Positions 1 through 33,624 of a stretch of DNA of 33,624 nucleotides are shown here, one piece after another. Source of the DNA: an uncultured Opitutia bacterium (GTDB lineage Bacteria; Verrucomicrobiota; Verrucomicrobiia; Opitutales; Opitutaceae); contig CAIMAQ010000094.1 of NCBI GenBank assembly GCA_903839035.1, positions 1 through 33,624 on the forward strand, read 5' to 3'. The position numbers and the translations under genes are program-made. The stretch's first letter is position 1, and each line of letters starts with the position of its first letter. Below the pieces are notes generated by a model. That model made no database searches and was not told the DNA's origin. It saw nothing but the letters and a program-made list of their open reading frames with translations.

Positions 1-564
1 GACCTCGACCGGGACGCCGTGGATTTTTGCGCCGCGGAATTCGGCGCCATCCCGGTTTACTCCCAGCCGGATCTGAACGCGCTGCCGTTCACCGCGCAGT
101 TCGACCTGATCTGGGTCGGCTCGCTGCTCACCCACCTGCCGGAGGCGGAATGGCTGGCCGCGCTCGATTGCTTCGTCCGCTGGACGCGCGAGTGCGGCGT
201 GCTGATCTTCACCACGCAGGGCCGGTACTACACGACCCTGCTGGCCCGCGGGCACCGCCACGTCGCGGAAAACATCGACAAGGCCGCCCTGCTCGAGGGC
301 TTCGCGCGCAAGGGCTTCGCCTACCAGCCTTATTTCGAGAGCAAGGACGGCGGCTACGGCGTTTCGGCCACCTCCCCCGAGTGGTTGCAGCGCGTGCTTC
401 AGCGCTACCCCGACATGATCATGCGCGCCTACCTCGAGGAAAGCTGGGGCATGCAGGACGTGGTCATCCTCTACAAAAAAGCGGGCTACTTCGAACCGCT
501 CCTCGGCACGCCGAATGCGGCCGGTGGCGCCAAACTAGGTTGGCTGCAGCGATTGTTTTTTTAG
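1..564 (+). CDS. SAM-dependent methyltransferase, 5' end missing
   Basis: The reading frame is open from the first base, so the N-terminus lies outside the window and 187 residues are visible. The visible part fits the second half of a class I SAM methyltransferase: an acidic strand end (DLDRDAVDF), then FDLIWVGSLLTHLP, which resembles the motif IV/post-motif region of small-molecule methyltransferases, then a strand GVLIFTTQGR. The glycine-rich SAM loop would lie upstream. The substrate cannot be told. The acceptor could be a sugar or lipid, and the polysaccharide genes at the other end of the window give only weak context. The TAG stop at 562-564 lies at the edge of a GC-rich inverted repeat (TAGGCCGGGC...GCCCGACC), so the last residues (RLFF) may have been altered by a repeat insertion. 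The fold is fairly sure and the function unknown. Confidence 0.7.
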   Translation, partial: DLDRDAVDFCAAEFGAIPVYSQPDLNALPFTAQFDLIWVGSLLTHLPEAEWLAALDCFVRWTRECGVLIFTTQGRYYTTLLARGHRHVAENIDKAALLEGFARKGFAYQPYFESKDGGYGVSATSPEWLQRVLQRYPDMIMRAYLEESWGMQDVVILYKKAGYFEPLLGTPNAAGGAKLGWLQRLFF

Positions 565-590
565 GCCGGGCGTAAAGCCCGACCTGCCTC
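565..590. repeat. Short GC-rich inverted repeat at the gene end
   Basis: The sequence after the stop pairs GGGC with GCCC around GTAAA, and resembles the GTAGGGCGGGTC-type palindromes at 18333-18358 and 25535-25559. It may also act as a weak terminator. The gap to the next gene, up to 627, shows nothing else. Confidence 0.4.
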
Positions 591-627
591 TGATAGGAAC
601 GGGCAAGCTCGCTACCTGCGCCGAACG

Positions 628-1584
628 TCACCCGCGCCGCCCGATCAGCTCCCACATCAGGATGGCGGCGGCGACGGAGACGTTGAGCGACTCAACCTTC
701 CCGCTGCCGGGAATCGTCACGAGCCGCGTGCAGTGCGCCGCCACGTCCGGCGCGAGGCCCTGCTCCTCGTTGCCCAGCACCAGCGCGATGGGCTTGGGTC
801 TCACCGTGGACGAGCCTTCGCCCGGTTTTCCGCTCTTCGGGCCACCCAGCTTGCCGCCACGCGTCGCCGCGCCGACGACATCGTAGCCCGCGTCCACCAG
901 CTCGCGCGCGAATGCCGCGAGTCCGGGCACGCGCCACACTTCAAGATGTTCAAATCCGCCCTCGGCCACCCGGTGCGCCGCGTCGTTCGGCCGCGCCGCG
1001 GCCACATCGTCGGGAATCACCAGCCGTGGCACGCCAAAGAAGGCCGCCGTGCGCGCGACCGCGCCGAGATTGTGCGCGTTGCCAATACGATCGAGGACCA
1101 GCAGCGACTCGCCCCGCCGCGCCCAGGCGCGCTGGTCATCCACCGTCGGCGCCCGCAATGGCGCCGGCGCCACCACCGCCACGATGCCGCCATGATGGAT
1201 CGAACCGGCGATCTTCTCGAGTTCGACGGGCTCGACGCAGCGATAGATCTTCTTCGCCTGGGCCAGTACCTTCGACATCACCCCAACCTGCCGGCTGCGT
1301 TCCAAGTCGAAGAACAGCCGCATGATTGAATTCGGATCGCGGGCAAAACGTGCCCGCACTGCCGCCAGCCCGCAAATCTTCAGCTCATCACGCGCCGGTC
1401 CGCTGCGCGACCCGGGCAACGCCGGCGCGGCTGGCTCGCGTTCGGCTGGCCGGACTGGCGCCGCCGCGGGAGCGGGCCGCTCGGCCGTCCCCCGCAGCCG
1501 GACCGGACCGGTCGGCGCGACAAATTCTCCGGTCGAAGCGAGTGACCGATGGGAACCTGAGTCGGGCTTGGAAAAATGGGCCAT
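628..1584 (-). CDS. TrmH/SpoU-family RNA 2'-O-methyltransferase
   Basis: This 318-residue protein has the three SpoU/SPOUT signatures: NAHNLGAVARTAAFFGV (motif 1, with the conserved Asn and Arg), LVLGNEEQGL (motif 2) and IPGSGKVESLNVSVA (motif 3). Such enzymes methylate the 2'-hydroxyl of a ribose in tRNA or rRNA, using a trefoil-knot SAM site and acting as dimers. Before the catalytic domain there is a substrate-binding-like domain (ICGLAAVRARFARDPNSIM), and before that about 60 residues rich in Pro, Ala and Arg that are probably disordered. I chose the ATG at 1584 (MAHFSKPDSG). The frame stays open to 1722, but that extension is low-complexity GC-rich sequence. No clear Shine-Dalgarno site is present. 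The target nucleotide cannot be assigned; RlmB-like and TrmH-like roles are both possible. Confidence 0.85.
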   Translation of the reverse strand: MAHFSKPDSGSHRSLASTGEFVAPTGPVRLRGTAERPAPAAAPVRPAEREPAAPALPGSRSGPARDELKICGLAAVRARFARDPNSIMRLFFDLERSRQVGVMSKVLAQAKKIYRCVEPVELEKIAGSIHHGGIVAVVAPAPLRAPTVDDQRAWARRGESLLVLDRIGNAHNLGAVARTAAFFGVPRLVIPDDVAAARPNDAAHRVAEGGFEHLEVWRVPGLAAFARELVDAGYDVVGAATRGGKLGGPKSGKPGEGSSTVRPKPIALVLGNEEQGLAPDVAAHCTRLVTIPGSGKVESLNVSVAAAILMWELIGRRG

Positions 1585-2008
1585 GCCACAGCCTGCAGCA
1601 GGTCCGGTCCAAAACCAAACAAAAGCGGTCGGGCCGAAACGGGCCTTGGGGTGGACCGGGTGACCCCAACCCGGGCCGGGATTTGAAATTTCGGGCCAAA
1701 ACAACCGGTGCGCTAGAGGCACCGCACTCCACCCTCCACTCGGCCGGCTTCCGCCCCCGGGCCTCGTTTGCTCACTCCCGCCCGGGGCTCACTTCCTCGA
1801 GGAAGAATTGTTCGACAATCAAAAAACGGACACCGGTGACCGGAGCAGTTGCCCCAGGGTAATTGCGCCGAAGTGCCGCAGGGCCATTTCTGGTTGCCCG
1901 GACTAGCACTTTTCTTGGCTCCGTTTCATGCGGTCACGTCCTGCCGGTACACCCTACCTGCTGTGCGCCGAGGCGATGGGTTGACACCTTTCTGCGCGGC
2001 GACGCAGT
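1585..2008. other. Intergenic region with a cluster of short palindromes
   Basis: This 424-base gap lies between two divergent genes. Three short palindromes occur within about 50 bases: TTCCTCGAGGAA (1793-1804), ATTGTTCGACAAT (1807-1819) and CACCGGTG (1831-1838). They could be operator half-sites for either gene. No convincing ORF or RNA gene was seen. Confidence 0.35.
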
Positions 2009-2010
2009 AT
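1981..2010 (+). promoter_or_regulatory. Possible sigma-70-like promoter
   Basis: TTGACA at 1981-1986 is a perfect -35 hexamer. With an 18-base spacer it is followed by CAGTAT (2005-2010), a poor -10 match. If it is used, transcription would start just past the ATG at 2009, which would then not be the start codon of the large gene. Confidence 0.3.
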
Positions 2011-5000
2011 GACTTTTCCGGTGAGATCCGCAGCCTCCATCACGCCGCAAACGGGAAGCTGGACACCGGACTTCGCTGCGCGGGTCTGGCTATATCGGGT
2101 ACTCGCGTTCGGGCTCATCGCGGAGGACGACGGCAACTTCACCCTGATTTATTCCGCCAAGCTCCGCCGACAAAATATCTGTCGCGTCCGAGCTGGCCGG
2201 CGCCTGATTTCTCCCCTGCTCCAGCTTCTCCTTGTTCTGCTGACGGCACTCAGCCTGCACGCCGACGAAGTGCCGTACACCGTCGCAGACGCACCCTGGA
2301 CCGAGACGCTCGGCAACCTCCGCGCCCGGGTGCATATCGCCGCCGCCAGTGACGCCGCGTGGGTTCACCTTCCCTGGCGCCGCCGCGACCGTGAACCGGA
2401 GAAGAAGGACGTCATCGTCATCAACGCGCAAACCAACCGGCGCATCGGCAACGTCCTCGTCGTGTCGGTCACCCGCGAGTCGGGCGACGTGCTTTTTCAA
2501 CCCGATACCACTCCGGGCGACTACTGGATCTACTACCTGCCCTACCACTACGAGGGCTGGAAGAATTCGCCGACCGCCGTCTACCAAACTCCGGCCCTGC
2601 CGGCCGACGCCGCTTGGGTCAGGGCTTGCACGCCACTCGCCGAAAAAATCCGCGCCCGCTCGACCACGGACCTCGCCGCCGCGCGCGTGCTTGAGTTCCA
2701 GGCCATCAACGAATTTCACCGTTTCGACCCGATGGAGGTCATCGCCACCGCGGCGGAAACGGAGGCGCTGCTGGCCGCGCACGCCGGCCGGCCCTACCTG
2801 ATTTTTCCCGAGGATCGCCGCCATCCGATCCGGATGCTCGACGAGCTGCCGCAGCGCTGGATTCGATCCGGTCCCGGCGAGGCGTTTCACGGCGAGGCGG
2901 CGCGCGGCGAATATTTCACGTTTCAACTCGGCCTCTTCGCGGCGACTCAGCCCGCCGAGGACGTGACGGTAATTTTTTCCGCGCTGAAATCTCCCACGGG
3001 CCAGACCATCCCCGCCTCCGCCCTGCACTGCATCAACCTCGGCGGCACCGACTGGCTCGGCCGCGCCTTCCGCAAAATCATCTCTGTGCCGCGCGGCGCC
3101 GTGCAGCCGCTCTGGTGCGGCGTGCAGCTCGCGCCCAACGCCACGCCCGCGATTTACACCGGCACCCTCACGGTGCGCCCTAAAAACGCCGCCGCCACTT
3201 CCGTGCTACTCACGCTCGTCGTGCGGGACCAGATTCTGGCCGATGCCGGCGACAGCGAAATCTGGCGCCACTCGCGCCTCCGCTGGCTCGACTCCACCCT
3301 CGGGCTCGACGACGAGGTGCCGGCACCCTACGCCCCCATCTCTCACCACGGGCGCACCCTCAGTCTGATTGGCCGGCGCATGCAACTGAACGAATTGGGT
3401 TTCCCTGAGAGCATCATCAGCACCTTCACTCGCAATGTGGACCGCGCCGATGGCCCCGCCCAGGAACTGCTCGCCGGCCCGATGCAGTTCACCGTGACCG
3501 GTGCCGCGTGGCACGGTAGCGCTGAGTTCAAACAGTCCGCCCCCGGGGCCGTCACTTGGGCCGCGCAGAGCCGCTCCGGCGCGCTGAATCTCTCCTATAC
3601 CGCCAAGCTCGAGAGCGACGGATACATCAACTATCGGCTCACGCTCCGCGCATCCACCGACACGGATCTTGCCGACACGGCACTGGAAATCCCCTTTCGC
3701 CGCGCCGCCGTCCCCTACATGATGGGCCTGGGCCACAAAGGCGGCAACCGGAAGCCCGACTGGTCGTGGAAGTGGGACGTCAACCGCGCCAACGGCCTCC
3801 TCTGGATCGGCGACATCAACGCCGGCCTCCAGCTTCGCCTCAAGCACGTCACCGACACTTGGGACCTCTACAACATGAAGCTGACCGGGCCGTATCGCGA
3901 CTGGAGCAACGGCGGCAAGGGCGGCTGCACGGTGCGCGAGGAAGGCGACCGCGTCGTCGTCCGCGCCTACACGGGGGCCCGGCACCTCGTGGCCGGCGAG
4001 GAGATGCAGCTCAACTTTGGCCTGTTGCTCACCCCCTTCCACCCGCTCGATCCGGACCATTGGGACTGGCGCCACTCGCACAGCGAACATTCGCACCTCG
4101 CCGTCGCCGACGCCAAAGCCGCCGGCGCGCGCATCATCACGCTTCACCAGAGCGACCCCATCAACAGAAACATCAACTACCCCTTCAACTTCGCCCGCGA
4201 GATCACTGATTTTACCACCGCAGCCCACGGCGCCGGCCTGAAGGTGAAGCTCTATTACACCGTGCGCGAACAGTCGAACTACACGGGCGAGTTTTGGGCC
4301 CTGCGCAGCCTCGGTGACGAAATTTTCCTTAACGGCCCCGGTTTTCACCTCGCCGACCAGTTCACCGCCAGGAAGGGCGACGCCACTCCGTCCGTCGGCA
4401 GTTCCTGGCTGCGCGAACACGTGATCTCCGGCTACGTGCCCGCGTGGCACGACCCGCTCGGCCCCGGCCACTACGACGCCGCCATCGCCACCACCAGCCT
4501 CTCGCGCTGGCACAACTATTATCTCGAAGGCGTCAACTGGCTCATGCGCCACACCGGCGTCGACGGACTCTACCTCGACGGCATCGGCTACGACCGCGAG
4601 ATCATGAAGCGCGTCCGCAAGGTCATGCAGCGCGCCAAGCCCGGCGCCCTGATCGACTTCCACTCCGGCAACAACTTTCACATCGAATACGGCCTCAACA
4701 GCCCCGCCAACCAATACCTCGAGCTGTTCCCTTTCGTGGACAGCCTCTGGCTGGGCGAGGGCTACGACTACGACGATTCGCCCGACTACTGGCTCGTCGA
4801 GATTGCGGGCCTGCCCTTCGGCCTCTTCAGCGAGATGCTTCAAGGTGGCGGCCACCCGTGGCGCGGCATGCTCTACGGCATGTCAAACCGCCTCGGCTGG
4901 GGCGCGAGCGACCCGCGCGCACTCTGGAAATTCTGGGACGACTTTGGCCTCAGGGAGGCGTCGATGATCGGTTACTGGGATCCCGCCTGTCCCGTGAAAA

Positions 5001-5296
5001 CCGATCAGCGCGACGTGCTCGCCACCGTTTACCGTCGTGAGGGTCGCACCCTCGTTGTCCTCGCGAGTTGGGCGAAGGAAAACACCTCATGCGTGCTCGC
5101 CATCGACTGGCACGCCCTCGGCCTCGATTCCCAAAAGGTGCGCATTACCGCGCCCGCCATCACCGGCCTGCAAACCGCCGCGAGCTATCGCGCCACAGAA
5201 AAAATCTTCCTCTCCGCCAGCACCGGCAAGCTTTTGATCCTGGAGCCATCGGCTGCCGCAGCCTCCCCGGAGCCGCCAAGGCCTCTCGCTCAGTAG
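2009..5296 (+). CDS. Large secreted putative glycoside hydrolase (GH123-N/DUF6067-like)
   Basis: Up to 1095 residues. The predicted signal sequence (ISPLLQLLLVLLTALSLHA) lies at residues 67-85, not at the N-terminus, so the mature protein probably starts near residue 86. An N-terminal beta-rich part is followed by a region from about residue 560 that looks like a TIM barrel: GHKGGNRKPDWSWKWD, then GVDGLYLDG (850-858), FHSGNNF and LWLGEGYDYD, with several acidic residues that could be catalytic. This pattern matches my memory of DUF6067 proteins, whose N-terminal fold is named after GH123. Substrate unknown; an exported polysaccharide-degrading role is inferred. The start is doubtful. ATG 2009 is the only ATG before the signal sequence and leaves about 60 odd residues in front of it. 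The gene ends 7 bases inside the convergent GxGYxYP gene. Confidence 0.72.
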   Translation: MTFPVRSAASITPQTGSWTPDFAARVWLYRVLAFGLIAEDDGNFTLIYSAKLRRQNICRVRAGRRLISPLLQLLLVLLTALSLHADEVPYTVADAPWTETLGNLRARVHIAAASDAAWVHLPWRRRDREPEKKDVIVINAQTNRRIGNVLVVSVTRESGDVLFQPDTTPGDYWIYYLPYHYEGWKNSPTAVYQTPALPADAAWVRACTPLAEKIRARSTTDLAAARVLEFQAINEFHRFDPMEVIATAAETEALLAAHAGRPYLIFPEDRRHPIRMLDELPQRWIRSGPGEAFHGEAARGEYFTFQLGLFAATQPAEDVTVIFSALKSPTGQTIPASALHCINLGGTDWLGRAFRKIISVPRGAVQPLWCGVQLAPNATPAIYTGTLTVRPKNAAATSVLLTLVVRDQILADAGDSEIWRHSRLRWLDSTLGLDDEVPAPYAPISHHGRTLSLIGRRMQLNELGFPESIISTFTRNVDRADGPAQELLAGPMQFTVTGAAWHGSAEFKQSAPGAVTWAAQSRSGALNLSYTAKLESDGYINYRLTLRASTDTDLADTALEIPFRRAAVPYMMGLGHKGGNRKPDWSWKWDVNRANGLLWIGDINAGLQLRLKHVTDTWDLYNMKLTGPYRDWSNGGKGGCTVREEGDRVVVRAYTGARHLVAGEEMQLNFGLLLTPFHPLDPDHWDWRHSHSEHSHLAVADAKAAGARIITLHQSDPINRNINYPFNFAREITDFTTAAHGAGLKVKLYYTVREQSNYTGEFWALRSLGDEIFLNGPGFHLADQFTARKGDATPSVGSSWLREHVISGYVPAWHDPLGPGHYDAAIATTSLSRWHNYYLEGVNWLMRHTGVDGLYLDGIGYDREIMKRVRKVMQRAKPGALIDFHSGNNFHIEYGLNSPANQYLELFPFVDSLWLGEGYDYDDSPDYWLVEIAGLPFGLFSEMLQGGGHPWRGMLYGMSNRLGWGASDPRALWKFWDDFGLREASMIGYWDPACPVKTDQRDVLATVYRREGRTLVVLASWAKENTSCVLAIDWHALGLDSQKVRITAPAITGLQTAASYRATEKIFLSASTGKLLILEPSAAAASPEPPRPLAQ

Positions 5297-6936
5297 CCCT
5301 TGAAATGCTTCGGGTCCGTCGGGTCCTGGTAGCGCGTGGTGTAAGTCTGCTTGCTCGCCGCCAGCTTCATGAAGACATCCAGGGGCACGACCTCCACCGG
5401 GCCGGTGAGGCGGTTGACCACCTCGACGACGCTGTTGACGTCGTTCGACTCGCGGACGTGCACCAGCAGGAAATATGGCCGCTTCGAGTTGAGCGCGATG
5501 AGCTCGTTCAGATCGGCGGTGACTTCCTCGCGGGGGCGCCGCGGATCAATGTAGTAGTCGTAGGAAATCAGCGGCCGGCCATCCCGCAGGTCGCGCGTGC
5601 GCGCCGGGCCGTAGCCGTTGATGAAACCCGCGACATCCGGGAACGCCGCATAATAACGGTCCACCGTCTCCTTGGTCAGGTCGGCATTGCCGAGGTTTCC
5701 GTCGGCCGCGGAGTTGTCCATGATCTCGAAGATGCGCTCGTCGAGCACCTTCATGAGGTCATCCGCCTCCTTCATGAGGAGGCCGAACCGGTTGGCCGGG
5801 ATGTGATTCGGGTACATGTACGACGGGCCCGACAGGCCGCCGATGAAGTAGTCGTTCGGCGTGGCGCTCTCGTGGAAATACTCCAGCGCTGCCGGCGAGA
5901 AATGCACCCAGCCCATGATGGCGCCCCAGCTGAGCGGCAGCCGGCCGCGTCCGGGCTTGGTCCAGACCCCGATGCCGATGCCGTCGGACTGCACGAACGA
6001 GAGGTAAACCTTCGGTTCCGCCACGAGCTTGGTGTCCGGCGCGACGTGGTGGTGGTTGGTGAACTTGAAGCCGGGCGTGAAGCCGAACTGGCAGTTGAAG
6101 CTCAAGTTCGGCAGGCTCTGCAGGCCCTCCATCTTCAACCCGTAGGTCGAGATCAGGGTCGTGTGCTGCTCCTCGGTGTCCTTGCCGTAGACGTGCCAGC
6201 CGAAGATCGTGCCGCCGGGGTTGAGCTCGGAGAAGAACTGTTTTTCCAACGCCAGCTCGTCGGCGTGGATCGGGTTGGCCGAGAGGTCGTGGAAAAACAT
6301 CTTCTGGCGCACGCCCCAGTCGGCGATGGCCGGGATGCGGATGTCGCCGCGCTGCCCGCCCAGCAGGATCAGCTGGTCGTGGCTGCAGCGCGCCCAGTAG
6401 CGGCGCTTCGCATCGGTGTAGATCTGGGCGTCGGTCTGGCCCGCGTAACGGCCGCGCAGGTCATCGATCGGCTTCAGCCCGTGGCGCTCGGCGAGCGGGA
6501 TCAGGGCCGGGGTCACCACCACGGCGTCCTCCAGGCCGGCGATGGTGTAGGCGACGTTCATCGTCGGCATCACCGTGGGATCCCAGACCACATAACCCTT
6601 CGCATACTGGGCAAAGTGCCCCAGCGCCTCCTCGGTGGTCTTCAGTTCCGTGAACTTCACGCCGTGCTTGCGCGCGTAGAAATCCTCCAGCGGCCCGGTG
6701 ATCTCCCACGGGAAACCCTCGGCGTGAACGATGTAGAGCCGCGGGGCCGAGCGGTTGGCGAGGCCCTGCAGGCCGATCAGCAGCGCCTTCTCGGGCAGGC
6801 CGCCGGCGATCTTCCAGTCGCCGTCAAAGTTCATCACATAGGCCGCGCGCGCGGGCGTGGCCGGGGCCGCCTCGGCGGCGCGGAGCCCGGGCAGGGCGGA
6901 AAGGATCAGGGCGAGAAAAAGGGAAATGCGTTTCAT
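5290..6936 (-). CDS. Secreted GxGYxYP-type putative glycoside hydrolase
   Basis: This 548-residue protein begins with a clear signal peptide (MKRISLFLALILSALPGLRA, cut near residue 21-23). The middle contains GGLSGPSYMYPN, a variant of the GxGYxYP motif that names this family of putative glycoside hydrolases; here the second Gly is Ser. Other family-like stretches are SFVQSDGIGIGVW and PYFLLVHVRESNDVNSV. Family members are proposed carbohydrate-active enzymes without a settled reaction. The gene starts 4 bases after the end of the 177-residue secreted protein gene on the same strand, so the two are very likely one operon. Its end overlaps the end of the large GH123-like gene by 7 bases. All three products are probably exported, which suggests a shared extracellular or periplasmic sugar target. 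Confidence 0.8.
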   Translation of the reverse strand: MKRISLFLALILSALPGLRAAEAAPATPARAAYVMNFDGDWKIAGGLPEKALLIGLQGLANRSAPRLYIVHAEGFPWEITGPLEDFYARKHGVKFTELKTTEEALGHFAQYAKGYVVWDPTVMPTMNVAYTIAGLEDAVVVTPALIPLAERHGLKPIDDLRGRYAGQTDAQIYTDAKRRYWARCSHDQLILLGGQRGDIRIPAIADWGVRQKMFFHDLSANPIHADELALEKQFFSELNPGGTIFGWHVYGKDTEEQHTTLISTYGLKMEGLQSLPNLSFNCQFGFTPGFKFTNHHHVAPDTKLVAEPKVYLSFVQSDGIGIGVWTKPGRGRLPLSWGAIMGWVHFSPAALEYFHESATPNDYFIGGLSGPSYMYPNHIPANRFGLLMKEADDLMKVLDERIFEIMDNSAADGNLGNADLTKETVDRYYAAFPDVAGFINGYGPARTRDLRDGRPLISYDYYIDPRRPREEVTADLNELIALNSKRPYFLLVHVRESNDVNSVVEVVNRLTGPVEVVPLDVFMKLAASKQTYTTRYQDPTDPKHFKGY

Positions 6937-6940
6937 GGGA

Positions 6941-7474
6941 TTATTTTTTCGCCGTCGCCTCGGCCACTTTCGTGAAATGATACACCAGCGGGCGGCTGCG
7001 CGTGTTGTGCAGCTCGATTAGTACCAGCTCCGCGTTGCCCTCCTGCAGCCGGAATTCCTGGTAGACCCGCATCGTCGTGTTGCCCTGCGAGGTTTCGAGC
7101 GGCACCTGCGCCTCCAGCCGCAGCGTGCGGCCGCCATCGATCCATGTCGCCGTCACCGCCGCCGCCGACTTCGGCTGGGCGTACACCGCCATGTGGCGCT
7201 GATCGATGCGGAAGAAATTCGGGATGGCCACCGGCTGCGCCGTGTCGACCGACTGGCTCACCGCGACTTTCGTCGTGTGCCAGGTCATGTCATAGTGGAA
7301 ACCGATTTTACTGCCGTCCGCCGCGATGACGACGTCCGCCGTGGACCAGCCGTCGAGCGCGGTGCTGCGGGTCGTGTCCAGGCGCCAGCGGCCGTTGATC
7401 ACCGGGTCGCCGGCCACCGCCGCCAGCGGCAGCAGCACAAGAACCAGGAGAAGATTCAGGAGTATGCGTTTCAT
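6941..7474 (-). CDS. Small secreted protein, unknown function
   Basis: 177 residues with a strong signal peptide (MKRILLNLLLVLVLLPLAAVAG). The rest alternates short polar strands and looks all-beta: NGRWRLDTTRS, KIGFHYDMTWHTTKV, VTATWIDGGRTLRLEAQV, MRVYQEFRLQEGNAELVLIEL. A compact beta-barrel or lipocalin-like fold is possible, but I recognise no family. It is the first gene of a two-gene minus-strand unit, with the GxGYxYP protein 4 bases downstream. A GGAAG sequence about 9 bases before the ATG could serve as ribosome binding site. An accessory role for the hydrolase, such as sugar binding, is a guess from position only. Confidence 0.7.
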   Translation of the reverse strand: MKRILLNLLLVLVLLPLAAVAGDPVINGRWRLDTTRSTALDGWSTADVVIAADGSKIGFHYDMTWHTTKVAVSQSVDTAQPVAIPNFFRIDQRHMAVYAQPKSAAAVTATWIDGGRTLRLEAQVPLETSQGNTTMRVYQEFRLQEGNAELVLIELHNTRSRPLVYHFTKVAEATAKK

Positions 7475-7563
7475 AATGGAAAACTTCCCACATGAAGCAC
7501 CTCCCCCCGACCAAAGACTAGCCCGAAAATGGCCCCACGACCCGCGTTCTCCTCGCAGCGGTT

Positions 7564-7650
7564 GTCAGGGCGAGGAGCGACGCGACGCGACCATCCATCC
7601 GGTCCCCAGATGGATTGCTGCGCTGGTCCGTTGGGCCGTCTCGCAATGAC
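7564..7650. repeat. Palindromic repeat, family A, copy 1 (diverged left end)
   Basis: This copy starts GTCAGGGCGAGGAGCG, contains CCATCCAT and AGATGGATTGCTGCG, and ends TCTCGCAATGAC. Both arms match the other family A copies, but the left end has lost the ATT of GTCATTGCGAGG. It sits between rlmM and the 177-residue gene. The rest of the 7475-7681 gap shows nothing. Confidence 0.7.
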
Positions 7651-7681
7651 ACCACATGGGCCGCGGCCCGCCGCCTTCGCG

Positions 7682-8704
7682 TCAATTCGCGTCCATCTGC
7701 GGTTTCACCTCACCCACCACCGTGAACTCCTCGCGGTCGTGATACAGGTGCCGGATCCGGAAGCCCGGGGCAAACTTGGTGAAGGGCGACTCCGGCCCGC
7801 GCAACTCGCCCAGCAGCGCAATCGGATCCACCCGGCCAAACTTCAGGTTGATGACAAAGCGGCTGCACCAGCCCTGCGACAGCCACGGGTGAACAATCTG
7901 CTGAATGACGTGGTGCGGCTCCTCCAGCATGTCGCAGAAGAGCCAGTCGAAATGTTCCCCGGCCACCGCGACCGGAGCGAACCGGAACGCATCCGCCAGC
8001 CGGTGCTCGATCAGCGGGTGGTTGAACGCCCCGCCCTTCAACGGCCCGTTGTCGATCGCCAGCACCTTCGCGCCATGCCGGGCCGCGCTGAAACTCCAGC
8101 CACCCGGCGCCGCGCCGAGGTCGCACACCGTCTCGCCCGCCGCCGGTTCGCGGCCGAGGACGATGTAAGCCTCCTCCACCTTCAAGTAGCTGCGGGACGG
8201 CGCCAGGTCGTCATCCGCCATCCGACGCTGGCCATGCACGAACGCCTCGCGGGCCACGAACATCCGCCCAAAATCCGTGAAATAGACAAACAAGCCCCGC
8301 GCCGGTCCCGGACCGCGCGGCACATCCAGCTTCGCCAGCTTCGCCACGCGTGAGAGCTTCTTCTTGAGCAACTCCCCGAACGCCTTTTCCACCGCCGAGA
8401 TCCGGCGCCCCAGCCCGGTGATCTCCTGCGGTCCCTGCCACACACAGGGCCAGTCCGCTTCCACGCGTTCGCCTTTCAGGTTCTCAAAAAAATATCCCGC
8501 CACGCGCTGCGCCAGCGCGTTGACCGCCTCGCCCTTGAGCTCGACCGGTGTCATCAGCTCCAGCCAGGGAAAGGCCAGCGTCTCGCGGAACTCCGCGCCT
8601 TCCGTCCGCACCCAGCCCGGCCCTGTCTCCACCGCGGGCCCGCCGGTCGCGGCGAGCTCGCGCTCGAGCAGGGATTCAAAGCCAGCCTGGCAGGTGAGCA
8701 GCAT
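7682..8704 (-). CDS. RlmM-like 23S rRNA 2'-O-methyltransferase (FtsJ fold)
   Basis: 340 residues with the start chosen at ATG 8704 (MLLTCQAGFESLLERELA). RlmM and related enzymes begin with this kind of M-x-L-x-C-x-x-GFE sequence, so I prefer it to the GTG at 8761. A THUMP-like N-terminal half is followed by an FtsJ/RrmJ-type methyltransferase domain: SAM loop VCDLGAAPGGWS, then candidate catalytic residues Lys in SYLKVEEA, Asp in FCDMLEEP, Lys in VINLKFG and Glu in REEFTV, consistent with the K-D-K-E set of 2'-O-ribose methyltransferases. RlmM in gamma-proteobacteria methylates C2498 of 23S rRNA; the same target here is inferred. The gene follows nrdJ on the same strand by 63 bases (6 with the GTG start), so they may be cotranscribed. 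Confidence 0.8.
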   Translation of the reverse strand: MLLTCQAGFESLLERELAATGGPAVETGPGWVRTEGAEFRETLAFPWLELMTPVELKGEAVNALAQRVAGYFFENLKGERVEADWPCVWQGPQEITGLGRRISAVEKAFGELLKKKLSRVAKLAKLDVPRGPGPARGLFVYFTDFGRMFVAREAFVHGQRRMADDDLAPSRSYLKVEEAYIVLGREPAAGETVCDLGAAPGGWSFSAARHGAKVLAIDNGPLKGGAFNHPLIEHRLADAFRFAPVAVAGEHFDWLFCDMLEEPHHVIQQIVHPWLSQGWCSRFVINLKFGRVDPIALLGELRGPESPFTKFAPGFRIRHLYHDREEFTVVGEVKPQMDAN

Positions 8705-8767
8705 GCGGGTGAACGTGACCCATCCTTCGTCGGTCCGTCCACCCCAAAGCCCGCCCGCCACCCGGGC

Positions 8768-11290
8768 TCAGGGCAGCTCGCACGCGCCGCCGGCGCACGC
8801 CACGGTCTGCTTGAGCTCGGTCTCGTCCGACTCCTCCCGCATCAGGGTGTAGTCCACGCGGTAGGGACGCAGCGCATTCCATTTGTGCACGTCCGCCTCC
8901 GTCGTGACCTCCTCGCGCGGGGCCTGGGCGTAGGCTTTGTCGCCGGCGTCCTGGAAGAGCGAGATGCCGGTGAAGAAGCGCCGGTTCGACCAGATGAAGG
9001 CCGCCACCTCGTCCCATTCCTCCGGCCGGACCGTGCAGGTGTTGGAAACGTTGTGATGCAGGTCGGGGGAACGCGAAGCGGGGTCGCCACCCGGAATCAC
9101 CCAGCAGGACTGCACGAGTTTCACCAGTTCCAGGAACTGGATGGCCGTGAGGTCCTTCCGGAGAATTGCCTTCTTCGGCGCCTCCACCGGGAAGGTAATG
9201 ACGTCATCCGTGTCGGGATTGTAGACCGAGCTCTCCGTCATCTGCGGGTTCGCCGCCTTGAAGAAGGCATAAATCGGCTCCTTGCGGTTGGCCTGCACGC
9301 GCCGGAAATAACGGCGGGCGTGGTGCGGGTGGATGCCGGAGGCGGCGTTGAGGATGAGCGACGCCGTGCCCTCGGGCTTGCAGGTCGCCAGCTTTGCCGC
9401 CGGCCGGATCCCGATCAGTCCGGCGATGAGCCGGTTCGCCGCCCGGCACAGCTGCGCGCCCTGGGTCAGGATCTCCTGGTCAAAGAGCACCGTGGGATTG
9501 TCCATGAAGCCGCAGATGGAGACCCCAAGCAGCGCGTCGTGCTCGTTGATGAGCCGCGTCACGGGTCCGAGGTACGGCATGTCCGTGTAGGCGGCCTGCA
9601 GCGTGCCGATCGCGGTGGCCGCGAGGCAGGCCTTGTAGAAGGCCGTCTCGGTCATGGCGGCATGCCCGTTGATCGTCGTCAGGTTGCAGTGCTGGAAACC
9701 CGACAGCCGCGTCGTGCCGGGCAGGTCGCCCTTGTAGCCGCGGCGGAACAGCTCGTCCCGCTCGGACGCCGACAGCTCCCAGTCCACCACCGGCAGCAGG
9801 CTGATCTCGGCGCAGGGGTTGCACCCGGCCTCGGGGTTGTCGCAGAAATAAAAGCCCGGCTCGCCGAATTCCTTCTGGGCCTTGAACAGTTTCTGGAAGA
9901 GGCCGGCATGATCCTGGCTGCGCGAGAGCACCGCCGAGTTGTTCGAGGCGGACCGCTGCGGGTTCTGTTCGAACCAGTTGCCCGTCTTCGCGTTCATCAT
10001 CTCCTCATCGTCCGGGGAGAAGAGGCAGATGGTCGCCGAGCGGCGGATGCCGCCCGCGAGGACGGCCTTCGCGACATACATGTTGATGTCGTAGACCTCG
10101 ACCGGGCGGAGCGCGCGGCCGGCGGCCTTGGTCAGGATCGTGCTGACGCGGTTCAGCGTGTTCCGCAGCGGCAGGTGCCCGGGGGCCTTGCCGCCCGAGG
10201 TCTTGAGCTGAGCCCCGCGCGGTCGGATCGCGGAGTAGTCATACTCGATCAGGGTGCTGTCATAGAACGACCCGACGAGCGCGTGCAGGGCGTCAGCCCA
10301 GCCCTCGATCGTGTCGGAGATGCGATAGTGGACGACCGGCAGGTCGTTCTCGGCGCCGCGCGCCGGCAGCGCCGGCAACAGCGCGATGTGGTGCTTCTGC
10401 ACCGAGAAGCCGACCCCGCAGCCGCTCAGCAGCAGGAAGAAATATTCGCGGAAGAACTCCAGGCGGTCGACGTTGGAGAAGCTGCAGTTGAACATGCGGC
10501 TGTGGTTGCGGAGGATCGCCTCGCCGCCGAACTGCATGGACCGCATGCTGGGCAGCACCTTCTTGGCCGCCACCTGCGCAAAGGCGTCGCGGATGATCTC
10601 CTCCAGCGTCTGGCCGCCCCAAGTGTGCGCGAGCAGGCCCGCCTCGACGCCCGCGAGTTCCGCGATGTCGGCCGGCAGCTCCGCCGGCAGCCGGCTCCCG
10701 AGCTTCGCGGCAAAAAAACCGAGGTGCATATCGCGCACGCGGTCGACGCCCTCGGTGAAGATTTCCCGCCGGCCCAGTTCGGGCCGGTAGCGGGCGTACT
10801 TCGCCATCGCGATGTAGTCCGCCATGCCGCTGTTGGTATACGACGTGAGCCGTCGCTCCGCCCGCCGCGCCCGGTAGAGCATGTAGGCACGCGCGACCTC
10901 CCAGCGCCCGGCGCCAGCAATGGCCTTCTCGACGGCGTCCTGCACCTGCTCGATCGAGGGATGCCGGCCGTCGCGATAGTGCAGCTCGAGCATCTGCGCG
11001 ACGCCCGCCGCGACACCGGCGACCTCGCGGTAGGGTTCGCTCTCGAGGCCGTAACACGCCAAGGCGTCGTCCCGGTACGGATTCGGGGCGTTGTCCGTGC
11101 GCACCTCGTGCACGGCCAGCGCGATGGCGCGGGTGATCTTGTTGAGGTCAAAACGCACGCGCGTCCCGTCGCGCTTCAGCACCATCCGCCCGTCGGCGGG
11201 AATGGCGCGGCTCAGGATCTGGGAGCCCTTGCCGGAGGAGGCGCGGGCGGATTCAGGGGCAGGGGAAACCGGGAGGGAGAGAGTGGGCAT
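8768..11290 (-). CDS. nrdJ: Adenosylcobalamin-dependent (class II) ribonucleotide reductase
   Basis: 840 residues. The enzyme makes deoxyribonucleotides using a B12-generated thiyl radical, without oxygen. An ATP-cone-like regulatory domain comes first (MVLKRDGTRVRFDLNKITRA, from residue 36). The catalytic barrel carries FNCSFSN (Cys269, one redox-active Cys), NPCAEISL (Cys493 thiyl radical and Glu495) and FQHCNLTTIN (Cys535, the second redox Cys). The C-terminal tail ends ACAGGACELP, with Cys832 and Cys837 as the CX4C pair that is re-reduced by thioredoxin. NPCAEI and the CX4C tail match the monomeric triphosphate-type enzyme of lactobacilli. I used ATG 11290. The frame is open to 11488, but that stretch reads as non-coding. 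The sequence before the ATG (TTTTCCTCC) is not a Shine-Dalgarno site. Confidence 0.93.
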   Translation of the reverse strand: MPTLSLPVSPAPESARASSGKGSQILSRAIPADGRMVLKRDGTRVRFDLNKITRAIALAVHEVRTDNAPNPYRDDALACYGLESEPYREVAGVAAGVAQMLELHYRDGRHPSIEQVQDAVEKAIAGAGRWEVARAYMLYRARRAERRLTSYTNSGMADYIAMAKYARYRPELGRREIFTEGVDRVRDMHLGFFAAKLGSRLPAELPADIAELAGVEAGLLAHTWGGQTLEEIIRDAFAQVAAKKVLPSMRSMQFGGEAILRNHSRMFNCSFSNVDRLEFFREYFFLLLSGCGVGFSVQKHHIALLPALPARGAENDLPVVHYRISDTIEGWADALHALVGSFYDSTLIEYDYSAIRPRGAQLKTSGGKAPGHLPLRNTLNRVSTILTKAAGRALRPVEVYDINMYVAKAVLAGGIRRSATICLFSPDDEEMMNAKTGNWFEQNPQRSASNNSAVLSRSQDHAGLFQKLFKAQKEFGEPGFYFCDNPEAGCNPCAEISLLPVVDWELSASERDELFRRGYKGDLPGTTRLSGFQHCNLTTINGHAAMTETAFYKACLAATAIGTLQAAYTDMPYLGPVTRLINEHDALLGVSICGFMDNPTVLFDQEILTQGAQLCRAANRLIAGLIGIRPAAKLATCKPEGTASLILNAASGIHPHHARRYFRRVQANRKEPIYAFFKAANPQMTESSVYNPDTDDVITFPVEAPKKAILRKDLTAIQFLELVKLVQSCWVIPGGDPASRSPDLHHNVSNTCTVRPEEWDEVAAFIWSNRRFFTGISLFQDAGDKAYAQAPREEVTTEADVHKWNALRPYRVDYTLMREESDETELKQTVACAGGACELP

Positions 11291-11527
11291 GGAGGAAAAC
11301 GCCGGACTGGGCCGGGCGAATGGCGCCGGGCTCGAGGGCAGGCGTGCACCATCCGTTGCGGTTCCGGCACCGTCAATCCACCACCGGTTGTAGCGGAGTG
11401 ATATTACCGCCGATGATGGCAATTCTCGCGCAGCTCCTATCATTCCCTCTGTGGCTCCAGTTTTTTTGCCCCCAGCGGTCAGCACCAAAACAAAATATGC
11501 GCCATCCTTTGTCCGACGGGGCGCACG
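11291..11527. other. Upstream region of nrdJ
   Basis: This region could hold the nrdJ promoter. I looked on the minus strand for a cobalamin riboswitch and found only loose fragments (GAGCCACAGAGGGAAT, GGAGCTGC) and no B12 box. AACAAAATATGCGC near 11490 is AT-rich, but I cannot support it as an NrdR box. Nothing firm is present. Confidence 0.3.
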
Positions 11528-11555
11528 AAAAAGCCCGGGCGAATCGCCCGGGCTT
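11528..11555 (-). terminator. Rho-independent terminator of the rhodanese gene
   Basis: Two 12-base arms (AAGCCCGGGCGA / TCGCCCGGGCTT, 11531-11542 and 11544-11555) pair perfectly around one base. On the minus strand they are followed by five T's. It lies about 65 bases beyond the end of the rhodanese gene and separates it from nrdJ. Confidence 0.9.
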
Positions 11556-11621
11556 GGAAATCAACCGCACCCAGGCGGGCTGGCCACGTCGTAGTTCCGC
11601 CAAAGCGGAACAAAGACGGGA

Positions 11622-12014
11622 TCAGTTGCCCTTCTCGGTCACGGCGCCGGACTGTTTCCAGCCAGAGATGCCGGGCGCGAAGTGTTTCACGTTCGTGTAG
11701 CCCAGCTTGACGGCCGCATCCGCGGCGGCGGCGTAGGCGTGGCAGGACGGACTGCCGCAGTAGGCGACGACGAGCGCGTTCTTGTCCGCGGGGAGCAGCT
11801 TCGCGATCTGGTCCTTGTGCGCGATGTAATCGATCGCCCCGGGAATGTGTCCGGCCTTGTAGGAATCGGTGCCGTTCACGTCGAGGATGACGGCGGATTT
11901 GGCTGTAATGGCGGCCTGCAGCTCGGGCTGCGTGATGTCGGCGACCTTGGCGGCGGCGGCAAACACCGCCGCGGCGAAGAGGAGGGAAACGATCAGGGTA
12001 AGGATCTTTTTCAT
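11622..12014 (-). CDS. Exported single-domain rhodanese-like protein
   Basis: 130 residues with a signal peptide (MKKILTLIVSLLFAAAVFA) and one rhodanese domain: VILDVNGTDSYKAGHIPGAIDY is the typical Asp and GHIPGA region, and VVAYCGSPSCHA is the active-site loop with the catalytic Cys. The loop has a second Cys (CGSPSC) and no Arg at the end, so sulfur transfer may differ from classical rhodaneses, or the protein may bind another thiol or metal. It should act in the periplasm. I chose ATG 12014, where the signal peptide begins; an upstream start at 12050 would bury it. A strong terminator follows at 11528-11555. The gene appears monocistronic. Confidence 0.85.
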   Translation of the reverse strand: MKKILTLIVSLLFAAAVFAAAAKVADITQPELQAAITAKSAVILDVNGTDSYKAGHIPGAIDYIAHKDQIAKLLPADKNALVVAYCGSPSCHAYAAAADAAVKLGYTNVKHFAPGISGWKQSGAVTEKGN

Positions 12015-12074
12015 GGCCCGCCAAGCTACCAACCGCTGGTCATTCCGCAAGTCGGGAGGCGCTGCGCGCCTCCG

Positions 12075-12163
12075 GGCGAAGGGTTATTGGCCATGGGTGA
12101 TGGGGCAAACGCTACTAACCAGGGCCCTTAACCAATCGCCTATCGCCCATAACCCATGACCTG
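12075..12163. repeat. Intergenic imperfect palindrome (CATGGGTGATGGG type)
   Basis: The left half has GGTTATTGGCCATGGGTGAT and the right half ATCGCCCATAACCCATGACC, which can partly pair. The middle contains AGGGCCCTT. It lies between two minus-strand genes and looks like another member of the palindromic spacer elements of this genome. The pairing is imperfect. Confidence 0.45.
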
Positions 12164-12168
12164 CCCGC

Positions 12169-12951
12169 TTAGAGTCGGTGCAGGTGGAACCCGCCGTCCA
12201 CGTCGAACACCGCGCCGGTCGTGAACGGAAAGCGGTCCTCCGCGATCGCCCGCACCGCCCGGCCGATGTCCTCGGGTTTCCCCCAGCGCTTGATCGGCGT
12301 GATGCCCGGCTGGTCCTGGATGATGAGTTTGTCGTACTTTTCCTTCACACCACCGGTCATATCGGTGGCGATCACACCCGGACGGATCTCATAGACGTTG
12401 ATGCCGTCGTTCGCCAGCCGGTCGGCAAACAGCTTCGTCATCATCGCCAGCCCCGCCTTCACCATGCAGTAGTCGCCGCGGTTGATCGACGCCGTGTAGA
12501 CCGAGATGGATGTGATGTTGACGATGCGGCCGCGGAAGCCCTCGGCGTCCGGCGCCTGCTTCAGCATCTGCTTCGCCACGAGCTGCGTGAGGAAATATGG
12601 CCCCTTCAGGTTGATCGCGAACAGCCGGTCGAAGCTTTCCTCGCCCGCCTCGAGCACGTCGGCGCGCACCTTCGGCGCCACACCGGCATTGTTCACCAGC
12701 AGGTCAATGCGGCCGAACTGCCTGATTGTCTCGGCGACGAGCCGCTCGCGGTCTGCGGCCACCGCCACGTCGCCCTGCACGATGAAGCCGTCCCCGCCCG
12801 CCGCCTTCACCAGCGCGAGCGCCTCCGCGGCCGCCTCGGCGTTGCCAGCGTAGTTGATGGCCACGCGGCCGCCCGCGCGGGCAAGTTCAAGCGCAATGCC
12901 ACGGCCAATGCCGCGCGAAGCGCCGGTGACGAGAGCGGTTTTCTGGGCCAT
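12169..12951 (-). CDS. Short-chain dehydrogenase/reductase, FabG-like
   Basis: 260 residues with all classical SDR signatures: the nucleotide-binding [10 protein letters not shown] near the N-terminus, NNAG in the middle, the catalytic Ser in INITSIS-type sequence (VNITSISVY), and Tyr-x-x-x-Lys in DYCMVKAG. The C-terminus ([14 protein letters not shown]) is typical of 3-ketoacyl-ACP-reductase-like proteins. It should oxidise or reduce an alcohol or ketone with NAD(P)H in the cytoplasm. There are no fatty-acid synthesis genes beside it, so a sugar or polyol substrate is as likely. I chose ATG 12951 ([12 protein letters not shown]); the longer frame would need TTG at 12987. No Shine-Dalgarno site is evident. 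Confidence 0.88.
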
Positions 12952-13085
12952 GGGTAAAAGCGAAGCGGAGTCGCCGGCGCCGGGCAATGTCGATTCTGTG
13001 ACGGTCTGGGAAAAGCCCCTTCCCGTCGCGAACCAATCCCCGTTTCCCCGGTCAGTCGTTACCTCATCATCAACCCTCCCTCCCT

Positions 13086-13604
13086 ATGAAGAAATATCTC
13101 CTCACCCTCTCCGTCCTCAGTCTCGCCCTCGTGGGCTGCAGCAAGAAGGATGATTCCGCCACCTTCGTCGACAAAACGAAGGCCGCCGCCAACACCGCCG
13201 TCGAAAAGACCAAGGAGGTCGCCAGGGACGTCGCGGACAAAACCAAGGAGGTCGCCAAGGACGTCAAAAACGCCGTCTCCGACAAGCTCACCGAGTGGAA
13301 GCTGACGCCCTCCGACATCGGCCGGGACCTCGAGAAGGGCGGCCGGGTCGTGCGCAACAAGACCGTCGCCGCCGGCGAAAAGGTCGCCTCCGTCGCCGAC
13401 AACGCCCGCATCGTCACTGTCATCAACGCCAAGCTGGTCGGCGATTCCGAGCTCTCGGCGCTGAAGATCAACGTCGATGCCGACGCCGGCGTGGTCACCC
13501 TCAAGGGTACCGCCCAGTCCCCCGCGGCCATCGGCAAGGCCATCCTCCTCACCCTCGAGACCGATGGCGTGACGCAGGTGATCTCGCTGCTGACGGTCAA
13601 GTAG
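13086..13604 (+). CDS. BON-domain lipoprotein
   Basis: 172 residues. A lipoprotein signal peptide ends in the lipobox LVGC with the modified Cys at residue 18 ([20 protein letters not shown]). Residues 28-66 are a Lys/Ala/Glu/Val-rich amphipathic stretch with a repeated TKEVA(R/K)DV motif, probably helical. From about residue 105 a BON domain follows ([19 protein letters not shown]...[19 protein letters not shown]), a fold linked to phospholipid or envelope binding in proteins such as OsmY. The protein probably sits in the membrane facing the periplasm and may help under osmotic or envelope stress. The start is preceded by CCCTCCCTCCCT rather than a purine-rich site. A strong terminator follows, so it is a single-gene unit. 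Confidence 0.88.
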
Positions 13605-13629
13605 CCCGCCGTTTGTCATAAAACTTACC

Positions 13630-13660
13630 AGCCAGCCCGCACCTGCGGGCTGGCTTTTTT
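13630..13660 (+). terminator. Rho-independent terminator
   Basis: AGCCAGCCCGC pairs perfectly with GCGGGCTGGCT around an ACCT loop (13630-13640 and 13645-13655), and T's run from 13655 to 13660. It ends the BON lipoprotein transcript before the next gene. Confidence 0.93.
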
Positions 13661-13716
13661 GTTTTCTTCTTTTGCATTCTCCGGGGCTTCCGTTTGGTTG
13701 GCGGTCCCTTTCCCCC

Positions 13717-15345
13717 ATGAAGAAATCTCCCAAGAAAACCGTGCTGCTCGTCGCCAACGGCGACCTCCGCCAGTCCGCTAACGAAAAAACCTGGCCCGGC
13801 CAGGCCGCCATGGAGCAGCAGCTCACCGCCGCCGTCGCCCGGCTCGGGTACAAGCTCGTCCGCGCCCACCCCTACAAGCCCGCCGTGAAGCACGGCTTCA
13901 TCAGCTCCCAGAAGGAGGGCATGGCCGTGTTTGCCACGATCGACCCGAGAACCCCCGTCATCGTCGCCGAGGCCGTCTGGCAGTACTCGCACCACATTCT
14001 CCACGGGCTGATCTCGCACTCGGCCCCCATCCTGACCGTCGCCAACTGGTCCGGCACCGCGCCCGGTCTCGTCGGCATGCTCAATCTCAACGGCTCCCTC
14101 ACCAAGGCCGGCGTGAAGTACTCGACGCTCTGGAGCGCCGACTTCACCGACAAATTTTTCCTCTCCGGCCTCGCCACCTGGCTCAAGGCCGGCGCGGTCA
14201 CGCACCCCACGGCGCACGTCCGCCCGCTCGCCAAGACCACCGTGCCCGCCAAGGCGCGAGCTCTCTCGAAGAAGATCGCCGATAACCTCCGCCTTAAAAA
14301 GTCCATCATGGGCATCTTCGACGAGGGCTGCATGGGCATGTTCAATGCCATCATCCCCGACGAGCTGCTGTTCCAGACCGGCGTCTACAAGGAGCGCCTC
14401 TCGCAGTCCGCCCTCTACTACGGCGCCACGCAGGTCAGCGACACCGAGGCGCGCGCGGTCTTCACCTGGCTCAAGGCCAAGGGCATGAAGTTCCAGCTCG
14501 GCCCCAACGAGGAGACCGACCTCACCGAGGCGCAGGTCATCTGGCAGTGCAAAACCTACATCGCCGCCCTGCGCATCGCCGATGAGTTCGGCTGCGAATC
14601 CATCGGCATCCAGTACCAGCAGGGCCTCAAGGACCTCCTGCCCGCCTCCGACCTCGTCGAGGGCCTGCTCAACAATTCCGACCGTCCGCCCGTCGCCAAT
14701 GCCTCGGGCGAGATCATCCGCGACGGCCAGCCGCTCACGCATTTCAACGAGGTGGACGAATGCGCCGGTCTCGACGGCCTCTTCACCAACCGCGTCCACA
14801 CCGCGCTCAGCCAGCCGGTCGAGAACACGCTCCATGACCTGCGCTGGGGTGATTACGACCGCAGCGGCACGACGAAGGAATACGTCTGGGTGTTCCTCAT
14901 CTCCGGCAGCGCCCCGCCCGCGCACCACATTGACGGCTACGCCGGCACCGACTCGCTCCGCCAGCCGCTGATGTACTTCCGCCTCGGCGGCGGCACCGTG
15001 CGCGGCATCGCGAAGCCCGGCGAGATCGTCTGGAGCCGCATCTTTGTCGCCAACGGCAAGCTCAAGATGGACCTCGGCCGCGCCAAGGTCGTCACCCTCC
15101 CGCGCGCCGAGACCGAGCGCCGCTGGGCGGAGACCACCGTGCAGTGGCCCATCATGCATGCCGTCACATACGGCGTGAGCCGCGACCAGATGATGGCGCG
15201 CCACAAGGCCAACCACATCCAGGTCGCCTACGCGAATTCCGCCGCCGAGGCCGACCTCGCCATGTACACCAAGGCCGCGCTCGCCGCCGAACTCGGACTC
15301 GAGGTCTCCCTCTGCGGCACCAAGGCCGACGGCTCGAAGTTCTGA
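13717..15345 (+). CDS. L-fucose/arabinose isomerase-like protein
   Basis: 542 residues with the layout of the fucose-isomerase family. There is an N-terminal alpha/beta part ([22 protein letters not shown]), a middle region with acidic residues that could bind metal ([37 protein letters not shown]), and a C-terminal domain ([28 protein letters not shown]). Such enzymes convert an aldose to a ketose with Mn2+. The real substrate is unknown. No kinase or aldolase gene of a fucose or arabinose pathway is adjacent. I used ATG 13717 ([11 protein letters not shown]); 15 further in-frame codons upstream overlap the terminator region. The gene appears monocistronic, with a hairpin 30 bases downstream. 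Confidence 0.78.
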
Positions 15346-15376
15346 GCGGAAAAACCAGCATCGACCGCGAAAGGGT

Positions 15377-15414
15377 GGAAGCACGGAAGAACGCCGGCTT
15401 CCCTCCGTGCTTCC
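15377..15414 (+). other. Inverted repeat downstream of the isomerase gene
   Basis: GGAAGCACGGA (15377-15387) pairs perfectly with TCCGTGCTTCC (15404-15414) around a 16-base loop. There is no T-run directly after it. It could slow or end transcription, or belong to the palindromic spacer elements seen elsewhere in the window. Confidence 0.55.
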
Positions 15415-15577
15415 GCGCTTAATTCTGCCCCCGACTCCGCGATGCCAGCGGCGGCGGATTGATTGACTAGCTTGGCGGCGTGGCTAGACTCAGGGCATCA
15501 CCTCACCCCTGCGCCTTCTCGGTGCCCTGCTGGTCGCGGGTCTTGCCACCCCATCCCTTCCTGGGGGTGGCGAGATA

Positions 15578-16144
15578 TTGCTTTATCCGTTCGCGCGCAT
15601 GTTCGGCTCCCCGCCCGAGTCCGAACTGGCCAAATGCCGCGAGGCCTTCGCGCAATTCCAAGCCACGCTGGGCAAGAACCCCGTCGGCGTCGCGCCCGTG
15701 CTGTGGGTGAGCGGGACCCAGCGCACGTGGCGTCTGCCCGTCGCCGTGGCCCTCGCCGACGAGCTGCGTTCGCTCACATCCGCCCCGTTTGCAGCCGAGC
15801 AAGGGAAGCCAGATGTGCCTCCACCCGAATTCCGCCACAATCAGCTGCGGTACCTCTGGGAGCGCGGCGCCCAGTATGCCGCGTGGCGGCACGGCGCGCC
15901 GACCTCCGGTTCGTACACGCTCTGCGTGGAGGTCTGGGGCCATGATGGCAAGGTCGGGGCCATCCAGGTCTACGTGCTCAACTCTGCCGGCCAGATCGCC
16001 TACCGCCGGCTCTACAACTCCCACCATTTCGGACCCAACCTGCCGCTGGAGATTGACGCGACCATACGCCTCATCGGGCGCGGCCTCCTCGAAGACCTGA
16101 AGAAGCGGCCCGAGCAGGTTTTCCCGCCCTACGGCGTCGGCTGA
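15578..16144 (+). CDS. Hypothetical protein, probably secreted, start codon unclear
   Basis: At least 188 residues from TTG 15578; the first ATG is 15599. I recognise no family. The in-frame sequence just upstream, after a stop at 15485, reads TSPLRLLGALLVAGLATPS, a good signal peptide, but it has no ATG, GTG or TTG. The only candidates are ATC at 15497 and CTG at 15509, so the true start may be non-standard, or an ATG has been lost by mutation or sequencing error. The mature part has WRLPVAVALADELRS, an acidic-aromatic centre (LRYLWERGAQYAAWRHG), then YTLCVEVWGHDGKVGAIQVYV and a strand-rich end. The codon pattern and in-frame length support a real gene. The next gene starts 58 bases downstream on the same strand. 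Confidence 0.6.
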   Translation: MLYPFARMFGSPPESELAKCREAFAQFQATLGKNPVGVAPVLWVSGTQRTWRLPVAVALADELRSLTSAPFAAEQGKPDVPPPEFRHNQLRYLWERGAQYAAWRHGAPTSGSYTLCVEVWGHDGKVGAIQVYVLNSAGQIAYRRLYNSHHFGPNLPLEIDATIRLIGRGLLEDLKKRPEQVFPPYGVG

Positions 16145-16202
16145 ATCCCGCATCTTTTCCGCTTCCGCTGCGCCGGGTTTCCGCGATTACTTCCGCCCCG
16201 CG

Positions 16203-17564
16203 ATGCTCACCTGGCCTACCTATCCTGCGATCGCCGATCCCGCCCGGCCGATCTGGCACTTCGGTCCGCCCGCGCAGTGGATGAACGATCCCAATGGCAC
16301 GCTCTGGCACGACGGGTGGTACCACGTTTTCTACCAGCACAACCCCGGTGGCGAGGAATGGGGCGACCTGCACTGGGGCCACGCCCGCAGCCGCGATCTC
16401 GTGCACTGGGAGCACCTCCCGCTCGCGCTCTTTCCGCAGCACGCGCTCGGTGAAAAACACTGCTACTCCGGCTGCGCCGCCCTCGATGCCGCCGGTATCC
16501 CGCAGATTCTCTATACGAGCGTCAGTCACGACGAGGCGCATCCGGGCTCACAGGTCCTCGCTTCTCCCGCCGACGCCGCCCTGATCGGCTGGAAACAGGC
16601 CGTCGCCAACCCCGCGATCGATTTGAAAAACCACGGGGGCCCCACCTTCGAGCGCGGCTGGCGCGATCCCTACGTCTTTCGCACCGAGGGCCGTACGTTT
16701 CTCGTGCTGGGTGCCTGGCTCGGCGAGGAATCCGCCATCGCCCTCTACGAAAACCCCGACGACCACCTGCGCCAGTGGGTCTACCGCGGCATCATCCTCC
16801 GTGCGCCCAAGTCCTCGGTCACGTTTTTCGAGTGCCCCAACCTGTTCAAACTGGGAAAGAAATGGGTGCTGCTCACCTCACCCGTTCGCGAGGTCGAGTG
16901 GTACAGCGGTATGCTCGATCTCGCCACCTACACGTTCCAGGTCGAGCGCCGCGGACGCGTGGATGAAAGCGACAGCTACTATGCCACGCAGACCATCGTG
17001 GATCCCACCGGTCGCATGCTGCTGTTCGGCTGGGTCCAGCGTTTTCCCAAGGGCCGCGGCTGGAACGGCCGTCTCAGCGCCCCGCGCCGTGTCTGGCTCG
17101 ACGCCGCCGGCGACCTCTGCGCCGCCCCCGCCGCCGAAATCGCCGTCCTGCGTTCCGGAGAGAAAAGGTTTCCCGCGCAATCGCTCGACTCCACCCCGGC
17201 GTCCCTCGCCCTCCCCGGCGACCATTCGCACGAAGTCGAACTGACGCTCGAGCGCGATCCCGCCACCTCCCTCCGCTGCGAAATCGCCGGCGTGACCATC
17301 GCCCTCGGCCCCGACGGCGTGCGTTTCGGCGATCGTCCACCCGTCGCCCACGCCGCCACCTCGCCCATCTGCGTCCATTGGCTGTTCGACCGCTCCATGA
17401 TCGAGGTTTTCGTGAACGACCGCGCCGTCTACACCCGCGTCGTCGAGTTCCCCTCCATCCCCGTCGTCCAACTCACCGCCAACGGCCCCGCCCGCCTCCT
17501 CACCGGCCACGCCTGGGCTCTCCACGCCGCGCCGCCAACGGTGGGATTTAACCCTTGTTCCTAA
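16203..17564 (+). CDS. Glycoside hydrolase family 32 (beta-fructosidase)
   Basis: 453 residues with the three GH32 signatures: WMNDPNG with the nucleophile Asp29, WRDPYVF with the transition-state Asp155, and FECPNL with the acid/base Glu210. A five-bladed propeller is followed by a C-terminal beta-sandwich ending near IEVFVNDRAVYTRV. GH32 enzymes release fructose from sucrose, sucrose phosphate, inulin or levan. There is no signal peptide, so a cytoplasmic invertase or sucrose-6-phosphate hydrolase role is likely, but no sucrose transporter, PTS or fructokinase gene is adjacent. The ATG is preceded by TTCCGCCCCGCG, with no Shine-Dalgarno site. The last 17 bases overlap the end of the convergent acetyltransferase gene. 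Confidence 0.93.
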   Translation: MLTWPTYPAIADPARPIWHFGPPAQWMNDPNGTLWHDGWYHVFYQHNPGGEEWGDLHWGHARSRDLVHWEHLPLALFPQHALGEKHCYSGCAALDAAGIPQILYTSVSHDEAHPGSQVLASPADAALIGWKQAVANPAIDLKNHGGPTFERGWRDPYVFRTEGRTFLVLGAWLGEESAIALYENPDDHLRQWVYRGIILRAPKSSVTFFECPNLFKLGKKWVLLTSPVREVEWYSGMLDLATYTFQVERRGRVDESDSYYATQTIVDPTGRMLLFGWVQRFPKGRGWNGRLSAPRRVWLDAAGDLCAAPAAEIAVLRSGEKRFPAQSLDSTPASLALPGDHSHEVELTLERDPATSLRCEIAGVTIALGPDGVRFGDRPPVAHAATSPICVHWLFDRSMIEVFVNDRAVYTRVVEFPSIPVVQLTANGPARLLTGHAWALHAAPPTVGFNPCS

Positions 17565-18051
17565 GATCCAGCGCCATCAGCAGGACGTCGTCATAGAATC
17601 CGTCGAGGAACCGGCCGCGTTTTTTGCGTCCTTCCTCCACGAACCCAAGTTTTTGGTAGAGCGAGATCGCCGGGACGTTTGAGGCATAGACGGTCAGCTC
17701 GATTTTTTCCAAGCCGCGCTCCCGCGACTTGGCGATGGTCGCTTCCAGCAGGCGCCGGCCGATTCCTTGCCGGCGGTAGTCCCGGTGCACCCCAGTCCCC
17801 AGTCGTCCGATGTGGGCGGTACCCGCCGCGGCGTCACCCGGGAGAGCATCGCACCAGCCCACGATCCTAGCTTCATCAACCGCCACGAACTGCGCATGAC
17901 CAGCCTTGATCACCGCGCCAACAAAGGCCTTCGCTGATTCCAGGGGTGGCGCCTCCACCAGTGCCAGGTAGCGGCGCTCGCGGGCGACGCTATCCAGCAC
18001 TTCTCGGAAAGCCGGGATATCCTCCTCTCTAATGGCGCGGACGATGATCAT
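17548..18051 (-). CDS. GNAT-family N-acetyltransferase
   Basis: 167 residues with a GNAT fold: IIVRAIREEDIPAFREVLDSV at the N-terminus, strand 4 IGRLGTGVHRDYRRQGIGRRLLEA with the acetyl-CoA loop (R-R-Q-G-I-G), and a C-terminal ELTVYASNVPAISLYQKLGFVEEGR. The enzyme moves an acetyl group from acetyl-CoA to an amine; the acceptor is unknown. The sequence resembles the RimI/phosphinothricin-acetyltransferase-like group. I chose ATG 18051, preceded by GGTAG, over an in-frame start at 18114 that would run into the divergent DUF1653 gene. The end overlaps the GH32 gene by 17 bases. The 47 bases between this start and 18099 must hold promoters for both divergent genes. Confidence 0.88.
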   Translation of the reverse strand: MIIVRAIREEDIPAFREVLDSVARERRYLALVEAPPLESAKAFVGAVIKAGHAQFVAVDEARIVGWCDALPGDAAAGTAHIGRLGTGVHRDYRRQGIGRRLLEATIAKSRERGLEKIELTVYASNVPAISLYQKLGFVEEGRKKRGRFLDGFYDDVLLMALDLRNKG

Positions 18052-18098
18052 TTTTCTACCAGACTTATTACGGCAGCCAGCCACACTTCCGCAACTCC

Positions 18099-18335
18099 AT
18101 GGATACTCTCCCACCCCTCCCCGCCGAACCGCGCCCCGGCCGCTACCGCCATTACAAGGGCGGCGAATACCGCGTCGTCGGACTCGCCCGCCACTCCGAG
18201 ACCCTCGAGCCCCTTGTCGTCTACCAGGCGCTTTACGGCGAACACGGCCTCTGGGTCCGCCCTGCCGGCATGTGGACCGAGACCATCACCCTCAACCACC
18301 AGTCCGTCCCCCGCTTCGCCCGAATCGGTGAGTAG
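18099..18335 (+). CDS. DUF1653 small protein
   Basis: 78 residues matching the DUF1653 pattern: PGRYRHYKGGEYRVVGLARHSETLE, then VVYQALYGEHGLWVRPAGMWTETI. Members are small SH3-like proteins of unknown role, often encoded alone. No signal peptide is present. It is divergent from the acetyltransferase gene. Its stop codon TAG (18333-18335) is part of the GTAGGGCGGGTC repeat that begins the composite element at 18333-18479, so the very last residues may come from the repeat insertion. That repeat also forms the likely terminator. Confidence 0.85.
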   Translation: MDTLPPLPAEPRPGRYRHYKGGEYRVVGLARHSETLEPLVVYQALYGEHGLWVRPAGMWTETITLNHQSVPRFARIGE

Positions 18336-18479
18336 GGCGGGTCTTCGACCCGCCTTTTCCCACGGGTCATTGCGAGCAGCGCAGCAACGCAGCCATCCAT
18401 CTGAAATCCGGATAGATTGCTTCGCCGGCCCATTGGGGCCGCCTCGCAATGACAAGGCGGGTCGCAGACCCGCCCTACC
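18333..18479. repeat. Composite palindromic element: family A copy 2 inside GC-rich inverted repeats
   Basis: The core at 18366-18453 is a family A repeat (GTCATTGCGAGCAGCG...CCTCGCAATGAC). On each side is a GC-rich hairpin: GTAGGGCGGGTC with GACCCGCCTT on the left (18333-18356) and AAGGCGGGTC with GACCCGCCCTAC on the right (18455-18479). Each side is palindromic by itself, and the two are inverted copies of each other. The rest of the gap up to 18589 contains TTATTAAGTGAAAA-like AT-rich sequence around 18505 and nothing else that I can name. Confidence 0.8.
18336..18358 (+). terminator. Probable terminator of the DUF1653 gene
   Basis: GGCGGGTC (18336-18343) pairs with GACCCGCC (18347-18354) around TTC, followed by TTTT. 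The hairpin belongs to the repeat element itself, so the repeat seems to act as the terminator. Confidence 0.7.
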
Positions 18480-18589
18480 CCGATCCCCGCCCCAATGTCA
18501 TTTTCACTTAATAAGTGAAAACGACCGGTGGCAGGTCGCTTCGCAAAACGCTCGCCTTCAATTGTCCGTAAACCTCTCGTAGGCCCCGC

Positions 18590-19750
18590 ATGCGTGTCCT
18601 GCTCGCCTTCGACAAATTCAAGGACTCCCTCGCCGCCCGCCCGGCCTGCGAGGCCGCGGCCAACGCCCTGCGCACCCGCCACCCCGACTGGTCGCTCGAC
18701 CTCTGCCCGCTCGCCGACGGCGGCGAGGGCTTCGCGGAAATCCTCACCACCTCCGCCGGCGGCTCCCTCTCATCCGTCTCCGTCACCGGTCCGCGCGGCG
18801 CGGCCGTCGACGCGACTTTCGGTCTCGTCCCCTGGGCAAAAATCCCCGTCACCGCCCGCGCGCTGCTCCAACTGCCCGACTCCCTGCCCGACTCCGCCGA
18901 GATTGCCGTCATCGAAATGTCCGCCGCCAGCGGCCTGGCACTGCTGCCCGCGGATCAGCGCGACCCGTGGAAGACCACCACCCTCGGCACCGGCCAGCTC
19001 ATCGCCGCCGCCGCGCAGGCCGGCGCCGCCGCCATCGTCCTCGGCGTGGGCGGCAGCGCCACGCATGACCTCGGGCTCGGCGCGCTGTCCGCGCTCGGAC
19101 TCGAGGCCCGGTCGCACGCCGGCGAAATCATCCGTCCGCCGGTTCCCGCGCGTTGGGATCTGATCGAGCGACTTTCCGGGAAAATTTCCGGGGAGCTCCC
19201 GCCCATCCGGATCGCCTGCGACGTTTCCAATCCCCTCCTCGGCCGCAACGGCGCCGCCGCTGTCTATGGGCCGCAAAAAGGACTGCGGGCCGCCGATCTC
19301 ACCCGTCTCGACCACGCGAGCGCGCGCCTCGGTCTCCTCCTCTGCGCGCAGAGCGGCGCCTCCGACGCCCTCATGGACCAGCCCGGCGCCGGCGCCGCCG
19401 GCGGCATCGCGTTTGGCTTGATGGCTGGCGCCGGCGCCCAACTCCTGCCCGGCTTCGAACTCGTCTCCGCCTGGCTCGACCTCGACGCGCGCATCGCTGC
19501 GGCCGATCTCGTGATCACCGGTGAGGGCCGCTTCGACGCCAGTTCGCTCAGCGGCAAGGGTCCCGGCGCCGTCGCCGCCCGCGCCCTGGCCCGCGGCAAG
19601 CCCGCCCATATCTTCGCCGGGCAGGTCACCGCCACCGACACGCGCCCCGGTCTCACGCTCCACGCCATCACGCCCGCCGGCCAGCCGCTGACCGAGGCCT
19701 TGTCGGCCGCCGGCGCCAACCTCACCGCCGCCGTGGCGCACGCGCTGTGA
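18590..19750 (+). CDS. Glycerate kinase
   Basis: 386 residues of the type 1 glycerate kinase family (GlxK/GarK-like). Signatures are VLLAFDKFKDSL at the N-terminus, PLADGGEGFAEIL, LGVGGSATHDLGLGALSALG and ITGEGRFDASSLSGKGP. The enzyme phosphorylates D-glycerate with ATP, giving 2-phosphoglycerate in most characterised members, and feeds sugar-acid or glycine-derived carbon into glycolysis. In the GGSAT loop the usual Asn is His (GGSATHD), a small deviation. It starts after a run of repeats and is followed by the DUF1343 gene 142 bases downstream on the same strand; the palindrome between them makes a single transcript uncertain. No tartronate semialdehyde reductase gene is adjacent. Confidence 0.92.
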   Translation: MRVLLAFDKFKDSLAARPACEAAANALRTRHPDWSLDLCPLADGGEGFAEILTTSAGGSLSSVSVTGPRGAAVDATFGLVPWAKIPVTARALLQLPDSLPDSAEIAVIEMSAASGLALLPADQRDPWKTTTLGTGQLIAAAAQAGAAAIVLGVGGSATHDLGLGALSALGLEARSHAGEIIRPPVPARWDLIERLSGKISGELPPIRIACDVSNPLLGRNGAAAVYGPQKGLRAADLTRLDHASARLGLLLCAQSGASDALMDQPGAGAAGGIAFGLMAGAGAQLLPGFELVSAWLDLDARIAAADLVITGEGRFDASSLSGKGPGAVAARALARGKPAHIFAGQVTATDTRPGLTLHAITPAGQPLTEALSAAGANLTAAVAHAL

Positions 19751-19794
19751 ACAAATTCCCGCAAACATTCTCGACGGAGCTCACGCCCGACGCT

Positions 19795-19882
19795 GTGTTA
19801 GGTGTTACGTGTTAAGTGTTACGTTTGCCTCCGACCACGGACCCAATTCCGCGCCTAACACGTAACACCAAACACCTAACAC
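19795..19882. repeat. TTAGGTGTTACGTG-type palindrome before the DUF1343 gene
   Basis: The left arm has GTGTTAGGTGTTACGTGTTA and the right arm CCTAACACGTAACACC plus AACACCTAACAC. The two arms are inverted copies built from the word GTGTTA. The element ends 10 bases before the ATG at 19893, so it would form a large hairpin in the 5' leader of that mRNA. Confidence 0.75.
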
Positions 19883-19892
19883 TTTCTGGCGC

Positions 19893-21299
19893 ATGCCCGG
19901 CCTCTCCAGCCCCCTTCCTTTGAAACATCTCGGCGTGCCCCTCATCCTGCTGCTGGGTTTGTTCGGCTGCAGTTCCAGCAAAGCACCGACCCGACCCGCA
20001 CCCCGGGCGACCGCCATCGCACCCGCCACGCGCGTGGCCTCCGCCTCCACCCCCGTCGCGCCGCGGGTCGCCCCGGTCATTATGCCGTCGGCGCCGGTGT
20101 ATCCCGTGATGCTCGGCATCGATGTGCTGGAGGCGCGCGGCTTCGACGTCCTGAAAGGCAAGCGCATCGGCCTGCTCACGCATCCTGCCGGCGTGAACCG
20201 CCGCGGCATCAGCACGATTGACGTCCTCCGCCACGCGCCGGGCGTGCAACTCGTCGCGCTCTACGCCGTGGAGCACGGCCTCTATGACGAGCTGCCGGCC
20301 GAAATGCCGTTTCCCGACCAGGTGGACAAGCGCACCGGGCTGATGGTGTTTTCGCTCTACAACCTGAAGTCGAAGCACTTCGTCCCCACATCTTCCCAGC
20401 TCCGCGGCATTGATGCGCTCGTGATCGACCTCCAGGACAACGGCACGCGCAGCTACACGTTCACCGGCGCAATGAAGTCCGCGATGGAAGCCTCCTTCGC
20501 CAACGGCAAGGAGGTCATCGTCCTCGACCGCCCCAATCCGCTCGGTGGCTTCAAGGTGGACGGCCCGCCCATGGACCCGCAGTGGATGAGCGACGTCGGC
20601 CGCTTCCGCGTGCCCTACGTCCACGGCCTCACGATCGGCGAACTCGCCCTCATGGTGAAGGACGCCGCCCCGCCCGGCGGACTCTCCCTCTCCGACTCCG
20701 CCCGGCGGAAAGGCCGGCTCACCGTCATCCCCATGCGCGGCTGGCGGCGCGCGATGCGCTGGCCCGAGACCGGGCTCAACTTCGTCCCCACCTCGACCGC
20801 CATCCAGGATTTCGCCGCGTGCATGGGTTATCCGATGACCGGCCTCGGCTGTATCCTCGGCGGGTTCACGCACGGTGTCGGCAAATCCTATCCCTTCCGC
20901 GGCATCGCCCACCGCTCGGTGAAGATCGAGGTCGTCGAAAAGGAGCTGCGCGCCCTCAACCTGGCCGGCCTGCAATACCGCCGCGTCAGCGCCCCCGACC
21001 GCTTCGGCAAGCCCGCGACCGGCCTGTACATCGAGGTCGCCGACTACGACGAATGGCAGCCGACCGAGCTGAGTTTCTACCTGATGCAGCTCGCGTGTAA
21101 GCTGGATCCGAAGAATCCCTTCGCCACCGCCAAGGCCGCCGACCGCCGCACGTTTCTCGTGCACATGGGCTCGACCACCTTCTACAACGACCTCGTCACC
21201 AAGGGCGCGAAAGTGGACGTCGCCGGCTGGCTGCGCCAATGGCGCGAGCAGGCGAAAATCTACCAGGAAGAGAGCAAGCGTTTCTGGCTGTACCGTTAA
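19893..21299 (+). CDS. DUF1343 lipoprotein, exo-beta-N-acetylmuramidase-like (NamZ family)
   Basis: 468 residues. A lipoprotein signal ends in LFGCSS, with the Cys near residue 26, followed by a Pro/Ala-rich linker of about 40 residues. The DUF1343 domain has GLLTHPAGVNRRG, YAVEHGLYDELPA (usual form PEHGxRG), TGLMVFSLYN, VIDLQDNGTRSYTF and VLDRPNPLGG, and ends in the usual family-length C-terminal part. The characterised member NamZ removes N-acetylmuramic acid from the non-reducing end of peptidoglycan. The same role here is inferred, and the variation around EHG is worth noting. The lipid anchor places it in the periplasm. TTG at 19920 is an alternative start that would give a shorter, more typical signal peptide. 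Confidence 0.88.
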   Translation: MPGLSSPLPLKHLGVPLILLLGLFGCSSSKAPTRPAPRATAIAPATRVASASTPVAPRVAPVIMPSAPVYPVMLGIDVLEARGFDVLKGKRIGLLTHPAGVNRRGISTIDVLRHAPGVQLVALYAVEHGLYDELPAEMPFPDQVDKRTGLMVFSLYNLKSKHFVPTSSQLRGIDALVIDLQDNGTRSYTFTGAMKSAMEASFANGKEVIVLDRPNPLGGFKVDGPPMDPQWMSDVGRFRVPYVHGLTIGELALMVKDAAPPGGLSLSDSARRKGRLTVIPMRGWRRAMRWPETGLNFVPTSTAIQDFAACMGYPMTGLGCILGGFTHGVGKSYPFRGIAHRSVKIEVVEKELRALNLAGLQYRRVSAPDRFGKPATGLYIEVADYDEWQPTELSFYLMQLACKLDPKNPFATAKAADRRTFLVHMGSTTFYNDLVTKGAKVDVAGWLRQWREQAKIYQEESKRFWLYR

Positions 21300-21386
21300 T
21301 TTTCACAGGAGGAAACGGAGAGAACTGAGGATTCTTTCTTTATTTCCGAATCCAGACCTCCGTTCTCTCCGTTTCCTTCTGTAAAA
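21300..21386. repeat. Family C palindrome (AGGAGGAAACGGAGAGAAC), copy 1
   Basis: The left arm CAGGAGGAAACGGAGAGAAC starts directly after the stop of the DUF1343 gene. The right arm GTTCTCTCCGTTTCCTTCTG ends 14 bases before the ATG at 21400. The arms pair almost perfectly over about 28 bases. The same sequence recurs at 23754-23827. Confidence 0.85.
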
Positions 21387-21399
21387 CAATCTGGCCCCC

Positions 21400-22404
21400 A
21401 TGCCCCGAATCACCTCCTTGCTCGTCGTCGCTACGCCGGATGAACAGATAAAGTTTCTGTCCGGATCGGCCCTCTCCGACCTGCGCGCCCTCGCTTCGGA
21501 GTTCCGGCTGGTCGATCCCTCCAGACACCCGCCCGAGCCCTTCGCGCGCGAGCTGACCGCCTTCAACCCCGAGGTGATCGTCTGTGGCTGGGCCACGCTG
21601 CCCATGCCGGCCACGCTCCCGCCGCGCCTGCGCTACGTTTGCTACCTCACGGGCTCCGTGAAGAAACTGGTGACGCGCGTCCAGCTCGAACGCGGCCTGC
21701 TGCTCACCAACTGGGGCTCCGCCATCAGCCGGACCGTCGCCGAGTGCGCGCTCTTCCACACCCTCGCCTGCCTGCGCCTGGCAACGAAATGGACGCTCAT
21801 GATCCACCGCGACGGCGGCTGGCGTGACGGCTGGGAAGCCAACGCATCACTCTTCCACCGCCGCGTCGGCATCCACGGCTTCGGCCCCGTCGCCCGGGCC
21901 TTCCTGAAACTGATCGCGCCCTTCGGCTGTATGGTCTCCGTCTTTGCGCCCGACGTGGATGCAACCGTCGCCGCCTCCCACGGCGTGACCCGCGCCGCGT
22001 CCCTCGACGCGCTCTTTGCCGACAACGACGTCATCATCGAACTCGCCCCGCTCATCCCCGCCACCATCGGCATCGTGACCGAGCGCCACCTCCGTCTGAT
22101 CCGCCCCGGCGGCGTCTTCGTGAACGTCGGCCGCGCTGCGATCGTGGATGAAGCCGCGCTCCTCCGCGTCGCCCGCGAGGGCAAAATCTCCGTCGGCCTC
22201 GACGTCTTCGTCGACGAACCGCTCCCCAAGGACAGCGGCTTCCGCGGCCTCCCCAACGTCAGCCTGACCCCCCACATCGCCGGCCCCACGCTCGACCGCT
22301 ACGGCGACGCCACCGCCTTCGCCCTCCGCAACCTCCGCGCCTACGCCGCCGACCAGCCGCTCGAGGCCGTCATTACTCCCGCGATCTACGACAGCTCGAC
22401 CTAA
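21400..22404 (+). CDS. D-2-hydroxyacid dehydrogenase (NAD-dependent)
   Basis: 334 residues of the D-isomer-specific 2-hydroxyacid dehydrogenase family. The nucleotide-binding loop is VGIHGFGPVARAF. The catalytic residues are Arg in VNVGRAAIVDE, Glu in VFVDEPLP and His in TPHIAGPT. Family members interconvert 2-keto acids and D-2-hydroxy acids such as lactate, glycerate or phosphoglycerate. The substrate is unknown, but glycerate or D-lactate would fit the neighbouring glycerate kinase and muramidase-like genes. The start ATG follows CTGGCCCCC, a pyrimidine-rich leader, just after the family C palindrome. The stop TAA overlaps the palindrome TAAGCATATGCTTA at 22402-22415. Confidence 0.87.
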   Translation: MPRITSLLVVATPDEQIKFLSGSALSDLRALASEFRLVDPSRHPPEPFARELTAFNPEVIVCGWATLPMPATLPPRLRYVCYLTGSVKKLVTRVQLERGLLLTNWGSAISRTVAECALFHTLACLRLATKWTLMIHRDGGWRDGWEANASLFHRRVGIHGFGPVARAFLKLIAPFGCMVSVFAPDVDATVAASHGVTRAASLDALFADNDVIIELAPLIPATIGIVTERHLRLIRPGGVFVNVGRAAIVDEAALLRVAREGKISVGLDVFVDEPLPKDSGFRGLPNVSLTPHIAGPTLDRYGDATAFALRNLRAYAADQPLEAVITPAIYDSST

Positions 22405-22437
22405 GCATATGCTTAAGACGGGGTCAGAGTTTGGGAC
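22402..22437. repeat. Palindrome plus GGGGTCAGAGTTTGGGACTT motif
   Basis: TAAGCATATGCTTA (22402-22415) is a perfect 14-base palindrome that contains the stop codon of the dehydrogenase gene. It is followed by GACGGGGTCAGAGTTTGGGA. I associate GGGGTCAGAGT with the ends of elements carrying REP-associated or IS200-like transposases; no transposase is present here, so this may be a remnant. Confidence 0.4.
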
Positions 22438-22481
22438 TTGGGTTGGCTGGCTCGCCTCCAAACCGGGACTTCCAATCCGTT

Positions 22482-22580
22482 GGCACAGAGACCACAGAGG
22501 AGGCACAGAGGGTACTGAGAGGACAAAAGACCGGACGGTTCCCCGCCCTCCGTGCGCTCCGTGTCGCCCCTCCGAATCCG
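22482..22580. repeat. Imperfect palindrome related to family C
   Basis: The left part contains CCACAGAGGAGGCACAGAGG and the right part CCTCCGTGCGCTCCGTGTCG, which can pair imperfectly. The word structure is like the family C repeats. The rest of the gap up to 22699 is CT-rich, with no gene or clear promoter seen. Confidence 0.5.
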
Positions 22581-22699
22581 AACAATCAGCCCTCCCCGCC
22601 GATTTTCCCTTGCTGCTCGCCACACGGAGGACGAAATCTTGCGGCGGTTGCCGCGCTCTAGCGCACACTTAGTCCCTCAATCCCCAACTCCCTCGTTCT

Positions 22700-23743
22700 A
22701 TGCCGAGACCCGTCACACTCTTCACCGGCCAGTGGGCCGACCTGCCCCTCGAGAAACTTGCCCCGCTCGTCAAAAAGATGGGCTACGACGGCGTCGAACT
22801 CGCCTGCTGGGGCGATCACTTCGATGTCGATGCCGCCGCGACGGACAAAAAGTACGTGGCCGCCAAGTGGGCCCTGCTGAAAGACCACGGCCTCACCTGC
22901 TACGCCATCTCCAGCCACCTCGTCGGCCAGGCCATCTGCGACCGCATCGACGAGCGTCACCAGGCCATTCTCCCGCCCGACGTCTGGGGCGACGGCGAGC
23001 CCGAGGGCGTCCGCCAGCGCGCCGCCCAGAAGATGATCCAGGCCGCCAAGGCCGCCCGCGCGTTTTTCAACGCCAAGCCCGGCCGCAAGGGCCAGGATGA
23101 CTTCCCCGCCGTCGTCAACGGCTTCACCGGCTCCAGCATCTGGCACTCGATCTACGCGTTCCCGCCGACGTCCCAGGCGTACTGGGACGCCGGATTCGCC
23201 GATTTCGGCAAGCGCTTCCGCCCGATCCTCAAGGCCTTCGACGAGGTGAACGTGAACTTCGCCCTCGAGGTGCACCCGACCGAGATCGCCTTCGACATCG
23301 CCTCCGCCCAGCGCGCCGTCGCCGCGGTGAAGGGCCACAAGCGCTTCGGCTTCAACTACGACCCGTCCCACCTCGGCTACCAGGGCGTGGACTACGTGAA
23401 ATTCGTCCGCACCTTCGGCGACCGCCTCTACCACGTGCACATGAAGGACGTCTGGTGGGGCCACGGTGACGGCACCGTCGGCACGTTCGGCGGCCACGTG
23501 AACTTCGGCGATGCCCGCCGCGCCTGGGATTTCCGCTCGCTCGGCCACGGCGATATCAAGTTCGAGGACATCATCGTCGCGCTGAACGACGTCGGCTACC
23601 GCGGCCCCCTCTCCGTCGAGTGGGAGGACATCCGCATGGATCGCGTCCACGGCGCCACCGAGGCCGCCACCTTCGTCCGCAAGGTCGACTTCCCCTCCAG
23701 CGCCCTCGCGTTCGACGCGGCGTTCGACAAGAAAAACCAGTAA
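22700..23743 (+). CDS. Sugar phosphate isomerase/epimerase (xylose-isomerase-like TIM barrel)
   Basis: 347 residues with the AP-endonuclease-2/xylose-isomerase-like TIM barrel. Likely metal ligands are Glu in FALEVHPTE, Asp and His in [11 protein letters not shown], His in YHVHMKDVW and Glu in [11 protein letters not shown]. Such proteins isomerise or epimerise sugars and inositols, or act on 3-keto sugars. The next gene, a Gfo/Idh oxidoreductase, is its usual partner in verrucomicrobial and planctomycetal genomes, where the two are thought to work through a keto-sugar intermediate. There is no signal peptide, so it is cytoplasmic. The start codon is preceded by CAACTCCCTCGTTCT, with no Shine-Dalgarno site. 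Confidence 0.88.
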
Positions 23744-23753
23744 CCCGGATTAT

Positions 23754-23827
23754 TTCTCGCAGGAGGAAAAGGAGAGAACTGAGATCTCATCCGCCTTGCT
23801 CCGTTCCCTCCGTTTCCTCCTGTAAAA
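23754..23827. repeat. Family C palindrome, copy 2
   Basis: The left arm CAGGAGGAAAAGGAGAGAAC and the right arm GTTCCCTCCGTTTCCTCCTG pair with few mismatches. This copy ends 13 bases before the ATG at 23841, the same spacing as the copy before 21400. Confidence 0.85.
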
Positions 23828-23840
23828 GCAGCACTCTTCT

Positions 23841-24998
23841 ATGAATCGTAAACTTCGTTTTGGCATGATCGGCGGCGGACGCGGTGCGTTCATCGGCGCC
23901 GTCCACCGCATTGCCGCCATCATGGATGGCAAAGCCGAGCTCGTCGCCGGCGCGTTTTCCTCCGACGCCGCCCGTTCCAAGGCCTCCGGCGCCGACCTGT
24001 TCCTCGACCCGAGGCGCGTCTACGGCAGCTACCAGGAAATGGCCAAGGCCGAGGCCAAGCTGCCCGCCAGCCAGCGGCTCGACTTCGTCGTCATCGTCAC
24101 GCCAAACCACCAGCACTTCCCGCCAGCGAAGCTGTTCCTCGAGTCCGGCTTCAACGTCGTCCTCGACAAGCCCGCGACCTTCAACCTCGCCGAGGCCGTC
24201 AAGCTGCGCGCGATCGTGAAGAAATCGAAAAAGGTCCTCGTCCTCACGCACAACTACACCGGCAACGTCATGGTGAAGCAGGCACGCGAGCTCGTGGCCA
24301 ACGGCAGCGTCGGCGAGATTCGCAAGATCGTCGTCGAGTACCCGCAGGGGTGGCTCAGCACGTTTTTGGAAAAGACCGGCCAGAAGCAGGCCGGCTGGCG
24401 GACCGACCCGAAGCGCAGCGGCGCCGCCGGCTGCATGGGCGACATCGGCACACACGCCGAGAACCTCGCGCGCTACATCACGGGCCTGCACATCGAGTCG
24501 CTCTGCGCCGACCTCACCACGTTCGTGAAGGGCCGGAAGCTCGACGACGACGGCAACGTGCTCGTGCGCTACAAGGGCGGCGCCAAGGGCGTGCTGCACT
24601 CCTCGCAGATCAGCATCGGCGACGAGAACATGCTCAACATCCGCGTCTACGGCACGAAGGCCGGACTCGAGTGGCGGCAGGAGTTTCCCAATGAACTCGT
24701 CGTGAAGTACGCCGACCAGCCCCGCCAAACCTGGCGCCGCGGCAACGGCTACCTCACACCGCGCGTCGGCCGGTTCACCCGCATCCCCGCCGGCCACCCC
24801 GAGGGCTACCTCGAGGCGTTCGCCAACATCTACCTCGAGGCCTACCGCGCGATCAGCGCCGAGGTCGAGGGCAAGCGCCAGCCGAAGGATTTGGATTTTC
24901 CCACGATCGAGGACGGCGTCGAAGGCATGGTCTTCATCGAGACCGTCGTGAAGAGTTCCAAGCTCGGCGCGAAGTGGCTCAAATTCCCGAAAGCGTAG
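23841..24998 (+). CDS. Gfo/Idh/MocA-family oxidoreductase
   Basis: 385 residues. The N-terminal Rossmann domain has [17 protein letters not shown] (dinucleotide binding), [13 protein letters not shown] and [14 protein letters not shown], the counterpart of the EKP motif, with Asp in place of Glu and Lys as catalytic residue. The C-terminal domain has [16 protein letters not shown] with the likely catalytic His. The enzyme should oxidise or reduce a sugar or inositol with bound NAD(P). The substrate is unknown. Together with the isomerase 97 bases upstream it forms a keto-sugar pair. There is no Tat signal, so it is cytoplasmic. The start is preceded by CACTCTTCT. Confidence 0.9.
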
Positions 24999-25042
24999 TT
25001 TTCGGAAATTTCGGAGTCTTTACGCCGTAGAGGTGGGGCGTA

Positions 25043-25100
25043 GCCTTCATCCTTGATTGTCATTGCGAGGAGGCCGTAGTCCGACGCGGCAATCCATGTG
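25043..25100. repeat. Family A repeat, left arm only (copy 3)
   Basis: CCTTCATCCTTGATTGTCATT leads into GCGAGGAGGCCGTAGTCCGA and GGCAATCCATGTG; the right arm is absent. The GIY-YIG gene starts 16 bases further on. The same left-arm sequence recurs after that gene at about 25413-25470 as a direct repeat. Confidence 0.8.
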
Positions 25101-25115
25101 TCTCCGCCTTTTCGC

Positions 25116-25406
25116 ATGTCCGGGAAGTCCTATTGGGTCTACATTCTCGCGAGCCAGAAAAACGGCACGCTCTACATCGGCGTAACCAACAGTCTCTCCC
25201 GCCGGATCAGGCAACATCGGGAAGGGATCGATGGGAGCTTCACCGCTCAATATAGAGTGAGCCGACTCGTTTACTTCGAAGAGTTCAGTTACGTGGACAA
25301 CGCCATCGCGCGTGAGAAACAGCTCAAGGCCGGATCCCGCATTAAGAAGATCGCGCTGATCGAGAAAATGAACCCCGAGTGGCTGGACCGGGCAGAGAAA
25401 TGGTAG
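25116..25406 (+). CDS. Small GIY-YIG nuclease
   Basis: 96 residues forming a single GIY-YIG domain: YWVYILASQKNGTLYIG (the two Tyr-bearing motifs), SRRIRQH with the catalytic Arg, and AIAREKQLK with the metal-binding Glu. The C-terminus KIALIEKMNPEWLD is typical of the stand-alone UvrC-N/YhbQ-like group. The expected activity is single-strand or structure-specific DNA cutting, but the role of these small proteins is not settled. I chose ATG 25116 over GTG 25098, which lies inside the repeat. The base composition looks less GC-rich than the neighbours. The gene is flanked by direct copies of a family A repeat arm, which suggests that it moved here as part of a small element. Confidence 0.85.
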   Translation: MSGKSYWVYILASQKNGTLYIGVTNSLSRRIRQHREGIDGSFTAQYRVSRLVYFEEFSYVDNAIAREKQLKAGSRIKKIALIEKMNPEWLDRAEKW

Positions 25407-25424
25407 ACTTGGCATTCATCACCG

Positions 25425-25535
25425 ATTGTCATTGCGAGGAGGCCGCAGGCCGACGCGGCAATCCATCTGGATGGCAAACCTCAAACACGGATGGATTGCC
25501 ACGTCAGCCCGATGGGCTTCCTCGCAATGACAATC
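25425..25535. repeat. Family A palindromic repeat, copy 4 (complete)
   Basis: The ends are GATTGTCATTGCGAGGAGG and CCTCGCAATGACAATC. The inner arms carry GACGCGGCAATCCATCTG and CGGATGGATTGCCACGTC. Small inner hairpins (GGCCGCAGGCC, GCCCGATGGGC) sit in each arm. It follows the GIY-YIG stop codon by 18 bases. Confidence 0.88.
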
Positions 25536-25559
25536 AGGGCGGGTCAAAGGCCCGCCCTA
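25535..25559. repeat. GC-rich hairpin repeat (AGGGCGGGTC...GCCCGCCCT)
   Basis: AGGGCGGGTC and GGCCCGCCCTAC pair around CAAA. It is the same type of element as those flanking the repeat at 18366-18453, and again lies directly beside a family A copy. Confidence 0.7.
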
Positions 25560-25569
25560 CCCGGACCCG

Positions 25570-25590
25570 AAAACGGCATCCGCTGATGCC
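25570..25590 (-). terminator. Probable terminator of msrB
   Basis: GGCATC (25575-25580) pairs with GATGCC (25585-25590) around CGCT. On the minus strand it is followed by GTTTT. It lies 3 bases past the msrB stop codon. The stem is short, so confidence is moderate. Confidence 0.5.
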
Positions 25591-25592
25591 TG

Positions 25593-26198
<606 letters not shown>

Positions 26199-26243
26199 GG
26201 CTCCTAAGAGTAGCCAGCGGAGGGAATTATTCCAACGGGAGGG

Positions 26244-27533
26244 TCATTCTTCCGCCCGGACCTTCACCGACCCGTCGCTGAACTCGTTGCTCAGCCGCTG
26301 GCCGGCCTTGACCGCCGCGCGCCGCGACACCGGCCGGCCCTGTTCGTCCCGCACGATGGCAAACCCGCGGTTGAGCACCGACGCCGGGCTCGCCGCCTGC
26401 AGGCGCTTGTAGAGCGAGAGCAGCTGATGCGACCCCAGCTGCACGCGCGTCTCCGGCGAGGCCTGCGCCAGCCGCGCCCGCACCTCGCCGAGCTGCTGGC
26501 TGCGCCGCTGCACCGTGGACCGCAGCGCCGCGGCCAGCCGGTTGGAAAAATCGTCGAGCCGCAGGAAACCCTGCTCGATCTGCGCCGCCGGCGTCAGCAG
26601 CCGCAGCCGTGACCGCGCATGGTCCAGCCGCTCACTCGCGCGCTCGACCGCGCCGTTCCCCGCCGCCGCCATCGCGTCGGCCGCCCGGCCCGCGCGCTCG
26701 GCGCCGTCGATGAAATGACTCGAAATCAGCTCCGCCGCGCCACTGGGCGTCTCCGCCCGCACATCCGCCGCGAAGTCGCACAGCGTGAAGTCAATCTCGT
26801 GCCCCACCGCCGAGATCACCGGCACCGTGCACGCCGCCACCGCCCGCACCAGCGGCTCCTCGTTGAATGCCCACAAATCCTCCAGGCTGCCGCCGCCGCG
26901 CCCGATCACCAACAGGTCGAAAATTTCCAGCTCCTGTGCGAGTCCCAGCATCGCGACCATCTCCGCCGCCGCGCCCTCCCCCTGCACTTTCGCCGGCAGC
27001 ACCACCAGCCGCCCGCGCCAGCCGCGCCGGGTCAGGATGCGCATGAAATCCTGCACCGCCGCACCCGTCGGCGACGTGATGAAGCCCACGGTCGCCGGCA
27101 TCATCGGGATCAGGCGCTTCTTCTCCGCGGCAAACAGCCCTTCGTCCGCCAGCTGGCGCTTCAGCCGCTCAAACTCCTGCTGCAGCCGGCCCACGCCGTC
27201 CTCGATCACCGCGCGCACAATCAGCTGATACTGGCCGCGGGCCTCGTACACGCTCACCTCGCCGTAGACCACGACCTGCTGCCCGTCGCGGAGCTTCACC
27301 GTCTGCCGCGAGGCATCCCCGCGGAACAGCACCGCGCTGACCGACGCGTCCGCGTCCTTCAGCGAAAAATACACATGCCCGCTCGCCTGCGCGCGGAGGT
27401 TCGACACCTCGCCGCGCACCCAGCCCGGCCTGAGGCCGCTCTCGAGCAGCGCCTTCACCTTGCGGGTGAATTCGCTGACCGACACCACCTGGTCCGACTT
27501 CCCGCCGAGGTCGATTTCCCGGCCGGTTTTCAT
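26244..27533 (-). CDS. xseA: Exodeoxyribonuclease VII large subunit
   Basis: 429 residues. An N-terminal OB-fold (VSVSEFTRKVKALLE, VRGEVSNLRAQASGHVYFSLKD) is followed by the catalytic core: VGFITSPTGAAVQDFMRILTRR, IGRGGGSLEDLWAFNEE, VISAVGHEIDFTLCDFAADVRAETPSGAAEL. A long helical region and a short C-terminal strand domain (ASPASVLNRGFAIVRDEQG) complete the family length. With XseB it degrades single-stranded DNA. No xseB gene is in view. The start ATG overlaps the TGA stop of the TVP38 gene (27530-27533), so translation is probably coupled. Confidence 0.95.
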   Translation of the reverse strand: MKTGREIDLGGKSDQVVSVSEFTRKVKALLESGLRPGWVRGEVSNLRAQASGHVYFSLKDADASVSAVLFRGDASRQTVKLRDGQQVVVYGEVSVYEARGQYQLIVRAVIEDGVGRLQQEFERLKRQLADEGLFAAEKKRLIPMMPATVGFITSPTGAAVQDFMRILTRRGWRGRLVVLPAKVQGEGAAAEMVAMLGLAQELEIFDLLVIGRGGGSLEDLWAFNEEPLVRAVAACTVPVISAVGHEIDFTLCDFAADVRAETPSGAAELISSHFIDGAERAGRAADAMAAAGNGAVERASERLDHARSRLRLLTPAAQIEQGFLRLDDFSNRLAAALRSTVQRRSQQLGEVRARLAQASPETRVQLGSHQLLSLYKRLQAASPASVLNRGFAIVRDEQGRPVSRRAAVKAGQRLSNEFSDGSVKVRAEE

Positions 27534-28213
27534 GCCGCGGATTTTTTCTTCTTTGCCGAAAAATGACGGCGCACCAGGTGCGTCGCCGCGACCAGCGCCA
27601 CCAGCAGGCCGGCGATCATGGCCACCATCCGGCCCTTGCCGTGCATGATGGCGTCGCCGAAGAGGATCGCCGCGACGTTCTGCGGCAGGGACAGCACCGC
27701 CGTCCACAGGAAGTATTTTCCGAACGGCACCTCCGCCAGGCCGAGCAGGTAGTTCTGAACGCAATAGGGAATGCCCTGCGTCACGCGCATGATCACGATC
27801 AGGCTCGTGGCGTCGCCTTCCTCCGCGCGCGGCAGCTGGTAGCCCAGCCGGGTGACAAGCTTCGTGAGCAACGGGCGGAACGCCCACCGCGCCAAGCAAT
27901 ACGTCAGGGTGAAATTCACCGTCAGGGCCAGCAGCGAGAACAGAACCACAGTGCCCATGCCGAGTTTCTCCCCCCACAGCGGCCCGGCGGAGAGCACGAA
28001 GGCCAGCGCGGGGGCGCCCACCGCCGGCAGGAGCGCCATGGCCGAGAAAAACGCCCACGGACTCGCACTGCGGATCAGCGCCATGCCCTGGTCAAAATAG
28101 CTGCGGAGGTTCAGTCCGCGCAACAGCAGTCCGGCGATGACCACGATTACCAACGCGCCCACGGCAAGTTTCACCCACGGGATTTTTTTGGCGGCGGAAG
28201 CTTCGGACGGCAT
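27530..28213 (-). CDS. TVP38/TMEM64 (VTT-domain) membrane protein
   Basis: 227 residues with about five hydrophobic segments: VKLAVGALVIVVIAGLLL, PWAFFSAMALLPAVGAPALAF, MGTVVLFSLLALTVNFTLTY, and two near the C-terminus (KYFLWTAVLSLPQNVAAILF, MVAMIAGLLVALVAATHL). The VTT-type motif is IVIMRVTQGIPYCVQNYLLG. The protein ends in a Lys-rich tail. VTT/DedA proteins are inner-membrane proteins linked to lipid scrambling and membrane potential. I chose ATG 28213 over an in-frame TTG at 28249. It overlaps xseA by the ATGA junction; a functional link with the exonuclease is not obvious. Confidence 0.9.
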   Translation of the reverse strand: MPSEASAAKKIPWVKLAVGALVIVVIAGLLLRGLNLRSYFDQGMALIRSASPWAFFSAMALLPAVGAPALAFVLSAGPLWGEKLGMGTVVLFSLLALTVNFTLTYCLARWAFRPLLTKLVTRLGYQLPRAEEGDATSLIVIMRVTQGIPYCVQNYLLGLAEVPFGKYFLWTAVLSLPQNVAAILFGDAIMHGKGRMVAMIAGLLVALVAATHLVRRHFSAKKKKSAA

Positions 28214-28598
28214 GCGTCCAGCCTGTCCGCCCGCGCGCGTCACCGTCAAGCGCGGGGGATGATACGAGGATTGTCATTGCGAGGAGGTCGCAGACCGACG
28301 CGGCAATCCATCTGATGAACGTTGCCAGCCCGGATGGATTGCCACGTAAGCCCTTTGGCTGCCTCGCAATGACAATCGAGAAGTCATAAATCATGTCCGC
28401 TTGTTCGACGCGCGGTGGAAAGTTCGGCGATCTCCAGGCTCTACGAAAACACGCCCGCTCCTGTGCCCTCATTCGTGCGTCAATTGAACGTAAAACCAAT
28501 GCCGCCATGGCAGGTGACCGCCCAACCCGGTCCCATTCCGCTGCCGGCAGGCTTGCCGCCGACGGAGGGCTGCGTTGTCCTGAGCCACTTCCCCGCGC
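28214..28598. other. Intergenic region with family A repeat
   Basis: This 385-base gap lies between divergent genes. It holds the complete family A repeat at 28269-28377. Bases 28378-28598 contain no recognisable promoter or RNA. A frame beginning at GTG 28415 stays open and reads like a proline-rich peptide that runs into the glycosyltransferase gene; I do not call it a gene. Confidence 0.5.
28269..28377. repeat. Family A palindromic repeat, copy 5 (complete)
   Basis: It has the same ends (GATTGTCATTGCGAGGAGG / CCTCGCAATGACAATC) and the same inner words (GACGCGGCAATCCATCTG, CGGATGGATTGCCACGT) as copy 4, about 2.8 kb away. Only the loop differs. Confidence 0.88.
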
Positions 28599-30521
28599 AT
28601 GCCCGCCACGCCGTCCGCCCCCGCCAGTTCTCTCCGTGCCCTGTGGCCGGTCGCGGTGCCGGTGGTCGTCGCCCTGGCCTATGCGAGCGGTCACCTGGGA
28701 TGGTATCTGACGACACCCCTCGGCCGGGTGCCGGTGCTCGATGAGCGCGAAAATCTCGCCCTCGCCGAGTCCATCTTTCGCGGCACGTTGCCCGCCGAGC
28801 CGTTTTACCGGGCCTCCGGTTATGCCCTCGTCCTGGCTTCACTGCGCAGTCTCGGAGTGGCGGCCGGCGCCTTGTTTTCCACCGCGCTCGCCCTCGGCGC
28901 CGTGCTGCACGCGGTGAATGCCGGCCTGATCGCGCTGCTCGCGCGCCGCTGGTTTGGTCCGGTGGCCGCGCTCGCGGCGGGCCTCCTCTGCGCGCTGAAT
29001 CCGGTGTTGGTCCACTATTCGACGCAGGCCCTCGACGCCGTGCCGGCCCTCACGCTGTTTCTGGCCGGACTCGTCTGCCTCGCGCCGTTCCTCGGGGCGC
29101 CCGCGGGCTCCGGCGGCACCGCCCGCTGGCTCGGCGCCAGCGTGTTCTGGGCCGCGGCCACGCTGCTGCGGCCGAATTACCTCCTCGTCTGGGCGCTGCT
29201 GCCGGTCCTCGCCCTGCCCGGTTGGCGCACCCGGCCGGGTCGCCGGCAGTTTGCCGCCGCGTTCACCGGCGGGCTGCTCTTTCTCGCGACGGCCGGCTGG
29301 CAGGAAAAGGTCAGCGGCGTGTCCGGATTTCTCCCGTGGCAGGGCGCCTACAATCTCTGGGCCGCCAACCAGCCCGGTTTTCACGGACGCTACTATACCC
29401 AGCATCTCAGCCTGCCGCCGGCCCTGGCGGAGAAAAACCCCGCGCGGGCGGAATCGATGCTGCTCTATCAGCAGGAAACAGGGCGCCCCCCGACCGACAT
29501 CCCGGCGATGAACGCCCACTGGCACGCGAAGTTCCTCGGTTACGTCGTACAACATCCCTTCGCGTGGTTCGGCCAGCTCGCGCGGAAATTGTACGCGCTC
29601 CTCAACGACTGGGAGCAGTACAACAACAAGACCTACGCCTTCCATCACGCGCTTTCGCCGTGGCTCTGTTGGAACCCGCTGGCCTTTGGCGTGCTCTTCC
29701 TGCTGGGGCTCATCGGGGCGGCCCGCCTGATCGTGGAAGCCCCGCGGACCGCGGCCTCACTCGCACTCATCACCGCCGTCTGCGCCGCGTCCGTACTGCT
29801 GTTTTTTGTCAGCGCGCGTTTCCGGCTGCCACTCGCCGCCCTCGCCACTATTTTGTCGGGCGGCGCCTTTGCGTCCTTCAGCTACTGGCAGGTCTGGCCG
29901 CTGGCGCGCCGTCAAATCCTGGCCGTGGGGTGGGTTCTCGCCGCACTGCTGACGTTTTCCTCCTTCGACGGCGTGCGGAGCCGCGCGACCTTTGTGCAGG
30001 ACCACGCGCTGCTCGCGCACGCCGCCGCCACGGTCGGCGAGGACGCTCTCGCTTGGAACGAGGCCCAGGCCGCGCTCGCCCTGCAGCCCGGCCATCCCGA
30101 TGCCGTGCGCATCGCGGTTGCCTCGTATTTCAACCAGCTGCTCGACGGCACCGCCCGGCCGGCGGATGAGGCGGCTTGGAAACGCGCCTGCGGTGATTTA
30201 CTGAACGACTCGCGCACCGACGCGCCCGACCTGCGCGCGGTGGCCACTCTGGCCCTGTGGCGCTCCGGCCAGCGCACCGGCGCACTCACCCTCTGGCGCG
30301 AGCTGGGCTCGACTCCTTCCGCGCTGGCTGCGCGGGTGCTCGCCCAGGATGAAACCGTCTCCCGTGCCGAATTTTCCGCGCTGCCTGAGTCCGCGTGGAC
30401 CCAGCCGCTGGTGCGGCTCGCCGCTGGGCAGCTCGACATTTCCCCGCCGGCGGGCGTCATGCTCGAGGCCCTGGACCGCGTCGCCCCGCAGGTGAAACGA
30501 ATTTTTGCCCCCACCCCATGA
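28599..30521 (+). CDS. GT-C type membrane glycosyltransferase (GT39/ArnT-like)
   Basis: 640 residues with many hydrophobic segments in the first 460 residues. The first outside loop has PVLDERENLALAESIF, in the position of the catalytic Asp-Glu motif of polyprenyl-phosphate-sugar glycosyltransferases. It is followed by EPFYRASGYALVLA and by LNPVLVHYSTQALDAVPALTLF, typical of the GT39/PMT-like group. The enzyme should move a sugar from a lipid carrier to a glycan, lipid or protein on the outer face of the membrane. The last 170 residues are soluble and helical (EALAWNEAQAALALQPGHPDAV-like), resembling TPR repeats. Its stop overlaps the next start (ATGA), so it opens a three-gene operon with the ligase-like and sugar transferase genes. 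Confidence 0.82.
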   Translation: MPATPSAPASSLRALWPVAVPVVVALAYASGHLGWYLTTPLGRVPVLDERENLALAESIFRGTLPAEPFYRASGYALVLASLRSLGVAAGALFSTALALGAVLHAVNAGLIALLARRWFGPVAALAAGLLCALNPVLVHYSTQALDAVPALTLFLAGLVCLAPFLGAPAGSGGTARWLGASVFWAAATLLRPNYLLVWALLPVLALPGWRTRPGRRQFAAAFTGGLLFLATAGWQEKVSGVSGFLPWQGAYNLWAANQPGFHGRYYTQHLSLPPALAEKNPARAESMLLYQQETGRPPTDIPAMNAHWHAKFLGYVVQHPFAWFGQLARKLYALLNDWEQYNNKTYAFHHALSPWLCWNPLAFGVLFLLGLIGAARLIVEAPRTAASLALITAVCAASVLLFFVSARFRLPLAALATILSGGAFASFSYWQVWPLARRQILAVGWVLAALLTFSSFDGVRSRATFVQDHALLAHAAATVGEDALAWNEAQAALALQPGHPDAVRIAVASYFNQLLDGTARPADEAAWKRACGDLLNDSRTDAPDLRAVATLALWRSGQRTGALTLWRELGSTPSALAARVLAQDETVSRAEFSALPESAWTQPLVRLAAGQLDISPPAGVMLEALDRVAPQVKRIFAPTP

Positions 30522-32140
30522 GCGCCTCCCCCCGTCCCCTCAAGTCCAGCGCGGCCACCTGGATCGCCGCGGCCCTCGTCGCCCTGCCCTTCCTGCAGGC
30601 CCTCGCATTTGATTTCGACCGTTGCGGCGCCCTCGTGCTGCTCCTGCCGGCGATCTGGGCCGGGCGCGTGGAACTCGCGCAGGCCATCGCCCGCCTCCAA
30701 GCCGGCCCCGTCTGGCTGAAAATCCTCCCGAGTCTGGCGGGTCTTGCGGTTCTACTTTCGGTGGCGGTTTCCCGCCAGTTTGCCCCCGGGCTGGTGACTG
30801 CTGCTTCCTGGGTCCTGCTCACTGCGGCCGGGTTGATCGCCGGACAGTGCGTGGCGAATGACGCGGCCGCCGGCCGCCGCATGCTCGCCGGCCTGGCCCT
30901 GGGTGCCGCCGCCGGTACATTGACCGTCTGGGCCCTCTGGATTCTCACCGGTCGGAACGGCGTCCCGCTTTACCCTCACCCTCGCATCCTCGGCCTCCAC
31001 ACGCTGGCCGGGGCCGTCGCGAGTGTGGCCCTCATCACGCAAAAGGATGTCCACCGCGCCGGCCGCGGATTCTGGCTGGCGGCGGGCGTCCTCACGTGGG
31101 CCGGCTTGTTGTGGTCCGGTGGACGCGCCCCGGTGCTGGCCCTCGCCGTGGCGCTCGGCCTGTGGATGCTGCTGAGCCCCGCGCCGCTGCGCCGGGCCTT
31201 GCTTCGCACTTCGGTGCTTCTGCTGCTCGCGGGATTGGTGGTGTCCTTCGCGGTCTCCACTCCGAACTGGGGCGCCCATCCCGACCTGGGCTGGTGGCAC
31301 GCCATCGGCCGCACGGCTTCCGCCGCCACCACGGGCAGCGCCAGCCAGCTGAGTTCCACGCGCACGGAATTCTGGGCGGAAGTCGTGTCCCGCGCGCGGG
31401 AGACGCCCTGGCTCGGGCACGGTCCCGACTCCTACCGGTTTCTCACGCCCAAGCTCGACGGCCAGCAGCCGCATAACCTTGTCCTGCAACTCTGGCTCGA
31501 TCTCGGCGCGGTTGGCGCAGTTCCGCTGCTCGCCCTGCTGGCCGGTCTGTTCGTCCTCGGCTGGCGCCGCGCCGTGGTCGCCGCGCCCGTGATCCCGCCG
31601 GCCTGGCTCGCGGTGCTGACGGCGAGCCTGGTCGCCGGCCTGCTGGACGGCGTGTTTTATCACCTGCTCGCGTTTCTGCCCGCGATGCTCGCCCTCGGGG
31701 TGGCGGTCGGTCTCATCTCCAACCTCGCGCCCCCCGCCCGCATTTCCCATGCGCCGCGGGTCGTCATCGGCATCGCGACCGCGGTGCTGCTCCTGCACAT
31801 GGGCGTGTTCTATGTGCTCGCGGTGGGCCCGGTGCCCGCGCCGACGGATTGGCGGGCCACGGGCGTCAGGATTTTCCCCAGCTCGACCTTCGGGCTGTGG
31901 CGCTGGCTGGACGACTGGCAGCCCGGCCATGCGAGCGACGTGCTGGAATGGACGCGCTGGGCGCAGGAGCATTCGCCCAACCCGGTTTTCTTCCATGTGT
32001 ACGCCGCCCGCATCCTGGCCGCGCAAGGCGACGGCAAGGGAGCGGAAAAGGAATTGCATGCGGCGCTGGCCAAGGCCCATTGGAGCATGCGCCCGTCGAT
32101 TGAGCTGATGCTGCGCCAACTCCCTCCCGCCACCCCCTAA
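30518..32140 (+). CDS. O-antigen ligase/polymerase-like membrane protein
   Basis: 540 residues with about ten hydrophobic segments. The large loop carries SSTRTEFWAEVVSRARETPWLGHGPDSY, and then PHNLVLQLWLDLGAVGAVPL, matching the His-Asn motif of the Wzy_C/WaaL family. These proteins polymerise or transfer O-antigen or exopolysaccharide units from undecaprenyl diphosphate in the periplasm. Ligase versus polymerase cannot be decided. The last 80 residues (ASDVLEWTRWAQEHSPNP, AARILAAQGDGKGAEKELHAAL) look like one TPR-type helical hairpin, as in the upstream gene. The ATG overlaps the upstream stop by one base pair step (ATGA) and the downstream GTG is 6 bases away. Confidence 0.82.
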   Translation: MSASPRPLKSSAATWIAAALVALPFLQALAFDFDRCGALVLLLPAIWAGRVELAQAIARLQAGPVWLKILPSLAGLAVLLSVAVSRQFAPGLVTAASWVLLTAAGLIAGQCVANDAAAGRRMLAGLALGAAAGTLTVWALWILTGRNGVPLYPHPRILGLHTLAGAVASVALITQKDVHRAGRGFWLAAGVLTWAGLLWSGGRAPVLALAVALGLWMLLSPAPLRRALLRTSVLLLLAGLVVSFAVSTPNWGAHPDLGWWHAIGRTASAATTGSASQLSSTRTEFWAEVVSRARETPWLGHGPDSYRFLTPKLDGQQPHNLVLQLWLDLGAVGAVPLLALLAGLFVLGWRRAVVAAPVIPPAWLAVLTASLVAGLLDGVFYHLLAFLPAMLALGVAVGLISNLAPPARISHAPRVVIGIATAVLLLHMGVFYVLAVGPVPAPTDWRATGVRIFPSSTFGLWRWLDDWQPGHASDVLEWTRWAQEHSPNPVFFHVYAARILAAQGDGKGAEKELHAALAKAHWSMRPSIELMLRQLPPATP

Positions 32141-32146
32141 GCTGCC

Positions 32147-33589
32147 GTGCCCCGCGCCACCTCCCACTCGCTCCGCGAAACCATCGTACCCCTCGCCCTG
32201 ATCGCGGGGGACACCCTGGTGACCTTCGCCGGTCTATCGCTCGGCTGGTGGCTGCGTTACGCCTCACCGCTGGAAAAACTCGGCATCGCCGTGCCCGGCG
32301 CCACCTTCCCGCACTACCTGCCGCTGCTGCTCGTCGGCGTGGCGCTGCTGATCGGCGCGTTCACGCAATTCGGCCTCTACGACGCCCGCCTGCTGTTGCG
32401 CCACTACCAGAGCCTCAACGCCATCCTCAAGGGCGCGGCCTTCTGGCTCTTCGCCTATCTGGGGGTGTCGCTCGTGTTGAAATTCGACCCGCCCATCTCG
32501 CGGTTGTTTGTGGTCGTGGCGTTCGTGTGCGTCGTCGCACTGCTCTACGCTTGGCGCGCGCTCGCCTACGCGCTGATCACGCACAGCCCGCTGCTCGGGC
32601 AACTGCGCCGGCGCGCCGTGCTGCTGGGCTGGAACGACGAGGCCCGCGCCCTGACCGCCGAGATCGCGCGCGATCCCGCGCACCCGTTCGTGCTGGCCGG
32701 GATCGTGAACATTGGCGGCGACACGTCCGCCTTCTCCGCCGCGGCGCCGGAACGGCCCCGGGCTCTGGGGAGTGTCGCCGAACTCGCGGCCATCCTCGCC
32801 CGCGAGCAGCCTGACCTCCTGATCGCCACGCGGCTCGACCTGCCCCGCGCCGAGGTCCGCCGCATCGTCGAGACCTGCGAGCGCGCCTACGTCGAATGGA
32901 AGATCGTGCCGGGCGCCTTCGACATTTTCCTCAGCGGCCTGCGGCTGCAGACCATCGGACGCGTGCCGGTGCTCGGCGTGGAGGAACTCACCATCCACCG
33001 GCTTTTCAACCGGGCGCTCAAGCGCGCCTTCGACCTGGTCGCGGCGGTCATCGGGCTGGTCATCTCCGCCCCCCTCATCCTCGTGCTCGCCGCGCTGATC
33101 AAGCGCGAGTCACCGGGCGGCCCGGTGTTTTTCCGGCAGACGCGCGTCGGCGCGGGCCACCGCCCGTTCACGTTGTGGAAACTGCGCAGCATGGCGCCCG
33201 GGGCCGAGGCGACCGACGCCGCCCAGCAGAGCACTGCGCGCAACGATCCGCGGCTGCTGCGCATCGGCGGCTTCCTGCGTCGGTGGAACCTGGACGAGCT
33301 CCCGCAGTTCTGGAACGTCCTGCGCAGCGACATGAGCCTGGTCGGTCCGCGACCCGAGCGCCCCAGCCACGTGGACCAGCTGGCCGAGTCCATCCCGCAC
33401 TACCTGCCCCGACATCTCGTGAAGCCCGGCATGACCGGCTGGGCGCAGGTCAACGGCCTCCGCGGCGACAGCGACCTGGCCCTGCGCGTGCAGCACGACA
33501 TCTATTACATCGAGAACTGGTCCATCTGGTTCGACGCCCAGATCGTGCTCCTGACCTTCGCCCGCTGGCGGAACGGCAGCGCCTACTGA
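32147..33589 (+). CDS. Polyprenyl-phosphate sugar phosphotransferase (WcaJ/PssY type)
   Basis: 480 residues beginning with GTG. Four N-terminal membrane segments lie at about residues 12-35, 57-78, 93-111 and 117-144, followed by a CoA-binding-like Rossmann domain (RAVLLGWNDEARAL, 156-169) and a fifth hydrophobic segment at 296-318. The catalytic bacterial sugar transferase domain has GPVFFRQTRVGAGHRPFTLWKLRSM, NLDELPQFWNVL with the catalytic Asp-Glu (383-384), MSLVGPRPERP and KPGMTGWAQVNGLRG. The full-length WcaJ layout predicts transfer of a hexose-1-phosphate (often glucose or galactose) to undecaprenyl phosphate, the first step of exopolysaccharide or O-antigen assembly. It is the third gene of the operon. 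The remaining 35 bases of the window show nothing. Confidence 0.93.
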   Translation: MPRATSHSLRETIVPLALIAGDTLVTFAGLSLGWWLRYASPLEKLGIAVPGATFPHYLPLLLVGVALLIGAFTQFGLYDARLLLRHYQSLNAILKGAAFWLFAYLGVSLVLKFDPPISRLFVVVAFVCVVALLYAWRALAYALITHSPLLGQLRRRAVLLGWNDEARALTAEIARDPAHPFVLAGIVNIGGDTSAFSAAAPERPRALGSVAELAAILAREQPDLLIATRLDLPRAEVRRIVETCERAYVEWKIVPGAFDIFLSGLRLQTIGRVPVLGVEELTIHRLFNRALKRAFDLVAAVIGLVISAPLILVLAALIKRESPGGPVFFRQTRVGAGHRPFTLWKLRSMAPGAEATDAAQQSTARNDPRLLRIGGFLRRWNLDELPQFWNVLRSDMSLVGPRPERPSHVDQLAESIPHYLPRHLVKPGMTGWAQVNGLRGDSDLALRVQHDIYYIENWSIWFDAQIVLLTFARWRNGSAY

Positions 33590-33624
33590 CGGTGTCGGTC
33601 AGGGGCTAACTTCGTTTCTGAGCC

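Follow-up and report, generated by a model that had tools for sequence, protein, structure and literature searches.

Palindromic repeats of the CGTC REP class are widespread and apparently have no dedicated transposase (Di Nocera et al. 2013, PMC3733652). According to the main text of that paper, CGTC REPs carry a CGTC or TGTC tag, a stem beginning with AT and a CCA tail, lie mostly as head-to-head dimers, and include dRS3 of Neisseria and RPE-4 and RPE-6 of Rickettsia; the four families described have stems of 8–9 bp with loops of mostly 4–5 nt, and no tyrosine transposase gene flanked by CGTC repeats was found (PMC3733652). The same main text, leaving aside the figures and supplements, contains neither the term GIY nor an associated transposase. 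It also outlines the system of GTAG REPs and RAYT (REPtrons, REPINs), which the locus described below resembles in having one gene between REP hairpins and head-to-head pairs dispersed in the genome (PMC3733652).

We analyzed a stretch of 33,624 nt (the window) from an uncultured Opitutia bacterium, in which a small GIY-YIG nuclease gene is framed by repeats of the CGTC kind. GIY-YIG domains cut DNA; among the proteins that carry them are Slx1, a eukaryotic host enzyme that acts on and cuts branched DNA, and free-standing homing endonucleases such as the Seg proteins of phage T4. Details of RAYT biology enter our comparison as general background. To our knowledge, no insertion-sequence or REP system with a GIY-YIG enzyme has been described. 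Nor does any of the literature matches listed, which include PMC6006769 and PMC8049555 and do not extend to bioRxiv or most subscription journals, link GIY-YIG to REPs in the parts of the texts covered. On these two grounds we call the gene-plus-repeat element new in category, without claiming proof of novelty; the repeats themselves resemble a known class. The literature matches listed for the core motif of the repeats concern other matters, as far as titles and the beginnings of abstracts tell.

A GIY-YIG gene between CGTC-like REPs

An earlier note on this DNA had proposed that a 96-residue GIY-YIG nuclease gene lies between copies of a repeat, and the proposal holds (Table 1). A Pfam scan of the protein returned PF01541 (GIY-YIG) and a marginal T5orf172 match, and nothing else. 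REPs are indeed close on both sides, but at measured distances of 19 bases (end of the upstream REP to the ATG) and 20 bases (stop to the start of the downstream REP), not 16 and 18. The upstream repeat, which had been taken for a mere left arm, proved to be a whole REP unit in itself; what had been called a complete palindrome after the stop does fold stably, but it is really two REP units head to head. DNA folding of this pair gave −42.1 kcal/mol (z −9.7, with none of 200 shuffles as good). Single REP units of the window gave z values of −0.8, −0.8 and −1.2, not clearly better than shuffles, and the idea that the upstream single REP forms a strong hairpin alone was rejected for the window on this ground.

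The two left-hand repeats are direct copies with few differences, as had been noted, sharing 88% identity over 58 nt with the stretch that precedes the palindrome included. The nearest pair of REPs around the gene is direct, and the outermost pair is inverted. The gene was also rightly described as less GC-rich than its surroundings: its GC content is 54.6%, against 66.4% for the window, placing it in the lowest 0.45% of 291-bp windows. At the genome's density of REP cores, the chance that one particular gene would have cores within 60 bp on each side is ∼2e-7, an estimate that assumes independent cores although cores cluster.

The slot is bounded by two genes that we take to encode a Gfo/Idh-like oxidoreductase and an MsrB-like protein; both names are given without a family search. 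Each of the 11 other genus members has a match to both, with 87%–99% identity for the Gfo/Idh-like gene. The genome has one gene of the window's GIY-YIG type; its further GIY-YIG matches are one over the Pfam cut-off (a 586-aa frame) and one below it.

Table 1. Repeats and genes of the window around the GIY-YIG nuclease gene
Feature	Position	Strand	Basis
CGTC-like REP, left end of the unit (TGTCAT...ATCCA)	25058..25096	+	Pattern and repeat comparison
GIY-YIG nuclease gene, 96 codons plus stop	25116..25406	+	PF01541, E 4.2e-17; alignment; AlphaFold2
First CGTC-like REP of the head-to-head pair, a direct copy of the left REP	25427..25465	+	
CGTC-like REP, opposed orientation; right end of the unit (...ATGACA)	25492..25532	-	
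58-nt direct repeat, copy 1 (REP plus 15 nt preceding)	25043..25100	+	88% identity with copy 2
58-nt direct repeat, copy 2	25412..25469	+	Repeat family D1
Gene-free head-to-head REP pair	28257..28374	Cores 28273-28284 +, 28362-28373 -	
Single REP copy, same kind as at the nuclease gene	18409..18454	-	
Diverged REP copy, same kind as at the nuclease gene	7607..7651	-	
Gfo/Idh-like oxidoreductase gene (name assumed), left neighbor of the slot	23841..24998	+	
Methionine sulfoxide reductase B-like gene (name assumed), right neighbor of the slot	25593..26198	-	

CGTC-like REPs in the genome and genus

In form, the repeats of the window resemble the CGTC REPs, a point absent from the earlier note. 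They share the tag, the AT stem, the CCA tail and the head-to-head pairs with that class as its main text presents it; the GCGAG-type units of the window exceed the described ones in length and are imperfect (PMC3733652). We call them CGTC-like for this reason. At the gene in many other lineages, the units have short perfect stems. The tag is TGTCAT in the window and CGTCAT or TGTCAT at other loci. Stems vary by lineage (TTGCGAGG, TTCCCGC, TCGCCCGG, TCTGAGCG and others); tag and tail are constant. The AT-starting stem and CCA tail are present in the units that our REP detector found, and the detector itself asks for close to this stem and tail, plus the tag.

Genome-wide, REPs were counted by pattern searches, which found 26 exact copies of the core GTCATTGCGAGG in the 3.39-Mb genome and none read backwards. 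Close opposed core pairs occur on contigs C39 and C52 and twice on C94; no genome-wide count was made that would tell whether head-to-head dimers predominate. Two genus members, G004 and G011, hold 10 and 14 cores without the nuclease gene. We compared REP sites of the window's genome with four genus members (eight sites searched, four of them aligned base by base). At three of the four aligned sites the REP or REP pair is absent in G002, and at one of them it is absent in G005 as well. A separate observation concerns locus L002 of the window's genome: where it has a REP pair, the corresponding locus of G002 (L250) has an unrelated inverted repeat.

REPs accompany the gene across relatives

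Relatives of the window protein were identified through peptide words and protein similarity, and repeats played no part in the choice. We took the best 80 of at least 548 confirmed stretches and added 30 loci from related genomes, for 110 loci in total. Five of these (L028, L031, L034, L035 and L040) gave no match and were dropped, and the remaining 105 consisted of 87 close relatives and 18 distant GIY-YIG loci. The close set includes the window (L012) and two duplicated pairs (L014/L042 and L036/L065), so that 85 loci are distinct.

With a detector requiring tag, stem and tail, 69 of the 87 close loci (67 of 85 distinct) were positive for a REP no more than 250 bp from the gene, and 50 (49 of 85 distinct) had REPs on both sides. 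By the same strict detector, none of the 18 distant loci had a REP within 250 bp. The placement of related GIY-YIG genes relative to the repeats, a test proposed in the earlier note that could have refuted its idea, is not random. Across the 105 loci, REP density was 3.50/kb beside the gene versus 0.196/kb elsewhere; other gaps between open reading frames in the same loci had 0.52 REP/kb. REPs flanked both sides of the gene in 49 of 86 nuclease loci versus three of 122 control genes in the same loci (Fisher p 2e-20), and at least one side in 68 of 86 versus 23 of 122; only L014 was left out of this comparison. A motif-free test agreed: a word of at least 14 nt was common to both flanks in 58 of 100 loci versus seven of 751 shifted placements (close and distant loci pooled, the artefact row L072 left out). 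The nearest REP pair faced outward in 30 of the 50 both-sided loci (p 1.6e-7 versus one quarter), a set that includes the duplicate L014/L042, both direct and not outward. In many loci, a REP ends 4–20 bases before the start codon.

These comparisons bear on coincidence, the possibility that repeats gather in intergenic space where the gene happens to sit. REPs are mostly intergenic, and some control genes do have one on at least one side, as coincidence would predict. The control genes and other gaps taken as a whole, the distant GIY-YIG genes, the spacing and the orientation all contradict it, and we strongly disfavor this explanation.

A second sample, drawn by profile search from 194 genomes of the phylum, was positive by the strict detector in eight of 12 close loci, the window's own gene among them, and in none of eight distant loci. 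From plasmid and phage records we fetched 15 of at least 46, together with two viral contigs, and eight of these 17 loci passed the strict detector; several of the records labeled as plasmids (Neisseria, Aeromonas, Sinorhizobium) are as large as chromosomes. The association is not complete. No REP was found by the strict detector in 18 of the 87 close loci, although some of these have variant REPs by eye. Two plasmid genes (L201 and L209) showed no recognizable REP, and there was none at L211, the one phage locus examined (12 phage records matched), whose gene groups with unflanked GIY-YIG genes in the tree. In a Planktothrix plasmid (L206), the GIY-YIG gene lies between a type IIL restriction-modification gene and the DISARM gene drmA, and TGTCATTCTGAG repeats can be seen by eye both downstream and upstream of it.

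Among the 194 phylum genomes, seven or more REP-pattern hits were found in three of seven with a close gene versus four of 187 without (Fisher p 0.001). The four REP-rich genomes without a close gene had 28 (G226), 25 (G188), 11 (G214) and seven (G009) hits, and four of the seven genomes with a close gene had none or one (G169, G171, G163 and G067). The pattern covers only some stems. Both limits (E < 1e-25 for a close gene and at least seven hits) were chosen after the tables had been seen, and the group without a close gene takes in eight further genomes whose matches were weaker (1e-15 to 1e-20).

A single protein subfamily

REP flanks were observed in one subfamily only. In a quick tree of 114 proteins (100 alignment columns), all 72 that are REP-flanked by the strict detector fell in one group of 95 (SH-aLRT support 95), and none of the 19 outside it was flanked. 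L014, L042 and L065 were left out of the tree by choice, and L060, L072 and L079 as incomplete proteins. On the protein tree, the GCGAG stem type is clustered: it needs six changes versus a shuffled mean of 21, with none of 500 shuffles as low. Flanked members came under 11 phylum names, including Verrucomicrobiota, Bacteroidota, Pseudomonadota, Bacillota, Acidobacteriota and several candidate phyla; many are metagenome bins, with gene and REPs on one contig. Among taxa named for CGTC REPs in the main text of PMC3733652, Azospirillum lipoferum, Sinorhizobium meliloti, Bradyrhizobium and Neisseria carry a REP-flanked nuclease gene.

An alignment of 38 sequences has Y9, Y20, G22, H34 and N86 in every member, and R30 and E67 in at least 90%. 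The catalytic residues of GIY-YIG nucleases, here Y9, Y20, G22, R30, E67 and N86, are conserved. The AlphaFold2 model of the window protein (mean pLDDT 90) has little beyond a GIY-YIG domain. UPF0213 and Slx1 proteins are its nearest neighbors: the nearest solved sequences are 1zg2 (E 1.6e-5) and 1ywl, and the nearest solved folds are BH0048 (1zg2), a UPF0213 protein (E 2.7e-4), followed by Slx1 (E 3.6e-3 and weaker). Recognition of a cruciform by the nuclease, so far only a proposal, would be compatible with these nearest folds. Unlike the window's subfamily, the more distant GIY-YIG genes examined show no REP flanks. Scans of five proteins for DDE, HUH, serine or tyrosine transposase domains detected none of them, only GIY-YIG and the marginal T5orf172 match.

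Paralogues and unoccupied sites

We compared 11 pairs of GIY-YIG loci that lie within one genome or bin, and found homology bounded by the tags in four of them: 354–377 bp are homologous, both ends of the homology lie at most a few bases from the outer tags (TGTCA...TGACA), and the flanks are unrelated. The four are L223/L237 on one contig of G169, L224/L241 in G128, L069/L102 in Uhrbacteria JACQWH01, and L063/L073 in DSAB01, where the right tag of L073 is at the contig end and its right flank is open. Such paralogues add evidence that the repeat–gene–repeat block can move as a unit. Since they are only 70%–85% identical, no recent jump has been caught, and inspection of the block boundaries by eye showed no evident target-site duplication. 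The other seven pairs were not tag-bounded. Five had no or short similarity, and L094/L107 shared the gene alone. In G201, L226/L240 have 444 bp in common at 97% identity, from a point within the gene to beyond the gene's end and without REP-tag bounds; we read this as an ordinary partial duplication.

Empty orthologous sites, the other test that the earlier note had put forward, do exist, in the window's genus and in Azospirillum, Sphingobium and Shinella. In Azospirillum lipoferum the nuclease gene separates sufB from sufC, and in at least 11 other Azospirillum records among the matches listed, sufB–sufC is without it. At this site, the detector found no REP in four gene-free relatives. Further unoccupied sites were observed in Sphingobium and Shinella. 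Whether a site was gained or lost is inferred by parsimony only. In the Sphingobium slot between fnrL and a response regulator, a single palindrome with a tag at either end is present in two of four gene-free relatives (L216 and L217). One of them has the exact form (CGTCACCCCGGG...CCCGGGGTGACG) and the other an altered one; excision may have left the palindrome as a scar, or it may be a minimal copy, the choice between the two being undecided.

One alternative is a selfish homing-type gene, whose nuclease cuts a REP so that the gene is copied in by repair, the REPs themselves being spread by something else. GIY-YIG is a known homing-nuclease domain, and if recombination between the 58-nt direct repeats removed the window's gene, what remained would be a head-to-head pair of the ordinary kind. 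We nevertheless think it improbable. The minimal copies have one outward REP at each end and unrelated flanks, which argues that the REPs travel with the gene; the stem type of the REPs follows the protein tree; and the four gene-free Azospirillum sites hold no REP by the detector. It would also need another mobilizer for CGTC REPs, and the main text of Di Nocera et al. names none (PMC3733652).

Residence in one place is also common. In Bradyrhizobium, gene and REPs occupy one intergenic slot in ten loci. Both orientations were observed at this site: relative to the neighboring genes, L075 and L093 carry the gene together with its 5′ REP the opposite way round from the eight other loci. By eye, L099 and L101 have inverted repeats of ∼45 bp as the ends of the unit. 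In the window's genus, the Gfo–msrB slot holds the nuclease gene in three of 12 genomes and is free of any gene in eight; the twelfth member (G006, locus L160) has a Y1_Tnp (RAYT-like) gene with GTAG-type repeats there. We set this slot aside as proof of fresh insertion. The slot is shared with more distant Opitutus-type genomes and the gene is absent from nearer ones, which leaves gain and loss indistinguishable. The gene is often found in one slot across many species, and movement is therefore rare.

This stability invites the explanation that the nuclease has been domesticated by the host, processing REP hairpins or transcripts for genome or RNA maintenance while the adjoining REPs regulate the gene, and that it is no longer, or never was, mobile. 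The long stay in one slot in Bradyrhizobium, Flavobacteriaceae and Opitutaceae would fit, as would the single gene of this type in the window's genome and the REPs that end so shortly before the start codon. Tag-bounded paralogues within genomes, the patchy presence of the gene with its unoccupied sites, and the low GC of the window gene are hard to square with domestication, which we consider unlikely, if worth keeping in mind.

A putative minimal mobile element

The explanation that we hold to be probable is that the GIY-YIG gene together with the REPs beside it makes up a minimal mobile element, with the REPs as its ends and gene-free REP pairs as non-autonomous derivatives; its cleavage and movement are inferred. 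The ends would be outward-facing REP hairpins (TGTCAT ... ATGACA) enclosing a single nuclease gene of ∼95 codons, for a total of ∼355–480 bp, and the head-to-head pairs without a gene that are scattered in the same genomes would be derivatives moved in trans. The nuclease would recognize the folded REP or REP pair, as a hairpin or cruciform, and cut at or near the outer tag, after which host repair or replication would place a copy elsewhere without target-site duplication. Recombination between the window's direct copies would leave a head-to-head pair, and may interconvert gene-bearing and gene-free forms. That the nuclease does the cutting, that a hairpin is needed, that gene-free pairs derive from the unit, and that repair is the route are all inferences, as no activity has been observed.

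The likeness to REP/RAYT with a GIY-YIG nuclease as candidate mobilizer, which the earlier note had suggested, gains support from the association, the unoccupied sites and the within-genome paralogues. As with a RAYT in a REPtron, the gene is REP-flanked and the flanks are often inverted (30 of 50 nearest pairs face outward). Unlike a RAYT, the enzyme is a GIY-YIG protein without an HUH/Y1 domain (PF01797), and the tag of its unit, within the size range given above, is TGTC or CGTC, not GTAG; because of the missing domain and the different tag, the window gene is no RAYT. The element shares with classical insertion sequences the terminal inverted repeats that bound one gene, whose role in transposition is inferred here. 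It differs from them in that the five proteins scanned hold no DDE, HUH, serine or tyrosine transposase; target-site duplications are not universal among such sequences. With free-standing GIY-YIG homing endonucleases it has in common a GIY-YIG gene as a possibly selfish unit; unlike them, it has little beyond the catalytic domain, and terminal hairpin repeats accompany the gene.

The nuclease is the best candidate for the missing mobilizer of CGTC REPs. We lean towards a separate class of autonomous bacterial element, in which a GIY-YIG nuclease of ∼95 residues is the sole enzyme, CGTC-type REP hairpins are the ends, and which is the source of CGTC REPs including the dRS3 of Neisseria. A nuclease subfamily tied to CGTC REPs across phyla offers a concrete and testable candidate for the missing transposase. 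If the proposal is true, the element would be among the smallest autonomous elements, present under 11 phylum names in our sample, and would be an independent counterpart of REP/RAYT in which transposition is driven by structure-specific cleavage. It would add a new enzyme chemistry to bacterial mobile elements, suggest that systems of hairpin repeats and one enzyme arose more than once, and provide a role for small genes whose sole annotation is "GIY-YIG nuclease family protein."

Other repeats of the window and its genome

The window's genome also has 32 exact GTAG-type cores (GTAGGGCGGGTC) and two Y1_Tnp genes. These would be expected if an IS200/IS605-type (RAYT) transposase mobilized the unit in trans, with the nuclease gene as cargo. 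Neither of the two Y1_Tnp loci has a GCGAG-type REP (L273 has one weak, odd detector hit), and cargo status would not account for the restriction to one protein subfamily across phyla. The absence, in the main text of Di Nocera et al., of tyrosine transposase genes flanked by CGTC repeats points the same way (PMC3733652), and we regard trans-mobilization of this kind as very unlikely. The two Y1_Tnp loci are not a clean counter-control, since the GTAG core, searched in the stretches taken, is also absent from both.

GTAG-type palindromes occur in the window at 18332–18359, 18451–18478 and 25535–25568, the last of them just outside the right end of the unit. A second family of ∼30-nt repeats (CAGGAGGAAACGGAGAGAAC) is present at 21296–21386 and 23750–23827, in direct and inverted copies. 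Finally, positions 19795–19882 hold an inverted repeat of GTGTTA-like units, with arms of 27 nt that lie 34 nt apart.
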